From positions 1 to 64,000 of the forward strand of contig JAGBHE010000043.1 in NCBI GenBank assembly GCA_017935675.1: a DNA stretch of 64,000 nt, read 5' to 3'. Of this stretch, positions 1 to 64,000 are shown piece by piece. The DNA comes from Clostridia bacterium. GTDB lineage: Bacteria; Bacillota; Clostridia; UBA1381. The notes under the pieces were generated by a model. The model saw nothing but the letters and a program-made list of their open reading frames with translations. It was not told the DNA's origin and ran no database searches. Position 1 is the first letter of the stretch. The number at the start of each line of letters is the position of its first letter. Both the position numbers and the translations under genes were made by a program.

Positions 1-136
1 GGGTTCCATTTCAGAATTTCAGTGGGAGTTTTAATCTCCCACTGAAACCCTGAGGAGCTAACGCTCCCTGCGCAGGTTGCAATCTGTCGCAAGCTCTGCT
101 CCTTGCGAGCAAAGCAGGAGCATTGCTCCGATTTAA
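1..136 (+). repeat. R1 dispersed structured repeat, copy A
   Basis: About 130 bases that recur, reverse-complemented and with only scattered differences, at 23875-24008. It contains several hairpins: a 9-bp stem (CAGTGGGAG / CTCCCACTG, about 19-45), a short GGAGC/GCTCC stem, and a GCTCCTTGC...GCAAAGCAGGAGC stem. It may start before the window. It ends right at the start codon of the next ORF, so the gene has no visible ribosome site of its own. Function unknown; it looks like a non-autonomous palindromic repeat. Confidence 0.75.
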
Positions 137-364
137 ATGAATGATGTGACTGACATGAAAGCAGAATATGATTTTTCAAACGCAGCAAAAAATCCATATG
201 CAAAAAAGCCGAAAAAGCAAATTACCATAAATATTGATGGCGATACCATAGAATATTTCAAGGGACAATCGGAAATTTCAGGGATTCCATATCAAACTCT
301 TATTAACTTATACCTGACAGATTGCGCAATGAATAAAAAACAGCTTCAAGTTTCTTGGAATTAA
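137..364 (+). CDS. BrnA-type ribbon-helix-helix antitoxin (orphan in this window)
   Basis: 75-aa protein with the pattern KKQITINIDGDTIEYFK followed by GIPYQTLINLYLTDCA, the signature of BrnA/CopG-like antitoxins: a basic beta strand that contacts DNA, then two helices. Family members neutralise a BrnT-type ribonuclease and repress their own operon. A partner toxin normally lies directly upstream, but here the upstream bases are the R1 repeat and the window starts, so no toxin is visible. No good Shine-Dalgarno sequence precedes the ATG at 137; an in-frame ATG at 155 (starting MKAEYDFS) is an alternative. It may be a remnant separated from its toxin by repeat insertion. Family assignment from motif memory. 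Confidence 0.6.
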   Translation: MNDVTDMKAEYDFSNAAKNPYAKKPKKQITINIDGDTIEYFKGQSEISGIPYQTLINLYLTDCAMNKKQLQVSWN

Positions 365-408
365 AAAATTGGATAACAAAAATGTACTGCTTAAGTGATG
401 CGGATATA

Positions 409-429
409 ATCCGGGGGATATCCCCGGAT
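409..429. terminator. Hairpin downstream of the SDR gene
   Basis: Perfect 8-bp inverted repeat (ATCCGGGG / CCCCGGAT) with a 5-nt loop between the convergent ends of the antitoxin gene and the SDR gene. No strong T-run follows on either strand, so termination is only a guess. Confidence 0.35.
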
Positions 430-469
430 TGTTCCTGCAAGTACTCCGGGGATTGATGCCGTTTCAGGC

Positions 470-1249
470 TCATGAGTCTTCCCAGAGCTTCCTTTCTGTA
501 TTCGGTGTAAGCTGTGCCAACATTCCACCGTCAACAACCAATTCTGCGCCGGTTGTGTTTTTAGACTCATCACTGCCGAAATACCACACGGCATTTGCTA
601 TATCTTCAAAATCAGCTATATCCTCTATCGGAGTATAATTCGCAAGATAGTATTTGCAGTTATTAACGTTGTTTTTCCAGCGCTCGGTTTTTATCATGCC
701 GGGCAAAACGCAATTTGAGCGTATTCCGTATTTTCCCCAGTCAACCGCAAAGGATTTACTCATGGCAAGAACCGCACTTTTTGATGAGCAGTATGCGCAT
801 CTGTTTTCGGTAACGCGAATTGCCGAATTTGAGGTTATAAACACTATTGAGCCGCCGCCGTTTTCCTTCATCTGCTTTGCCGCTTCTCTCGCCATCATAA
901 AATTCCAGCCCACATTTGTTTGATATACACTCATAAACTCGTTTATATCAACCTCTAAACTAACCTGACCGATACCGAGATTTGCCGCATTCAAAACCAA
1001 AGTATCAATATGGAAACCCTCATTTTTTATATCATTAAAAATTGATTTTACATTTTCTTCATTAAATATCTCTGTTTCGCAGCCCTTGGCAAACACGCCG
1101 AATTCATTATGGAGCTGTTTTGCAGCGCTGACTGCATTTTTTCCGTTTCTGCTGCCTATGAAAACATTATAGCCTTCTTTTGCAAATCTCACGGCAACAG
1201 CGTATCCCGTACCACTTGCCGCTCCTGTAATAAAAACTGATTTATTCAT
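470..1249 (-). CDS. SDR-family NAD(P)-dependent oxidoreductase
   Basis: Classical short-chain dehydrogenase of 259 aa. It has the glycine-rich cofactor loop TGAASGTG (residues 8-15), the NAA motif near 87, a catalytic Ser near 140-142, and Tyr153 and Lys157 in YCSSK. The C terminus ends in GAELVVDGGM, typical of the family. A longer reading begins at a TTG at 1264, but the ATG at 1249 has an AAGGAAG ribosome site 4-5 nt upstream and is preferred. The gene starts just after the stop of the dehydratase-like gene (1258-2409), so the two form one operon. The substrate is probably a sugar or sugar acid, inferred only from the neighbour. Confidence 0.85.
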   Translation of the reverse strand: MNKSVFITGAASGTGYAVAVRFAKEGYNVFIGSRNGKNAVSAAKQLHNEFGVFAKGCETEIFNEENVKSIFNDIKNEGFHIDTLVLNAANLGIGQVSLEVDINEFMSVYQTNVGWNFMMAREAAKQMKENGGGSIVFITSNSAIRVTENRCAYCSSKSAVLAMSKSFAVDWGKYGIRSNCVLPGMIKTERWKNNVNNCKYYLANYTPIEDIADFEDIANAVWYFGSDESKNTTGAELVVDGGMLAQLTPNTERKLWEDS

Positions 1250-1257
1250 ACTCTTCC

Positions 1258-2409
1258 TTACCAATCCGCATTACTGCCATCTTCATAATATTGACGTGGA
1301 GTTGTCCATTTTCCGTCATATATTTTATCCTTTAACGCCTCTTCATCAAGTTCAATTCCAAGACCCGGTTTGGTTGGAACATCAATGTATCCGTCTTTGA
1401 TAACAAAGGGTTCCTTAATATATCCAACACCGAGATCAGATTTATCAGGATTTCCCGGATGCTCCTGAACAAGGAAGTTGGGAATACAAGCGTCTAACTG
1501 TATACAAGATGCAAGAGAAATCGGTCCTAACGGATTATGCGGCGCTACCGTTCCGTAATACATCTCTATCATTGCCGCCAGCTTTCTGCCCTCATATATG
1601 CCTCCCACGTGACAAATATCAGGCTGAATAATACTTACAGCCTGCTTTTCAATAAGTTCCCGATATTGCCACCTGCCGAAAAGTCTTTCCCCTGCCGCAA
1701 TCGGTACAGTTGTCTTTCGTGATATATTTACCATACAGTCAACATTTTCAGGAAGGCAAGGCTCCTCGATAAACATTGGATTATACGGCTTCAGCTTTTC
1801 TATCAGTATATTTGCCATAGCAGGTGATACTCTGCCGTGGAAATCAATTGCAAGGTCAACGCCGTTTCCAATGCGTTCACGAACCTTTGCAAAGCGTTCT
1901 ATATGTTTTTCGGTATTTTCAGGATTTTCTATCGCTTTAATTGGGGGTATTATTGAATACTTGAGCGCAGTATATCCATCCTTTAATCTTTCATCTGCAA
2001 TATCAAGCATTTCTTCAATCGGGAACTCACCGGCAACACCTGCACGCTTAATATGAGTATACATTCTTATTTTATTTCTGCATTTTCCGCCAAGCATTTC
2101 ATACACAGGACAGTTATAATATTTACCCTTAATATCCCACATAGCCTGCTCTATGCCGCTTATTGCAGAAAGCATTAAAGGACCGCCTCTGTAAAATCCG
2201 CCTCTGTAAAGTGCCTGAACGTGGTGCTCAATCTGCATTGGGTCCTTACCAATGAGATATTCCTCAAATTCTTTAATAACTGCCTCAACAGAAGTACAAT
2301 GTCCTTCCAAAACCGGCTCTCCCAGTCCGATAATATCTGTATCTGTGTACATTTTCAGAAACATCCATCTCGGCTTAACCTTTATCAGTTCCAATCTTGT
2401 GATTTTCAT
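1258..2409 (-). CDS. Enolase-superfamily sugar-acid dehydratase, D-galactonate dehydratase-like
   Basis: 383-aa mandelate racemase/muconate lactonizing enzyme family protein. Metal ligands are visible as Asp189 in AIDFHGR, Glu215/216 in FIEEP and Glu241 in AAGERL. The IQPD motif (Asp264) and His291 in APHNPLGP fit the acid/base dyad of galactonate dehydratase-like members, which remove water from an aldonic acid to give a 2-keto-3-deoxy acid. The exact substrate cannot be read from sequence. The ATG follows a TAGGAG site. It is first in a two-gene operon with the SDR enzyme and divergent from an AraC regulator, so it is probably induced by the sugar acid. A minus-strand -10 (TATACT, plus-strand 2441-2446) lies upstream. 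Confidence 0.85.
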   Translation of the reverse strand: MKITRLELIKVKPRWMFLKMYTDTDIIGLGEPVLEGHCTSVEAVIKEFEEYLIGKDPMQIEHHVQALYRGGFYRGGPLMLSAISGIEQAMWDIKGKYYNCPVYEMLGGKCRNKIRMYTHIKRAGVAGEFPIEEMLDIADERLKDGYTALKYSIIPPIKAIENPENTEKHIERFAKVRERIGNGVDLAIDFHGRVSPAMANILIEKLKPYNPMFIEEPCLPENVDCMVNISRKTTVPIAAGERLFGRWQYRELIEKQAVSIIQPDICHVGGIYEGRKLAAMIEMYYGTVAPHNPLGPISLASCIQLDACIPNFLVQEHPGNPDKSDLGVGYIKEPFVIKDGYIDVPTKPGLGIELDEEALKDKIYDGKWTTPRQYYEDGSNADW

Positions 2410-2458
2410 AAGTATGCTCCTATATTTAAACTTTGAAGTAAGTATAACACATTTTTTA

Positions 2459-2487
2459 TTGACTTCACAGCCATTTTATGATAAAAT
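2459..2487 (+). promoter_or_regulatory. Sigma-A promoter of the AraC regulator
   Basis: TTGACT (2459-2464), 17-bp spacer, TAAAAT (2482-2487), 17 bases before the GTG start. It is adjacent to the -10 of the divergent dehydratase gene (2441-2446), so one bound regulator could control both directions. Confidence 0.6.
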
Positions 2488-2503
2488 ATAGCCAAAAGGT
2501 CAG

Positions 2504-3295
2504 GTGATTAGAGTTTTGGAATATCATGGCGAAAATTTCGGCGGTACTTATGAATTCCGATGCAAAAAGCATACGGAAGATTTTATTGTAAATTCTCATT
2601 TACATGAATACAGTGAGATACTGTATGTTGATAAGGGATGTGCGGATATTACTATCCAGAACAAGCCATGCACTATCCCTGAAAAGCATTTGGTGTTTAT
2701 TCCTCCAAACTATGTGCACCAATTAAATTGCACGAACGCCGTAACCGTATGCGCGGTTTTTTCAAATGATTTCATTCCGCTGTTTTTCAGCCGGCTCGGG
2801 AACAGATTTTTAGAATGCAGTCCCATTGACTTTTCAGATAAACTCCATTTGATTGAAAATATACATCTGTCAGATGCCGACGACTGTCTTTTAATCAGCG
2901 GAAAATTGTATTTAATCTGTGATGAGGTAATCAAAAAGTCATGCTTTTCAAGCAGCCAACCTATGGACAGCACGCTGTACCAGAAAATAATTTCATATTT
3001 ACAAAATCATTATTCAGAGAACATAACCCTTAAAAAACTGGCGAAAAAATTCGGATATAACGAAAAATATCTTTCCTCCAATATTCACACATTGACAGGA
3101 ATACATTTCACCAAATTACTTGCAGTATATCGGATAAACTGCGCAAAGCAATTATTAAACAATACGGACATAAGTATTTCCGAAGCGGCATTATCAAGCG
3201 GATTTTCTGCAATAAATACATTCAATCGCGTGTTTAAAAATATTGTCGGTATAACTCCCACAGAATACAGAAACGGAGTGAAAAAAAGCAATTAA
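2504..3295 (+). CDS. AraC-family transcriptional regulator with cupin sensor
   Basis: 263 aa. The N-terminal half is an AraC-type cupin (VNSHLHEYSEILYVDKGC, then the FIPPNYVHQL metal/ligand pocket motif). The C-terminal ~100 residues carry two helix-turn-helix motifs, ending in the family signature GFSAINTFNRVFKNIVGITP. The start is a GTG at 2504 with a weak AAAAGGT upstream. Divergent from the SDR/dehydratase operon, it most likely senses the substrate and regulates that operon and itself. Ligand unknown. Confidence 0.85.
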   Translation: MIRVLEYHGENFGGTYEFRCKKHTEDFIVNSHLHEYSEILYVDKGCADITIQNKPCTIPEKHLVFIPPNYVHQLNCTNAVTVCAVFSNDFIPLFFSRLGNRFLECSPIDFSDKLHLIENIHLSDADDCLLISGKLYLICDEVIKKSCFSSSQPMDSTLYQKIISYLQNHYSENITLKKLAKKFGYNEKYLSSNIHTLTGIHFTKLLAVYRINCAKQLLNNTDISISEAALSSGFSAINTFNRVFKNIVGITPTEYRNGVKKSN

Positions 3296-3308
3296 TTGTT
3301 ATTGCAAG

Positions 3309-3499
3309 AAATGGGGTGTTGGATTCAGATGCAGAACGAACAAAACTCAGAATAATGCGGACTCTCCGCATTATTCCATGCCCGAAGGCGTACGGAGGTA
3401 CGTCGAGTGGTGAGTTTTGTTTGTAGTCCATAGGCAGAAAGCTTTAATGTATAGACTTTATGCCTATGGACGGTCTGCGCTGAATCCAACACCCCATTT
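3309..3499. repeat. R2 element, copy 1: 191 bp with perfect 20-bp terminal inverted repeats
   Basis: The ends are AAATGGGGTGTTGGATTCAG (3309-3328) and its exact reverse complement (3480-3499). Inside are nested inverted repeats: AACAAAACTCA with TGAGTTTTGTT, AATAATGCGGA with TCCGCATTATT, CGTAC with GTACG, and GTCCATAGGCA with TGCCTATGGAC. A diverged copy in the opposite orientation lies at 44478-44663 between dnaK and dnaJ. It sits between the araC gene and a tyrosine recombinase gene. It could be a MITE-like non-autonomous element or an invertible segment. No transposase is inside. Confidence 0.85.
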
Positions 3500-3511
3500 T
3501 GCGTTTTTATT

Positions 3512-4315
3512 CTACCAATTAATAACCTCATCAACTAACGTTCTTTGCTCGGTTGAGGTTTTCCTCAAGTAAATTCTTGTGGTTTCAATGCTTTCATGCC
3601 CCATCAGGTCAGCAAGAAATGCTATGTCGTTACACCTTTCAAGAAAATTCTTTGCAAACCGATGCCTGAAGGAATGCGGATAAACCACGGCAGGATCAAT
3701 ATTATATCTTGCAGCCAGTTTCTTAAGCTGAACGGAAATTCCGTGAGCCGTTATCCTCGCCCCCTGCCTGTTAAGGAATATAAAACCGCTGTCCCTGCAG
3801 TTGCTCTCAAGCCATTCCATAGCCTCTGTCCGCAAGGCTTTTGCTATGTAAATTCTTCTCAGCTTTCCACCCTTTGAATATAAATCAAGATACCCCAGCC
3901 TGACGTGCTCCGTCTTTATCTGCAGCAGCTCACTTACACGCGCACCCGTCGCGGCAAGAAATCTGATAACAAAATACCAGAACATTTCATCATCCCGCTT
4001 AAGGCATTCTTTGAAATATTCGTAATCCGCTTCACTTATTACATTTTCCAGAAAGGCTTTTTGCTGCACGCGCACAAAGGGAAGCTTCCATTTCTCTTTG
4101 CCGATGCTTTCAAGATAACAGTTTATCGCCCTGATCCTTAAATTTACGGTTTTCGGCTTGTAGCTTTCAATCAGCCACACCTTATAATCACGCAAATTTT
4201 TCCTCGTAACATCATCATACTGCTCCGAAAACTGCTTAAGTGCAAAAACATATGACGATACTGTGTTTACCGAGAGACCGCCGTCTCTCAAATGTCTTTC
4301 AAATTCTTCTATCAT
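3512..4315 (-). CDS. Tyrosine recombinase / phage-type integrase (XerC/D-like), orphan
   Basis: 267 aa. An N-terminal core-binding SAM-like domain (about 1-80) is followed by the catalytic domain with the full set: Arg126 in TGARVSELL, Lys148/151 in YSKGGK, His214 and Arg217 in HSFRHR, His240 in LMGHESIETT and the nucleophile Tyr249 in RIYL. The enzyme should be active in strand exchange. It is shorter than most XerC/XerD (about 295-300 aa) and stands alone, with no excisionase or phage genes nearby. Its stop codon lies 13 bases from the R2 inverted-repeat element, which makes R2 a possible substrate (inference). Confidence 0.88.
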   Translation of the reverse strand: MIEEFERHLRDGGLSVNTVSSYVFALKQFSEQYDDVTRKNLRDYKVWLIESYKPKTVNLRIRAINCYLESIGKEKWKLPFVRVQQKAFLENVISEADYEYFKECLKRDDEMFWYFVIRFLAATGARVSELLQIKTEHVRLGYLDLYSKGGKLRRIYIAKALRTEAMEWLESNCRDSGFIFLNRQGARITAHGISVQLKKLAARYNIDPAVVYPHSFRHRFAKNFLERCNDIAFLADLMGHESIETTRIYLRKTSTEQRTLVDEVINW

Positions 4316-4373
4316 ACCGAAAGACCTCCTTTCAGTATATATTGTATCACAGTTTCACGAAAAACAGAGAAAT

Positions 4374-5072
4374 TTATCGAAAATTCCGAAAAAAACTTAT
4401 TAACGGAACAAGCTCAGAAAGCTTCCTTATCTCATAATCCGGCAAAATGCCGCAGTCAGCAGCGGCGCCCGACGGATTAAACCATATCGCCGTTATTCCG
4501 GAGTTCAAACCGCCTTTTATATCCGAGGAAAGGCTGTCTCCGACAATTACAGTTTCCTCCCTCCGAAAATCCGGTATATGGGCAAAGCAATAATCAAAAA
4601 ATTCCTTCCGCGGCTTTTCATATCCCACATACTGAGAAATAAAAATGCCGTCGAGATATTTTTCAATGCAGGAGCTTTTTATCCGGCTTTCCTGAACCGC
4701 AGCTGTACCGTTTGAAACCACGTACATGCGGTATCTGCCGTAAAGTCCGCTGAGCAGCTCTTCTGCGCCCTCTACAAAATAATGACCCATGCCAAGCAGC
4801 TTTTCATAAACGGCAGTCGTCTTCTCAGCGGAGCATTCTGCTCCAAGCTCTTCAAACAGCAATTGAAAACGCCGTACCTTTACCTGTTCCCTGCTGAGCT
4901 TTCCCAGCTCCAGAAGCTTCCACTGCTGCAGATTCAGCTCACTGTACCGGGCAAGAATTTTTTCCTCCGGCTCAATGTTCATCCTGCGCAGCGTTTCCGC
5001 AAGCGCAATTTTTTCCGCCTTATGAAAATCAAACAGGGTGTCGTCAAGATCAAATAAAATATTTTTAATCAT
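4374..5072 (-). CDS. YjjG-family HAD pyrimidine nucleotidase
   Basis: 232-aa haloacid dehalogenase hydrolase. Motif I is DLDDTL with nucleophile Asp8 and Asp10, motif II is VSNGT, motif III is the Lys in GYEKPRKEFF, and motif IV is VGDSLSSDIKGG. The alpha-helical cap and the YEKPRKEFFDYC stretch fit the YjjG family, which dephosphorylates (often non-canonical) pyrimidine nucleoside monophosphates. Close HAD relatives differ in substrate, so the exact specificity is uncertain. Cytoplasmic. It precedes the small hydrogenase-regulator-like gene's stop by only 18 bases in reverse order, and the two may be co-transcribed. Confidence 0.8.
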   Translation of the reverse strand: MIKNILFDLDDTLFDFHKAEKIALAETLRRMNIEPEEKILARYSELNLQQWKLLELGKLSREQVKVRRFQLLFEELGAECSAEKTTAVYEKLLGMGHYFVEGAEELLSGLYGRYRMYVVSNGTAAVQESRIKSSCIEKYLDGIFISQYVGYEKPRKEFFDYCFAHIPDFRREETVIVGDSLSSDIKGGLNSGITAIWFNPSGAAADCGILPDYEIRKLSELVPLISFFRNFR

Positions 5073-5090
5073 TTATACCTTCCTGCCCGA

Positions 5091-5336
5091 TTATACATTT
5101 GAATAAATTGTTTTCGTGCTTATACCGTCAAGGGCGCCCAGCTTTCCCGAAAGTGCGCTTATTGTATTCTGCGGCGCACAGGCGGCTATGCTTATAATGT
5201 TAATACCCTTTTTATCGTATGGTAGTCCCATTCTTCCTATAATGAAATCACTGTAATCATGCAAAATTGAATTTACATTCATAACCGATTCCTTTTTCTC
5301 AACAATAATCCCGATAACTGCTACTCTTTCCTCCAT
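5091..5336 (-). CDS. TM1266-family putative iron-only hydrogenase system regulator
   Basis: 81-aa ACT-like protein beginning MEERVAVIGIIVEKKESV and containing NSILHDYSDFIIGRMGLPY and GKLGALDGISTKTIYS. This is the conserved layout of the small regulator often encoded beside HydEFG maturases of [FeFe] hydrogenase. An AAAGGAG site lies about 10 nt upstream of the ATG. Here no hydrogenase or maturase gene is adjacent; it sits between a nucleotidase and a glycosyltransferase. It indicates an anaerobic, probably H2-evolving host. Its molecular role is inferred from family context. Confidence 0.75.
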   Translation of the reverse strand: MEERVAVIGIIVEKKESVMNVNSILHDYSDFIIGRMGLPYDKKGINIISIAACAPQNTISALSGKLGALDGISTKTIYSNV

Positions 5337-5386
5337 AAGTATAAAACTCCTTTCTGATTTCCGATACCTCCCGTAAATCTGAGGTT

Positions 5387-6529
5387 TTATTTCATATTCT
5401 CCTGCAAAACGCCTTTGTTCAATCTATATACCTTCTCGCAAATAAAATCATAAAGCCTGTGTGTTGAATCCGGCTTTCCGATTTCACTGACAGCCCTCTC
5501 CATTATCTCCCTGCGCCATGAATATTCAAAAAACTGATAAAGAGCACTTTCAAGAGGGAAGGTTTTGCTTATCATCATAGCAACCCCCGAATTTACAAGA
5601 AACTCCATATTTCTTTCCTCCTGACCCGGGATAGGGTTCATAAGAATGAGGGGCAGTCCCTTTGCCATTGCCTCAGAGGTAGTCAGTCCGCCCGGTTTCG
5701 TTATAATAATCTCCGCGGCATCCATATACTCATCCACATTCACCGTAAAACCCAGACACCGTACAGGCTTACTCCATTGACGGCTGTCAATAGCGCTCTT
5801 AGCCTTATCGTTATTTCCGCAGATAACCACAAGCTGATAATCATAATCATACCTGTCACAGGCTTCTATAACACCTGTCATATCTCCAAACCCCATTGAG
5901 CCCATCATTATCAGCACCATCGGCTTTTTCGGAAGCCCCAGCTTCCTTTTCATTTCCTCTTTATCATTCTTTACCGTAAACTGCTCTCTTACAGGTATAC
6001 CAAAAGGAAGTACCCTTGAGGGATTTATTCCTTTTTTTCCGGCGGCAGAGGACAGAAGACCATCCGGCAGAACATAATAATCAAGTCTTGATGATTCCCA
6101 GAAGGGATGAATGGTAAAATCCGTAACAATCCCGAAGGTAGGGCAATTAAGTACTCCGTGTTTCTGCAAAACTGTCATGAGAACTGCCGCGTAGGAATGT
6201 GTTCCGATAACAAAATCAGGATTATACTCCATCATATATCTTTCAAGCTTCTTTGACAGAAACTTTGTAATTATCGCCTCCGGCGAATAGCTTTTAGACG
6301 GCTCATCCTTTTTATCAAGAGTATCATAAACCTTACCGTATGCCTCCCTGAGATATTTTGTGGCAATCAGGTAACCGTCCTGAACACCCTCGCCAAGAAA
6401 ACGGCTTATATACTCCAGAGTATCGAGCATTTCACAGTCAATGCCATGAGCATTCAGGCAATCCTTCATAGCAAGTCCGGTCGAGTGATGCCCGTAGCCG
6501 GCCTTTACAGACAATATTAACGCTTTCAT
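5387..6529 (-). CDS. MGDG-synthase/UgtP-like glycosyltransferase (GT28 type)
   Basis: 380 aa. The N terminus MKALILSVKAGYGHHSTG is the acceptor-side motif of monogalactosyldiacylglycerol synthase and Bacillus UgtP, which transfer glucose or galactose from a UDP-sugar onto diacylglycerol. The C-terminal half has the donor-site motif TKPGGLTTSEAMAKGLPLIL. The ATG at 6529 is chosen because AGGAAGG lies 5 nt upstream; an upstream ATG at 6544 lacks a site. It is divergent from galU, which makes UDP-glucose, so glucosyl-diacylglycerol synthesis for membrane lipid or a lipoteichoic acid anchor is likely (inference). Peripheral membrane enzyme. Confidence 0.82.
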   Translation of the reverse strand: MKALILSVKAGYGHHSTGLAMKDCLNAHGIDCEMLDTLEYISRFLGEGVQDGYLIATKYLREAYGKVYDTLDKKDEPSKSYSPEAIITKFLSKKLERYMMEYNPDFVIGTHSYAAVLMTVLQKHGVLNCPTFGIVTDFTIHPFWESSRLDYYVLPDGLLSSAAGKKGINPSRVLPFGIPVREQFTVKNDKEEMKRKLGLPKKPMVLIMMGSMGFGDMTGVIEACDRYDYDYQLVVICGNNDKAKSAIDSRQWSKPVRCLGFTVNVDEYMDAAEIIITKPGGLTTSEAMAKGLPLILMNPIPGQEERNMEFLVNSGVAMMISKTFPLESALYQFFEYSWRREIMERAVSEIGKPDSTHRLYDFICEKVYRLNKGVLQENMK

Positions 6530-6573
6530 AGATACCTTCCTCATATATTAATTAAGAAAATTTCATTTTCCTA

Positions 6574-6607
6574 TTGCTATTATACAATATTTTTGGTATA
6601 ATAACAA
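6574..6607. promoter_or_regulatory. Interlocked divergent promoters for galU (+) and the glycosyltransferase (-)
   Basis: Plus strand: TTGCTA (6574-6579), 17 bp, TATAAT (6597-6602). Minus strand: TTGTTA (6602-6607), 17 bp, TATAAT (6579-6584). The two promoters face each other and occupy the same 34 bp, so RNA polymerase cannot bind both at once. Confidence 0.6.
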
Positions 6608-6656
6608 GGGGTAAATTTAAAATTTAATATTTTTTTGAGAAAGAGAGAGAGAAAAC

Positions 6657-7532
6657 ATGAGAAAGGTAACAAAAGCCGTTATCCCTGCAGCGGGCTTCGG
6701 GACAAGATTCCTCCCCGCAACAAAGGCAGTTCCAAAGGAGATGATTCCGATTGTGGATACGCCGACAATACAATATATTGTTGAGGAGGCGGTAAACTCG
6801 GGAATCAAAGACATTCTGATAATTACCGGCAGAGGCAAGGACGCAATAATGAATCATTTCGATAATTCCTTTGAGCTTGAGACGGTGCTTGAACGTGAAA
6901 ACAAGACTGAGCTTCTGAAAGCGGTTCGTGAGGTGTCGCAGATGGTTGATGTGCACTTTATCCGCCAAAAGGAGCAAAAGGGTTTAGGTCACGCTGTATC
7001 CTATGCAAAGCAGTTTGCCGCAGGAGAGCCCATTGCAGTTATGCTGGGAGACGACGTTGTCGTAAACGATAAAAAGCCTTGTCTTAAACAGATGATTGAC
7101 AAGTATGAGGAGCTTGGAGGAAGCATTCTCGGCGTTCAGACCGTAGATCACAGCCAGGTTTCAAAATACGGAATAGTTGACGGGGAAAAAATTTCAGACA
7201 GAACATATAAGGTAAACAGTCTTGTTGAAAAACCAAGACCTGAGGATGCCCCGACAGATGTGGCAATTCTCGGAAGATACATCATTACCCCCGGAATATT
7301 TGAGTGTCTTGAACGCACTCCGAAAGGTGCCGGCGGTGAAATACAGCTTACAGACGCTTTGTTCCTTCTTGCAGAGCATGAGCCTGTTTACGCATACGAT
7401 TTTGAAGGGAAGCGCTATGATGTAGGCAATAAAATGGGATTTCTTCAGGCAACCGTCGAGTTTGCACTCAGGCGTGAGGATTTGCGTGATGAATTTTCAG
7501 AATATCTGAAAAATCTTAATGCTCAGCTTTGA
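6657..7532 (+). CDS. galU: UTP-glucose-1-phosphate uridylyltransferase
   Basis: 291 aa. It makes UDP-glucose from UTP and glucose-1-phosphate. The nucleotide-binding loop GFGTRFLPATKAVPKEM is at residues 13-29, followed by the GalU signatures QKEQKGLGHAVS, LGDDVV, and SLVEKPRPEDAP. Length matches bacterial GalU (about 290-300). A purine-rich GAGAGAGAG stretch precedes the ATG. Divergent from the UgtP-like glycosyltransferase, with which it shares a promoter region. Its product also feeds surface-polysaccharide synthesis such as that encoded from 48604 on. Confidence 0.95.
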   Translation: MRKVTKAVIPAAGFGTRFLPATKAVPKEMIPIVDTPTIQYIVEEAVNSGIKDILIITGRGKDAIMNHFDNSFELETVLERENKTELLKAVREVSQMVDVHFIRQKEQKGLGHAVSYAKQFAAGEPIAVMLGDDVVVNDKKPCLKQMIDKYEELGGSILGVQTVDHSQVSKYGIVDGEKISDRTYKVNSLVEKPRPEDAPTDVAILGRYIITPGIFECLERTPKGAGGEIQLTDALFLLAEHEPVYAYDFEGKRYDVGNKMGFLQATVEFALRREDLRDEFSEYLKNLNAQL

Positions 7533-7567
7533 AAAAGCCGGCCGCCGGGCATCAATATAATAATAGA

Positions 7568-7594
7568 GTCCCCGCCTTCTCACGAGACGGGGAC
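7568..7594. terminator. Hairpin between galU and ferredoxin ends
   Basis: Seven-bp perfect stem GTCCCCG / CGGGGAC with a 13-nt loop between two convergent genes. A U-rich stretch follows only loosely on either side. Probably a bidirectional terminator. Confidence 0.5.
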
Positions 7595-7622
7595 ATATCT
7601 ATCGTGCAGTTTTATTAATTGC

Positions 7623-7793
7623 TTAGTCCTGAACAGGAGCACCTACGGGACATACACTTGCACAGCTTCCGCATTCGATGCACGCGTCAGCGTCAATCAC
7701 GTACTTGCCGTCGCCTTCGCTGATGCAGCTTACGGGACATTCAGATGCGCATGCGCCGCAGCTGATACAATCGTCTGTAATTTTAAATGCCAA
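7623..7793 (-). CDS. 2[4Fe-4S] ferredoxin, 56 aa
   Basis: Small clostridial-type ferredoxin. Two cluster motifs are complete: CISCGACASECP (Cys9, 12, 15, 19) and CIECGSCASVCP (Cys38, 41, 44, 48). Low-potential electron carrier for anaerobic metabolism (pyruvate oxidoreductase, hydrogenase). The TTG at 7793 (MAFKITDD...) is chosen because GGGAGGTG lies 7-8 nt upstream and gives the normal 55-56 aa length; an upstream ATG would add 21 atypical residues. Monocistronic, with its own promoter at 7828-7856. Confidence 0.93.
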   Translation of the reverse strand: MAFKITDDCISCGACASECPVSCISEGDGKYVIDADACIECGSCASVCPVGAPVQD

Positions 7794-7827
7794 TGGAAAC
7801 ACCTCCCTCAATAATTCTACAGACATA

Positions 7828-7856
7828 ATTATAACACACTTTTTTCTATTCTTCAA
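7828..7856 (-). promoter_or_regulatory. Sigma-A promoter of the ferredoxin gene
   Basis: On the minus strand TTGAAG (7856-7851), 17-bp spacer, TATAAT (7833-7828). The -35 hexamer lies inside the last codons of the decayed ricT fragment next to it. Confidence 0.6.
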
Positions 7857-8035
7857 GAGTTTTTAAAATTTCTTCGTCTTTTTTTTCAAAATTCAATGGA
7901 ATATGGACATTTTTAATAGTTTTAATTTGAGATACAGAAAATTCTTGTTGTGTTTGCTCACATGTATTTCCTTAATTTAACGTATAATTGCTAATCTGTC
8001 TGATAAAATTAATTTTTATTTCATATTCTCTTAAT
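7846..8035 (-). pseudogene. Decayed 3' end of a ricT (YaaT/PSP1-domain) paralogue
   Basis: Translating the minus strand up to the TAG at 7846-7848 gives ...QEFSVSQIKTIKNVH... then DEEILKTLEE-stop. The intact RicT at 30902-31771 ends HEFSASEIKTLKNAH...DEEILKTLEE-stop. Farther upstream INFIRQ matches INVLKQ of RicT, with one in-frame TAA between them and an irregular spacing. Only the C-terminal ~60 residues remain; the cysteine-rich core is gone. This is a relic of a second ricT copy or of a local duplication, and its end now supplies part of the ferredoxin promoter. No other gene is seen in 7794-8162. Confidence 0.7.
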
Positions 8036-8071
8036 TTTTATATGATATATTGTATATATAAAATGAATCAG

Positions 8072-8128
8072 GGGAAATAACCTACGTGCATATACAGCCT
8101 TCTTATTTCCCGGTTTTGACATCAAAAC
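8072..8128 (+). promoter_or_regulatory. Structured 5' leader of the stalk/PepSY protein gene
   Basis: Two perfect hairpins in tandem: GGGAAATAA / TTATTTCCC (8072-8080, 8103-8111; 22-nt loop) and GTTTTGA / TCAAAAC (8113-8119, 8122-8128; 2-nt loop). They lie between an AT-rich promoter-like region and the GGAGG site of the next gene. No riboswitch family was recognised. Confidence 0.4.
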
Positions 8129-8162
8129 AAAACGAAAGCTATTAAAGAATGGAGGAATTGAA

Positions 8163-9254
8163 ATGAAAAAGCAAGTCGGATTTTTAACGGCAGCAGCCCT
8201 GAGCTGTACACTGGTATGCGGCTCACTTATTGCGTTCTCCGATGTGCAGGAGGCGTATCAGGTAACGGCAAGCACCGCGCCGCAGTTTATTATTGAGGTA
8301 GACAGCAATGATGTTACTTTCTTCGACGTATCGGGTAACGAGGTACAGCCCATTGTATATAACGGCACAACATATCTTCCGGTTCGTGCGATAGGAGAGC
8401 TGATGGATAAAAATGTTAACTGGGATCAGTCCTCGCTTACGGTAACAATCGCCGGAGACCGTGCGGTTGACACTGTAACAGGTACGGAAGACACCGACGC
8501 CGAAGAGGAAACCGTAACAGTGCAGATTCGTCCGGATTTTACCATTATTGTTGACGGTATAAAACAGAAATTTACAGATGTCAACGGCAATGCGGTTTAT
8601 GCAATGCTGTATAACGGCTCAACATATCTTCCGCTCAGAGCAATAGGAAAGCTTATGGGCAAAAATGTTCTGTGGGATTCGGATACAAAGACAATTTCCC
8701 TCTACGGCACTGTAAGTGCACAGGACCCGCTCGTAACCGATGCAGACAGCTTTAATTCAACCGCTGTGACACCCCAATCTCCGCCTGATAACAATAACGG
8801 ATTCAGCCTCGGAAATACAGGTAAAGACGAAGCAAAAAGAAAAGCCCTTGAGCATGCCGGGCTGACTGACGCGGAAAACATACGTTTAAAACCGGAGCAT
8901 GATGACGGAAGAAAAGTTTATGAAATTGAATTCAGTAAAGACGGAATAAAGTATGAGTATAAAATTGACGCGGACACAGGAGAAATAATCTCCGACAGCC
9001 GCGACAAGCAGCAAAAGCCAAACGCCGCCGCACAGCAGGGTGAATATATAAGTGAAAAAAAGGCTAAAAGCATTGCTCTTGCAGCAGTAAACGGGGCAGC
9101 GGAAACTAATATTGTAAAATGCGTTCTTGACCGCGACGACGAACAAAGCTGCTACGAGGTTAAAATCATTTTGGGCAAAACGGAATATGATTTTGAAATT
9201 GACGCCTATACAGGTGAAATTCTTGAACATGAATCAGAATTGATTGATGATTGA
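8163..9254 (+). CDS. Secreted protein with two stalk (copper amine oxidase N-like) domains and two PepSY domains
   Basis: 363 aa with a signal peptide (residues 1 to about 30, basic start then a hydrophobic run). Residues ~38-100 and ~118-180 are two repeats of the stalk-type domain with the hallmarks NGTTYLPVRAIGELM and NGSTYLPLRAIGKLM, each followed by a V.W(D) strand. After a short linker come two PepSY repeats (about 218-285 and 295-360), each ending in DADTGEI / DAYTGEIL. Stalk domains are common surface modules in Clostridia; PepSY domains often inhibit or chaperone proteases. No catalytic centre is seen. Exported or wall-associated; specific role unknown. GGAGG ribosome site upstream. 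Confidence 0.85.
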   Translation: MKKQVGFLTAAALSCTLVCGSLIAFSDVQEAYQVTASTAPQFIIEVDSNDVTFFDVSGNEVQPIVYNGTTYLPVRAIGELMDKNVNWDQSSLTVTIAGDRAVDTVTGTEDTDAEEETVTVQIRPDFTIIVDGIKQKFTDVNGNAVYAMLYNGSTYLPLRAIGKLMGKNVLWDSDTKTISLYGTVSAQDPLVTDADSFNSTAVTPQSPPDNNNGFSLGNTGKDEAKRKALEHAGLTDAENIRLKPEHDDGRKVYEIEFSKDGIKYEYKIDADTGEIISDSRDKQQKPNAAAQQGEYISEKKAKSIALAAVNGAAETNIVKCVLDRDDEQSCYEVKIILGKTEYDFEIDAYTGEILEHESELIDD

Positions 9255-9336
9255 TTAAAACTGACGTCAAAGCCAAAAAATTCTTTAACTGTGTAAGTAA
9301 AAAACAACAATGTTTTGGAAACATTTGTACTGTTAA

Positions 9337-9363
9337 GGGGCTGCTGCGTTAAGCAGCAGCCCC
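9337..9363. terminator. 27-bp perfect hairpin terminator (repeated element)
   Basis: GGGGCTGCTGC and GCAGCAGCCCC form an 11-bp perfect stem with a 5-nt loop, between two convergent genes and followed by a T-rich run on the plus strand (from 9370). Read in reverse it matches the hairpin at 44664-44690 at 26 of 27 bases. Confidence 0.75.
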
Positions 9364-9449
9364 GAAAGGTTTTGCATTTTTTTATTGCATGTTTTTACCG
9401 GATCTATTCACATTCAGTACGTATTTTTCTTTTTTTGTTTCGCTAACCC

Positions 9450-12400
9450 TTAAGCATCAGGACAGAGCAAACGGTAAATAACCACGCCTGCCTCTCCTCT
9501 TGTTGCGTTCGCCCTCGGAGCAAATCCGGAGTCTTCCCTGCCTTGCATCAGTCCGTAACTGCCTGCCTTGTCTATATATTCCAAGGCCCAATTGCTGATC
9601 ACTGCACCGTCTGCATATTCCGTATGAACAACCTCCGGCAAGGCTTCCCCGGTTTCTTTTGCATGAAGCTCACAGGTCAGAGCCAGCATCTTCGCCATTT
9701 CTTCCCGGGTAATAAAATCATTCGGACAAAATTCCTTATTCTGATTTCCTGTAATGATGCCGCTGTTGTATGCCGCCTGCACTACTCCTGCAAACCAATC
9801 ATTTTCTGCTACATCCACAAAGGTTCCCGACCGGTATTCTTCTGCCTTCCATCCCATTGCACGGGACAGCAGAGCCGCAAATTCCGCACGGGTAACGTTC
9901 TGTTCCAGCTTTAAGGTACCATCATCCATGCCGCGCATTAACTCATGGTCAATCAAATACTTGATTTCCTCCTTGCCCCAGTAATCCTTTAACTCCTTTT
10001 CAAAAGGCCCTTCGGGAGCCTGCGGTCCTTCTGTCTGTGCGGGTGGTGTCGGCTGCACGGGCACAGATGGCTGCTTGGCTGTACTGCCACCCATACCGCT
10101 GCTGGTCCCGCCGCCCGGACGATTATTGCCGCCACCGCCGCTGTTGCCGGGTTTTCTGTCCGGTTTCGGAGTTTCCGTCGGCTCATCGCTTTCGTCAATA
10201 ATGGGAGTGCTTCCAAAGTAAACATATTTGCCGGACAGCTTGAAATCATGATTCTCTGTATTCCATTTCAGAGAACTAATCTTAGCGTTGGTATCCGCTC
10301 GGAATGTGCATTTGGTCAAATCCACATTTTTGGAAGATGCAAGCTCTACGCTTCCGTATTCAATCCGTGCGCCGAGCTGCTCAACCTTTTCCTCAGATTG
10401 GAACAACATCTTATCCTTTGAGAGGTCTTTGATGTATGTACCGTCCTGAATCACCAGCTGTGCAAGATTTCCGCGGCTATCACGCTCTACATACGCCAGT
10501 CTGGCATCGGTTTCATAATTTCCGAACTGACGTACCGCCTGCATTTTAGGATCATGCACCAAATAATAATAAATATCCGAGCTCTCGCCCTGATCCGGCT
10601 CAATGCTGATATGCGACGCAGCCGCGCCGTTGTTCTCCACATTTTCCAGCTCCACTTTTTCGGTGCTGATTTCAGCAGTCTGCCCCGGCTTTTCAGGATA
10701 GAGAACCGTGTCAAAGGTAACAGGACCGATTCCCGCCTTCTCATAGCGGAGATAATCCGCTGTGGTTGCAACATAGTAACCGTTTCTGATAGAACCTGTC
10801 ATCGAATCATCGTTGACCGGAACTACCTGCACATTTGCATCAGCAAGTATATTACTTCTGCCCTTCAAGCTGACATCGTCAAGGGTAATGTTCGCATCCG
10901 GCGGCATATGCCACAGCTGCTGATAGGTATGCGATGCATTCTTGCTCGTAGGATTCATATAGTCGCTGACCAGTATAAAACCGGAACGCAGATACAAAAT
11001 ATTACGGGTATGCAAAGCATCCGGATTTGTTTTTGTCACGTTAGAGCTATTATCATAGATTGAGTTCGTTTCCCAGAAATTGATTTCCCCTCTGCTCGTA
11101 TTCCGCTGATTCTTTTCGTCTACGGTAACGGTGTTATGGGCGGTTGCAGACTCTATATAATTTTTAACCGCACCTGTTGAATAAGAATAGTACAGCTGGT
11201 CGCTCAGCAACTGACGTCCGTAGGCAAAAAGAATAATTGCGTTATCATCGTTATGACCATGATGAGCATTACTGCCCCCAACATCCGAGAAAAGATATAC
11301 AGCGTTGTCGCCCCAATCACTCCGCATCACAATCCTCTTGGTATCATTATACCGATACGAGGTATAGGGCGGAGGTTCTACCTCTCTTCCCTCCGTTGCA
11401 AAATATGCAATAACCGGATCGTCAAACTCCTCATACGCCTCCTTAATATTGGTATAATACGTCGTGGTAACCTCCGAACTGTCACCCCATTGGTTATCAC
11501 GCATTCCCGGCGCCGCCAGATTAATAATAGAGCGTATGATAACTCTTGCCGAATCAAACTGTTCCTCATTCCGGAACGGAAGGTCAGGATTACCTGTAAT
11601 ACGATTTGACTGCAGGTATCCAAGTGTGTTGCCTGCTGTCATAGCAGCATAAGCGATTGAATCCTCCTCATAAGAGCCATCTTTACCGATCAAAGTACTG
11701 CTCATAACCCAATCCATTTTCTTCCGCACTCTTTCCAAGGCGTCGTCATAGATACGGAATTCATTAAAGAAACAGTTTCCGTTATGGAGTGCACGAGCGC
11801 CGACGATTCCTGTATTATTGGTCATATTGATTAAGTAGTTGTTGTATGCAATTTCATATTCCGATTTCCACATATATTTAAGGGTGGCACTCCAAATCTC
11901 CGGCGTCATATATTTACTCTCAAACAGCCGTATCAAATCCACCGGCATAGCAATCAAGCGGCAGCCCAAATCTAAGTTGTGGCGGTATGCCGGATTGCCT
12001 TTTGCATCCTTTCCCGTTTGCTCCAGCCAGCCAACCCACTGACGAAGCGCAATACCCGCATAATATTCTTTATCACCGGACGCATGAATATAATTGGCGA
12101 CAAACCGGAAAAACCAGGTTTCAAAACGGTCCTGCTCCTCACGGTAACGGTATCCGCAATAGTCCGGCATAATAAAACGCAGATATTTTTCACCGTCCCA
12201 TGAATATGCCATGTTCTCATATTTATTGCTATTGTTACCATCAATTGACCTAAACGTAATTTTATTTTCTTTCCAGCTGTTGGTCGGCACCTTAAACGCC
12301 AGCACTTCTTTTTCATCATTCGAAGTAGCGTTTTTTCCGTAGAGCTTTAATGTAACACGAGAAATGTTACTGTTAAGACTCAGCGGAGATAAATCAAACT

Positions 12401-13361
12401 TGAGATGTGCGCGTTTGGTATTGGCGTCCATCGGCTGTGCGGCACCGATAGAGGATACGCTTTCCTCCACGCGCAGGGTGGATTCCGAACCATAGTTTTT
12501 AGCTGCGTTACCGCCGGCGCTGACCGTAGCATCGTCAGACGCAATCAAGGTAGTTACCACGCCGTTGGACTCCACCTCCAAAATCGGGGGATGTGCTCCC
12601 TCTTCCTTGCTGGCAAAAACTGCTTCGTTTCCATCTTTTCGATATGCCATTAAATAGAAAGAAACCATTTTGTCCGCACTGATTTTGATTTCATCCCACA
12701 GAGGACTCACGTCAAAAGAGATATACTGATCTGTCCCATTGACCATAGCGCTGCCCAGCATCTTCCATGTCGGGTGAAAGTAGAGATTATGATTCATCGT
12801 ATAGGCTAAAAACCGGCTCTGGGCGTTCTGCGCGCTTGGTACACCCAAGTTCATCTTTTCTTTCTTTGCAGCAAAATAGTCAAAAACAGCTTGCTTTACC
12901 TCACTGTAATCTCCGTCGGCACGCATAACTGCCTCTTTAACCTCCAACATTTCCGGATATTTGTCGTAATCAAAATATCCCGGATTCTCCCATTCTCCGG
13001 TTACAGAATTGTACTTACCGTAAAATTCCTCATCCGAAAGATTTGTGATATCTGTGGTATCCTGAAAATCATAGATAACCGAATCCAAATCTTCGTCTGT
13101 CACAGCGGCAAGCTGAGCCGCCGGAGCGGCGCTCGCCATATCCGCATTGACTTCCTCTTCGGAAGTCTCCCCGGAGAATTCTTCTGAATCCATAGCTTCC
13201 TCCTCCGGTTCATAAGCCTGCACCTGCCAAGCCGCCTCTTCCCCTGCAGCCGATTCCTCCGGAGCGGCGCTTGCCATGACGGGTACGCAAAGGAAAAGCA
13301 TCGTTACAGCCAGCCAACAGGCTGTCCATTGTTTGAATTTTTTATTCATCTTTTTAACCAC
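9450..13361 (-). CDS. SLH-anchored heparinase II/III-like polysaccharide lyase, 1303 aa
   Basis: Secreted giant enzyme. Signal peptide at 1-~33. Residues ~268-375 form a DNRLRE/CBM96-like beta module (TTLIASDDATVSAGG, then a parallel LRVEES...AHLKFDLS pattern). An alpha-barrel lyase domain follows, and a heparinase II/III-type beta domain contains the catalytic-region motif SNAHHGHNDDN plus LLSDQLYYSY and SATAHNTVTVD. A Gly/Pro/Thr-rich linker (about 1060-1115) leads to three SLH repeats at the C terminus (EELKYLIDH-like, ITREEMAKML, NATRGEAGVV). The family eliminates uronic-acid-containing polysaccharides (heparan, alginate, related). The exact substrate is unknown. The start is a GTG at 13361 behind AGAAAGG; an ATG at 13349 is less favoured. 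Last gene of the SLH cluster. Confidence 0.88.
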   Translation of the reverse strand: MVKKMNKKFKQWTACWLAVTMLFLCVPVMASAAPEESAAGEEAAWQVQAYEPEEEAMDSEEFSGETSEEEVNADMASAAPAAQLAAVTDEDLDSVIYDFQDTTDITNLSDEEFYGKYNSVTGEWENPGYFDYDKYPEMLEVKEAVMRADGDYSEVKQAVFDYFAAKKEKMNLGVPSAQNAQSRFLAYTMNHNLYFHPTWKMLGSAMVNGTDQYISFDVSPLWDEIKISADKMVSFYLMAYRKDGNEAVFASKEEGAHPPILEVESNGVVTTLIASDDATVSAGGNAAKNYGSESTLRVEESVSSIGAAQPMDANTKRAHLKFDLSPLSLNSNISRVTLKLYGKNATSNDEKEVLAFKVPTNSWKENKITFRSIDGNNSNKYENMAYSWDGEKYLRFIMPDYCGYRYREEQDRFETWFFRFVANYIHASGDKEYYAGIALRQWVGWLEQTGKDAKGNPAYRHNLDLGCRLIAMPVDLIRLFESKYMTPEIWSATLKYMWKSEYEIAYNNYLINMTNNTGIVGARALHNGNCFFNEFRIYDDALERVRKKMDWVMSSTLIGKDGSYEEDSIAYAAMTAGNTLGYLQSNRITGNPDLPFRNEEQFDSARVIIRSIINLAAPGMRDNQWGDSSEVTTTYYTNIKEAYEEFDDPVIAYFATEGREVEPPPYTSYRYNDTKRIVMRSDWGDNAVYLFSDVGGSNAHHGHNDDNAIILFAYGRQLLSDQLYYSYSTGAVKNYIESATAHNTVTVDEKNQRNTSRGEINFWETNSIYDNSSNVTKTNPDALHTRNILYLRSGFILVSDYMNPTSKNASHTYQQLWHMPPDANITLDDVSLKGRSNILADANVQVVPVNDDSMTGSIRNGYYVATTADYLRYEKAGIGPVTFDTVLYPEKPGQTAEISTEKVELENVENNGAAASHISIEPDQGESSDIYYYLVHDPKMQAVRQFGNYETDARLAYVERDSRGNLAQLVIQDGTYIKDLSKDKMLFQSEEKVEQLGARIEYGSVELASSKNVDLTKCTFRADTNAKISSLKWNTENHDFKLSGKYVYFGSTPIIDESDEPTETPKPDRKPGNSGGGGNNRPGGGTSSGMGGSTAKQPSVPVQPTPPAQTEGPQAPEGPFEKELKDYWGKEEIKYLIDHELMRGMDDGTLKLEQNVTRAEFAALLSRAMGWKAEEYRSGTFVDVAENDWFAGVVQAAYNSGIITGNQNKEFCPNDFITREEMAKMLALTCELHAKETGEALPEVVHTEYADGAVISNWALEYIDKAGSYGLMQGREDSGFAPRANATRGEAGVVIYRLLCPDA

Positions 13362-13440
13362 AAGCCTTTCTGACTCATCACTATTCTAACAAAAAATTGC
13401 GTAAGTGCCTTACCTTGAGTCTGATAAGGCGCCGGAATGA

Positions 13441-16143
13441 TTAACGAACATATACAATACCGCGTACCGTGTTATTCTTAATATGAACCATAACCGTTCC
13501 GTCACCCGGTACAATATCCCGTGTTTCAATCAATTTAATGGTATTGTTCCGTTTATTAAACTGATATACAGGCGGAGTATTACGGCTGTTGACTAAAACC
13601 GTTTCATTTCCTCCTGTTTGAAATTTAAACGTGAAGCGGTCAACCCGGCGGTTCGTGATATCGTCAATTTTATCATAAACAATATCTTCAACCTCGCCAA
13701 CGGTAATTTGTCCCATTGCTTCCGGGTTAATATCCATGGGGTCTCCAAACTGTCCTTCTCCGCGGTCAGGATTCACAGCGCTATCGATCCTGATAACTTT
13801 GCTGATCCGGTTTGAAGAAGGTGAAACCGCATAATAGAATAAATCTCCGGGCAAAAGGCTTTGCGCGGCTGCTTCAGCCTCTTCTTCTATCAAATAACTT
13901 TTCTTTGCGCCATCTGACCAGAAGGTAAGCCGATGTACTGTATTTTCTTCCTCATCCAAAGCAAGTGCAGCTGTCTCAAGAACAGAGAGCTTATCCTTAT
14001 CTAAAATCATGGTGGTAGCGTCATATTGTAAGGTAGTCATGATCGTGATCATGCGAACACATTCCGTATCCTCATTGATATCATACCCGTTGATGGTATA
14101 TTCCTGCGCATCATTGATTTCAACGGAAGCTAAATAGTCTTTCTTCGATACATCTCCCTGGTTTTCGTAGTCCGGTATCATAAGCACTTTTGTTGTTTCT
14201 TCCGCACCAAAGGCTCCGAGCATCTTGCCGCCGAATATTTTTTCCTTTGCATTATAAATACGTTTTTCTTCCCGGCTGTCTAATTCCGTTCCTACAACCG
14301 CAGGAATAGAAATACGATTGATTTCCCCCTGTGAATTTGTCCGGTAGGAAACGATCCGATTCAAACGCTCTCTCCCATTTGTGCCGCTGAAGAATTCCAG
14401 CAATTCCGATCCTTTTTTGCTGACGCCGTCCACTGTCACCTTGTCAGCAAACTGCATGGTCTGAATTCCGGAATTTTGCCCCTTCAATTTCAAGGTAACC
14501 GAAGCATCGTCCTCTATGTCTGACTTCTCCTCCACCTCTACGAAATCCCCAGGCAAAACCATCATTGTCATGATTTCGTCTTCCGAATCATCGGCGTACA
14601 CATTCGCTATGTACCCATATTTCAGGACGGAAACCGATTCCAGCGTCTCTTCTGCCCATGCGACCTCACCTCGGAAGTTCAGATAAAAAGCGGAAGTATC
14701 CCCGACCATAATATCCAGATCCGCCCCCGGTTCTAACGCATACTCTGTTCCGTCAATCACAATATTCTCTTCATTCAGTGCGTCAATCGTCCCATCAATG
14801 GGTTCCTGCCCGGTCACTATCCGGATAAAGCTGCCGTCCAGGCTCTCAAAAATACTGACAAAGGTATTCGGCCGGATATCTGCCGGGGTAATCGAATTCC
14901 CCTCGCTGTCCTGCAGCTGATACATAATTTTTTCATCATCGTCAAAATTAATGAACTTTCGTCCATGATTTTCTGCATTCTGTTTAAAATAAATCACATT
15001 TTCGCGCACATCCCGAACCATCCTGCTTTCAAAGCATTCTACATCAACAATATCGTACTGCCGATCACCGTTATTGTCTATCAGTGTCACGGTTCCTCTT
15101 TCCAGTGCAATATCGGCATCCCGATATTCCGGCACTACGCGCATATTTCTGACAAAGATAGCGCCGTCATCCAGCTGAAGCTGCTGTTTCTTTCCGTTTT
15201 CCTCAGTCCAGTAAGTAAGCCGGCCGTTTTCCACTCCTTCAAATTCCTTGTCAAAGATAATCTTCTCTGTGTTATCTTTTAGTGCACGGATGCTGACGAT
15301 GACTTCCTCTCCATATCGGCCGGTACGAATATAGCATTCTACCGAACGACCGATGAACCCGGCTGCGTTTTTAACTGTCGTTTGATACACAACGCCGTCA
15401 ACTGCAATCTCATCGTCCTCCAATTCCTGTCCATATCCCATCGTCAGGTTCATAGTAGCGTTTGCGGTAACGATGCCTTTAATCAGACGCATGTTTTCCC
15501 TGCTGCTTTGCCCCATCAGCCTGTCACGAAGTGTCTCATCGGAAACTAACCGGTTTCCCTCTATGCTGTAATCTTGCTGCAGCAGATGTGTGTCTAAAAC
15601 AGCGTTGACCATTGCAAAAAATTCTGCCCGGGTAAGCGCCGTTTCATTATCTACCTTACCCCATCTCATCATATCAATCCCATAAGCCACCGTACGGTAA
15701 CCGGCAGGATACCCGCCGTTTTTCTCTGCAATGCTGTCATACTTTAGAACACACACCAGCGCCTTCATTGCTTCATCAAGAGAAACCGAATCATTAGGGC
15801 GGAATTTCCCGTCTCCATCCCCTTTTATGATTCCGATTTCATATAACAGCCGGATATCCTTGTAGAACCAATCCTCGGATGTAACATCAGAAAATACCTG
15901 CTGCGTTCCCCCCGGCTGCAAATCACTCATCCCGTTCAGGCATACAACAATAGCGGCGAGTTCAGCACGGGTAAGTGTATCCGATAAGTGCAGCTCACCA
16001 TTTTCATCCCCTTGCATAATCCCCAGAGACTGTAAGTCAAAAATAGTTCTGTCTGACAATGTCGTTTCCGCATGGGTGGTGAAGCAGGCTTCGGCCATTA
16101 TCAGAACAGATACCATTATACTGCATAATTTTTTCCAGTTCAT
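13441..16143 (-). CDS. SLH-domain surface protein, 900 aa, function unknown
   Basis: Signal peptide at 1-~25 (ends THAETT). Three SLH repeats at the N terminus (about 30-190; markers TRAELAAIVV, RPNDSVSLDEAMKAL, TRAEFFAMVN) would hold it on the wall. The remaining ~700 residues are beta-rich and charged, with recurring short strands, and I recognise no catalytic family. Its start overlaps the stop of the SLH lipoprotein gene by 4 bases (ATGA), so the two are translationally coupled and probably work together. The lyase gene follows 79 bases later. Likely a surface scaffold or glycan-binding partner of the lyase (inference). Confidence 0.8.
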   Translation of the reverse strand: MNWKKLCSIMVSVLIMAEACFTTHAETTLSDRTIFDLQSLGIMQGDENGELHLSDTLTRAELAAIVVCLNGMSDLQPGGTQQVFSDVTSEDWFYKDIRLLYEIGIIKGDGDGKFRPNDSVSLDEAMKALVCVLKYDSIAEKNGGYPAGYRTVAYGIDMMRWGKVDNETALTRAEFFAMVNAVLDTHLLQQDYSIEGNRLVSDETLRDRLMGQSSRENMRLIKGIVTANATMNLTMGYGQELEDDEIAVDGVVYQTTVKNAAGFIGRSVECYIRTGRYGEEVIVSIRALKDNTEKIIFDKEFEGVENGRLTYWTEENGKKQQLQLDDGAIFVRNMRVVPEYRDADIALERGTVTLIDNNGDRQYDIVDVECFESRMVRDVRENVIYFKQNAENHGRKFINFDDDEKIMYQLQDSEGNSITPADIRPNTFVSIFESLDGSFIRIVTGQEPIDGTIDALNEENIVIDGTEYALEPGADLDIMVGDTSAFYLNFRGEVAWAEETLESVSVLKYGYIANVYADDSEDEIMTMMVLPGDFVEVEEKSDIEDDASVTLKLKGQNSGIQTMQFADKVTVDGVSKKGSELLEFFSGTNGRERLNRIVSYRTNSQGEINRISIPAVVGTELDSREEKRIYNAKEKIFGGKMLGAFGAEETTKVLMIPDYENQGDVSKKDYLASVEINDAQEYTINGYDINEDTECVRMITIMTTLQYDATTMILDKDKLSVLETAALALDEEENTVHRLTFWSDGAKKSYLIEEEAEAAAQSLLPGDLFYYAVSPSSNRISKVIRIDSAVNPDRGEGQFGDPMDINPEAMGQITVGEVEDIVYDKIDDITNRRVDRFTFKFQTGGNETVLVNSRNTPPVYQFNKRNNTIKLIETRDIVPGDGTVMVHIKNNTVRGIVYVR

Positions 16144-17159
16144 TGATGTCCTCCATTTTCATCCTCCGCAGCAAGCAGCGAATATAAAATTTTCGCTGCC
16201 GCCGCCCTGTTTGCATTCGCTTTCGGATTGAAATATCCGTTTTCATCCCCGTTAAGTATCCCGGCTGTCTGAAGAATTCCAACTGCATTTAAGGCGTATT
16301 CCGCAATTTGTGTCTGATCCTCAAACTGTCTTTGTGCTTCCTTATGAGCCAGAGTTTTCTGTGCTGCCTCTGCTGCACGCAAGGTCATCACAGCCATATC
16401 CTGACGTGTAATTTTTTGTCCTATGCCAAACAGTCCGTCTCCAATGCCGTTAACAATCCCGGCCTTCACTGCTCCGCCAACATAAGCTGCATACCATTCG
16501 CCGGAATTTACATCTGTAAAATCACCGGTATTTACGGTTTCAAACCCAAAAGCAAGCACCAGCATCTTGACATATTCTTCTCTTGTAATATCATCCAAGG
16601 GTTGGAATTTCCCGGCTTCTTTGCCATTCACAATTTCTTTTTTGCACAAATCAAGAATTGCAGTTTTTGCCCATGTCACTTCACCAAGATCAACAAATAT
16701 TTCTGTTGGCTCCGCCGGATGGGTTGTCGGCTGAGACGGTAATGACGGAACGGTTCCGCCTCCGCGGCTGCCTCTGTTTCCCGTGCCGCCCGAACCGGCG
16801 CCGCCTGAACCGGTGCCGCTTGAACCGTTAGAGGTTCCGGAAATTGTCCGCAGGAACCGCTTCAGCTCCGTTACGGAACCGCTCTTCACTTCAGCGATCA
16901 GCGTCACATTCTTATCAGATGATTTATGTATGACTGTATAATCATCGGAAATCAGTTCATTCGGTGTAAAACTCCATGTAATAGTGGATCCGAAAATTCC
17001 GCTTTCAGGCAGGCTGATTGAATCTGCCGTAATCCTCTGTGGAAAATCCAAAACCAGAGCCTCCGCGTCCGCCTTATTCGGCTTTGATCCGCAGCCCGCC
17101 ATACCGGTCACCATCGCCAGCGCCGCCGCAATCATTATTACTTTTTCCCAGTTTTTCAT
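16140..17159 (-). CDS. Lipoprotein with Ig-like domain and C-terminal SLH repeats
   Basis: 339 aa. The signal sequence ends in a lipobox, TGMAGC, with the lipidated Cys at 23. Residues ~30-110 resemble an atrophied bacterial Ig-like domain (SGIFGSTITWSFTPNELIS). A Gly/Ser/Thr-rich linker (about 112-150) precedes three SLH repeats (ITREEYVKMLVLAFGF, ITRQDMAVMTLRAAEAA, ANRAAAAKILYSLLA). Such a protein could be tied to the membrane by lipid and to wall polymer by SLH. It sits where an ABC solute-binding lipoprotein would be expected, but it has no periplasmic binding-protein fold features. GAGGAGGAG ribosome site. Confidence 0.85.
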   Translation of the reverse strand: MKNWEKVIMIAAALAMVTGMAGCGSKPNKADAEALVLDFPQRITADSISLPESGIFGSTITWSFTPNELISDDYTVIHKSSDKNVTLIAEVKSGSVTELKRFLRTISGTSNGSSGTGSGGAGSGGTGNRGSRGGGTVPSLPSQPTTHPAEPTEIFVDLGEVTWAKTAILDLCKKEIVNGKEAGKFQPLDDITREEYVKMLVLAFGFETVNTGDFTDVNSGEWYAAYVGGAVKAGIVNGIGDGLFGIGQKITRQDMAVMTLRAAEAAQKTLAHKEAQRQFEDQTQIAEYALNAVGILQTAGILNGDENGYFNPKANANRAAAAKILYSLLAAEDENGGHQ

Positions 17160-17181
17160 TCTTTTCTCCTCCTCATATTAT

Positions 17182-17210
17182 ATTATATCATAACCAAGGG
17201 TAAAAGTCAC
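17182..17210 (-). promoter_or_regulatory. Promoter of the SLH lipoprotein-lyase operon
   Basis: Minus strand GTGACT (17210-17205), 17-bp spacer, TATAAT (17187-17182), shortly before the GAGGAGGAG ribosome site. It separates transcription of the three SLH genes from the permease genes upstream. Confidence 0.5.
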
Positions 17211-17312
17211 TAATAAAATCTTTAAAAAATCTCTGTTTTCTTCTTGACATTTAATAGTTAGCCTATTTTTATTTTACCATTATATCCGTACGTCAATCAT
17301 TTTTTTCCATAA

Positions 17313-18218
17313 TCAACCTTTCACAGCACCGATCATAACGCCTTTTACGAAATATTTCTGCACAAACGGGAATACAATCATCATTGGCAATGTCGATACC
17401 ACAATAATTCCATATTGCATAATGCTGGTCAGGTTCTGCTGTTCCTCTGCGGATTCGCTGCCCTGAAGCATGCTGGACATAGCGTTGGTGGAAATCAGCA
17501 GTTCCCGCAAAATCAGCTGCAAGGGCTTCCATTCCTGATCGTCTATGTATAGCAGTGCGTTCATGTAAGAATTCCAATGCTGCACTCCGTAGTACAGAGC
17601 AATTACCGCGATCATGGTTTTTGATAGCGGCAGCACGATAGTGCAGAAAAACCGGGTATTGCTGCAGCCGTCTATCTTTGCAGCCTCCAGCATTTCATAT
17701 GGAATCGTGTTCTCAAAGAACGTCCGGGCAATAATCATATTATACACTACTAACGCAGTGCAGACAAGTAAAACTATAGGATTGTTATATAACCCCAAAT
17801 TCTGAATCAGCAGGTAAGTTGGGATCATACCACCATTAAAATACATTGTCACGATAAAAAATATCATAATTGGGTTTCTGCCGACCAAATCCTTTCGGGA
17901 CAATGCATACGCCGCCGGAAGCGTTACGATCAAATTGATCAATGTTCCGGCAACCGTATAGAATGCGGAATTTAAAAATCCGCGGAAGATCATGCTGTCC
18001 TGAAATATCTTATCATAGCCAATGGTGGTAAATCCCCGGGGAAACAGGATTACTCTGCCGGTACTAACCATTTCCGGTCTGCTGAAAGACGCAATAACTA
18101 CGAAATACAAAGGATATACGCATATGATCAAAAGTAAAAACATCAAAAAACTGGCCACACAGGCAAAAATCCGATCATCCAATGTTTCCGTAATATGTGT
18201 TTTTTTCATTTTTCTCAT
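17313..18218 (-). CDS. Carbohydrate ABC transporter permease, LplC/YtcP type
   Basis: 301 aa and six predicted membrane helices. The EAA loop that contacts the ATPase reads YEMLEAAKIDGCSNTRFFCTI, and the C terminus ends KYFVKGVMIGAVKG, typical of the LplC/YtcP subfamily that imports oligosaccharides. The ATG at 18218 is preferred because GGGGAG lies 7-8 nt upstream; a longer reading from 18281 would overlap the previous gene. It pairs with the permease encoded just upstream (18235-19239). The ATPase is not encoded here; MsmX-like shared ATPases commonly serve this family. Confidence 0.9.
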   Translation of the reverse strand: MRKMKKTHITETLDDRIFACVASFLMFLLLIICVYPLYFVVIASFSRPEMVSTGRVILFPRGFTTIGYDKIFQDSMIFRGFLNSAFYTVAGTLINLIVTLPAAYALSRKDLVGRNPIMIFFIVTMYFNGGMIPTYLLIQNLGLYNNPIVLLVCTALVVYNMIIARTFFENTIPYEMLEAAKIDGCSNTRFFCTIVLPLSKTMIAVIALYYGVQHWNSYMNALLYIDDQEWKPLQLILRELLISTNAMSSMLQGSESAEEQQNLTSIMQYGIIVVSTLPMMIVFPFVQKYFVKGVMIGAVKG

Positions 18219-18234
18219 TTCTTTTCTCCCCTCA

Positions 18235-19239
18235 TCAGAATAGCGACGAATCGCCAAGCTTTTTCGCAACCGTGTTGACAATCACCAGCAAGATACAGCT
18301 GACCGCCGAATTGAAGAATCCAACTGCGGTTGCAAGACCATAATCGTTATTAATAACACCCATCTTATATAAATAAGTAGGAAGTGTCTCCGATACCGAA
18401 AGGTTGAGCGGCGTCTGCATCAGGTATACCTTTTCAAACCCGATATTCATGATACTGCCTGTATTTAAGATTAAAACAATCACTACCGTAGGCAGAATGC
18501 TTGGGAGTTCCAGATAACGTATCTTTTGCAGACGGTTTGCCCCGTCCACGGTAAATGCCTCATACAATTCCGGCGAAATACCGGTCAAGGCCGCCACATA
18601 AATGATACTGTTCCATCCCAGGGTCTGCCATACGCCCGACCAAACATATAAATGGCGAAAATATTCCGGTCGTCCAAACACATCGGCAGTTTCTACATGA
18701 AAAAGCTTTTCTATAACAATGTTAAATACTCCGGTATCCGGCGCAAATACAATCTTCATGATACCAACCAGTACCACAACCGAAATAAAATTAGGTGCGT
18801 ATGCCGCCAGCTGGACTGACTTTTTAAACATGCCGTTTTTCACATTATTAAAAATAATTGCAAGAATCACCGGTAACGGCAAGGTGGCCGCCAAATAATA
18901 CAAGCTCAGAAGCAGGGTGTTAAACAAGGTGCTCCAAAAGTTATATCCCTGAAAGAAACGCTGGAAATGTTTCAACCCCACCCAAGGGCTGCCCATTACA
19001 CCTTCCAGCATATTGTAATCTTTAAAAGCCATTAAAACGCCATACATGGGCCCATACAGAAAAATAGCCGTATATACCACTGCCGGTATCAAAAATATGT
19101 ATAATTCATAATTTACGCCAATCCGTCTCCATATACCGGTTTTGTTTTGCCGCATCGCCGCCTGTTTTCTTTTTTTCTTTCGTTCGTTTTGAACTAAACC
19201 CCCGGCCTTATTTTCGGCCGCTGAATAATTTGCTTGCAT
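18235..19239 (-). CDS. Carbohydrate ABC transporter permease, LplB/YteP type
   Basis: 334 aa. A basic cytoplasmic N terminus is followed by six membrane helices. The EAA loop is LYEAFTVDGANRLQKIRYLELP, and GLKHFQRFF near residue 85 is typical of LplB. Together with the next gene it forms the heterodimeric pore. A GGGAG site precedes the ATG. It is divergent from the YesN-like regulator, the normal arrangement for a regulated sugar importer. No solute-binding protein lies in this cluster. Confidence 0.9.
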   Translation of the reverse strand: MQANYSAAENKAGGLVQNERKKKRKQAAMRQNKTGIWRRIGVNYELYIFLIPAVVYTAIFLYGPMYGVLMAFKDYNMLEGVMGSPWVGLKHFQRFFQGYNFWSTLFNTLLLSLYYLAATLPLPVILAIIFNNVKNGMFKKSVQLAAYAPNFISVVVLVGIMKIVFAPDTGVFNIVIEKLFHVETADVFGRPEYFRHLYVWSGVWQTLGWNSIIYVAALTGISPELYEAFTVDGANRLQKIRYLELPSILPTVVIVLILNTGSIMNIGFEKVYLMQTPLNLSVSETLPTYLYKMGVINNDYGLATAVGFFNSAVSCILLVIVNTVAKKLGDSSLF

Positions 19240-19364
19240 TCCAACCGCTCCCTTCTGTTAACCTTCTTTTTTTCATCGCTGATTTTCTCCTCCTCTGCTT
19301 TTGTTAATATTATTATAATACATAAAGGCTTTATAGGGCAATGCACGAAAACTGAATTTAATTT

Positions 19365-19411
19365 GCAATTCCCGAATTGCCAAAAAACCGTCCGAAAAAA
19401 ATGTGCAATTC
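19365..19411. promoter_or_regulatory. Candidate operator between permease and regulator genes
   Basis: Inverted repeat GCAATTC-cc-GAATTGC (19365-19380) plus a further GCAATTC half-site at 19405-19411, in the 370-bp gap between the divergent permease and regulator genes. A plausible binding site for the AraC-type regulator; not proven. The rest of the gap is AT-rich with no gene. Confidence 0.35.
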
Positions 19412-19496
19412 TTGCAATCCTCTATACAAAACTTATCATATGGTTGTTTCAAGTCCCTTTTTATGCTATATTTTTTATAACAAATGAATTTAACTA

Positions 19497-19525
19497 TTGT
19501 ATTTCCCCTGTTTTTATGCTATAAT
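19497..19525 (+). promoter_or_regulatory. Promoter of the YesN-like regulator
   Basis: TTGTAT (19497-19502), 17-bp spacer, extended -10 TGCTATAAT (hexamer 19520-19525). A similar TTTTTATGCTATA stretch lies about 50 bp upstream. Confidence 0.5.
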
Positions 19526-19610
19526 GACATATAAACCTTATAAAATTCGAGCGCAAATACATTCATTTTTCATCAAAAATCAATGTATTTTCAAAAAGGA
19601 GGTCACTCAG

Positions 19611-21944
19611 TTGAAGCTGCATACCGAAAAAGGCTTTCGTTCATCTATCCGTTATAAATGGACAGCCTATTTTCTGATCATTTTATTGATTCCTTTAATT
19701 TTTAATACAGCCTCATTTTTGTTCTATTCGGATAACATCCAAGATAACATCAATGAGAAAAATGCGGGATTCTATGAAAATATCTCTAATGTATTGGAGA
19801 CGAGTCTCTCCCAGTATCGAAAAGTCGGACTGGAGCTGAGGCTTTCTCCATCCGTGCGCAGCCTTGCAAATCTCTCTTCCACCCATACGCCGGAGGAAAA
19901 CCAGGTCAATAATTTAAAAAATGAACTGCGCCAATATAATTTTTACTTAGACAGCGCATATGATGCGTATGTCTATTTTGAAAACCTGGGCATGCTCGGC
20001 TCGGTAAACGGACTAAAAACCTGTTCATCCGCTTTTGAATCTCTTTACAGCAGATTTGATATTGATTACAATGCCTGGCAGGAATGGCTGGCTACACCCT
20101 ATGAAATGTATTGGGTTTTAGAGAGCAGGAACAATCTGACAGATGTCAGTTCAAAATATACCTTGCTCAAATTCCCGCTGTACAACAATTCACAGCAGCA
20201 GAATACCAATCTGGTAGTCGTACTGAGGGATAATTATTTTTCCTATCAAGTTAAAAAAATTGTTCAGAATGATAAAGTAGACATCGAGCTTTACGATCGA
20301 TATGATACTTTAATGTGCACCACTTTTAACAGCGACGAAACATCGCTGCCTGTACGCAATCAATTTGAAAATCTGAAAGGTCTTTTTGAAACGGAATTGC
20401 AGGACACGAAAATGATGGTTCATTATATCATTCTGCCGACTGAGGGCTGGAAGCTTGTTTTTTACACGCCAAAAAACCATTATTACCAAATTTCCCGGCA
20501 GCTGAACCAGATTGGTATTTTGATGCTGGTCGCCGTTGCTGTGGGGCTGCTGCTCATTCAGGTTTTTGTGAAAAGGCAATACCGTCCGCTGAAAAACATC
20601 TTAAAAAAAATCCCGTCTAAAGTGAACGGTGAAAATGAATACTCCAGAATCCAAAACATGATGACGGAATCCCTGAAGGAGCATCAAAAAAATGAACTGC
20701 TTCATGAAAAACACGAGAAAAACCAGTTTAACCGCTTCCTGATGCAAATGCTGAATACCTCCGGTCCCAGCTTAGTCTTGGATAACATCAAAGACCGGCT
20801 TGGCAGCTTCTTCACAAACCAGCCAAACCAGATCCTGCTTTTTTCTCTGGACAGTTATACCCAGCTGTTTCCTGAGGAGAATATACCGGACTATGAGAGG
20901 TTCATCATTCTATCAGATATGCTGGATAATATGGGCAGTGAGGTCCTCGCGTCACATCAAATTGAGAGTTATTTTCTCGAGAGCGGCGGAAATATGGTAG
21001 CACTGGTCAACCTGCCCAGGCGCTGTGATTCATATATGCTCAACGAATATTTAGAAGAGTTTTTGACGCTGGTCAAACAGCATCTTAACGTCACACTGAC
21101 AGCGGGTGTAAGTCAGCCTTGCGCCGAGCTTTTCGGCCTGTCGCAGGCGTATCAAGAGGCGCTGACTTGTCTGGAATATATACGCCTTAATCCTGACAAC
21201 CGGATTGTCTTCTATGAGGATATTTCAAAGGAACAGGTAATATCCTACACCTTTTCTACAGAGGAAGCCACCACATTGATCCGCTATATTCAGCAAGGAG
21301 AACAGGAGGCAGCCTGCGCCTATATAACGGAACAATTTCATCGGTTTATTCAGACGACAGGCATACAGCCGAGTGTCTTACCGTACTATATCCACGATAT
21401 CACCAATACACTGATGAAAACCTTTCGGCCTTATGTATCTGAGGAAGCGCAGAGCTCCATTAGTATTTTGCACCTTCTGTCTGTCTCTAAATCCGCAAAT
21501 GTCACTTCTATACAGAATGAGTTGGATAATCTGATTAAAAGCCTTTGTTTTCAAATTGCGCAGGAAACCCGGCTTAATGCGGAACACGAATCAAAAAAAG
21601 CTTCCCTGGCATACAAAATCAGGGATTATATTGACCAGAACTACACAGATCCATTACTCTGTACCGAATCAATTGCACAGGAATTTGGTATTACTTCCAC
21701 CTATGTATCCAAAATATTCAAGAGTATTGAGGAACATGGTTTCGTCAACTATGTCAATGTAAAACGGATAGAAAAAACAAAACAGTTACTGGTAGAAACG
21801 TCTAAGAAAATCGATGAAATTATAGAAGAATCCGGTTTTCTGAACACCTCATCCTTTATCCGGTTGTTCAAGTCCCACGAAGGAATTACCCCGGGCAATT
21901 ATCGGAAACTGTATAAACCAAAACATACACAATCGGATCAATAG
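19611..21944 (+). CDS. Membrane-anchored AraC-family regulator (YesN-like) with extracellular sensor
   Basis: 777 aa from a TTG start at 19611, which has AAGGAGGT 7 nt upstream; the longer open frame from 19497 has no such site. A first transmembrane helix (about 18-40) and a second (about 295-315) flank an extracytoplasmic cache-like sensor. A cytoplasmic linker follows, and the last ~100 residues form the double helix-turn-helix DNA-binding domain (SIAQEFGITSTYVSKIF ... GFLNTSSFIRLFKSHEGITP). These regulators sense extracellular sugars and activate adjacent polysaccharide-utilisation genes. It probably controls the divergent permease/SLH operon and the DUF4091 gene just downstream. Confidence 0.9.
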   Translation: MKLHTEKGFRSSIRYKWTAYFLIILLIPLIFNTASFLFYSDNIQDNINEKNAGFYENISNVLETSLSQYRKVGLELRLSPSVRSLANLSSTHTPEENQVNNLKNELRQYNFYLDSAYDAYVYFENLGMLGSVNGLKTCSSAFESLYSRFDIDYNAWQEWLATPYEMYWVLESRNNLTDVSSKYTLLKFPLYNNSQQQNTNLVVVLRDNYFSYQVKKIVQNDKVDIELYDRYDTLMCTTFNSDETSLPVRNQFENLKGLFETELQDTKMMVHYIILPTEGWKLVFYTPKNHYYQISRQLNQIGILMLVAVAVGLLLIQVFVKRQYRPLKNILKKIPSKVNGENEYSRIQNMMTESLKEHQKNELLHEKHEKNQFNRFLMQMLNTSGPSLVLDNIKDRLGSFFTNQPNQILLFSLDSYTQLFPEENIPDYERFIILSDMLDNMGSEVLASHQIESYFLESGGNMVALVNLPRRCDSYMLNEYLEEFLTLVKQHLNVTLTAGVSQPCAELFGLSQAYQEALTCLEYIRLNPDNRIVFYEDISKEQVISYTFSTEEATTLIRYIQQGEQEAACAYITEQFHRFIQTTGIQPSVLPYYIHDITNTLMKTFRPYVSEEAQSSISILHLLSVSKSANVTSIQNELDNLIKSLCFQIAQETRLNAEHESKKASLAYKIRDYIDQNYTDPLLCTESIAQEFGITSTYVSKIFKSIEEHGFVNYVNVKRIEKTKQLLVETSKKIDEIIEESGFLNTSSFIRLFKSHEGITPGNYRKLYKPKHTQSDQ

Positions 21945-22029
21945 TCATGAAACAAAAAACTGAGGGAATACCGCCCGGTGCCTACCGGAAGCTCCCTTCG
22001 GAAAACAAAGATTTAAAGGAGGAATACCC

Positions 22030-23745
22030 ATGCAAAGCTTTAACGCATCTCTTTTTGACGAGCTGACGCCGATTTACCCCGATACAGACGCAGCAGAGGG
22101 CACGGACAGCTACCGTGTTGCCGGATGCAACGGAACCTTTACGGGTGTACATATTATGCTTAACGGACTCGTTCCGGGCATTCCGGTCAGTGTGGAAATT
22201 CAAGGTCCGCACCGCAGCTATAAAACATTTCGGCTCCGTGCTCTGCCCGTAGAAGTGAATACAGGGGCAAAACAGAGAACGGAATACCTAAAAGATGATG
22301 TGAACGAAAATGTCATACGCCGTGCGCCTTTTATGACCTATGATGTGCTGGAACCGTTTTTTAAAATCTTTCAGCCCTTGTATACCACCGCAGCAATTGC
22401 GGTTAAAATCCCCATCGAATATTGCCGTAAGCAACGGACACAAACCTTTCAGATTTCAGTCACCCACGCCGGAATCACCCGTAGGCTGACCCTCTTTATT
22501 GATGAATATCCGGCTTCTATACCAAAAGCCGGAAAGGATACATTTAAGTATGTAAATTGGTTTACTCTCGATCATATTGCCGAAGCCTTCAACTGTGAAA
22601 AATGGTCGCCCCGGTTTTTTATCATTTTGGAAAGATATATGCGCGCGGCCGTATTTTCCCGTCAGAATGTATATAATATCGAGTTGTACGAAGTATTCGA
22701 CTTAGACAAAAACGGCCGTCCCCGGTTAAACGAAAAACGTCTGACCGCCATTATCAATCTTGCGCGGCGCTCGGGGATGGCGTATTTACAGGGCGGAGCA
22801 TTCACGGGACGACTGTGCCCAACCTCTGATAACGACTCATTTTATCAAAGCCTGGATCACGAAAATATTCAAAATCCCGACGAAATCGGCGAGGCGTTTA
22901 AGCTCGCAGCGTTTGATGAGTTTGACCATGTAACGGAGGCAAAGGTTCTGACCTCCGGCGCGCCGCTCTCCACAGAGCAGGGCGAAGCGGATTTGCGCTC
23001 TATGGCGGCGCAGCTTTACGCCTATCTGCAAAAAAACAATCTTTGCGATATATGGACGCAGTGCTGTTTAGATGAACCAAACGAGGCCTTGGAGCCTGTC
23101 TACCGAAAAATCAACCGTATCGTCCGCGCCGAAATGCCGGGCATCGAGCTTCTTGAACCGACACTGGTCGGCTCCCCGCTTGAGGATACCATGGATATTT
23201 GGTGCCCAACCGTTGCGGAATATGAAGAAAACCAAGATTTTTACTCATCGCGCATTGCAAAGGGAGAAAAGCTATGGGTTTATACCTGCCTGACGCCCGG
23301 CGCAAACTACTGCAACCGTTTGCTGGATATGGAAAGACTCCGTCAGGTATGGCTGGGCTGGTCCCCTATGCGTTATCCCGACATAAGCGGCTATCTGCAT
23401 TGGGGCGGCACCTTCTATCAAAAGGAGGGCGTCTATAATCGTCAGACCGCCTTTTTCTCAGAAAATGTGCTGGAATTCCACCCCAAATACGCTATGTTCC
23501 TTCCCGCAGGCGATGGGTGTATCTTCTTCCCCGGTCACAACTTCCCGTTGATTTGCACCAGGAGCGAAGCGCACCGAATCGGTTTGGAGGATTTATGTCT
23601 GCTGACGCAGCTGAATCAAAGCTGCCCCGAGAAGGTACAGTCTATGCTGGACAGAGTATTCCGCAAATTCTGCGACTTTGAAAAGGATGTAACAGTATAC
23701 AGAAAAGTCAGAAAGGAGCTGCTTGAGGCGGTCTCTCAAAACTAA
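22030..23745 (+). CDS. DUF4091 / GH123-like glycoside hydrolase-domain protein
   Basis: 571 aa, no signal peptide, so cytoplasmic. The N-terminal ~150 residues form a beta-sandwich-like region. The central and C-terminal part is a TIM-barrel with the DUF4091 signatures WTQCCLDEPNEA (acidic pair in LDEP), DIWCPT, KLWVYTCLTPGANYCNR and GYLHWGGTFY. DUF4091 is related to GH123 beta-N-acetylgalactosaminidase. Probably cleaves imported oligosaccharides released by the surface lyase (inference). Starts at ATG behind AAGGAGGA, 85 bases after the regulator gene, likely the same transcript. Terminator follows at 23811. Confidence 0.8.
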   Translation: MQSFNASLFDELTPIYPDTDAAEGTDSYRVAGCNGTFTGVHIMLNGLVPGIPVSVEIQGPHRSYKTFRLRALPVEVNTGAKQRTEYLKDDVNENVIRRAPFMTYDVLEPFFKIFQPLYTTAAIAVKIPIEYCRKQRTQTFQISVTHAGITRRLTLFIDEYPASIPKAGKDTFKYVNWFTLDHIAEAFNCEKWSPRFFIILERYMRAAVFSRQNVYNIELYEVFDLDKNGRPRLNEKRLTAIINLARRSGMAYLQGGAFTGRLCPTSDNDSFYQSLDHENIQNPDEIGEAFKLAAFDEFDHVTEAKVLTSGAPLSTEQGEADLRSMAAQLYAYLQKNNLCDIWTQCCLDEPNEALEPVYRKINRIVRAEMPGIELLEPTLVGSPLEDTMDIWCPTVAEYEENQDFYSSRIAKGEKLWVYTCLTPGANYCNRLLDMERLRQVWLGWSPMRYPDISGYLHWGGTFYQKEGVYNRQTAFFSENVLEFHPKYAMFLPAGDGCIFFPGHNFPLICTRSEAHRIGLEDLCLLTQLNQSCPEKVQSMLDRVFRKFCDFEKDVTVYRKVRKELLEAVSQN

Positions 23746-23810
23746 TTGAAGCACATTCTCCCACTTCCTCAGTCTTTGCACACAGTAAATATCCCCCGGT
23801 ATATGAACAA

Positions 23811-23850
23811 CCCCCAAAAAGTCAGACCTGAAAATCTGATTTTTTGGGGG
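23811..23850. terminator. Strong bidirectional terminator
   Basis: Sixteen-bp stem (23811-23826 with 23835-23850, one G-T pair) and an 8-nt loop. The A-run and T-run in the arms (CCCCCAAAAA / TTTTTTGGGGG) make it work in either direction. Downstream of the DUF4091 gene. Confidence 0.75.
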
Positions 23851-23874
23851 TCAATCACTATACGGGGGTTTTTT

Positions 23875-24008
23875 AAATCGGAGCAACGCTCCTGCTTTGC
23901 TCGCAAGTAGCAGAGCTTGCGACAGATTGCAAGCAAGCGCAGGGAGCGTCAGCTCCTCAGAATTTCAGTGGGAGATTTGGGCTCCCACTGAAATTCTGAA
24001 ATAGGACC
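23875..24008 (-). repeat. R1 dispersed structured repeat, copy B
   Basis: Reverse-complement copy of 1-136, with the same hairpins (CTCCCACTG / CAGTGGGAG and the GCTCCTGCTTTGC family). It lies between the terminator of the DUF4091 gene and the end of the phosphoesterase gene, with no coding content. Together the two copies bracket about 23.7 kb in inverted orientation. Confidence 0.75.
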
Positions 24009-24051
24009 CGCCGCCTAAGAGGCGAGGGACATCTGCACGTAGATTACATTT

Positions 24052-27000
24052 TTACAGCCCTGCCGGAATGCACAGCGGTGCTAATGTACCGTAATCCCAT
24101 ACGAACAGCTTAAGTTGTCTGCCGCTCAAATCGCTTGGCAGTGCAATGTCAACAGTTGCCGTTGCATTCTCGCCGCCTGCCGGTGTTTGACTCATCCATA
24201 CCTGCTCTAACTGTCCTTCATTATACAACGCCGCATACAGAGCTACCGTACCGCTGAAACCGCTTATATCTGCGATGCCTTGCGTAATTGATGGATTCAG
24301 GGAGATAACCTCGTTTAAATCCGCGTCAAAGAACGCCGCTTGCTTCATTTTCACCGTTACGATAATGGGCGCGCCGTCTACTGTAACATAGCCTCCGTTT
24401 TGCGCATCCCGGATTGCCAGTATCGGAGTCAATTTAACCTCCTCAGCACCTTTTGCCGGACGCGTCACCTTACCGGTTTCATCGATAATTCCGGGCTTAT
24501 CGGATTTCCATCCCATAACAAGCAGCTTGTTCTCGGTCTGTAAGCCGTCAGTCTCGCCGGACTTTAATTCCAAAGCTTCCGTCACATTCTGAGCCGACTC
24601 GTTGTTTCCTTTAATCCGGTCGAAGGTAATTTTTCCTTCCTCTGCTGCAGCCAGCTCCTTTGCCTGGTCTTCGGCGCTGCGCCATACCTTGATATTATCA
24701 ACACTGCACATATCACCGGTTACCCATTTACTGGCAGGTCCTGCCGCAATTACCTTCCAGCCCTCAGTAGAAGAGCTCGCGATAATTTGCTTTTTCGCAG
24801 TAATTTCTTTTCCGTCAATCCACAGTCCGCCTAAATACTGCCTGTTTTCCTCATCTGTTCCCAGCAGCAGCCGAATCTTATGCGCATCTCCGCTGACAGA
24901 AGCGGAAGCATATACTTTAAGTGCCGTATCATAATACTCATAAGATATACTTGAACTGCCAACACGCAGCTTTGCTGCATTTGTTCCGTTTCCGTTACGT
25001 AAATAGAAATCGATATTCTGCCCCGCTGCCGCCGAAAGGCGCTTCAGATCCATCTCAAACATAAACTCCCCGGACAAAATCTGCGGGACATGTTTTTTTG
25101 TCTCTGCATTAATCACCGTTCCCGGCTGGAATGGAATCATCAGGTTTGTTCCGCCTAAATTTTTGGAAACCCATTTTGCCATGCCGCTTTCGCCGCCGGT
25201 AAGCACAATTTCTCCTTCTCCCATCACGCCGCCGCTTGTATAGTTTTCAACATAAGGAATGACCGTGCGCGCATGATCCTCGTTCGAATCTGTCAGAGCT
25301 TCTGTAAAATCCTCATTTGCAATATATCCGGTTTGCACTATATCCAGCGGCTTCATGCCCTTATCCGGCACTGTTACGGTGATCGGATTCCCGTCTGCCG
25401 TCACATAGTCGCCGGCAGCTTCGTCCAATGCATCAATCATACCCAACACCGGTGTAAGGGTAACGGTCGCAGCATCCCCTGAAAATGCGGGCTGATTAAC
25501 CGTTCCGTCCGCCGCAATAACCGACTCGTTATCAGACTTCCATCCGAGGATAACCAAACCGCTTGCTGTCATCTGACCAATCATATCTGCCAGTTTCAGA
25601 TCTTCGGTCACATTGCCTGCGTCCGTATTTCCGCCCTTTATCTGTTCAAAGGAAATATTATCGCTTCCTGCCGTGATAAGATCGCTGATCTGACTTGCCG
25701 TCGGACGCCATACCTTTATATTGTCAACGCTGCACATATCCCCTGTTACCCATTTTGATGCAGGTTCCGCGGCAATTACCTTCCAGCCGTCACTGGGATA
25801 ATCCGCAATCACTTGTTTTTTCGCAGTAATTTCTTTTCCGTCAATCCACAGTCCGCCTAAATACTGTTTGTTTTCTTCATCTGTTCCCAGCAGCAGCCGA
25901 ATCTTATGCGCATCTCCGCTGACAGAAGCGGAAGCATATCCTGCAAGCGTTGCCTTGCCGCTGCTATTCTTGTAATAATACTCATAAGTTATATTTGAAC
26001 TGCCAACTGTCAGCTTTGCCGCATTAATACTTCCATTCCGGAGATAGAAACCGATTTTCTGTCCCGATACCGCCGAAAGGCGCTTCAGATCCATCTCAAA
26101 CATAAACTCCCCGGACAAAATCTTCGGAACATGTTTTTTTGTCTCTGCATTAATCGTCGTTCCCGGCTGGAATGGGATCATCAGGTTTGTTCCGCCTAAA
26201 TTTTTGGAAACCCATTTTGCCGTGCCGCTTTCGCCGCCGGTAATTACGATTTCTCCTTCTCCCATCACGCCGCCGCTTTTATAGTTTTCAACATAAGGAA
26301 TGACAGTACGCGCATGATCCTCGTTCGAATCTGTCAAAGCTTCTGTAAAATCCTCAGCTGCCAGCATTGCCGGTTTTATACCGGGCAGTGCCGGCGTTGT
26401 GTAGGTGTTTTCCGACTCAATCGAAGCCGACGCAACACCGTAATCGTTATATGCCGTAACCTTGGCGCGATACTCTGCTTCCGGAGCCAAATCGTTAATC
26501 GTATAGGTCAGTGACGACGGCATAGGAGACACAACATTTTCCGACCAAACCTTCATGGTTTTATCAGTCTTTCCTGTGACCGTATTCACCAGCTCAATCT
26601 GATACTTATCTACCTTTTGCGCATTATTCGCCTGGGGGAAGCTTACAGTCACTGTATCCTCCGTTCCCTCCAAAACAGGCTTTGCAGATGCTTCAAACTC
26701 GGGGACTTGTGCGTTTGCTTTCCGCTGTGCTTTCGTATACCGGAAGCTGTTTGTCCAATCGTTGTTGGTCTCTCCGCGGTTAATCACCCACTTTTCACCC
26801 GCAATGGCACCGCAGTTATCAAACGGCTCTACCGGCACATAATTATTTGCTTTTGCATCTCCGCGGTCGCCGTTTACCGTAATGCGGTTGATTTCCACGC
26901 GGTCACCGTAAACCTCTACAGTAAGCCCCTGTGTTGACGGGAACTGATATGCTTTCTTTTGCTGACCGTCTGCGCCCTTCCACATCATCTCTTTGTTATT

Positions 27001-28134
27001 ATCTATTCTCTCGATGTAAGACATACAACCGTCGTTGACAGCGGTAAAGCCCGCCTCCTGGCTGATTGAGCAATCCTCTGATATAGAATAATGCGTGTGA
27101 CCGCTGAAAACAATTGCCTGCGGATAATTTGCAAGAATCGTCTTCCAATCCGAATGGCCGGTCCATGCCTCATCATCCAATGCCCCTTTTATCGGGATAT
27201 GTAAAAAGATGAATATCGGGCTGTTTACGCCTTTTTTCTCCTGAATTTCAGCCAGCGTCGTTGTCAAAAATGTATTTTGCTCAGACGCTGTACTATTACT
27301 GTCCAGATAAATAAAATCCAAACCGTTCAGTTCCTTATGATAGTATCCTTTATCATTCGGAAACCAATCCTTAGCAACCGAGTCTTTATCATAATACGCC
27401 TTCATATTTGCGACATTATTGCCTTCGCTGTCATGGTTGCCAATCGTTATCTGCACCGGCGTTTGCGATATTCCGGACGCTGCCATAGAGTCCTTCATTA
27501 AATTGATAAACGCCGCATGGTCAGCCTCCTTACTCGGAAGGTCGCTTCTGTTACTATTATGCTTAATAATATCACCGTTCATAACCAGCAGATCGGGGTC
27601 CGGACAAACGCTGCTCATAACCTCCATCGCTTTAAATACACGTGCCTTTTCTAAATCATAAACATCCGCCGCACCTCCTGCAACACTCAGCGCATCTCCC
27701 ACATGAATGTCACTCATAACGACGAACTTCATTTCAGGCTCCTCGCTGCGAATCAAATATCCAAATGTAACGGGCGCACTCTTTACGCCATCCTTCACCG
27801 CAATTGCACAAATATTGGTATCTTCGCTCACGGTAATAGGCGCAGTGTATTTTATATCACGCTCCGTCGGCATAAGATTGTTGACAGTGTAATATATCTC
27901 CGCCCCCTGCTCAGCGGTCAGGGTAACCGTTTGCTGTCCATTATACCGGCCGGGAGCCACGTTGGTTTGCGGCTTTTGCACAACAGTCACGGCTGCCGCA
28001 TTCATCTGCACAGCAGAAGCGGCGTTTGCCCCGGTCACATTTGCCCCGAACGGGACAAAGGGACATAACATTAAAGCAGCAAGTACCGTTGAAATAGTTT
28101 GCTTTTTAACAAGCTTCATCTTTTTCATCTCCAT
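24052..28134 (-). CDS. Secreted calcineurin-like phosphoesterase with duplicated C-terminal modules, 1360 aa
   Basis: Signal peptide at 1-~37. Residues ~55-130 are a chitobiase C-terminal-like beta domain (IYYTVNNLMPTERDIKYT). Residues ~135-345 are a metallophosphatase with all metal motifs: SDIHVGD, NGDIIKH, GNHDSEG, FLHIP, SGHTHYS. Next come an FN3 domain (about 480-585) and two ~347-residue copies of a lectin-like plus atrophied-Ig module. No SLH repeats, so it is released or bound in another way. AAGGAAG site 8 nt upstream of the ATG. Likely removes phosphate from, or cleaves a phosphodiester in, an external polymer; substrate unknown. Confidence 0.85.
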   Translation of the reverse strand: MEMKKMKLVKKQTISTVLAALMLCPFVPFGANVTGANAASAVQMNAAAVTVVQKPQTNVAPGRYNGQQTVTLTAEQGAEIYYTVNNLMPTERDIKYTAPITVSEDTNICAIAVKDGVKSAPVTFGYLIRSEEPEMKFVVMSDIHVGDALSVAGGAADVYDLEKARVFKAMEVMSSVCPDPDLLVMNGDIIKHNSNRSDLPSKEADHAAFINLMKDSMAASGISQTPVQITIGNHDSEGNNVANMKAYYDKDSVAKDWFPNDKGYYHKELNGLDFIYLDSNSTASEQNTFLTTTLAEIQEKKGVNSPIFIFLHIPIKGALDDEAWTGHSDWKTILANYPQAIVFSGHTHYSISEDCSISQEAGFTAVNDGCMSYIERIDNNKEMMWKGADGQQKKAYQFPSTQGLTVEVYGDRVEINRITVNGDRGDAKANNYVPVEPFDNCGAIAGEKWVINRGETNNDWTNSFRYTKAQRKANAQVPEFEASAKPVLEGTEDTVTVSFPQANNAQKVDKYQIELVNTVTGKTDKTMKVWSENVVSPMPSSLTYTINDLAPEAEYRAKVTAYNDYGVASASIESENTYTTPALPGIKPAMLAAEDFTEALTDSNEDHARTVIPYVENYKSGGVMGEGEIVITGGESGTAKWVSKNLGGTNLMIPFQPGTTINAETKKHVPKILSGEFMFEMDLKRLSAVSGQKIGFYLRNGSINAAKLTVGSSNITYEYYYKNSSGKATLAGYASASVSGDAHKIRLLLGTDEENKQYLGGLWIDGKEITAKKQVIADYPSDGWKVIAAEPASKWVTGDMCSVDNIKVWRPTASQISDLITAGSDNISFEQIKGGNTDAGNVTEDLKLADMIGQMTASGLVILGWKSDNESVIAADGTVNQPAFSGDAATVTLTPVLGMIDALDEAAGDYVTADGNPITVTVPDKGMKPLDIVQTGYIANEDFTEALTDSNEDHARTVIPYVENYTSGGVMGEGEIVLTGGESGMAKWVSKNLGGTNLMIPFQPGTVINAETKKHVPQILSGEFMFEMDLKRLSAAAGQNIDFYLRNGNGTNAAKLRVGSSSISYEYYDTALKVYASASVSGDAHKIRLLLGTDEENRQYLGGLWIDGKEITAKKQIIASSSTEGWKVIAAGPASKWVTGDMCSVDNIKVWRSAEDQAKELAAAEEGKITFDRIKGNNESAQNVTEALELKSGETDGLQTENKLLVMGWKSDKPGIIDETGKVTRPAKGAEEVKLTPILAIRDAQNGGYVTVDGAPIIVTVKMKQAAFFDADLNEVISLNPSITQGIADISGFSGTVALYAALYNEGQLEQVWMSQTPAGGENATATVDIALPSDLSGRQLKLFVWDYGTLAPLCIPAGL
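24330..26361 (-). repeat. Internal tandem duplication of about 1041 bp in the phosphoesterase gene
   Basis: The same sequence recurs with an offset of 1041 bp: the stretch beginning CGCATGATCCTCGTTCGAAT is at 25270 and again at 26311, with long runs of identity on both sides. Each unit encodes about 347 residues starting EDFTEALTDSNEDHARTVIP. High DNA identity suggests a recent duplication or gene conversion. Confidence 0.85.
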
Positions 28135-28173
28135 AATAAATGCTTCCTTTCTACATATGTGATTTACATATTT

Positions 28174-28203
28174 ATTTTAGCACACGGTCTTTTAAATTTA
28201 CAA
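28174..28203 (-). promoter_or_regulatory. Promoter of the phosphoesterase gene
   Basis: Minus strand TTGTAA (28203-28198), 18-bp spacer, TAAAAT (28179-28174), about 40 bp before the start codon. Confidence 0.45.
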
Positions 28204-28348
28204 TACACAATTCTTGTAATTTACCTTACCAATCCTGCACTTTTGCGCCGCAGATGGGCTTACACTCATATTTTGAGAAAATACTGCTGTCAATAACGTC
28301 GAAAAATGTATGAAAATCTAATTGTTTAATTGTCAATAATGGATGACA

Positions 28349-28408
28349 CTAAAAAAACTTCTTCTCAAATTTTTCTTCCGGAGTAACCTCGGTTTTCTTA
28401 GTTGACAT
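28349..28408 (-). CDS. Possible 19-aa peptide with a strong ribosome site
   Basis: ATG at 28408 preceded by AAGGAGGTAAGATTT (near-perfect Shine-Dalgarno, 7-nt spacing). The encoded peptide is MSTKKTEVTPEEKFEKKFF, hydrophilic, with no membrane segment. It lies just downstream of the toxin-antitoxin terminator. It could be a genuine microprotein or the truncated start of a lost longer gene, since the sequence runs straight into AT-rich non-coding DNA. No other gene is seen in 28135-28488. Confidence 0.35.
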   Translation of the reverse strand: MSTKKTEVTPEEKFEKKFF

Positions 28409-28440
28409 AAATCTTACCTCCTTATAGCTTTTTAAGGTAT

Positions 28441-28471
28441 AAAAAAAGCACCCCTGTTTTTCTGAGATGCT
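28441..28471 (-). terminator. Rho-independent terminator of the toxin-antitoxin operon
   Basis: On the minus strand an 8-bp stem with G-U pairs (AGCATCTC / GGGGTGCT) and a 9-nt loop, directly followed by seven T residues. Confidence 0.75.
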
Positions 28472-28488
28472 GATTTTAGCGTATCATA

Positions 28489-28815
28489 TTACTTAATCAT
28501 TTTTTCGATTCTTCGTTCTGCTTCCTTGTATACAGCTTCGTCATCTCTGATGGAGATAACAATAATTTTCATTATATTGTTCTCTCTTACCAAACTATAG
28601 ACGACTCTGTAACCAAGATTTTTTAGTTTGATTTTGTAATACCCACTCAAGCGTGAATTTTGATGGTTTCCAAGCGGCTTGCCAATTCCATCGGGTGGCG
28701 GAAGTGGTCTTTCTGCCGTTTTAGCAATCGCTTTTAAAATGATTTTTCGATTGTATGGATCAAGATTTTTTAAATCACGCTGAGCCTCCTTAATATACTC
28801 AATGTTCCAGTTCAT
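28489..28815 (-). CDS. RelE/ParE-superfamily toxin
   Basis: 108 aa. It has the RelE-type fold pattern: N-terminal helix EAQRDLKNLDPYNRKIILKAI, a central LGNHQNSRLSGYYKIKL strand pair with Arg and Tyr, then GYRVVYSLVRENNIMKIIVISI. Typical members cleave mRNA in the ribosome A site; ParE-type members hit gyrase instead, and sequence alone does not settle which. It follows the antitoxin gene by 15 bases in the same operon. Confidence 0.82.
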   Translation of the reverse strand: MNWNIEYIKEAQRDLKNLDPYNRKIILKAIAKTAERPLPPPDGIGKPLGNHQNSRLSGYYKIKLKNLGYRVVYSLVRENNIMKIIVISIRDDEAVYKEAERRIEKMIK

Positions 28816-28830
28816 TTGTAAGACTCCTCG

Positions 28831-29157
28831 TTATTCGATTTCTACATCCACGCCATCTAAATCTTCGTTTGTGATTCCAAGTTCATTCATCATTTCCTCG
28901 TGAGTAACATTTTCTTCGGGATTGTTTGCTGCCATTCTGTTTTCTGCTTCGGTAAGAAGAATATAGTCAGAAAGCATTTCCATCAAACTCTCATACTGAG
29001 ACGGGGATATCAAAACACAGGCGGGTTTATTGTTCTTCATAACAATCTTTGTTCCTGTGGTTTCTACCTCGTCAAAAATTCTGGTAGCTTCGCCCTTATT
29101 AAAACGTGTAATGGGAACAATGGAATTCATCATCCCTACAACAGACATATTATTCAT
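28831..29157 (-). CDS. Phd/YefM-family antitoxin
   Basis: 108 aa. The N-terminal Phd/YefM DNA-binding fold is visible in PITRFNKGEATRIFDEVE...KIVMKNNKPACVLISPSQYESL. The acidic C-terminal tail (ENVTHEEMMNELGITNEDLDG) would wrap the toxin. ATG 29157 is preferred over 29175 because AAAGGAG lies 8 nt upstream. First gene of the pair, from a perfect-consensus promoter; antitoxins of this family repress their own operon. Confidence 0.85.
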   Translation of the reverse strand: MNNMSVVGMMNSIVPITRFNKGEATRIFDEVETTGTKIVMKNNKPACVLISPSQYESLMEMLSDYILLTEAENRMAANNPEENVTHEEMMNELGITNEDLDGVDVEIE

Positions 29158-29201
29158 ACAAAAAACTCCTTTCAAGAATAGTATTTTTTATTTCCATTTA
29201 T

Positions 29202-29230
29202 ATTATACGACAGCTTTACAAAAATGTCAA
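29202..29230 (-). promoter_or_regulatory. Perfect consensus promoter of the toxin-antitoxin operon
   Basis: Minus strand TTGACA (29230-29225), 17-bp spacer, TATAAT (29207-29202). Confidence 0.8.
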
Positions 29231-29250
29231 TACCGGTCTCGATAAATTTA

Positions 29251-29266
29251 ACGATATTTATATCGT
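29251..29266. promoter_or_regulatory. Candidate antitoxin operator
   Basis: Perfect palindrome ACGATAT-tt-ATATCGT 20 bp upstream of the -35 of the toxin-antitoxin promoter. A plausible Phd/YefM binding site; unproven. Confidence 0.35.
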
Positions 29267-29325
29267 GAATTATATTATTAAAACTCACTTTTCGTAATAT
29301 CTCTGTGTCAAATTTAATCGATTCA

Positions 29326-29354
29326 TTGACTTTTTAAAAATTATATGTTATAAT
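29326..29354 (+). promoter_or_regulatory. Promoter of the frameshifted membrane-protein gene
   Basis: TTGACT (29326-29331), 17-bp spacer, TATAAT (29349-29354), followed by AGGAGGG before the GTG at 29410. Confidence 0.7.
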
Positions 29355-29409
29355 AATTGCAATTATTGGTGTAAGTAATTTTATTCATAGAAAAGTCAGG
29401 AGGGATATT

Positions 29410-30836
29410 GTGAAAAGGAGTGCTAAGTTTATTCTCGCGTGTCTTATATTTATTTTATCGTTTAATACGGTAGTGTTCGCTGCTTCAAATACATATAAAT
29501 TGCCTGAATTAGGTTTAGATATAACTATTCCATCTGCATATAAAGTTATCACGAGAGATACACTGGCAAATTCATCCGTATTCAGTGATTCGGAAAAAAC
29601 AAAATCTGATATAATGAATTATTTTGAAGAAAACGATATTTACTTAAATGCATTTTCCAACTCACTTGATGAAGAAATTGTTGTAGCAATGTCGTCAAAC
29701 CCCATAAGCGATTTTAATCTTTTCAGTGATTATGCATTGACGCAATATCGTCTTCATTTATTGAACAATTCAGCAAACAAGGAATCACTATGTCCGATCA
29801 TGAAATTTATCAGCATACTCAAGCTAAATTTATCAAGGTTTATTCATCCGGTACGGAAAACTCTATGCATGGCTTACAATACTGTACTGTATATAACAAT
29901 AAAGCAACAGTTCTTACAATAATCTCCTATAAGGGAGCGCTTACATCCGCACAAGAAAACACTATTAAAGGTGTTGTTGACAGTATAAAGTTTGATACTG
30001 AACCAATGACTGCTAAGCCCGGCAAAGAAACAAGTTCTTTTGATTACACTGATGCTGATAGCGGTCTTGTTTTTACCGTACCGGATAATTGGGAAGAAAA
30101 AGGACTGTTAAAGGATAGAGAATTTATAGATGTTAAATTTGCTTCGACTAAAGACAGCGCTCGTATAATTACTTACGGAAGTACAGATTTGTGGAATGAA
30201 ACTCCTGATAATAAGAGAGAGGTTGACAGACGAAAGGATTTTAATAATTCTATATTTAATGCATTTGATATTGCCAGAATGTGTGGTACATCAGCAGACA
30301 ACGTTTCTCTTGTAAACTATAACGGTGTTGAATATTTTCAATTCGAAGTGATTGCTTCTTCAGAGATATATGGCATGAATGTTGAAATGACGATGACGCA
30401 AGCAGTTCATATTAACAATGGGTGGGTATATATGTTCCAATTTGCCGGGACAAGCGAAAGCGAGTATTTTTCAGATTTCCGGAGCTTGCTTAACAGTGTG
30501 AGGTTTCCTGCAGTCTCCGGTTCTGCAGTCTCCGGTTTTGCAGTCTCCGGTTTTGCAGACGTAGATATATCCTCTGATTACCTTATAAAAGCAGTAACAT
30601 TTTTAATTCTTATAGGCGTAATATTTGCTGTTGTTATTGTCACAAAGGTCTCTGAACAAGGGAATACAAAAAGCGATGTATCTGTTGAACATAATAAAAT
30701 TGAACCGATTGACACGCCGACAAACAGCTCAGCATCATTCGTTGTTTGTGAGGAATGTGGTAAAGCACTCCCGCCGGACAGTGAGTTTTGTCATTTTTGC
30801 GGGGCAAGAATAATTAAAGGAGAATCTGAGTTATGA
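29410..30836 (+). pseudogene. Exported single-span membrane protein with C-terminal zinc ribbon, frameshifted
   Basis: Two overlapping frames clearly belong to one gene. Frame 1 (GTG at 29410, stop at 29922) gives a signal peptide and an N-terminal domain (KLPELGLDITIPSAYKVITR). From about 29775 the homologous-looking sequence continues in the -1 frame (open to 30836). The second part has another similar domain (ADSGLVFTVPDNWEEKG), an AVSGF repeat linker, a membrane helix (LIKAVTFLILIGVIFAVVIV) and a cytoplasmic zinc ribbon, CEECG...CHFCG. A one-base deletion near 29770-29788 explains it; no classical slippery heptamer is present. Intact length would be about 475 aa. Function unknown. The upstream promoter and ribosome site are intact, so the lesion is recent or a sequencing error. 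Confidence 0.75.
30510..30554 (+). repeat. Three tandem 15-bp units in the linker
   Basis: GCAGTCTCCGGTTCT and two copies of GCAGTCTCCGGTTTT, encoding AVSGS-AVSGF-AVSGF before the membrane helix. In-frame repeat prone to length change. Confidence 0.85.
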
Positions 30837-30843
30837 TAAAGAG

Positions 30844-30890
30844 AGAATCCCGAATGCTGTATAAAAGCTTTACACAGCATTCGGGATTCT
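30844..30890. terminator. Strong bidirectional terminator
   Basis: Perfect 17-bp stem (30844-30860 with 30874-30890) and a 13-nt loop between the convergent membrane-protein and ricT genes. Confidence 0.8.
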
Positions 30891-30901
30891 TTCACAGCTT
30901 T

Positions 30902-31771
30902 CTACTCTTCAAGAGTTTTTAAAATTTCTTCATCAAGCTTTTCTATTTCGTCATCAACATGGGCATTTTTTAAGGTTTTTATCTCAGATGCCGAAAATTC
31001 ATGATGTGCCTGATCTTCAGCATTTTCAAGGCGGACATAAACCTTTTGCTTCAGGACATTAATATTTTCAACCTTGCCCTTTCCTGACGGGGTTTTAACA
31101 ATCGCACCGGGCTTCGGCATATTCTTCAGAAGCTCTTCATAGCCCTCCTGCTCATATTTAAGGCAGCACATAAGCCTTCCGCAGGAACCGGAAATCTTTG
31201 CAGGATTTAAAGACAGCCCCTGCTCCTTCGCCATTTTTATCGAAACCGGCATAAACTCACCGAGAAACTGAGAGCAGCATATACTTCTTCCGCATACACC
31301 AACGCTTCCGAGCATTTTCGCCTCGTCTCTGACACCGATTTGACGCAGCTCAATTCTTGTCCGGAACACCGTTGCCAAATCCTTGACAAGCTCTCTGAAA
31401 TCTATCCTGCCGTCCGCTGTAAAATAAAACAGCAGCTTATTTCCGTCAAAGGTATATTCCGCGTCAACAAGATTCATGTCAAGCCCGTGATTTTTAATCT
31501 TCTCCTCGCATATTGAAAAAGCTTCCTTTTCACGCTTTCTGTTATTCTCGCTTTTAGCTCTGTCTTCCGGCGTTGCGATCCTGATAACCGTTTTAAGAGG
31601 TTTGTCAAAGCTTTTTTCCTCTATCTCCTTAACGAGAACAACCTCTGCAAATTCCACTCCGCGTGCAGTCTCCACAATAACGGCGTCTCCTGCCTTTATA
31701 TCAAAGCCCACAGGATCAAAATAATATATTTTTCCTACCGGCTTAAATCTCACTCCTACAATTTTTTTCAT
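30902..31771 (-). CDS. ricT: RicT/YaaT, PSP1-domain regulator
   Basis: 289 aa. The PSP1 core is recognised by RIGVRDEAKMLGSVGVCGRS and the cysteine motifs CGRSICCSQFL and GSCGRLMCCLKYE. In Bacillus the RicAFT complex carries Fe-S clusters and steers RNase Y mRNA processing, and influences sporulation and biofilm formation. Length is normal. It follows a membrane TPR gene with no gap and a DnaA-like gene. In Bacillus, ricT (yaaT) lies between holB and yabA; here the holB position holds the DnaA-like protein. A decayed partial copy is at 7846-8035. Confidence 0.92.
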   Translation of the reverse strand: MKKIVGVRFKPVGKIYYFDPVGFDIKAGDAVIVETARGVEFAEVVLVKEIEEKSFDKPLKTVIRIATPEDRAKSENNRKREKEAFSICEEKIKNHGLDMNLVDAEYTFDGNKLLFYFTADGRIDFRELVKDLATVFRTRIELRQIGVRDEAKMLGSVGVCGRSICCSQFLGEFMPVSIKMAKEQGLSLNPAKISGSCGRLMCCLKYEQEGYEELLKNMPKPGAIVKTPSGKGKVENINVLKQKVYVRLENAEDQAHHEFSASEIKTLKNAHVDDEIEKLDEEILKTLEE

Positions 31772-32611
31772 TTATTTTACTCCCGCGTCCACATCTGCAT
31801 CCACAGCCGAATTAATATTTCCGTCAACCTCATTATAGCTGTTAAGCTTTCTTACAAATGATACAATAAAATCATCATCCTTAACAGGCTGTTTTGCAAA
31901 TTTAAGCTTATCGTCCTCCAGCAAAACAGCATATCTGACACCGTTATCGAACATATCCCATACGAATCTGTCTTCCATAAGAATCAAGTCATTACCGTAA
32001 AGCTTGTTGGTTTCATCACCAAGCAAGAATCCGTTTCTGTCCCGTATCTCTACATTAAGATGTGTAACGTTATCTTCTGATATATAACCTTTTATCTCCA
32101 TATCAATCTGATGTTCCTTACAGTACCACTTATCAATGAACTTTCTTGCATAAGTTATTTCATTCAGCCTGTCAGCAACATCCATATACGCTGTCGGAAG
32201 ATTCCTGAACGCAATAAATGCGTCCTCCAGCTTTCCGTTCATTTCAAGGTTCACTGCGTACTTATATTCAACCTGATACTGAAGATCAAGACTGTCCTTA
32301 AAGCCTTGACCGATAGAATTCAGTTCCGTAAGCAAAGGAAGTGCGCTGTCATAGTCATTTTCTTCAATATACTCCTTGACTTTTTTATACTTGATTTCGT
32401 TTGAATACTCTGTGAACAGTTCTTCGGAATCTTGATATTCTCCTATCTGAGAAATCACGTCCAAGGCGTTCTCATAATCGCCCTTTTCAGCATACGCCAG
32501 CGCCTCATTATATTTTACAGACAGCTCTTTCTGCTGAAGAACAAATAAAATCATAGAAATAACAAAAACAACAAAAACACTTATTATCAATATTATTTTT
32601 TTCCTCGCCAT
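31772..32611 (-). CDS. Membrane-anchored TPR-like protein
   Basis: 279 aa. A single N-terminal membrane helix (KIILIISVFVVFVISMILFV, residues ~5-24), then helical TPR-like repeats (YNEALAYAEKGDYENALDVI, EENDYDSALPLLTEL, LEMNGKLEDAFIAFRNLP). A C-terminal domain has alternating strands, including an interesting MEIKGYISEDNVTHLNVEIRD. ATG 32611 follows GAGGAG; an upstream GTG-like start is not supported. It overlaps the DnaA-like gene's stop region (spacing 11 bp) and abuts ricT. Probably a surface-facing scaffold; specific partner unknown. Confidence 0.75.
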   Translation of the reverse strand: MARKKIILIISVFVVFVISMILFVLQQKELSVKYNEALAYAEKGDYENALDVISQIGEYQDSEELFTEYSNEIKYKKVKEYIEENDYDSALPLLTELNSIGQGFKDSLDLQYQVEYKYAVNLEMNGKLEDAFIAFRNLPTAYMDVADRLNEITYARKFIDKWYCKEHQIDMEIKGYISEDNVTHLNVEIRDRNGFLLGDETNKLYGNDLILMEDRFVWDMFDNGVRYAVLLEDDKLKFAKQPVKDDDFIVSFVRKLNSYNEVDGNINSAVDADVDAGVK

Positions 32612-32622
32612 AATTACACTCC

Positions 32623-33057
32623 TCATTTCTCCGGGTCAACCGTGATAACATATTGTATACATTCCTCCGCCTGTTCGACAAATTCAGCCATATCGAGAGA
32701 TGTACGCTTGCCCGTAAAAATCACACCGGTATCTGTATCCCGCATGCGCCTGACAAAATCCGCAAGTATCCTTGATGTTGCCGATTTTCCGTACAGATGC
32801 CTTACATTTTCAACTATTATATACGAACTCTTTGAAAGACTCTCTATCTTTTCCACGCTGAATGCCTGGTCCATGATAAAGTCACCGTAATCAAAAATTC
32901 CGGTGTCATCTCTGTCCGAAAACAACAAATCTATAAAAAGCTCATGAGCAATTTCATCCGGATCCTCTAAAACTATAACAGGGCGCGCCCCGTTTCTGAC
33001 AGTCAAATCGAGCAGCTCATACGTCTTATCACGTGAAAGCGACAATAAAAAAGCCAT
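32623..33057 (-). CDS. DnaA-like AAA+ core with degenerate nucleotide site
   Basis: 144 aa. It lines up with the AAA+ base of DnaA from Walker A to sensor 1. Where DnaA has GLGKTHLM this protein has SRDKTYELL (Lys-Thr kept, glycines lost). DnaA's VVYLSSEKFTNEFI corresponds to PVIVLEDPDEIAHELFI. The Walker B region LLIDDIQFLAGKEQTQ corresponds to YIIVENVRHLYGKSATS, so the two acidic residues are replaced by Glu-Asn. There is no lid and no DNA-binding domain. Probably a non-catalytic regulator or adaptor, perhaps of DnaA (inference). First of a three-gene operon with the TPR protein and ricT. Confidence 0.55.
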   Translation of the reverse strand: MAFLLSLSRDKTYELLDLTVRNGARPVIVLEDPDEIAHELFIDLLFSDRDDTGIFDYGDFIMDQAFSVEKIESLSKSSYIIVENVRHLYGKSATSRILADFVRRMRDTDTGVIFTGKRTSLDMAEFVEQAEECIQYVITVDPEK

Positions 33058-33121
33058 ATCCGCACCCCTTTTTACATTTTATCATATAAGAATTAAATTG
33101 TCAATGCTTTTTTGAGCGGTT

Positions 33122-34354
33122 TTATCTTATCTGGCCGTTTCCGTACACAATATACTTAACCGACGTAAGGGCTTCAAGGCCCATAGGACCGCGTGCATGA
33201 ATTTTCTGTGTGCTTATTCCGATTTCGGCACCGAATCCGAACTCAAAGCCGTCAGTAAAACGGGTTGAAGCGTTTACATATACTGCTGCCGCGTCAACCT
33301 CATTTAAAAATTTCTGAGCTTTTTCGTAGCTTTCTGTCACGATTGCTTCAGAATGCTTTGTATTGTATTTATTGATATGAACAATTGCCTCATCAATACC
33401 GTCAACGATTTTAACCGCGATTATATAATCGTTATACTCCGTGTACCAATCCTCCTCGCACGCACCCTTAAGCCCCGGGAAAAGCTTTAATGTCCGTTCG
33501 CATGCGCGGATTTCAACACCCTTTTCGCGAAGCGCCTCTATCAGCATGTCCTTGTGTGCAAAGCCGCTGTCAATAAGAAGCGTTTCACAGGCATTGCAGA
33601 CAGACGGTCTTGAAACCTTTGCATTCAAAACAATATTAACCGCCATATCAGGATCGGCGCTTTCTTCAACATATACATGACAGTTACCGGCAGCAGTTTC
33701 TATTACGGGCACTGTCGCATTTTCCACAACGCTTTTTATAAGCCCCTTACCGCCTCTCGGAATCAGAACATCAACATATCCGTTAAGCCTCATAAGCGCA
33801 GTTGCCACCTCCCGCGAAGTGTCTTCAACTATATTAAGGCTGCCCTCCGGCACTCCTGCATCGTATACTGCCTTCTGCATCACTCGCATTATGGCAAGAT
33901 TTGAATGTATTGCCTCCTTGCCGCCGCGGAGAATAACACTGTTTGATGTCTTAAGGCAAAGCGCCGCAGCATCAGCTGTAACATTCGGCCGCGCCTCATA
34001 AATAATCGCAATAACACCGATAGGAACACGCTTTTCTCCTATCATAAGACCATTAGGCCTTTTCCACATTTTCTTTACTTCTCCCACAGGATCGTCCAGT
34101 GCCGCCACCTTCCGCACTCCGTCAGCCATTGCCGACACACGCTCCGGCGTAAGGCGCAGTCTGTCAAGGAGCGACTTGCTCATGCCGCTTTCCTTTGCAG
34201 CTTCAACATCTCTGTTATTTTCTTCAAGGATCTCAGCGCAGTGCGCCTCAAGGGCATCCGCAGCTGCAAGCAGTGCTTTCTCCTTGCAGGTGCAGCCTTC
34301 AAGAGATAACGCTGCTTTTCTTGCCATTTCGCCAAGTCTCTCAAGCTCAGTCAT
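33122..34354 (-). CDS. proA: Glutamate-5-semialdehyde dehydrogenase (gamma-glutamyl phosphate reductase)
   Basis: 410 aa. It reduces gamma-glutamyl phosphate to glutamate-5-semialdehyde in proline synthesis. The aldehyde dehydrogenase fold has the catalytic Cys in SRPSVCNACETLL and the ProA signatures VPIGVIAIIYEARPNVT and IPRGGKGLI. ATG 34354 (MTELERLGE) follows GGAGAG and gives the normal length; a longer frame starting at 34456 is rejected. It lies directly after proB in the same operon. Confidence 0.95.
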   Translation of the reverse strand: MTELERLGEMARKAALSLEGCTCKEKALLAAADALEAHCAEILEENNRDVEAAKESGMSKSLLDRLRLTPERVSAMADGVRKVAALDDPVGEVKKMWKRPNGLMIGEKRVPIGVIAIIYEARPNVTADAAALCLKTSNSVILRGGKEAIHSNLAIMRVMQKAVYDAGVPEGSLNIVEDTSREVATALMRLNGYVDVLIPRGGKGLIKSVVENATVPVIETAAGNCHVYVEESADPDMAVNIVLNAKVSRPSVCNACETLLIDSGFAHKDMLIEALREKGVEIRACERTLKLFPGLKGACEEDWYTEYNDYIIAVKIVDGIDEAIVHINKYNTKHSEAIVTESYEKAQKFLNEVDAAAVYVNASTRFTDGFEFGFGAEIGISTQKIHARGPMGLEALTSVKYIVYGNGQIR

Positions 34355-34388
34355 ATTTTTCACTCTCCGTTCAGAAAAAATTTCAGTC

Positions 34389-35201
34389 CTAACAGCCGGG
34401 CATATGATTTTTTGATACAAAAAGCGTTCCAACCTGTTTTCCGTCAAGAATATCATACAGACTGTCTACATTATTTCCGTTAGCTATTATCATATTAATT
34501 CCGGCGTCCGTTGCAAGCTCTGCCGCATCAAGCTTTGTTATCATACCGCCTGTACCGCGGTTTGAGCCTACTCCTCCGGCAAGTCCTCTCACAGGTGCTA
34601 TATCGTATACAGTCCTGATAAGGGAGGCGTCCGGACAGCTGTGAGGGTCACAATCGTAAAACCCATCGATGTCCGAAAAAAGCACAAGCAAATCCGCATC
34701 GACAAAATCCGCTACTATGGCAGACAAAGTATCGTTATCCCCGAATTCTATCTCGTCAACAGCTATTGTATCATTTTCGTTTACTATAGGAATCATTCCC
34801 ATTTCAATAAGGGCGTTAAAGGTGTTCTGAGTATTTCTTTTCCGCCGCGGTATTGCAATATCCTCCTTCGTCAGAAGAATCTGCGCAACGGTATTATTGT
34901 ATTCGGAAAAGAATTTATCGTACAGATACATAAGCTCGCACTGACCCGCAGCCGCAACCGCCTGCTTATATCTTGTCTCTGACGGTCTTTCCGGAAGCCC
35001 TAATTTCCCCACACCTACGCCTATAGCACCGGAGGAAACAAGAATAATCTCCTTTCCGCTGTTGTGCAGATCAGACAGTATCATTGCGAGACGGTCCATC
35101 CTTTTAAGATTGAGCTTTCCCGTTTCATATGTAAGGGTAGAAGTACCCACCTTGACAACTATCCTTTGAGCATTTTTTATCTCTTCATATACGTTTTCCA
35201 T
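34389..35201 (-). CDS. proB: Glutamate 5-kinase, short form without PUA domain
   Basis: 270 aa. Phosphorylates glutamate, the first step of proline synthesis. Amino-acid kinase fold with VVKVGTSTLT, ILVSSGAIGVG, NENDTIAVDE, FGDNDTLSA and GTGGMITKLDAA. The C-terminal PUA domain present in Bacillus and E. coli ProB (about 365 aa) is missing, as in some other Firmicutes. The ATG overlaps the TAA of the dehydrogenase gene (TAATG), so translation is coupled. Followed by proA. Confidence 0.95.
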   Translation of the reverse strand: MENVYEEIKNAQRIVVKVGTSTLTYETGKLNLKRMDRLAMILSDLHNSGKEIILVSSGAIGVGVGKLGLPERPSETRYKQAVAAAGQCELMYLYDKFFSEYNNTVAQILLTKEDIAIPRRKRNTQNTFNALIEMGMIPIVNENDTIAVDEIEFGDNDTLSAIVADFVDADLLVLFSDIDGFYDCDPHSCPDASLIRTVYDIAPVRGLAGGVGSNRGTGGMITKLDAAELATDAGINMIIANGNNVDSLYDILDGKQVGTLFVSKNHMPGC

Positions 35202-36142
35202 TAAACAATCCTTCCTCTGTCTCCGCCGCTGCAGAAAGCCTTTATGTTTTCGGCAACTTCATTCATACATCTTACTCTTGCTTCGTAAGCCCCCCATGCC
35301 ATGTGAGGCGTCAGAATCACATTATCACATTCTGAAAGACCGGCATAAGGGTGATCCTCCGGAAACGGCTCACAAGAATAAACGTCAACGCCAAGACCGG
35401 ACAGCCTTCCGTCAAGAACGGCTGCTGCAAGCGCTGCCTCATCACAGACCGCACCTCTTGCCACATTTATTAGCACCGGTTTCTTTTCACATTTCGAAAG
35501 CTCGGCATCGCCTATCATTTTCAGTGTCTTATCCGTAAGCGGCGTATGAATTGAAATTATATGGCTTTCCCGCAAAACAGTATCAAGACTGACAGCTGAT
35601 GAATCGGGAGAATTTCTCGTATAAATCACACGGCAGCCCAAAGACTCTGCCACAGACGCAACGGATTTTCCTATGTTACCCATGCCGATTATCCCCCAGG
35701 TTTTCCCTGCAAGCTCATAGTAAACCGGCTCAAGCATATTATGAATACCGCTTTTCGTATATGCACCGCTTTTTGAATACCTGTCATATTCGCTCAGGTG
35801 ACACACAAGGGACAATGCCATTGCAACCGTAAGCTGGGCTACAGAAGCGGAAGAATACCCCACAACATTGCACACCGCAATTCCGCGGCGGCGGCAATAG
35901 TCAATGTCCACATTGTCATAGCCGGTAGCCGTCACGCAGATAAGCTTCAGCTTTTCCGCTCCCCGAAGATTGCTTTCATTCACCTTAACCTTGTTCAGAA
36001 TTATCACATCAGACTCACCGATACGCTCCGCTGTAAGCTCAGAAGGTGTTTTGTCATATATTTTAACCTCACCAAGCCTTGTTATCATATCAAAATCAAG
36101 ATCAGAGCCGAGAGTTGAAGCGTCAAGCATTGTGATTTTCAT
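35201..36142 (-). CDS. D-2-hydroxyacid dehydrogenase family oxidoreductase
   Basis: 313 aa. The NAD-binding motif is GIIGMGNIGKSVASVAESLG and the catalytic Arg-Glu-His set falls in VLINVARGAVCDE, GVDVYSCEPFPEDHP and LTPHMAWGA. Such enzymes reduce hydroxypyruvate, glyoxylate or other 2-keto acids; substrate not determinable here. It is first in an operon with proBA by a 1-bp stop/start overlap. It does not look like SerA, since no ACT domain is present. Confidence 0.85.
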   Translation of the reverse strand: MKITMLDASTLGSDLDFDMITRLGEVKIYDKTPSELTAERIGESDVIILNKVKVNESNLRGAEKLKLICVTATGYDNVDIDYCRRRGIAVCNVVGYSSASVAQLTVAMALSLVCHLSEYDRYSKSGAYTKSGIHNMLEPVYYELAGKTWGIIGMGNIGKSVASVAESLGCRVIYTRNSPDSSAVSLDTVLRESHIISIHTPLTDKTLKMIGDAELSKCEKKPVLINVARGAVCDEAALAAAVLDGRLSGLGVDVYSCEPFPEDHPYAGLSECDNVILTPHMAWGAYEARVRCMNEVAENIKAFCSGGDRGRIV

Positions 36143-36182
36143 TACATGCCTATCCTTTCAAATTATTAACAAATCAAAAACA

Positions 36183-36215
36183 GGGACGGACGCCCGCATC
36201 AATGCACAGCGTCCC
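36183..36215 (-). terminator. Hairpin downstream of pfkA
   Basis: GGGACG / CGTCCC 6-bp stem with a 21-nt loop just after the pfkA stop, then a T-run on the minus strand (TGTTTTTG). Weak but plausible terminator. Confidence 0.4.
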
Positions 36216-36230
36216 TCCCGTAAAAAATTA

Positions 36231-37205
36231 TCAGAAAGCAAGCTCTTTAGCAAGCGTAAGCATTTCCTTCGGAAGCTGCTTCTTCATTGCCAGACCTTCT
36301 TCAATCTCAACATCGGTTATTTGACCGCCCTGCATACAAACAACTCTGTTACTCTTTCCCGCAATGAGCAGCTCAACTGCATGAGCACCCATCTGGCTGG
36401 CAGTTACACGGTCTCTTACCGAAGGACTTCCGCCTCTCTGAACATGACCGAGAATTGTAGCTCGCGACTCAATACCGGTCTTTGCCTCAACCTCTTTTGC
36501 AATATCAATAACTCCGCCGATACCTTCGGCAACGATTACAATGCTGTGCCTCTTTCCTCTTGATTTGCTTTCGAGAATAGGTCTCAGCACATCATCATCA
36601 AAGCTCCACTTGTATTCGGGAACAAGCACCACATCAGCACCGCAGGCAATAGCGGCATTAATAGCTATGTAGCCGGCGCCGCGTCCCATAACCTCAATAA
36701 CCGAGCAGCGATCGTGGCTGGCAGCAGTATCACGGATTTTATCAACCGCACTTACAACGGTGTTAAGGCATGTATCATATCCGACGGTGTACTCGCTGCA
36801 GCTTATGTCGTTATCTATAGTTCCCGGCATAGCAACTGTCGGAAGACCTATCTGGCACAAATCCTTTGCACCGCGGAAGGAACCGTCTCCGCCTATTACG
36901 ATAAGACCGTCAAGTCCGAATACCTTTGCGATATCAAACGCCTTTTTCACTCCCTCAGCCGTCTTGAATTCAAGACATCTTGCAGTTTGAAGTATTGTAC
37001 CGCCTCTTTGCAGAATATCGGAAACGCTTCTTGCGTCCATTTCAACAAGGTCGCCGTTTATAAGTCCGTTATATCCTCTTTTCACACCCATAACACGGAG
37101 TCCGTGATATGTGCCTGTTCTTACAACTGCACGGATTGCTGCATTCATTCCCGGCGCATCACCGCCGCTTGTGAGCACTCCGATAGTTTTTACTTTCTTG
37201 TTCAT
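36231..37205 (-). CDS. pfkA: ATP-dependent 6-phosphofructokinase
   Basis: 324 aa. Phosphorylates fructose-6-phosphate, the committed step of glycolysis. The GGDAPGMNAAIRAVV nucleotide loop, GGDGSFRGA, PGTIDNDI with the catalytic Asp, CSVIEVMGRGAGYIA and GHVQRGGSP are all present. The Gly of GGDGS indicates an ATP-dependent rather than pyrophosphate-dependent enzyme. ATG 37205 follows GAAAGGG by about 10 nt; a TTG reading from 37214 is less likely. Cytoplasmic, probably allosteric tetramer. Confidence 0.96.
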   Translation of the reverse strand: MNKKVKTIGVLTSGGDAPGMNAAIRAVVRTGTYHGLRVMGVKRGYNGLINGDLVEMDARSVSDILQRGGTILQTARCLEFKTAEGVKKAFDIAKVFGLDGLIVIGGDGSFRGAKDLCQIGLPTVAMPGTIDNDISCSEYTVGYDTCLNTVVSAVDKIRDTAASHDRCSVIEVMGRGAGYIAINAAIACGADVVLVPEYKWSFDDDVLRPILESKSRGKRHSIVIVAEGIGGVIDIAKEVEAKTGIESRATILGHVQRGGSPSVRDRVTASQMGAHAVELLIAGKSNRVVCMQGGQITDVEIEEGLAMKKQLPKEMLTLAKELAF

Positions 37206-37269
37206 ATATATCAAACCCTTTCAACTTATGTTATTGTCTCTCTCTTTAATAATAACATATCCGTATTGA

Positions 37270-37464
37270 TTAATCCTTTTCAATTATAATATCCTGCGCC
37301 GCTTCGACTTCAGTCTGCGGAACAAGTATCTCAAAAAAGGCTTCATTTTCATCTGCCTCATTTGTTTTACGTCTGATTATAACAAGAATTCCGTTATCCT
37401 CAAGAAGCTTTCTGAGCTCCGTGACAACACTTTTACCCTTGGCAAGATATATTACAACCCACAT
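37270..37464 (-). CDS. Conserved small signal-transducing-type (DUF2007-like) protein
   Basis: 64 aa: MWVVIYLAKGKSVVTELRKL, then a strand-helix-strand layout ending FEILVPQTEVEAAQDII. It fits the small ferredoxin-fold family common in Clostridia, next to pfkA, that is often mislabelled glutamate decarboxylase. No enzyme residues are seen. Encoded between mtrB and pfkA in the same direction and possibly co-transcribed. Function unknown. Confidence 0.65.
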   Translation of the reverse strand: MWVVIYLAKGKSVVTELRKLLEDNGILVIIRRKTNEADENEAFFEILVPQTEVEAAQDIIIEKD

Positions 37465-37531
37465 TTGAACGTCTCTCCTTCAAGCCTTCCCGCAGCCGCG
37501 GCTGCAAAGGTCCGTACGGTATTTGCAGTAC

Positions 37532-37771
37532 TCAGCCCTGCTGCTTGTTATCCGCTTCCACAACGCCGTGCTTAGTATATATTCTGGCCTTACCTCTGAT
37601 TTTCATAGCCGAAGTAACTTCAGTAAACTGAGCTATATAAATCTCGCCGGCATCAAGCCGTTCAGTGTGATGAAATTTCGTATCCCTGCCTCTTGTAAGA
37701 CCGATAATCGTCACTCCGTCCTCAAGCGCCTGAATAACAATATAATCGCTGAACGCACCGTAATCCTCCAT
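37532..37771 (-). CDS. mtrB: Trp RNA-binding attenuation protein (TRAP)
   Basis: 79 aa. Closely follows Bacillus TRAP: IVIQALEDGVTIIGLTRG, DTKFHH, IAQFTE and TSAMKIRG. Tryptophan-contact threonines (Thr25, 30, 49 and 52 in Bacillus numbering) and RNA-binding Lys56 and Arg58 are kept; Lys37 is replaced by Arg. TRAP forms an 11-mer ring that binds spaced (G/U)AG triplets to attenuate trp genes. ATG 37771 is chosen (AAAGGG 9 nt upstream). No trp genes are near; it is flanked by dnaE and pfkA. Confidence 0.9.
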   Translation of the reverse strand: MEDYGAFSDYIVIQALEDGVTIIGLTRGRDTKFHHTERLDAGEIYIAQFTEVTSAMKIRGKARIYTKHGVVEADNKQQG

Positions 37772-37914
37772 AAATTCCAACCCTTTCTTTAAGGCAGGTT
37801 AAAAAACCCTATTGTAAATATTTTATACTATTTCCGCAAAAAAATCAATAGCCAATTAGATACAAATTTCCGTTCATTACGCTTCTATTTTGGTTATTTT
37901 CACTATCACGCAAA

Positions 37915-40900
37915 TCAGGAACGTTTTAAAATGACATTTTCCGCACCGTAAATTCTTCCGAGGTCAGCAATTGTCTTATCAGACGGATTAATGCTAAATT
38001 CCGGCGGAGTTGTCACATACTTTCCGGAATCTGAAAAATAAAGTATTACCGGGACATCTCCGCCGTAAGGGCGGATGTTTGCCAGAAGCTCCTCAATCAC
38101 CGCAGAACCGTTTTCTTTCATTCTGATATAAAGCTTTGCTTTGCTTTTAATTTCCACATTATCAATAGGAGTTACGTCCGAGACGATAAGCTTCGGCTTT
38201 TCATCCGTGCGGACAGACGCCGTACCGCGCATTACCACAGCACTTTGCGGTCTTATCATACTGTGATACTGATTAAACACCTTCGGATAAACAATCGCCT
38301 CAGCAGCGCCGGTTGAATCCTCAATTTCAAGAAATGCCATCTGAGAGCCGCTTTTTGTCGTTTTAACCTTCTGCGTATTTATGAAAGCGCAAATTGTTAT
38401 TTTGTCGCCGTCTGAAATACCGCCCGGAACAGCTCTGTATTCGCCGTTTTCATCTCGCTCCGAGGCGCTTATGAGCTTATAAATTCTGTCAGAGCTTATG
38501 CTTTTGATCTTTTCCTCATACTCGTCCATGGGATGACCTGAAAAATACAAGCCGGTCATTTCCTTTTCCATGTTAAGCAAAGTGCGCCTGTCAAATTCCT
38601 CCAACTCGGGATATTCAATATCAAAGGTCTCCTCTTCTCCGCCGATTTCGAACAAATTCATCTGACCCTCTAAATTATAACGCTTTGAGCGTGAAATTCC
38701 GTCAAGAGCCGTCTCATAAACCTGAAGAAGCTGCGACCTTTTTACACCCATTGAATCAAAGGCTCCGCACATTATAAGGGATTCGAGAGCACGCTTGTTA
38801 AGATATTCTCCGGCCATCCGGTCAAGAAAATCCGCAAAATTTTTAAACCTTCCTTTTCTTTCTCTCTCGGCAACCACCGCACGTATCATGCTGCGCCCTA
38901 CATTCTTTACGGCAGAAAGTCCGAACCTTATTGCTCCGTCCTTCACCGAGAAGGTATCTATGCTTTCGTTTATATCCGGCGGAAGCCTGTCTATCCCCAT
39001 TTCGGTGCAATTTTTTACATAGCCGTTTATCTTGTCCTGGTCACCTATGCTTGAAATCAGCGCCGCCATAAACTCGCAGGGATAAAATGTTTTGAGATAT
39101 GCAGTCTGATATGCAACAAAGGCATATGCCGCGGCATGAGATTTATTAAATGCATAATTTGCAAAATCGCTCATTTCATCAAAAATCGACTTGGCTGTTT
39201 CCTCGTCAATCCCCCGCCTTATGCAGCCCTCTATTATCACATTTCCGTCCTCGTCATCAAGACCGTATATAAAATTCCTGCGCTCCGTTTCCATCTGAGA
39301 CGCCTTTTTCTTGCTTATAACACGGCGCATGGAATCAGCTCTTCCCAGTGAATATCCGGCAAGGGTCTGTACTATCTGAAGCACCTGCTCCTGATAAACC
39401 ATAAAGCCGTAGGTAACATTCAGAATATCCTCAAGCAGCGGGTGCTTGTAGGTTATATCCTCCGGATGTCTTTTGTTATGGATATAGCTGTGTCTCTGAT
39501 TCATCGGGCCGGGTCTGTAGATTGATATTCCGGCTATTATATCCTCAAGGCAGTCCGGCTTAAGCTCCTGCATAAACACCTTCATGCCGTCACTTTCAAG
39601 CTGAAAAACACCGTCGGTATTTCCTGAGGATATAAGCTCAAAAACCTCCGGCCTGTTGTAGTCGATTTTTTCAAGACTTACCTCCTCGCCCCGGGTTTTT
39701 CTGATAAGCTCTACAGTATTTTCTATGACAGTAAGATTCCTGAGCCCGAGAAAATCCATTTTAAGAAGTCCCAGCTCCTCAACGGTGTCCTTTGTAAACT
39801 GCGTTGTCACCGAGTCCTTTCCCACATACACCGGGACATAGCTGACTATGGGCTCGCCCGTAATAACAACGCCTGCCGCATGGGTTGAAGCATGTCTCGG
39901 CAAGCCCTCCAGCGCACGTGCAACGGTAATAAGCTCATGTACCTCATTGTCATTTTCGTAAAGCGCCTTAAGCTCGCGGCTTGTTTTCAATGCCTCGTCA
40001 ATTGTAATTTTAAAGTCGTTCGGTATCAGCTTTGCAACCATATCCGCTCTTGAATATGGCATCGCAAGCGCACGCGCAACGTCTCGCACCACAAGCTTTG
40101 CCTTCATCGTTCCGAAGGTTATTATCTGAGATACCTGCTCCTCGCCGTATTTTTCTATAACATAATCTATTACCTTCTGCCGCCCCTCAGGAGCAAAATC
40201 TATGTCTATATCAGGCATGCTGACGCGCTCCGGATTGAGAAACCTTTCAAAAATCAGCCCGTATTTAATCGGGTCAACATCTGTTATATAAAGGCAGTAT
40301 GCCACAATGCTTCCGGCGGCGCTCCCGCGCCCGGGGCCTACCATAACGCCGGCACTTTTCGCATAGCGTATGAAATCCCAGACGATAAGAAAATAATCCA
40401 CAAAGCCCATCTGCTTTATAACGCCAAGCTCATAATCAAGGCGCGGCTTTAGCTTTTCCGCATCTTCTCCGTATCGCCTGTCAAGTCCCTCCGCGCAAAG
40501 ACAGCACAAATATTCAAAAGGCTCTCTGCCCTCCGGCACCTCAAAGGCAGGCAGATGTCTTGCCTCAAAATCAAAATCAACCTTGCATCTTTCTGCAATT
40601 TTAACCGTATTTTCAAGCGCCTCGGGAATATATGAAAAAAGCTTTTCCATTTCCTCTGGAGACTTTACGTAAAACTCCTCCGTTTCAAATCTCATACGGT
40701 CGGTGTCCCGAACGGTTTTTTCTGTCTGGATACACATCAATATATCCTGGTATCTTGCATCCTCCCGGGTAAGATAATGTATATCGTTGGTCGCCGCAAC
40801 CCCGACTCCCGTCTCGCGGGCAAGCTTTATAAGAAGGGGCAGAATTTCCTTCTGCTCTCTTATTCCGTGGTCCTGAAGCTCAATAAAATAATTTTCCCGT

Positions 40901-41400
40901 CCGAAAACCTCAGCATATTTTCGGGCAACCTTAAGAGCGCCGTTATAATCACCGGCGACAAGCTTTTTCGGCACCTCGCCGCCAAGGCACGCCGACAAAG
41001 CTATAAGCCCCTCCTTATGAGCCTTTAAAAGCTCAAAATCAATTCTCGGCTTATAGTAAAAGCCCTCAACATATCCCATTGAAACAAGATATATAAGATT
41101 TTTATATCCGGTCTGATTTTCTGCCAGCAGAATAAGATGGCTTGATTTATTATCAGGTCCCGGATTTTTATTAAACCTTGATTCCGACGCCACGTAAACC
41201 TCACACCCGATTATGGGATGAATACCGTTTTTCAAAGCTTCCTTGTAAAAGTCAACAACGCCGAACATAACACCGTGGTCTGTGATTGCGACAGAACTCA
41301 TTCCAAGCTCCTTTACCCTTGCAATCAGCTTAGGTATACTCGCCTCGCCGTCAAGAAGACTGTATTCGGTGTGAGTGTGAAGATGTACAAAATCCGCCAT
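37915..41400 (-). CDS. dnaE: DNA polymerase III subunit alpha
   Basis: 1161 aa. N-terminal PHP domain (FVHLHTHTEYSLLDGEASI, AITDHGVMFG), then the family C polymerase palm with GPGRGSAAGSIVAYCLYIT and MPDIDIDFAPEGR, whose aspartates bind catalytic metal. Tandem helix-hairpin-helix and OB-fold regions follow (KITICAFINTQKVKTTKSGS). Length and order match DnaE rather than PolC. Main replicative synthesis or lagging-strand priming role, depending on whether PolC is also present. whiA precedes it by 12 bases, so both are in one operon. Confidence 0.97.
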   Translation of the reverse strand: MADFVHLHTHTEYSLLDGEASIPKLIARVKELGMSSVAITDHGVMFGVVDFYKEALKNGIHPIIGCEVYVASESRFNKNPGPDNKSSHLILLAENQTGYKNLIYLVSMGYVEGFYYKPRIDFELLKAHKEGLIALSACLGGEVPKKLVAGDYNGALKVARKYAEVFGRENYFIELQDHGIREQKEILPLLIKLARETGVGVAATNDIHYLTREDARYQDILMCIQTEKTVRDTDRMRFETEEFYVKSPEEMEKLFSYIPEALENTVKIAERCKVDFDFEARHLPAFEVPEGREPFEYLCCLCAEGLDRRYGEDAEKLKPRLDYELGVIKQMGFVDYFLIVWDFIRYAKSAGVMVGPGRGSAAGSIVAYCLYITDVDPIKYGLIFERFLNPERVSMPDIDIDFAPEGRQKVIDYVIEKYGEEQVSQIITFGTMKAKLVVRDVARALAMPYSRADMVAKLIPNDFKITIDEALKTSRELKALYENDNEVHELITVARALEGLPRHASTHAAGVVITGEPIVSYVPVYVGKDSVTTQFTKDTVEELGLLKMDFLGLRNLTVIENTVELIRKTRGEEVSLEKIDYNRPEVFELISSGNTDGVFQLESDGMKVFMQELKPDCLEDIIAGISIYRPGPMNQRHSYIHNKRHPEDITYKHPLLEDILNVTYGFMVYQEQVLQIVQTLAGYSLGRADSMRRVISKKKASQMETERRNFIYGLDDEDGNVIIEGCIRRGIDEETAKSIFDEMSDFANYAFNKSHAAAYAFVAYQTAYLKTFYPCEFMAALISSIGDQDKINGYVKNCTEMGIDRLPPDINESIDTFSVKDGAIRFGLSAVKNVGRSMIRAVVAERERKGRFKNFADFLDRMAGEYLNKRALESLIMCGAFDSMGVKRSQLLQVYETALDGISRSKRYNLEGQMNLFEIGGEEETFDIEYPELEEFDRRTLLNMEKEMTGLYFSGHPMDEYEEKIKSISSDRIYKLISASERDENGEYRAVPGGISDGDKITICAFINTQKVKTTKSGSQMAFLEIEDSTGAAEAIVYPKVFNQYHSMIRPQSAVVMRGTASVRTDEKPKLIVSDVTPIDNVEIKSKAKLYIRMKENGSAVIEELLANIRPYGGDVPVILYFSDSGKYVTTPPEFSINPSDKTIADLGRIYGAENVILKRS

Positions 41401-41412
41401 GCTTCTGCCTCC

Positions 41413-42306
41413 CTACATTTCTCTTGCAATTTCAATTATCTTGTTCATCCTGTGATTTACTCCGGATTTCCCGATAGGCGGAACAAGCCTTTCTCCCAGC
41501 CACTTCAGGCTTTCATCGGGATGCTCAAGCCGCAGACAGGCAAGCTCCCTGAGATTGTCCGGAAGCGATGAAAGACCGGCGCCTTTTTGTATTTTCCGTA
41601 TTGCAGCAAGCTGACGTGATGCCGCAGCCGCAAGCTTTTCGGCGTTTGCAGTCTCACAGTTAACCTGACGGTTCACCGCATTTCTCATTTCCTTTTCAAT
41701 CTGAACGGAATACAGCTTAAGCGCTCCGCCTCCAGCGCCCATAAATCCCAGGATTTCCGCTATGCTCTCATATCCCTTTATATAAACAAGATGATGTCCC
41801 TTCCTGTATGTAACACGGACAGGGTAACCCATATCGGAAAGAAGCCTGCTGAGACGTCCGGAGCTTTTTTTGTATTTTGTATCAAACTCCAAGTGATACG
41901 ACCTGCTCGGGTCAAGCACGCAGCCGCCGCTGAGGAACGCACCGCGGACATATGACTCCCTGCAGCACTCAAGCTTCAGTATTTCCTCTTCAAATTCACT
42001 TTCCGTCTGCTCATCCGCCAAAAAAAGACAAGCCCTTAAATTATCCAGGACGGCATTGTCCTCGATAAGAATTTTCCGTGTTTTATCTCCCGTAACCGCA
42101 GGAGTGATTCCGATACACTCCTCTATATCAGCCGTAATTCTTTCCGCAAGCAGCTCATGCTCAGTCATAAGCTTCAGACGGCTTTCGGAAAAATCTCCGG
42201 AAAACCCCACAATTCCCGCAAGCTCACTTCTTGTGCAAAAGGGACATTGCGGCTTTGCCGCACAAAGCTTTTTCTTTATATCCCACGAGAACGACACCGA
42301 ACTCAC
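41413..42306 (-). CDS. whiA: WhiA-family DNA-binding protein
   Basis: 297 aa. The N-terminal degenerate LAGLIDADG-like half begins SFSWDIKKKLCAAKPQCPFC and includes VRGAFLSGGCVLDPSRSYHLEF. The C-terminal helix-turn-helix region has LREL ACLRLEHPDESLKWLGE, where the substrate promoter is bound. WhiA is universal in Gram-positive bacteria and affects division and sporulation. Usually linked with yvcJ-yvcK; here it precedes dnaE instead. Normal length (about 300-320). Confidence 0.93.
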   Translation of the reverse strand: MSSVSFSWDIKKKLCAAKPQCPFCTRSELAGIVGFSGDFSESRLKLMTEHELLAERITADIEECIGITPAVTGDKTRKILIEDNAVLDNLRACLFLADEQTESEFEEEILKLECCRESYVRGAFLSGGCVLDPSRSYHLEFDTKYKKSSGRLSRLLSDMGYPVRVTYRKGHHLVYIKGYESIAEILGFMGAGGGALKLYSVQIEKEMRNAVNRQVNCETANAEKLAAAASRQLAAIRKIQKGAGLSSLPDNLRELACLRLEHPDESLKWLGERLVPPIGKSGVNHRMNKIIEIAREM

Positions 42307-42392
42307 TCCGTTTCTTTTAACCAGATCCGGCTTACAGCCGCCGAAAGACGGATGAAGCTGAATTCATGTTATTATTTACAATATAAATTGTT

Positions 42393-43037
42393 TTAATCAA
42401 ATAAATTAAACAGCTCCGAAAAATCATATATGTAATAATCACAAACACTTTTAATGTCTTCCGTGTATTCCTCAGATGATTTATCATATACACCGCATAC
42501 CTTCATACCGGCGCTTACAGCAGCTTTGTCAGCGTTATAATTATCGTCAAAGAATAAAATATTTTCCACACTCTGTCCTATTTTTTCTGCCGCCGCTTTA
42601 TATATTCCCGGGTCTGCTTTTGTGGTTTTAAAATCATCGCAGGACCATACATTTCTGAACAAATCAAATATTCCCAAGCGTTTTAAACACGGATCAATCG
42701 TTACATGCGGGCTGGCAGTCAGTACATTCAAATCAGCACCCGATTGTTTTAATTTTTTCAGCACATCGGTTACATTATTCTTAGCGGGAATATTGTTTGC
42801 GTATTCATAATACAAATATTCATTCATTAAATCAATCAGTTCCTTCTGAGCAACCTTTACACCCATGTTCTCCGTCATGTATTTTGCAGTGCCGGGAAAC
42901 CCTAAGGGAGTAACAATTTTTATAATATCATCTGCGTACTGAACACCGTATTTATCTAATATTTTAATTATAATCCGTCCGTATGTCGGCATAGAATCTA
43001 CCAAAGTTCCGTCAAAATCAAAAAGAAATGTATTCAT
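42393..43037 (-). CDS. HAD-superfamily phosphatase (phosphoglycolate-phosphatase-like)
   Basis: 214 aa. Motif I FDFDGTLVDS, motif II LTASPH, motif III Lys in DFKTTKADPGIYKAA, motif IV FFDDNYNADKAAV. The helical cap puts it in subfamily I. Possibly dephosphorylates a small phosphorylated metabolite; substrate uncertain. Monocistronic with promoter 43099-43127 and a GGGGAG ribosome site. Confidence 0.8.
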   Translation of the reverse strand: MNTFLFDFDGTLVDSMPTYGRIIIKILDKYGVQYADDIIKIVTPLGFPGTAKYMTENMGVKVAQKELIDLMNEYLYYEYANNIPAKNNVTDVLKKLKQSGADLNVLTASPHVTIDPCLKRLGIFDLFRNVWSCDDFKTTKADPGIYKAAAEKIGQSVENILFFDDNYNADKAAVSAGMKVCGVYDKSSEEYTEDIKSVCDYYIYDFSELFNLFD

Positions 43038-43098
43038 TAAATTTTCTCCCCTTGTTGTATAGAAGCTTTTGTGTTTATACCCTCATATTAATATACTG

Positions 43099-43127
43099 AT
43101 TATACCACAAAACTCACGGATAGTCAA
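43099..43127 (-). promoter_or_regulatory. Promoter of the HAD phosphatase gene
   Basis: Minus strand TTGACT (43127-43122), 17-bp spacer, TATAAT (43104-43099). Confidence 0.7.
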
Positions 43128-43285
43128 TTCATCAAATAATTCTTATCAATTTTTTTTGTTTTGCCGAACAAGAAAAATTATTTTTATGTAAAATAGATAA
43201 AAGCACGCTTTCTTCGCCTTAGTTCTGTGCCCTCGACCGGTTTTGCAGAGCTTCCGTCCATGCACGTTTATTTCAAAAGCAAGAA

Positions 43286-43310
43286 ACCGGAGGCTCAGAA
43301 AGTCTCCGGT
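43286..43310 (-). terminator. Terminator after dnaJ
   Basis: ACCGGAG / CTCCGGT 7-bp stem with an 11-nt loop immediately after the dnaJ stop on the minus strand, then TTTCTTGCTTTTG. Confidence 0.6.
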
Positions 43311-43321
43311 ATACAGAACAA

Positions 43322-44440
43322 TTATTTAAAAAAGTCCTTTGCCTTATCCATGAATGTCTTTTTCTGCTTGTAGTTTTTATCCTCCTCAAATTCCTTCAGG
43401 AGTTCCTTCTGATTCTGAGTAAGATTTCTCGGCACCTCAACCGTAACCTTAACAAACTGGTCTCCTCTCCCCTTATTTCTTATGAAAGGAATACCCTTGC
43501 CTCTCAGACGGAAGGTGGTCTCGCTTTGAGTTCCCTCCGGTATGGTATATTCAACGGCTCCGTCAATCGTAGGCACCTTTACGGTAGCTCCGAGCGCCGC
43601 CTGAACAAAGGTTATCGGCATCGATATATAAACATTGTAGCCGTCTCTTGTGAAAAGCGGATGCTTGCTTATGCGAATCGTTACAAGCAAATCTCCGTTC
43701 GGTCCGCCCTTATCGCCCGGCTCTCCCTTTCCGCTTATCTGAATGGTTTGACCATGGTCTATACCTGCCGGTATATCTATCTCAATTACAGAGTTTTTAC
43801 GTACTTTGCCCGTACCTCGGCAATCCCTGCACGGCTCCTTTATAATTTTGCCGTTTCCGCGGCAATGCGGACAGGTTCCTATGTTTGTCATGTATCCGAG
43901 GGGCGTTCTTACCTGGGTTTTAACCTGACCCGTTCCGTTGCAGTGAGAACATGTTATGGGAGATGTTCCCGGCTTTGCTCCGCTGCCGTGACAGCTTGAG
44001 CAGGATTCCATTTTCGTAACGCTAAGCTTCTTCTTTGTCCCGAATGCCGCTTCCTCAAAGGTAATATCAATAACCTGTCTGATGTCGTTTCCGCGCACCG
44101 GTCCGTTTCTTCTGCCGCCGAAACCGCCGAAGCCGCCTCCGAACAAGTCTCCGAATATATCACCGAAATCAAAGCCGCCGAAGCCTCCGTCACCTCCGGC
44201 TCCGAAATTGGGATCTACCCCCGCATGACCGAACTGATCGTACTTTGCCCGCTTATCGGCGTCACTCAGCACCGCATATGCCTCGTTTATTTCTTTAAAC
44301 TTAGCCTCGGCCTCCTTATCGTTCGGGTGAAGGTCGGGATGGTATTTTTTTGCTTCCTTGCGGTAAGCTTTTTTAAGATCATCCTCTGAGGCGTTTTTGC
44401 TTACACCAAGGACTTCATAATAATCTCGTTTATCTGCCAT
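43322..44440 (-). CDS. dnaJ: Chaperone DnaJ (Hsp40)
   Basis: 372 aa. J domain with YHPDLH (HPD motif, about 32-37), Gly/Phe-rich region ([19 protein letters not shown]), and four zinc-binding repeats [24 protein letters not shown] and CRDCRGTG, then the C-terminal substrate-binding domain. Stimulates DnaK ATPase and delivers clients. ATG 44440 (MADKRDYY) is favoured over 44446 because the GGAG then sits 8 nt upstream. Last gene of the CIRCE operon, separated from dnaK by 292 bp holding an R2 copy and a hairpin. Confidence 0.97.
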
Positions 44441-44477
44441 TGTCATTACTCCAATCCTGTCAAATAAAACACAGCGA

Positions 44478-44663
44478 CAAGGGTGTTGTATTTAGCGCAG
44501 ACCGTCCATAGGCAGAAAGTCTATAAATTATAAACTTCCTGCCTATGGACTACAAACAAAACTCACCACTCGACGTACCTCCGTACGCCTTCGGGCATGG
44601 AATAACGCGGAAAACCCGCATTATTCTGAGTTTTGTTCGTTCTGCATCTGAATCCAACCCCCC
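44478..44663 (-). repeat. R2 element, copy 2, between dnaK and dnaJ
   Basis: Inverse-orientation homologue of 3309-3499. The internal stems GTCCATAGGCA / TGCCTATGGAC and the CATTATTCTGAGTTTTGTTCG part are near identical. The terminal repeats are worn: left GGGTGTTGTATTTAG, right CTGAATCCAACCCCCC. The open frame starting MDYKQNSPLDVPPYAFGHGI exists in both copies, probably as a by-product of the shared sequence. Confidence 0.8.
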
Positions 44664-44690
44664 GGGGCTGCTGCTTAACGCAACAGCCCC
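44664..44690. terminator. 27-bp hairpin, repeated element
   Basis: GGGGCTGCTGC-TTAAC-GCAACAGCCCC, 10 of 11 pairs. It equals the reverse complement of 9337-9363 except for one base. Directly abuts the end of R2 copy 2. It may attenuate dnaJ transcription, but has no T-run. Confidence 0.5.
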
Positions 44691-44732
44691 TTCCGTCAAT
44701 TGCGGGCAGCCGCCGGGGACTGCTGTACGATT

Positions 44733-46586
44733 TTATTTATTCTCGTCATTATCAACTTCTCTGTAATCAGCCTCATAAACATTGTCTCCGCCGGGAGCCG
44801 CTCCTGCCGCGCCCGCATCCGGTCCTGCCTGAGGTCCGCCCTGAGCGCCTTGCGGATTAGCCTGGCTGTAAAGCTTTTCGGAAAGAGCATAGAATTTCTG
44901 CGAAAGAGCCTCGGCTGCCGCCTTGATTGCCTGGCTGTCCGTTCCCTTGAGAGCTTCCTTAACCTTTTCTATTTCAGCCTTAACACCGTCAACCTCAGCT
45001 GCGTCAACCTTATCGCCTATTTCGCCAAGAGTCTTTTCAGACTGATAAACAAGAGTTTCGGCGTTGTTTCTGATTTCAACCTCTTCCTTCCTCTTCTTAT
45101 CCTCTTCTGCATATTTTTCAGCCTCTGCAACGGCTCTTTCAATATCATCATCAGAAAGATTTGAAGATGCGGTTATTGTAATATTCTGCTCATTGCCTGT
45201 TCCGAGATCCTTTGCGGAAACCTTAACGATACCGTTAGCGTCAATATCGAAGGTTACCTCTATCTGCGGCACGCCTCTGGGAGCGGGAGCAATTCCCGTC
45301 AGATTGAATCTGCCGAGGGTCTTGTTATACTGAGCCATTTCACGCTCACCCTGAAGCACATGCACCTCAACACTTGTCTGTCCGTCGGCAGCAGTTGAGA
45401 ATATCTGGGATTTGCTTGTAGGAATTGTCGTGTTTCTCTCGATAAGCTTTGTAAATACTCCGCCCATGGTTTCAATACCAAGCGAAAGGGGAGTTACATC
45501 AAGAAGGAGTACTCCTGTTTCCTCACCGCTCAAAACAGCAGCCTGTCTTGCAGCGCCTATTGCGACACACTCGTCAGGGTTGATACCCTTATGAGGCTCC
45601 TTGTTCATCTCTCTCTTTACAGCCTCTTGAACAGCGGGAATACGTGAAGAACCGCCGACAAGAAGAACTTCGTTGATATCACCTGAAGAAACTCCGGCGT
45701 CACGCATAGCATTTCTTATGCATACAAGAGTTTTGTCAACAAGGTCAGAGGTAAGCTCGTCAAACTTTGCCTTTGTAAGAGTAATATCCATATGCTTAGG
45801 ACCTGTCTGGTCAGCTGTTATAAACGGAAGGTTTATATTTGATGTTGTTGTTGTCGAAAGCTCAATCTTCGACTTTTCAGCAGCCTCCTTAAGTCTCTGC
45901 ATTGCAACCTTGTCTGTTGAAAGGTCTATTCCCTCTGTCTTTTTAAATTCGGCAACGAGATAATCGATTATTCTCTGGTCAAAGTCGTCACCGCCGAGAC
46001 GTGTATCACCGTTTGTTGAAAGCACCTCAAATACTCCGTCACCGATTTCAAGTATGGATACATCAAATGTACCGCCGCCGAGGTCATAAACAAGTATGGT
46101 CTGATCCTTATCGCTCATACCGTAAGCAAGAGCGGCAGCCGTAGGCTCGTTTATAATACGGAGAACCTCAAGTCCCGCTATTTTGCCGGCGTCCTTTGTA
46201 GCCTGTCTCTGGGAATCGTTAAAATAAGCGGGAACAGTGATAACTGCCTGTGTTACTGTCTCGCCGAGATAAGCCTCCGCGTCATTCTTAAGCTTTGAAA
46301 GAATCATAGCGGAAATTTCCTGCGGGGTATATGCCTTATCATCAATATTTACCTTATAGTTTGAACCCATTTCTCTCTTGATTGAGATAATTGTACGGTC
46401 GGCGTTTGTAACAGCCTGTCTTTTTGCAACCTGACCGACAATACGCTCTCCGTCCTTCTGAAAAGCAACAACAGAAGGTGTTGTTCTTGCGCCCTCGGAG
46501 TTCGTGATAACCGTTGGATTACCGCCTTCCATAACAGCAACGCATGAATTTGTTGTTCCAAGGTCAATTCCGATTATTTTTCCCAT
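44733..46586 (-). CDS. dnaK: Chaperone DnaK (Hsp70)
   Basis: 617 aa. ATPase domain with [32 protein letters not shown] and [12 protein letters not shown], substrate domain with the [13 protein letters not shown] linker, and C-terminal lid ending in a Gly/Ala/Pro-rich tail with an acidic [13 protein letters not shown] end. ATG 46586 (MGKIIGIDL) follows AAAGGAAG; the longer frame from 46619 overlaps grpE and is not used. Third gene of the hrcA operon. Confidence 0.98.
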
Positions 46587-46608
46587 TTTAATTACTTCCT
46601 TTCTGAAA

Positions 46609-47154
46609 TCAGTTGGCAACCTTAACCATAGAATGCCTTATAACTCTGTTTTCCTTATATATATATCCCTTCATAAACTCCTCGATAACAGTATTGTCAT
46701 CAATGGAATCATCCTCGGTATGCATAACCGCGTTATGAAGGTTTGGATCAAACTGTTCGCCGAGAGCCTTGATTTCCTTAACACCCAGCTTTTCCAGTGT
46801 ATCCTTCATCTGCTTGTAAACCATTTCGACACCCTCGTGAAGCTTTTTAGCTTCTTCATCCTTTGTCTCAACGGCAAGTGCGCGCTCAAGATTATCCGCA
46901 ACAGTCAGAAGCTCGCCGACAATGTCAACAGCCGCATCGGCGTATCTCGCATCCTTTTCGCGCTGAGAACGCTTTTTAAAATTATCAAATTCGGCATAAA
47001 GACGCATATATTTGTCTTCCCATTCCTTCGCCTTTGCCTCGGCTGCAGAAGGCTCGTCATTTGTTTTTTCCTCCGCGGCAGCCGTTTCCTCAGCGGCTTC
47101 CGTTTCGGTATTCTGCTCCTGCTTCAGTTCTTCATCTTCATTATTTTTAGCCAT
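46609..47154 (-). CDS. grpE: Nucleotide exchange factor GrpE
   Basis: 181 aa. An acidic N-terminal tail (about 1-50, rich in Glu and Ala) is followed by the long coiled coil ([20 protein letters not shown]) and the beta domain with the signature [20 protein letters not shown]. Releases ADP from DnaK. Located between hrcA and dnaK in the classical order. Confidence 0.96.
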
Positions 47155-47169
47155 GAATAAACCCCTTCC

Positions 47170-48219
47170 TTAGCTTGAATCGTCATGATACAGATTCAGT
47201 ATTCTGTCGATATGCGTTGATATAAGATCAAGGCTTGCAAACACCTTTGCGTAGTCCATACGCTTCGGACCTATAACTCCTATTTTACCGCGTGTCCTGT
47301 TGTCAAGGGAATAATTTACGGTAACAAGGCTGCAGTCCTTAAGCGGCTCCGCCGTGTTCTCATCACCTATAACCACATTTATATTCTTCCCGTCTCCTCC
47401 TGAAGCAATAAGCTTTTTCAGATTTTCCTTGTTTTCAAGAAATCCGAAAATCTCACTCGCCTTTGCAACATCCCGGTATTCCGGGAATTTTAAAATGGAC
47501 TTGACATTGTCCACGTATATTTCAGTTGCAGACAGGTCTGAAATTGTCTCATAAACAAAATTCAGAATATTGACAAGCGACTTAGGGCTTAAAGTCATGC
47601 TTGAGGCGATGACTGCCTCAATTTCACGAATCTTTTCAAAATCAATTTCATCAACCGACAGTCCCGAAAGCTTGGAGGTCAGAATAGCTGCCAGGCGTTC
47701 GGAATTATCATTCCCAAGAGACAGCGAAAGCATACAGTTTCTTACAAGACCATCCTGCGTAACCACTATAACAAGCGTTCTTCCGCTGCCGAGATCCACA
47801 ATATCAATTTTACTTATTTTTGCAAGACTTTGCTCCGGTGACGTAACAAAGGTTGTATATTCCGTCAGAGCCGATGTAATCATTCCGGCTTTTTTAATCA
47901 GCTTATCAAGCTGGTTTACACGCTTCTCAAGCTCAAGATGTAGGTTTTCGATAGCCTCCATACCCAAACGGTATCTTGACATAAGAGAATTCACATAAAA
48001 CCTGTATCCTTCATCGGACGGTACACGGCCGGCAGAAGTATGAGGCTGAATAAGATATCCCATTTCCTCAAGGTCTGCCATCTCATTACGGATTGTTGCA
48101 CTTGAAAGCCCAAGCTCCTTCACCTTTGAAATAGCTCTTGAGCCGACAGGCTCCGCTGTTCCGATATACTCATCAATGATAGCCTGCAGGATTTTACGCT
48201 TTCTGTCATTCAAATCCAT
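47170..48219 (-). CDS. hrcA: Heat-inducible transcription repressor HrcA
   Basis: 349 aa. N-terminal winged helix with DRKRKILQAIIDEYIGTAEP and LSSATIRNEMADLEEMGYL, then the GAF-like dimer domain and VIGPKRMDYAKVFASLD at the end. It binds CIRCE, is helped to fold by GroEL, and is released on heat shock. ATG 48219 follows GAAGGTGG; an upstream start at 48255 is unneeded. First gene of the operon, autoregulated through 48249-48275. Confidence 0.96.
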   Translation of the reverse strand: MDLNDRKRKILQAIIDEYIGTAEPVGSRAISKVKELGLSSATIRNEMADLEEMGYLIQPHTSAGRVPSDEGYRFYVNSLMSRYRLGMEAIENLHLELEKRVNQLDKLIKKAGMITSALTEYTTFVTSPEQSLAKISKIDIVDLGSGRTLVIVVTQDGLVRNCMLSLSLGNDNSERLAAILTSKLSGLSVDEIDFEKIREIEAVIASSMTLSPKSLVNILNFVYETISDLSATEIYVDNVKSILKFPEYRDVAKASEIFGFLENKENLKKLIASGGDGKNINVVIGDENTAEPLKDCSLVTVNYSLDNRTRGKIGVIGPKRMDYAKVFASLDLISTHIDRILNLYHDDSS

Positions 48220-48248
48220 ACTGCCACCTTCTGCTGTAATTTTGATTG

Positions 48249-48275
48249 TTAGCACTCTTGTTTGTTGAGTGCTAA
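48249..48275. promoter_or_regulatory. CIRCE operator
   Basis: Perfect consensus inverted repeat: TTAGCACTC, 9-bp spacer, GAGTGCTAA. It lies between the promoter and hrcA, the expected place for HrcA control of the whole operon. Confidence 0.97.
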
Positions 48276-48289
48276 TCGATTACATAATA

Positions 48290-48318
48290 AAAATACCACT
48301 ATTGTACGCGTTTGTCAA
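48290..48318 (-). promoter_or_regulatory. hrcA: Sigma-A promoter of the hrcA operon
   Basis: Minus strand TTGACA (48318-48313), 17-bp spacer, TATTTT (48295-48290), followed by the CIRCE operator in the 5' leader. Confidence 0.75.
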
Positions 48319-48531
48319 GTGATATTTTTACAATTTATAATTTATTAACAAATTAACTTATTATATATACGCTTTTAGGCTCATCTTTGACAATACGCCT
48401 GTCGAAGCTTACGCAATATTTGAAAGAAAATAATACATATATCATAATTAAATAATTAATAAAAAATATATAATGTAAATGGAAAATAAAAAAATTGTCT
48501 AAAATAACATAAAAATATTTGCCTTATTATA

Positions 48532-48560
48532 TTGACAAACAAACAAAAAAAGTTTATAAT
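48532..48560 (+). promoter_or_regulatory. Perfect consensus promoter of the polysaccharide operon
   Basis: TTGACA (48532-48537), 17-bp spacer, TATAAT (48555-48560). The surrounding 48319-48600 is very AT-rich, with no gene seen. Confidence 0.9.
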
Positions 48561-48603
48561 TAAAGAGAATGTGATTTAATATATACATATAAAGAAAGCT
48601 GAT

Positions 48604-49734
48604 GTGAAGAAATTGAAAGAAAAAGTTTATCTTGCCTCACCGCATATGGGCGGTCATGAAATGAATTACATAAATGAGGCATTTGAAACAAACTGGATAG
48701 CACCTCTCGGGAAAAATGTTGACAGCTTTGAAAAGGAAGCCTCCGGATATGCCGGCGTCAAATACGGAGCTGCATTATCATCAGGGACAGCCGCAATTCA
48801 TATGGCATTAAAGGCAGCCGGTATCGGCAAGGGCGATATTGTGTTATGCTCTGACCTTACCTTCTCCGCAAGTGCCAATCCGATAATATATGAAGGAGCT
48901 GTTCCTGTTTTTATCGATTCCGATATGAAAACATGGAACATGGACCCTGCCGCTCTCAGGCTTGCTTTTGAGAAATATCCCGAGGCAAAGGCAGTAATAA
49001 TTGTTGATTTGTACGGATTATCTGCCGAATATGATGAGCTCCTTAAGATCTGCCGTCAGCATAACGCAGTTGTTATCGAGGATTCCGCCGAAGCACTCGG
49101 CTCTTCTTATAAAGGAAAAAAATGCGGCTCCTTCGGGGATTACGGAATTTTGTCCTTTAACGGAAATAAAATAATAACCACCTCCGGCGGCGGAATGCTT
49201 CTTTCCGATAATGAGGAAAGAATTGCAAAGGTGCGTTTTTGGTCAACACAGGCAAGAGAAAAAGCAAGACATTATCAGCATGAGGAGCTGGGATATAATT
49301 ACCGTATGAGCAACATTGTTGCCGGAATAGGCAGAGGACAGCTTGAGGTTCTTGACATGAGGGTTGAGAAAAAAAGACATATATTTGATTTATATAAGAA
49401 AGGCTTTGAAGAAATCAAGGAAATTGAAATGGAGCCCCAAAACGAAAATTGCTTCTCGAACTGCTGGCTTTCCTGCATAAGAATTTCCGAAAAATCAAAC
49501 GTAAGTCCTCTTGATATAATGGAAATGCTTGAAAAAGAAAATATCGAATCACGTCCCATCTGGAAGCCCATGCATATGCAGCCTTTTTATTCAGACTGTG
49601 ATTTTATAACAGACAGAAAGTCCGGCAGCAACGGAGAAGATATTTTCAGAACAGGCGTATGTCTGCCGAGCGATACAAAGATGAGTGATGAAACTCAGCT
49701 TGAAATAATCAGACTTATAAAAAATATGTTTTAA
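48604..49734 (+). CDS. DegT/DnrJ/EryC1/StrS aminotransferase (EpsN/PglE-like)
   Basis: 376 aa. PLP-dependent sugar aminotransferase: PLP Lys is in SFNGNKIITTSGGGML; other family markers are ALSSGTAAIHMALKAAGI, DLTFSASANPI, VDLYGLSAE and IEDSAEALGSSY. Adds an amino group to a UDP-4-keto-6-deoxy sugar, a step for diamino sugars such as bacillosamine. GTG start behind AAAGAAAG. It is paired with the acetyltransferase-type gene that follows, matching the EpsN-EpsM pair. No matching PglF-type 4,6-dehydratase is in the window. Confidence 0.9.
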   Translation: MKKLKEKVYLASPHMGGHEMNYINEAFETNWIAPLGKNVDSFEKEASGYAGVKYGAALSSGTAAIHMALKAAGIGKGDIVLCSDLTFSASANPIIYEGAVPVFIDSDMKTWNMDPAALRLAFEKYPEAKAVIIVDLYGLSAEYDELLKICRQHNAVVIEDSAEALGSSYKGKKCGSFGDYGILSFNGNKIITTSGGGMLLSDNEERIAKVRFWSTQAREKARHYQHEELGYNYRMSNIVAGIGRGQLEVLDMRVEKKRHIFDLYKKGFEEIKEIEMEPQNENCFSNCWLSCIRISEKSNVSPLDIMEMLEKENIESRPIWKPMHMQPFYSDCDFITDRKSGSNGEDIFRTGVCLPSDTKMSDETQLEIIRLIKNMF

Positions 49735-49753
49735 CACCGGAGGCGATGAATTA

Positions 49754-51037
49754 ATGCCTGTTAATGTTATTATAATCGGCTGCGGCGGTCACGGAAGGGT
49801 AATAGCTGATATTATTAAAAGAAGCGGCGACACGGTTATCGGATTTCTGGACGATTTCAATAACTCCGGTGAAATATACGGATATAAAATTCTCGGGAAA
49901 GTTAAAGACTGCGAAAAATTCAAAAATAAAGCTGCTTTCATCATAGGAATCGGTGACAATAAAATCCGTAAAAAGATTTATGAAAACCATCCCAATATCG
50001 GATATTATACTGCAATAGATAAATCAGCGGTAATTTCAGAATCCGCCCAAATCGGTGCAGGCACCTGTATAATGCCAAATGCTGTTGTCAATTCATCAAG
50101 CCGGATAGGAATCCAATGTATAATTAATTCGGCAGCCTGTGTTGAGCATGACAATGTATTGGAAGGGTTTGTACATATTTCTCCGAACGCATCATTGGGA
50201 GGCAGCGTACATGTCGGAGAAGGAACTCATGTCGGAATATCTGCCGCAGTAAAAAATAATGTAAGCATTTGCGGGAGCTGTATCATTGGTGCCGGAGCAG
50301 TTATAATAAGGAATATTGACAAGCCGGGAACCTATGTCGGCGTACCGGTGCACAGATTGGAAAGGAAGTGTGACATGAGGATTTTGGTTATTGCACCTCA
50401 TGCAGATGATGAAGTAATCGGCGCAGGTGGTTTGATTTCCCGGTATGTTGATGAAGGTCATGAAGTGTATGTATGTATTGTAACAAGGGGAACCGAACCG
50501 TTATTTGATAAGGCCTTTATGGATAAACTCCGCCGTGAAACCTTGGAAAGCCATTCCCTGCTCGGAGTTAAAAAAACCTTTTTTCTGGAATTTCCGTCAG
50601 TCATGCTTGAAAACGAAAAAAGATATATTGTAAACGGAAAAATATTTGACGTAATTAAGGAAGTAGACCCCGTTGAGGTATACATACCGCATATAGGTGA
50701 CATGCAGAAGGATCATCAGATTGTCGCCGAGGCCTCTATGGTAGCGCTCAGACCTAAATACGAAAGCTCATTAAAGCGCATATATGCCTATGAAACCTTA
50801 TCTGAAACGGGCTGGAATATACCGAATGTCCAAAATGAATTTATTCCGGACGTATATGTCGATATCAGCAATTATATTGATGCGAAAATATCGGCAATGA
50901 AAAAGTATGAATCGCAGCTGTCTGATTTTCCTGCCGCCAGATCAATTCAGGCAATGGAAGCACTTGCAAAATACCGCGGAGCGAATGTCAATATGAATGC
51001 AGCGGAAGCCTTTATGCTTATAAGAGAAACAAAGTAA
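49754..51037 (+). CDS. Fusion: PglD/EpsM-type acetyltransferase plus PIG-L deacetylase
   Basis: 427 aa. Residues 1-~205: a Rossmann-like start (IIIGCGGHGRVIADI) then a left-handed beta helix of hexapeptide repeats with an HDN catalytic-type motif (AACVEHDNVL), as in PglD and EpsM. Residues ~208-427: a PIG-L/LmbE deacetylase with the zinc motif APHADDEVIGAGG and PHIGDMQKDHQIV. The second half would begin at Met208 (50375), and an AAGGAAG site with 6-nt spacing is just before it, so a separate shorter product is possible. Acetylation and deacetylation of sugar amines in one chain is unusual. Acts in the cytoplasm on nucleotide or lipid-linked sugars. Confidence 0.85.
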   Translation: MPVNVIIIGCGGHGRVIADIIKRSGDTVIGFLDDFNNSGEIYGYKILGKVKDCEKFKNKAAFIIGIGDNKIRKKIYENHPNIGYYTAIDKSAVISESAQIGAGTCIMPNAVVNSSSRIGIQCIINSAACVEHDNVLEGFVHISPNASLGGSVHVGEGTHVGISAAVKNNVSICGSCIIGAGAVIIRNIDKPGTYVGVPVHRLERKCDMRILVIAPHADDEVIGAGGLISRYVDEGHEVYVCIVTRGTEPLFDKAFMDKLRRETLESHSLLGVKKTFFLEFPSVMLENEKRYIVNGKIFDVIKEVDPVEVYIPHIGDMQKDHQIVAEASMVALRPKYESSLKRIYAYETLSETGWNIPNVQNEFIPDVYVDISNYIDAKISAMKKYESQLSDFPAARSIQAMEALAKYRGANVNMNAAEAFMLIRETK

Positions 51038-51049
51038 GGAGTAAACGGA

Positions 51050-51688
51050 ATGTATGCAAAATATCTCAAGCGCCTTCTTGATATAATTTTATCTCTTCTT
51101 GCGTTAACCGTCCTCTCACCTGTTATGATTCTTTTGTACATACTTGTCCGCATAAAGCTGGGCTCACCGGTTATATTCAGGCAGAACAGAGTCGGGAAGA
51201 ACGAAAAGATTTTTACAATGTATAAATTCCGAAGCATGACAAACGAAAAGGATGCTGAAGGTAACTTGCTTCCCGACAGCGAAAGGACAACTTCCCTCGG
51301 CAGATTTCTGAGATCCTCATCATTGGACGAGCTGCCGGAGCTGATAAATATATTAAAGGGTGATTTATCCATTGTCGGCCCGCGTCCGCTGCTGGTTGAA
51401 TACCTTCCTTATTACAGTGATTATGAACGCAAACGCCACAATGTAAGAGGCGGTCTGACTCAGCCGGAGGTGCTGTATGACAAGGTATTTCCCTCTTGGG
51501 ACGAGCAATTGGAATATGAAGCATATTATGCGGAAAACATTACCTTCGCGACTGATTTAAAAATAATTATAAAAACAATTAAAATTATTTTTGGAAGATG
51601 CAGCAGCAATTACGGGGGAAAAACAAGGGAATCGCTGATTGCGGAAAGAGAAAAAGTACATCCGGCGGAGGTATCGGATTTAAGGTAG
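51050..51688 (+). CDS. Initiating sugar transferase (polyprenyl phosphoglycosyl transferase, PglC/EpsL-like)
   Basis: 212 aa. N-terminal membrane re-entrant helix (DIILSLLALTVLSPVMILL), then FRQNRVGKNEKIFTMYKFRSM, the Asp-Glu catalytic pair in SSLDELPELINIL and the conserved GPRPLLVEYL. Transfers the first sugar phosphate to undecaprenyl phosphate. Preceded by AAGGAG. With the aminotransferase and acetyltransferase it matches the N-L-M set of exopolysaccharide operons, so an acylated amino sugar is probably the first unit. Confidence 0.93.
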   Translation: MYAKYLKRLLDIILSLLALTVLSPVMILLYILVRIKLGSPVIFRQNRVGKNEKIFTMYKFRSMTNEKDAEGNLLPDSERTTSLGRFLRSSSLDELPELINILKGDLSIVGPRPLLVEYLPYYSDYERKRHNVRGGLTQPEVLYDKVFPSWDEQLEYEAYYAENITFATDLKIIIKTIKIIFGRCSSNYGGKTRESLIAEREKVHPAEVSDLR

Positions 51689-51731
51689 CATAACAACAGG
51701 GCAAAGCCCTTTTATTGAAGGAGATTATCAA

Positions 51732-52430
51732 ATGGTTATTTCAATTCATCAGCCTGATTATATTCCATGGCTGGGATTTTACTACAAAATGGCTCATTGC
51801 GATAAATTTGTATATCTTGATGACGCCCAGTTTTCAAACACCGCCGCCCATAACTTCAATGTGATAAAGGTTTCTCAGGGTGAACTGCGCTTAAAAATAC
51901 CTGTAGATTATAAGATGGGCGACAAGATTAACAATGTGCGTACAAAGGACGAGCTCGGATGGAAAAAGAAGCACCTGAAAACAATTGAATACAATTATTC
52001 AAAAGCGCCTTTCTTTAAAAAAATCTTTCCGGAGCTCAGTGACATTTATAATGATGAATATAAAAATATAGCGGATTTTAATATCAGGCTTAACGCTTAT
52101 ATTTGTGACGGCTTCGGAATAGCCCCCGAAATATACCGCTCCTCTGATTTAAACATTAACTCTGCAAGAGAAGAACGTGTACTCGATATATGCTCCGCCC
52201 TCGGGGGAGATGAATATCTATCCGGTAACGGAGCGCGTGCCTATCAGGTAGAGGAGCATTTTACGGACAGAAATATTAAATTGACTTATCTTGATTACAA
52301 GCCGATAGTATACGAACAGCTATGGGGCGATTTCCTGCCGTGTATGTCTGTGCTTGATTATTTATTCAACAAGGGTTTTGACTGGAACTACGTAGAAGAT
52401 TGTGTCAAACAGCTGAATACACAGGAGTAA
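51732..52430 (+). CDS. WbqC-like family protein
   Basis: 232 aa. WbqC signatures: ISIHQPDYIPWLGFYYKM, CDKFVYLDDAQFSN, and late YLSGNGARAYQ and LTYLDYKPIVYEQLWGDF. Members sit in O-antigen and capsule clusters and are thought to modify or transfer acyl/amino acid-type groups, but the activity is not established. GAAGGAG ribosome site. Confidence 0.85.
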   Translation: MVISIHQPDYIPWLGFYYKMAHCDKFVYLDDAQFSNTAAHNFNVIKVSQGELRLKIPVDYKMGDKINNVRTKDELGWKKKHLKTIEYNYSKAPFFKKIFPELSDIYNDEYKNIADFNIRLNAYICDGFGIAPEIYRSSDLNINSAREERVLDICSALGGDEYLSGNGARAYQVEEHFTDRNIKLTYLDYKPIVYEQLWGDFLPCMSVLDYLFNKGFDWNYVEDCVKQLNTQE

Positions 52431-52432
52431 GT

Positions 52433-53629
52433 ATGAATTTATTATATATAACTGCCGTCTGGACAGAGGACGGCGAATCAAACATGCATCTTGATTTTGT
52501 AAAGCAGGCGGCGGCAGAAGGAATAAACGTAACCGTTTTAGCTTTGTGCGAAGAACGCCTTGGGATAGAAACAAATTATAAAAAATATGAAAATTTTGAT
52601 ATAGTACATGTACACTGCGGTAACATCCAGAAAACAAATAAATACAAAAAAGTAATATCATCCGTAATGGCAAACCTTCAGATGGTTCACGCCGCAAATA
52701 AATATCTGAAAAAAAGGACCTTTGATGTCTGTGTCTGGTCAGTATCTACAACCTTAATTTATGTAGGAGTACGGATGCTGAAAGAAAAATTCAAAGCAGC
52801 GGAATATCTGCTTTTAAAAGAATACTGGCCCCAGGACCCTGTTGATTTGGGTGCAATGCGGGAGGGCGGCGCCGTATATTCCGTTTTAAAGCACGCTGAG
52901 AGAAGCATGCTCCAAGCAGCTGATTACATAGGTACAAGCTCCGAAGCCGGAACAAAGTATGTAATTGACAGGTATCCCGAAAACAGTTCAAAATGTGAAG
53001 TATGTCCGCACTGTGAGGAAGCAGTCGTTATCGATAAAACAGACAAAAAAGCCGTGTTAAAATCATATGGTCTGCCGGAGAATAAGACAATATTTATTTA
53101 CGGCGGTAATTTCGGTGTTTCTCAGGGTATTGATGACATGATTTCCTGCATAAGCACCGCAAGCGCCGTTGAAGACGCGTATTTTGTTCTCCTGGGCTCC
53201 GGTACTGAATATATGAAGGTCAAAAAGCATTTTGAGAATTATGAAAACGTCAGATTCATGGGCGGCATGAAGCATTCCGAATTTCTTCGGCTCGCGTCAG
53301 CCTGCGATGCCGGAATGATTTTTCTTTTTAAGGATTATAACGTTCCGAATATACCCGGAAAGCTTAACACATATTTAAATGCCGAGGTGCCGATTATTGC
53401 CTGTGTTGACAGAACAACTGATTTGGGAGATATCATATCTGAGGGCGGTGCCGGAATTAAGGTACGGTCAGGAGACGCCGCAGGCTTTAAAGCAGCAGTT
53501 GAGAAGCTGCAGGATGAAAGCCTTCGCAGGGAAATGTCCGAAAACGCGAAAAAACTGCTATATGAAAAATATACGCCGGATAAGACTGTTTCGATTATAA
53601 AAAATCACTTTATACAGGAGAGTTTATAG
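52433..53629 (+). CDS. Glycosyltransferase family 4 (GT-B)
   Basis: 398 aa. Start MNLLYITAVW at 52433, behind AGGAG; an upstream in-frame reading overlaps WbqC. Donor half with IFIYGGNFGVSQGIDDMI, RFMGGMKHSEFLRLASACDAG and KLNTYLNAEVPIIACVD. Retaining glycosyltransferase adding a sugar to the repeat unit; sugar unknown. Confidence 0.9.
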   Translation: MNLLYITAVWTEDGESNMHLDFVKQAAAEGINVTVLALCEERLGIETNYKKYENFDIVHVHCGNIQKTNKYKKVISSVMANLQMVHAANKYLKKRTFDVCVWSVSTTLIYVGVRMLKEKFKAAEYLLLKEYWPQDPVDLGAMREGGAVYSVLKHAERSMLQAADYIGTSSEAGTKYVIDRYPENSSKCEVCPHCEEAVVIDKTDKKAVLKSYGLPENKTIFIYGGNFGVSQGIDDMISCISTASAVEDAYFVLLGSGTEYMKVKKHFENYENVRFMGGMKHSEFLRLASACDAGMIFLFKDYNVPNIPGKLNTYLNAEVPIIACVDRTTDLGDIISEGGAGIKVRSGDAAGFKAAVEKLQDESLRREMSENAKKLLYEKYTPDKTVSIIKNHFIQESL

Positions 53630-53632
53630 TTT

Positions 53633-54733
53633 ATGGGAAAAGTATGTATAATCAGTGCGGTGGATTTATCGCGTATGACCATGGTGTCCGTATATACAGA
53701 TTATCTTGAAACTCACGGTATTGCGTACGACATAATTTACGTTGACAAATACAAGGATAAATCACCGTTCAAGGCATCCTCGCTGATTGCTTATAACGTG
53801 GACCGGTATGCAAACAGTATTTTACCGGTTAAATTCATGCATTTCTGGAAAATGAGAGATTTTCTCCGCTCGGCATTAAAATCCGGGAACTATGATTTTG
53901 CCATAGTATGGGGAGAATTGGCAGCATTTTTATTTTCGGACATTCTGAAAAAGATGATGTATAAAAAATATTGCCTGAACATAAGAGACTACTTTTATAA
54001 CGAAGTTCTGCCTGTCAGGGCAAGGCTTAAGGAGGCAGTGCTCGGAGCGTCATTCTGTACGGTTTCGTCAGACGCTTATTTAAAATACCTGCCGCCGGAA
54101 GGAAATTATATTTTCCTGCATAGCCTGAATAAAAAGATTATTTCCTCCCTGAAGCCACGCACATCATTGCGGGGGAAGGATGAACCGATCAGGATTTTAT
54201 ATATCGGGCTGATTGCAAGGCTGCCTTATGCTTATAAGCTTATTGACGAGCTGGGAAATGATACGAGATTCGAGTTGATTTTCGCAGGAATCGGCTCTGA
54301 AAATATTGATAAATACATAGAAAACAAGAATTACGGCAACGTAATTACATACGGCTCCTTTCCGCAGTCGGAGACGGCGGCGTACCTTGAAAAAGCGGAC
54401 ATATTATATAACCTGTACGGCTACGGAAACAAGCATTTTGACACAGCCCTGTCCATCAAGCTCTATTATGCGATATATATGCATTTACCCATAATGGTTT
54501 TTGAGGGAACGCAGACAAAGGAAACGGCACAGGAATGCGGATTGGCATTTACTCTGAACGGTTCGGACTACTCCGGAATAGGTGACAGGCTGTACAATTA
54601 TTATCACAGTCTTAATTTAACTGAAATTTCGGAAAAGTGCGATAATTACATGAATAAAATAAACGACAGTCATTTACAGCTTAAGCGTTATCTTGATAAT
54701 GTATTGGCAGACGAGGGTGAGAAGAATAAATGA
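53633..54733 (+). CDS. GT4-like glycosyltransferase
   Basis: 366 aa. Weakly conserved GT-B protein: ILYIGLIARLPYAYKLIDEL, GSFPQSETAAYLEKADILY and SIKLYYAIYMHLPIMVFEG fit donor-site positions of family 4. GGAGAG upstream. Its stop overlaps the next start by 4 bases. Acceptor and donor unknown. Confidence 0.75.
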   Translation: MGKVCIISAVDLSRMTMVSVYTDYLETHGIAYDIIYVDKYKDKSPFKASSLIAYNVDRYANSILPVKFMHFWKMRDFLRSALKSGNYDFAIVWGELAAFLFSDILKKMMYKKYCLNIRDYFYNEVLPVRARLKEAVLGASFCTVSSDAYLKYLPPEGNYIFLHSLNKKIISSLKPRTSLRGKDEPIRILYIGLIARLPYAYKLIDELGNDTRFELIFAGIGSENIDKYIENKNYGNVITYGSFPQSETAAYLEKADILYNLYGYGNKHFDTALSIKLYYAIYMHLPIMVFEGTQTKETAQECGLAFTLNGSDYSGIGDRLYNYYHSLNLTEISEKCDNYMNKINDSHLQLKRYLDNVLADEGEKNK

Positions 54734-55821
54734 AAAAGATTTTTATGATGGTATATAACGATATAAGCACCGATGCGCGTGTTATGCGAGCAGCGCAGGC
54801 GCTGTGCAGCCGTTATGAAGTATACCTGTATGCCGTAGGCAGACCGGAGGGACTTGATGTAAAAAGCATACCTGTAAAAAACTGCAGTTCAATCGGCGGA
54901 AAGCTTAATAACCTGAGGTTTATTTTGGGCGCCGTAACAAACTGCCTGAAAATCAAACCCGATATAGTATACGGTCATGATATATTTTCAGCCATTCCCC
55001 TTGTTATATTGCGGCTTTTAAACAAAAAAAGCAAGTATGTTTATGATGCGCATGAGCTGTTTATAAAACACAAAGAGGTTAAATATCCTCTGCTTGACAG
55101 AATTCAGTTTTTTTTCGAAGCACGTGCCGTTAAAACCTCAGACATGGTTATATGCGCTCTGCGGCAGAGGGGCGAAATAATGATGAAATATCACAAGCTG
55201 GATAAGCCCCCCGTTGAAATAAAAAATATTTCTTATCTTCCGGACGCCGAATATAAAGCTTTTACCGATAAATTTGAAAGCTTTTTTAAGACAGAAAGCT
55301 TTAAGATTATATATGCCGGCGGAATTCTGCCGGGAAGGCGTCTCGATAAGCTTATAAAAGCGGTAAACGAGCTGGGAAAAGGCTACAGCCTTATGATAGT
55401 CGGCAACGGACCTGACTATGAAAGAATCAAGCACTTAGCTGAAGAAACAGGCAACAATAATATAATTGTTACAGGCTCTGTTCCCTACCGAAAGCTTTCT
55501 GCGGTTTTAAAGAATTTTAACGCGGGATATTTATACTATCCTACCGATAACGACAACAATCTGTATTGTGCACCAAACAAGATTTATGAATATGCCGGTG
55601 TGGATTTACCGATTATTTCAAACGAAAATCCTACTGTTATGAGCATGTTTAACGAATATAAGATAGGCGTTTGCAATGATAACATAACGGAAGCAATAAA
55701 ATATGTTGAACAGTTCAGAAATGATTTGCTGTGCAATATGGAAGCATTCAGAAACAACAATACACTGAAAGGTGAGGAGGAAAAACTGGCAGAAGCCATG
55801 GAGCTCTGCGAAAGCTTATGA
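54730..55821 (+). CDS. Glycosyltransferase family 4
   Basis: 363 aa. N-terminal YNDISTDARVMRAAQAL, then DAHELF, IIYAGGILPGRRLDKLIKA, IVTGSVPYRKLSAVL and NKIYEYAGVDLPIISNE. Overlaps both neighbours by 4 bases (ATGA), so tightly coupled. Probably transfers a hexose or amino sugar. Confidence 0.88.
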   Translation: MKKIFMMVYNDISTDARVMRAAQALCSRYEVYLYAVGRPEGLDVKSIPVKNCSSIGGKLNNLRFILGAVTNCLKIKPDIVYGHDIFSAIPLVILRLLNKKSKYVYDAHELFIKHKEVKYPLLDRIQFFFEARAVKTSDMVICALRQRGEIMMKYHKLDKPPVEIKNISYLPDAEYKAFTDKFESFFKTESFKIIYAGGILPGRRLDKLIKAVNELGKGYSLMIVGNGPDYERIKHLAEETGNNNIIVTGSVPYRKLSAVLKNFNAGYLYYPTDNDNNLYCAPNKIYEYAGVDLPIISNENPTVMSMFNEYKIGVCNDNITEAIKYVEQFRNDLLCNMEAFRNNNTLKGEEEKLAEAMELCESL

Positions 55822-57020
55822 TTAAAACAAAAAATACCTTACTGTTATACCTGATGTGTTTTGTAATTTTTTTCGAGCACATAAACTATTTTATGCATAC
55901 CTGCTTTAAAATACTGCATTTTCCGAGCGTCTATACAACAAGGCTGATGCTCCTTTTATATGGTTTGGCTTTTATTTTTGTTGTGATAAAAAGAATCACT
56001 AAGGCAGCGCCGGCTTTGCTGGTGCCGCTGATTATATCTGTATTATATGTGGTAACCATGCTTTTGCTTGAGGATAATTTTCACTATGTTTCCGAGGCAA
56101 TAAACGAAAAGCTGTTTTTATACGGCATACCCACCTACATAGTTATATATGTAATGGATGATTTTGATGAAATAGATACCGTGCTTTCAAAATATTGTCT
56201 GCTGATTCTTTTTTCATACTCCCTGGCGATTTTCCTTGAAAGGTTTTATCCGTCGTATTTTGTTGAAACGGACTATCAGGGAATTTCATACGGACTGTTA
56301 ATACCCTTTGTATATTATACCTGCAGGCGCAGCCGTAAAACCACTGACTACTTTATTGTGGGCTTTACCATGATACTTCTTATTTTCTTCGGCGGCAGAG
56401 GGCCGATAATATGCGCCCTGCTGACGCTTATATATAAGCTTTTTGAACGTGCTGATGAAAATAAGTTTTTAATAATCATAATAGGCGTTGTAATTTTTCT
56501 GCTGCTTACCTATTATGAAAGCATACTTGGACAGATTGTCCGGATTTCCGAAAAATATGATTTTTCCGGCAGTATAATAAAATACTATGAAATGGGTGAT
56601 ATATTCAGCGACAGCGGAAGAAATAACATACAGGATATATCGAAAAAAATCATCGGAGACTATCCCTTGTTCGGCTGCGGTCTCGGCGCCGACAGGTACT
56701 ACCTCGGAAAATACGGCTTTAAATACGGGAATTATCCACATAATATGATACTTGAGCTTTGCATACATTACGGCGTGATTGTCGGAGCCGCTCTTTTCAT
56801 AACGATTCTTATTGGTATTTTCAAATCATTTGCCAACAGAAAACGCAATACCGGCGCTTACATAATATTTGAGATATGCTGCTTATCAACCGGCTTTGCA
56901 GTACTGCTGTTTTCATCAAGCTATCTGACATCACAGCTGTTTTTTGCAATGCTGGCTGTCATGCTAAAATTCAGAGGAGGAAAATCGTATGAAAAGATTA
57001 GGAATTCTGACCTTTCATAA
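55818..57020 (+). CDS. O-antigen ligase/polymerase-like membrane protein (Wzy candidate)
   Basis: 400 aa, about 10-11 membrane helices. The large loop has the typical FFGGRGPIICALL and a later DYPLFGCGLGADRYYLGKYG...YPHNMILELCIHYG motif of Wzy/WaaL-type proteins. Polymerises the lipid-linked repeat units outside the membrane. Its end overlaps the pyruvyl transferase start by 32 bp. Confidence 0.85.
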   Translation: MIKTKNTLLLYLMCFVIFFEHINYFMHTCFKILHFPSVYTTRLMLLLYGLAFIFVVIKRITKAAPALLVPLIISVLYVVTMLLLEDNFHYVSEAINEKLFLYGIPTYIVIYVMDDFDEIDTVLSKYCLLILFSYSLAIFLERFYPSYFVETDYQGISYGLLIPFVYYTCRRSRKTTDYFIVGFTMILLIFFGGRGPIICALLTLIYKLFERADENKFLIIIIGVVIFLLLTYYESILGQIVRISEKYDFSGSIIKYYEMGDIFSDSGRNNIQDISKKIIGDYPLFGCGLGADRYYLGKYGFKYGNYPHNMILELCIHYGVIVGAALFITILIGIFKSFANRKRNTGAYIIFEICCLSTGFAVLLFSSSYLTSQLFFAMLAVMLKFRGGKSYEKIRNSDLS

Positions 57021-58239
57021 AAGCATAAATTACGGCGCCTTTATGCAGATGTACAGCTTGTATACACGCTTAAAACAGGATTTTCCGGAGCTTGAGGTTG
57101 AGGTCATCGATTATACGTCAAAAAGAATTCAGAACAAGTACTCATGTAATGCGCTGACCTACATTTTTTCCTCTGTCAGAGAGCTTCGCAAAACCTCCGC
57201 TGTATGCGTATGCAAAGCAACGTTAAAAAACACATACAATGTAATTTTCAAACGCGGCTTTTTAAAAAAGCGGCAAACCATGAGAAAAGCCTTTAATGAA
57301 TGCCTCGGTTATGTAAAGCTGTCAGATAAATCCTTCTGCACAGATAATTTCACAGAGGTTTCCGAATATATAAGCAAAAGATATGATATTGTGGTTGTGG
57401 GAAGTGACTGTGTTTGGGAATTCAACAATTATCCTTTTCCGAATATCTATTTTCTGCATGATGTAACAGGTGTAAAAAAGCTTAGCTATGCCGCCTGTGC
57501 ACAGGGTATTTTGTATAAAAATCTCAGCGAAGACCAAAAGAAATATTTAGCGGACAGCTGGCGCGGATTTGATTATCTCGGCGTCCGTGATACCGCCACC
57601 GAAGCTCTTGTTGCCGAAGTGGATAAAACGCTTGATATCAGGCACAACTGCGATCCCACACTTTTTCTTGATCTTTCCGCAGTTCCGGTTGAAATGAGCC
57701 GAATCCGTGAAAAATTCCGCCAAGCGGGAGTCGACCTTAATAAACCGGTTATCGGTCTGATGGGGAATGAATATGTAGGAAAACTATGCCGGGATATTGT
57801 AGGAAATGAGTATCAGATAGCTGCAATTTACGAAGAAAATCCTTATGCTGATTTCTATATTAATGATTTGACGCCCTTTGAATGGTCAAGGTGCTTTTCA
57901 TTGTTTGACTTTGTATTTACAAACAAGTTTCACGGCACTATTTTTTCTCTTAAGAATAACATACCTGTATTTTCTTTTGATTACTTTGCGGAAAATTCCG
58001 AGTATTCAAACAACGGTATGACAAAGCTGCGGGACTTATATGAACGTATCGGCTTAAAAGGTGAATTTTACCATATCGGCAAAAAGAAATATTCCGAAAT
58101 TGAAATTTCAGAGCTTAAAGAGTTGTTTTCCGAGCAGATTAAGCTTCAAAAAGAAACTGTTCTTTCTGATAATTTATCGGAGGAAGCAAAAGAATATACA
58201 GACTTTTATAATCGGCTGACTAATCTTTGGTGCTTTTAA
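56989..58239 (+). CDS. Polysaccharide pyruvyl transferase family protein
   Basis: 416 aa. Fold marked by GILTFHKSINYGAFMQMYSL, VVGSDCVWEF, LSYAACAQG, DYLGVRDTAT, CDPTLFLD and FTNKFHGTIFSLKNNIPVF. Transfers a pyruvate ketal from phosphoenolpyruvate to sugars. CsaB-type members of this family pyruvylate wall polymer, which is the ligand of SLH domains. AGGAGG 8 nt upstream. Many SLH proteins occur in this window (9450-17159). Confidence 0.85.
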   Translation: MKRLGILTFHKSINYGAFMQMYSLYTRLKQDFPELEVEVIDYTSKRIQNKYSCNALTYIFSSVRELRKTSAVCVCKATLKNTYNVIFKRGFLKKRQTMRKAFNECLGYVKLSDKSFCTDNFTEVSEYISKRYDIVVVGSDCVWEFNNYPFPNIYFLHDVTGVKKLSYAACAQGILYKNLSEDQKKYLADSWRGFDYLGVRDTATEALVAEVDKTLDIRHNCDPTLFLDLSAVPVEMSRIREKFRQAGVDLNKPVIGLMGNEYVGKLCRDIVGNEYQIAAIYEENPYADFYINDLTPFEWSRCFSLFDFVFTNKFHGTIFSLKNNIPVFSFDYFAENSEYSNNGMTKLRDLYERIGLKGEFYHIGKKKYSEIEISELKELFSEQIKLQKETVLSDNLSEEAKEYTDFYNRLTNLWCF

Positions 58240-58273
58240 CCCTTTAATATATACGAAGGAGGTTTTTCTGTTA

Positions 58274-59830
58274 ATGAAATCGCGCTTAAATGCTGTAGCA
58301 GTCAATACAACAATCGGAATTATTCAAAAGATAATTACAGTTATAGCAAATCTTGCAATACAAATAATATTCGTCAGAACTTTGGGAAAGCAGTATGCAG
58401 GAATATCGTCATTGTTTACTTCTGTATTGACCGTGTTATCATTTGCAGAGCTTGGTATCGGAACAGCTATTACATATAATTTATATAAACCTATTGCAGA
58501 AAAAAATACCGCGCGCATCGGCGCATATATGAATTTTTATTCAGCCGCATATAAAATAGTAGCCCTTGTAGTTCTTGCAGCGGGAATAATATGCTGTCCG
58601 TTATTGCCTTACATAGTAAAATCCGTTCCGGACATAAAAGAGAATATATTGATAATATATTTGCTTTTTGTTGCCGACACAGCCGTATCATACCTGATGA
58701 TATATAAGGCAACATTTTTAAACGCCTGCCAGGAAAATTACATTTCCTCAATCGTTCACACAGCTGTTATCATTGTAAAAGTTATTGCTATAGCAATTTT
58801 ATTAATACTGTGGAAAAATTATTACGCTTATCTTATTGTTACGGTTATTTTAACCTTGCTTCAGAATCTGATTATTTCGTGTATTGCGAATAAAAAATAT
58901 CCGTTTCTTAAGCAAATGCGCAAATATCGCTTAAGCAAGGAAGAAAAGAAGCATGTTTACAAGGATGTTTATGCCATGTCTCTTTACAAGGTTTCCGGGA
59001 CAGTGCTGAACGGGACTGACAACATTATCATATCCGGAGGTCTCGGGACATCATATGTTGGTCTTATGTCAAATTACAATTTGATTATCAGGCAGGTATA
59101 TGATGTTATTATACAATTCTTTTCTTCGGCTACCTCAAGTATAGGGAATTTATCTACCGAAAATAATGTTGACTATGAACATTGCATATTTGAAACCCTG
59201 AACTTTATATCCTTTTGGATTTTTGCCTTTTCTGCAATATCGGTTTTTGTAATAGCAAATCCGTTTATTGAACTGTGCTTCGGAAGTCAATATGTTTGCA
59301 CATTGGCAGTTCTGGCTGTGCTTGTAATAGATTTGTATGTAAAAGGTATGATGAATCCCGTTTCAGCTTTCAGAACCTCTCACGGATTATTTGTGCAGGG
59401 AAAATACCGTCCTCTTATTATGGCAATAATTAATATTGTGCTGTCTTTAATATTGTTAAAATATTTTGGTTTAATAGGTGTATTTCTTGCAACTGTTATT
59501 TCACGGATAGTTACACAGGTCTGGTTTGACCCATATATTGTATACAAGCATGTATTTAAAAAAAGTCCCTTTATATATTTTAAAAAATATATAAAATGGA
59601 CATTGACAGCACTGCTGTGTGCAGCTGTGACATTTCTGCTGGCAGAAGCGCTGCCTTTTAAATCATCGCTGCTGCTAACAATCGTTATGCGGATCATTTT
59701 ATGTATAGCAGTTCCGAATGTAATGATTTTTCTGATTTATAAAAAAACCTACGAGTTCAGAAAAACAATGGAATTCGGACAGTCTATTCTGAAAAAAATC
59801 AAAAGTAAAATAAAAATGAAGGGTGCTTGA
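58274..59830 (+). CDS. Wzx-type oligosaccharide flippase
   Basis: 518 aa, 12-14 membrane helices, MOP/MATE-like. Contains RTLGKQYAGISSLFTSVLTVLS and a conserved AELGIGTAITYNL near residue 60, then AMLSLYKVSGT...DNIIISGGLG. Carries lipid-linked repeat units across the membrane. GAAGGAGG site. Confidence 0.92.
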   Translation: MKSRLNAVAVNTTIGIIQKIITVIANLAIQIIFVRTLGKQYAGISSLFTSVLTVLSFAELGIGTAITYNLYKPIAEKNTARIGAYMNFYSAAYKIVALVVLAAGIICCPLLPYIVKSVPDIKENILIIYLLFVADTAVSYLMIYKATFLNACQENYISSIVHTAVIIVKVIAIAILLILWKNYYAYLIVTVILTLLQNLIISCIANKKYPFLKQMRKYRLSKEEKKHVYKDVYAMSLYKVSGTVLNGTDNIIISGGLGTSYVGLMSNYNLIIRQVYDVIIQFFSSATSSIGNLSTENNVDYEHCIFETLNFISFWIFAFSAISVFVIANPFIELCFGSQYVCTLAVLAVLVIDLYVKGMMNPVSAFRTSHGLFVQGKYRPLIMAIINIVLSLILLKYFGLIGVFLATVISRIVTQVWFDPYIVYKHVFKKSPFIYFKKYIKWTLTALLCAAVTFLLAEALPFKSSLLLTIVMRIILCIAVPNVMIFLIYKKTYEFRKTMEFGQSILKKIKSKIKMKGA

Positions 59831-59831
59831 T

Positions 59832-60617
59832 ATGTTAGATAAGGTGATTAATAAATTAAAGCATTTAAAAGCAAAGCATTATATACAGCATAATGAAAAA
59901 GAGTTTTCAAGCGGTAATCACAGAATAAAATACCTGTTCAGCCCATGCCAGGGAAGCTCGGATCTGATTGTTGTGTTCAGCGCTTTTCCGGGCAGCGGAA
60001 AGAAAGCAGGCTATAACATGGTTTCTACCTTCGGAAAAGCAAAAATTAACAAGCTGTATATTCTGGATGACTTCGGATATATGAACAGAGGCTCATATTA
60101 CCTTTCCGAAAACGGTGATTTTTACGTAAGAGAGCTTACAATAAAGCTCATTGAAAGGTTTTCGGAAAACATGACAAGGAGAACCTTTCTCGGAAGCAGC
60201 AAGGGCGGTTACGCAGCTCTGTATTTCGGCTTGCTCCTCGGAGCTGACGCGATTCTTGCCGGAGCTCCGCAGTATTATTTGGGAAACTATCTTACAAGCA
60301 AGCCCGAGCATATACCTATACTGGACGCCATGGCAGGAAACCATGACGCTGAGACGGCAGAGCTTTACAATAACTTAATGAAAAAGCTTATAACTGCGGA
60401 GGAAACAGACAGAAGCTGCAGTATAACCATTCATTATTCAAAGCAGGAGCCTACATATGAAGCGCATATAAAGGATATGCTGAAATGCTTAAAGGAAAAT
60501 AATTATAAAGTCGCTGAGGACGTTGCCGAGTATAAAAACCACGGCGATGTTTCCGGATTTTTCCCGGCTTTATGTTTAAATATAATAAAAAAAACGGAGG
60601 GTAAAAAAAATGATTAA
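59832..60617 (+). CDS. Alpha/beta-hydrolase-like protein with GSSKGG elbow, in a polysaccharide operon
   Basis: 261 aa. VVFSAFPGSGKKAGYN, FLGSSKGGYAALYFGLLLGAD (nucleophile Ser in GSSKGG) and late EYKNHGDVSGFF with a likely His. Resembles the Asp2-like and XcbB/CpsF-type capsule proteins. It could acylate or deacylate the glycan. The ATG at 59832 follows GAAGGGTG; a GTG at 59823 would overlap the flippase stop. Function not known. Confidence 0.6.
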   Translation: MLDKVINKLKHLKAKHYIQHNEKEFSSGNHRIKYLFSPCQGSSDLIVVFSAFPGSGKKAGYNMVSTFGKAKINKLYILDDFGYMNRGSYYLSENGDFYVRELTIKLIERFSENMTRRTFLGSSKGGYAALYFGLLLGADAILAGAPQYYLGNYLTSKPEHIPILDAMAGNHDAETAELYNNLMKKLITAEETDRSCSITIHYSKQEPTYEAHIKDMLKCLKENNYKVAEDVAEYKNHGDVSGFFPALCLNIIKKTEGKKND

Positions 60618-61830
60618 TGTTATTGGATTGGGGTACATAGGACTTCCGACGGCGCTGATGTTTGCGTCTCACGGAGTGGAGGTTGTCGGAACGGACTACA
60701 GCAAGGAAATTGTGGACAAGCTCAAAGGCGGGCATACCACATTTGATGAAAAAGGTCTGGACGAGCTGTATGAAAAGGCAGTTAAATCCGGCATAAAGTT
60801 TTCTACGGAATATCAGAAAACCGACATCTATATTATCGCCGTAGCAACGCCTTACGATAAATTCAGCAAAAAGATTGATGCAGGGTATGTCTGCGCAGCA
60901 TTAAAGAATGTTATGGAGGTATGCCCGAAGGGTGCTACCGTCGTTATCGAATCAACCGTTTCTCCTGGAACCATTGACCGCTATGTCCGTCCGATAATTG
61001 AAGAAAACGGATTTACTATAGGAACTGACATCAACCTTGTTCATGCCCCCGAGCGGATAATCCCCGGGAATATGGTTTATGAGCTTGAGCATAACTCACG
61101 CACAATAGGCGCTGATGATGTTAAAATAGGTGAAAAGATAAAAGCTGCTTATTCCTCCTTCTGCAAGGGCGATATCGTTATAACCGATATTAAGACGGCT
61201 GAAATGACAAAGGTTGTTGAAAATACATTCAGAGCTGTAAACATTGCTTTTGCAAATGAGCTGGCGAAAATCTGCAGACAGGATAATATGGATGTATATG
61301 AAATAGTAAAAATCTGTAATATGCACCCCCGTGTAAATATACTGAATCCCGGCCCCGGCGTAGGAGGACATTGTATCTCGGTTGACCCGTGGTTTCTTGT
61401 AGGAGATTATCCCTCTCTTACAAAGGTCATCTGGGAGTCTATGAAGGTCAACGACAGCATGCCTGAGTTCGTTTTGGAACGCATTTACAGCATAATGAAG
61501 GAAAAAGGCATGGAGGATATCTCACGGGTAGGCTTATACGGTCTTACATATAAAGAAAATGTTGATGACTACAGAGAATCGCCGACGCTTCAGCTTCTTG
61601 AATGTCAGAAAAAGCATCTTGCTTCTCCGCTTAAGGTTTATGACCCGTATATAACCAACAATATCGTTGAAAATCAGTACCATGATTTTGATATGTTCTT
61701 AGATGATATAGATTTGATTGTCATCATGGTAGGTCATAATCAGATAAAAGATAACATAGATAAAATCAAAAACAAAATCATTCTTGATACAAGAAAGGTT
61801 TGTGATTTTGACGGTGTTTACACGCTGTAA
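60610..61830 (+). CDS. UDP-sugar dehydrogenase, WecC-like (UDP-ManNAc dehydrogenase family)
   Basis: 406 aa. MINVIGLGYIGLPTALMFAS NAD site, ESTVSPGTIDRYV, HAPERIIPGN, VENTFRAVNIAFANELAKIC and GGHCISVDPWF with the catalytic Cys. Oxidises UDP-ManNAc (or UDP-GlcNAc) to the uronic acid. Its start overlaps the upstream stop by 8 bases. Adds a negatively charged sugar to the polymer. Confidence 0.88.
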   Translation: MINVIGLGYIGLPTALMFASHGVEVVGTDYSKEIVDKLKGGHTTFDEKGLDELYEKAVKSGIKFSTEYQKTDIYIIAVATPYDKFSKKIDAGYVCAALKNVMEVCPKGATVVIESTVSPGTIDRYVRPIIEENGFTIGTDINLVHAPERIIPGNMVYELEHNSRTIGADDVKIGEKIKAAYSSFCKGDIVITDIKTAEMTKVVENTFRAVNIAFANELAKICRQDNMDVYEIVKICNMHPRVNILNPGPGVGGHCISVDPWFLVGDYPSLTKVIWESMKVNDSMPEFVLERIYSIMKEKGMEDISRVGLYGLTYKENVDDYRESPTLQLLECQKKHLASPLKVYDPYITNNIVENQYHDFDMFLDDIDLIVIMVGHNQIKDNIDKIKNKIILDTRKVCDFDGVYTL

Positions 61831-61859
61831 TTTTCAGCTGCGGAAAGGAATAGGAAAGA

Positions 61860-62912
61860 ATGTCTATATTTAAAAACAAGACCCTGATGATAACCGGAGG
61901 CACCGGCTCCTTCGGGAACGCTGTTTTAAACAGATTTCTGACATCGGATATCGGACAGATAAGAATTTTTTCGCGTGACGAGAAAAAGCAGGATGATATG
62001 CGGCATATGTATCAATCGCAGTTCCCGGAATACGCCGATAAAATCAAGTTCTATATCGGTGACGTCAGGTGCGTTGAATCCATTCGTCCCGCCATATACG
62101 GCGTCGACTATATTTTTCATGCCGCTGCGCTGAAGCAGGTGCCGTCATGCGAGTTCTTCCCCGTTGAGGCAGTTAAAACAAATGTTCTCGGAACTGATAA
62201 TGTACTTTCGGCTGCAATTGAAGCAGGAGTTAAGAATATAATCTGCCTGTCAACGGACAAAGCAGCATATCCTGTTAACGCGATGGGAACCTCAAAGGCA
62301 ATGATGGAAAAGGTGGTTGTCGCAAAATCAAGAATGGTTTCCCCGGAAAAAACAAAAATATGCTGTACGCGCTACGGAAATGTTATGTGCTCACGCGGAA
62401 GCGTAATTCCTCTGTGGATTGATCAGCTGAAGGCGGGAAAGCCTATAACTGTGACAGAGCCGTCCATGACAAGGTTTATAATGTCCCTTGAAGAGGCTGT
62501 CGATTTGGTTATGTTCGCTTTTGAGCATGGAAATAACGGAGATATTTTTGTACAGAAAGCGCCGGCGTGCACAATTGAAGTTCTTGCAAAAGCGGTGTTG
62601 GAGCTGTTCGGCGGCAAAAACAACTCCGAAATAAAAACCATAGGCATAAGGCACGGCGAAAAAATGTATGAAACTCTTCTTACAAACGAGGAATGTGCAA
62701 ACGCTGTTGATCTCGGTGATTTCTACCGCGTTCCCTGTGATAAAAGAGATTTGAATTACGACAAATATTTTATACACGGCGATACCCAAAGAAATCTGCT
62801 CTCGGAATTTAACTCAAATAATACTAAGCTTCTGGGGGTAAACGAGGTAAAAGAAAAGCTGCTTGCATTAGAATATATAAAAAATGAGCTTTCGGGGGAT
62901 AATGCCGTATGA
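61860..62912 (+). CDS. UDP-GlcNAc 4,6-dehydratase/5-epimerase, CapE/FnlA type
   Basis: 350 aa. ITGGTGSFGNAVLNRFL, FSRDEKKQDDMRH, FHAAALKQVPSCEFFPVEAV, STDKAAYPVNAMGTSKAMMEKV, and YRVPCDKRDLNYDKYF. Converts UDP-GlcNAc to the 4-keto-6-deoxy-L form, first step to UDP-L-FucNAc or L-QuiNAc type sugars. AGGAAAG site. Overlaps the next gene by 4 bases. Confidence 0.9.
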   Translation: MSIFKNKTLMITGGTGSFGNAVLNRFLTSDIGQIRIFSRDEKKQDDMRHMYQSQFPEYADKIKFYIGDVRCVESIRPAIYGVDYIFHAAALKQVPSCEFFPVEAVKTNVLGTDNVLSAAIEAGVKNIICLSTDKAAYPVNAMGTSKAMMEKVVVAKSRMVSPEKTKICCTRYGNVMCSRGSVIPLWIDQLKAGKPITVTEPSMTRFIMSLEEAVDLVMFAFEHGNNGDIFVQKAPACTIEVLAKAVLELFGGKNNSEIKTIGIRHGEKMYETLLTNEECANAVDLGDFYRVPCDKRDLNYDKYFIHGDTQRNLLSEFNSNNTKLLGVNEVKEKLLALEYIKNELSGDNAV

Positions 62913-63763
62913 AAATTTTGGTTATGGGCTGTAACGGAATGGCAGGGCATATAATATCGCTCTATTTTAAAACTGCGGGACACGAGGTTTTTGGATTTGA
63001 CCGCGCCCGGTCGCGTTATGTAAACAGTGCGGCAGGAGACGCAAGAGATCTTGACCTTGTACGCGATATGGTCTGCTCCGGTAAATATGATTCGGTTATT
63101 AACTGTATCGGGATATTAAACCAATTTGCAGAGACAAATAAAGAGCTTGCTGTATTTTTAAACTCTTATTTCCCCCATTTTCTGGCGGAAATTACCCGCG
63201 GCACAAATACGCAGGTGATACATATGAGTACAGACTGCGTATTTTCCGGAAAGCGCGGCGGCTATACCGAGGAGGATCTGCGCGACGGACAAACCTTTTA
63301 TGACAGAACAAAAGCTCTCGGAGAGCTGGAGGACGATAAAAACATAACTCTCAGGAACTCAATAGTCGGTCCTGATATCAATGAATCGGGAATAGGCCTT
63401 ATGAACTGGTTCATGAAGCAAAAAGCAGAAATAAACGGGTATACAAAGGCTATGTGGACAGGTCAGACAACTCTTCAGCTTGCAAAAACCATGGAGGCTG
63501 CGGCAGCAGAGCGCGCCTCCGGCTTATATAATATGGTGCCTGAACAGTCCATCAGCAAATATGACCTTTTACAGCTTTTTAACAAGTACCTGAGAGACGG
63601 AAAAATAAAAATCAATCCGACAGACAGCTTTGTGGCAGATAAATCACTGCGCAGAACAAGATTTGATTTTAATTATAAAATACCTGACTATGAGAAAATG
63701 GTAAGCGAAGCTGCACAGTGGATAAAAACACATAAGGAAATGTATCCTCATTATGAGCTGTAA
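62909..63763 (+). CDS. RmlD-like NAD(P)-dependent reductase
   Basis: 284 aa. VMGCNGMAGHIISLYF, VINCIGILNQFAE, HMSTDCVFSGKRGGYTE and a catalytic YDRTKALGE. Short SDR with no cupin domain, unlike CapF (about 370 aa). It should reduce the 4-keto group of the CapE product. Position two of a three-gene cassette. Confidence 0.85.
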   Translation: MKILVMGCNGMAGHIISLYFKTAGHEVFGFDRARSRYVNSAAGDARDLDLVRDMVCSGKYDSVINCIGILNQFAETNKELAVFLNSYFPHFLAEITRGTNTQVIHMSTDCVFSGKRGGYTEEDLRDGQTFYDRTKALGELEDDKNITLRNSIVGPDINESGIGLMNWFMKQKAEINGYTKAMWTGQTTLQLAKTMEAAAAERASGLYNMVPEQSISKYDLLQLFNKYLRDGKIKINPTDSFVADKSLRRTRFDFNYKIPDYEKMVSEAAQWIKTHKEMYPHYEL

Positions 63764-63797
63764 GGCTTTGGGGAAATGCTTTTGAAAGGGGTCAGTC

Positions 63798-64000
63798 ATG
63801 GGAAAATTAAAATTAATGACAATAGTCGGGACAAGACCTGAAATAATAAAAATGTCGGCTATTATAAAAAAATGCGATAAGTATTTTGATCATATCCTCG
63901 TTCATACAGGTCAGAATTACGATTATCAGCTCAACGAGGTCTTTTTCTCCGAGCTTGATTTAAGACAGCCCGATTATTATCTCGGTATAGTCGGAGACAA
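63798..64000 (+). CDS. UDP-N-acetylglucosamine 2-epimerase family (WecB/CapG/FnlC-like), truncated by window end
   Basis: Only the first ~67 codons are visible. MTIVGTRPEIIKMSAI and HTGQNYDYQLNEVFFSELDL fit the CapG/FnlC/WbjD branch. ATG at 63798 follows GAAAGGGG. Finishes the L-sugar pathway started by the two preceding genes. Confidence 0.85.
   Translation, partial: MGKLKLMTIVGTRPEIIKMSAIIKKCDKYFDHILVHTGQNYDYQLNEVFFSELDLRQPDYYLGIVGD

Follow-up and report, generated by a model that had tools for sequence, protein, structure and literature searches.

A multi-copy structured repeat with conserved base pairing at gene 3′ ends in gut Clostridia

REP elements are 20–40 bp hairpins tagged with GTAG or CGTC, of which the GTAG type is associated with transposase genes; REP/BIME sequences lie 3′ of genes and between convergent neighbours (PMC3733652; PMC1525189). 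The bcr repeats of the Bacillus cereus group are intergenic and 100–400 bp long; bcr1–3 are MITE-like, bcr10 and bcr18 have conserved secondary structure, and bcr1 is, according to published reports, restricted to the B. cereus group and has its mobility tied to a TTTAT motif (PMC6542083, PMC3446304). Group IIC introns have a single orientation and are found on the 3′ side of terminator hairpins (PMC3898094). Palindromic candidates, mostly with terminator-like stem-loops, are described in a structured-RNA survey of human microbiomes, and some of these may overlap the element examined here (PMC8040213).

The element lies in a 64,000-nucleotide stretch of a Clostridia bacterium contig, referred to below as the window. 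The original prediction described perfect 20-bp inverted ends around a richly palindromic core, and both features were confirmed: positions 3309–3328 and 3480–3499 are 100% complementary over 20 nt, and three inverted pairs are nested between them, namely I2 (3329–3349/3411–3431), I5 (3350–3361/3365–3376, perfect) and I3 (3426–3441/3456–3471, 94%). The RNA fold was calculated at −114 kcal/mol (z = −15) for the + strand and −103.6 for the − strand (shuffled means −52 and −45), with none of 200 shuffles folding as well. Since the other genome copies, printed with their flanks, stop at GGGG...CCCC and share these borders, we place the repeat unit at 3313–3495 (183 bp, + strand, the strand on which the conserved core reads CCGAAGGCGTAC...) and regard the AAAT/ATTT outside it as chance pairing of the flanks. 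Perfect pairing over the 16 bp at the unit's ends is a property of the window copy only; six other copies pair at 12–14 of the 16 positions. The outer stem, identified by its inverted-end pairing, has its 5′ arm at 3309–3328 (3309–3312 being the chance flank pairing) and its 3′ arm at 3480–3499. Within it, also on the + strand, are stem P2 (arms 3336–3349 and 3411–3424), which covaries across genomes; hairpin P3 (3350–3376), with a perfect 12-bp stem whose sequence and length are free to vary in relatives; the near-invariant core hairpin P4 (3382–3410), which reads CCGAAGGCGTAC-N4-GTACGYCGAGNGG and has a GAA/GAG internal loop; and hairpin P5 (3426–3471), an inverted repeat that also appears in the fold, with a 16-bp stem that is 94% paired.

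The unit at 3313–3495 is a dispersed, multi-copy repeat. About 10 whole or partial copies occur at unrelated loci of its own genome, where a search returned eight matches of at least 140 bp at 85–100% identity plus partial ones, and where a covariance model, R1, with the core CCGAAGGCGUAC-N4-GUACGYCGAGNGG plus its stem, found 9 copies. One of these copies is in the window itself (44481–44663, − strand, 93% identical), between dnaK and dnaJ in a grpE-dnaK-dnaJ cluster and just upstream of the dnaJ start, with a terminator-like hairpin directly 5′ of it (44664–44690, − strand). The dnaK-dnaJ spacer could be read in 27 further members of the family, among them the same-genus genome G001; none of these spacers carries the element, and many have a terminator-like hairpin. 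The window also holds a different dispersed inverted repeat pair (1–137 and 23872–24009, 88–97% complementary) with a CAGTGGGAG...CTCCCACTG hairpin, as well as a tandem duplication at 24680–26330 whose period is about 1.03 kb and whose identity is 88–93%.

Computation on related copies established conserved pairing with compensatory changes and an asymmetry between the strands. In an alignment of 32 sequences, 97.8% of the cells in P2 and P4 were paired and 10 of the 18 pairs had changed on both sides, values that none of 500 shuffles reached on any measure; because the folds guided where the ends of these sequences were set, the alignment is somewhat biased towards pairing. Sliding the pairing partner dropped the paired share to 30–43%. 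An independent arm test gave 8.6 for a copy's own arms versus 5.7 for the arms of other copies (85 distinct arms, not phylogenetically independent). Mismatches in P2 were G-T in 44 cases and A-C in 8, and P4 alternates between G-U and G-C. Because G-T exceeds A-C so far in P2, the + strand appears to be the structured one, either as RNA or as single-stranded DNA. Conservation is far stronger in the inner core than at the termini, and GTAG often follows P2 but is not constant. No family matched among the Rfam 15 covariance models at gathering or relaxed thresholds, and a full-text literature search with the core string in DNA or RNA letters returned unrelated matches only.

Across genomes, R1 matched 41 of 61 relatives, the highest count being 34 copies in one genome. 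Within the class, the motif was present in 32 of 196 genomes, spanning many families, and there counts near 25 are to be read as at least that many. The exact core pattern was present in at least 120 stretches, mostly from gut Clostridia MAGs, and also in Bifidobacterium leontopitheci LMG 31471 and a Helicobacteraceae MAG, while the strict core pattern was in none of 298 other genomes spread evenly over the phylum, few of them from the same class. In the B. leontopitheci isolate genome, three tandem core hairpins lie downstream of an apparent nusG (locus L082, about 2510–2744), with GC-rich stems that differ in sequence yet remain paired. Neither the whole element nor the core had a significant match in phage or plasmid records, and viral contigs gave one hit. 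What emerges is a strongly compensatory nucleic-acid motif that many gut Clostridia families carry, in as many as 34 counted copies per genome, and that is absent from Rfam.

The genes around each copy were compared at 119 loci, of which 62 were convergent, 53 codirectional (33 read −, 20 read +) and 4 divergent. The excess of convergent over divergent pairs places the element at gene 3′ ends. Codirectional genes at first seemed to show an orientation bias (28 vs 12), but it weakened as loci were added (33 vs 20, p = 0.10) and was set aside; since these copies show no bias to + strand transcription, a role in the sense transcript is not established. For 87 of 149 copies, the end of a strong hairpin lay no more than about 35 nt from the left border, itself placed approximately, as against 18 of 559 random positions. 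Many of the hairpins beside copies have T-runs. We rejected the idea that the hairpin is always part of the element, because it is missing from the window copy, the copies of G013 and some of those of G010. Hairpins at the copies of G424 and G429 are nearly uniform, and another unit can follow in tandem at a spacing near 242 bp; the hairpin may therefore travel with the unit in these genomes, in which case it would not be a pre-existing target there. At five G424 loci (L272, L276, L277, L280 and L284), two or three structured units stand in tandem; the inner units end in variants such as CTACATCTCC, and the last unit mostly has a CTACGGCCCC-like end that could pair with the 5′ arm of the upstream hairpin. 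Units at three G049 loci (L209, L210 and L213) have an extra structured module (GTACTCTTTCGAGTATC...) inserted in their outer part, suggesting modular growth. A solo GGGGCTGCTGCGTTAAGCAGCAGCCCC hairpin without a structured unit is found in the window at 9335–9371; the genome has 14 such hairpins, several adjoining the element or a lone element end.

We think it reasonably probable that this is a multi-copy structured repeat, spread in trans, that resides at gene 3′ ends, typically downstream of an intrinsic-terminator hairpin, and works as a transcript end. An enzyme encoded elsewhere would spread the element, which would typically come to lie immediately after such a hairpin and there give the transcript a structured 3′ end that insulates or terminates, closely comparable to REP/BIME or bcr elements. 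Action at the RNA level, by termination or insulation of transcription, and spreading by such an enzyme are what we infer. At the window locus, the AraC-family regulator gene (2504–3295, + strand) and a tyrosine recombinase gene (3512–4315, − strand) are convergent, and the element lies between their stop codons, in agreement with its predicted location between araC and an integrase. It is the only strong inverted repeat found in the interval separating those codons; since it is the main hairpin structure there, it probably ends or buffers both transcripts. Counting against this reading are the lack of a sense-strand bias among codirectional copies, the chance that the upstream hairpin travels with the element in some genomes, and a simple terminator scan that gave a single terminator-like site in the window element, internal and on the − strand; nor did any mobilising enzyme come to light. 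If the element does end or insulate transcripts, its effect on expression would extend to numerous gene pairs of uncultured gut bacteria.

A more ambitious possibility is that the element belongs to a new class of strand-specific structured mobile elements, SINE-like RNA or single-stranded DNA, with a putative enzyme that reads the 29-nt core and inserts the element on the 3′ side of terminator hairpins throughout Clostridia; the element would also have been transferred to other phyla. We regard this as doubtful at present, though any enzyme that did recognise the core would represent a new hairpin-directed insertion system. The rival proposal, that the mobile form is a strand-specific nucleic acid (a reverse-transcribed RNA, or single-stranded DNA moved by a hairpin-reading recombinase) inserting 3′ of terminator hairpins in the manner of group IIC introns, is unlikely. 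It would account for the fixed orientation 3′ of hairpins, the lack of a clear target-site duplication and the fact that the same strand is always the structured one, and terminator hairpins are indeed recognised by group IIC introns (PMC3898094). However, RVT_1 or Y1_Tnp above threshold is often missing from element-rich genomes, and neither co-occurs with the element: it was found in 13 of 17 genomes positive for RVT_1 (PF00078) and 28 of 44 negative ones, in 16 of 23 genomes positive for Y1 (PF01797) and 25 of 38 negative ones, and near one of eight Y1-family gene loci. We therefore dropped the reverse transcriptase and the Y1 transposase as candidate mobilisers, with no association for either over these 61 genomes, and there is also no intron-like Rfam match.

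A MITE, that is, an internally deleted DNA transposon whose GGGGTGTTG...CAACACCCC ends are recognised by a DDE transposase and whose inner structure is incidental, is unlikely. The element is multi-copy, short and non-coding with terminal inverted repeats, and its GGGG...CCCC termini, dispersal, size within 100–300 bp and lack of coding capacity would all suit a MITE. Against this, about 20 inspected flanks showed no consistent target-site duplication (one 7-bp candidate, at L205), no full-length element with such ends was recognised, short of a dedicated search, and the far better conservation of the core than of the termini is the reverse of a MITE. The MITE-like element offered in the original prediction holds as to kind, a dispersed repeat. 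The copy-number check proposed along with it went against an invertible switch: many copies lie far from any recombinase.

The neighbouring gene is a lone XerA-like tyrosine recombinase that we judged unrelated to the element. It had been credited with all catalytic residues, and we found these by eye (Arg in ARVSEL, Lys in SKGGK, HSFRHR, GH and Tyr) together with a match to Pfam Phage_integrase (E = 1.4e-25); its best family matches are XerA/XerC-like, below curated cut-offs. The element does adjoin the stop codon (3512–3514), but at a gap of 12 bases and not 13. Orthologues 73–78% identical to this recombinase occur in four genomes (G005, G011, G019 and G024), none with the element alongside, and an orthologue is missing from element-rich genomes, G006, G009 and G013 among them. 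Over 237 fetched element loci (1.05 Mb, overlapping fetches counted), such a recombinase was present only at the window's own locus. In every printed copy with an upstream hairpin, that hairpin keeps to one and the same side of the core, and therefore there is no sign of inversion. The element has no linkage to this kind of tyrosine recombinase, the recombinase here is a bystander, and inverted repeats adjoining such a gene can be accidental. That the recombinase flips the 151-bp core through the 20-bp inverted ends to alter read-through or a promoter, as first proposed from perfect ends adjoining a recombinase with its catalytic residues, is very unlikely because the recombinase is not linked, inversion has left no sign, and a scan of 3200–3600 for promoters of the sigma-70 type gave no site, and the ends are moreover imperfect in sister copies.

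Our best reading is that of a terminator-associated structured repeat, working like REP/BIME or bcr elements, and it is useful to set it beside the known systems. Invertible switches run by tyrosine recombinases share with it the inverted repeats beside such a gene, at the window locus only, and differ in that the adjacency of element and recombinase is not conserved. Like group IIC introns, it is found 3′ of terminator hairpins in one orientation, but it matches no intron-like family in Rfam and does not track reverse-transcriptase genes. The bcr repeats are comparable in being intergenic, some of them MITE-like and some with conserved structure; the present element is spread over many Clostridia families and other phyla, more broadly than reported for bcr1, and no TTTAT motif was seen at its inspected borders. 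The likeness to REP/BIME includes high copy number, an extragenic and palindromic nature, a position 3′ of genes and often in convergent pairs, and the presence of clusters and tandem units; in placement, the element is extragenic, downstream of genes and enriched between convergent ones, as REP/BIME are. It departs from REPs in size and tag, being a 183-bp unit (longer elsewhere) in which GTAG is not constant. Furthermore, it is branched, has a near-invariant 29-nt internal-loop hairpin and, unlike GTAG-type REPs, does not co-occur with Y1 transposases in the 61 genomes.
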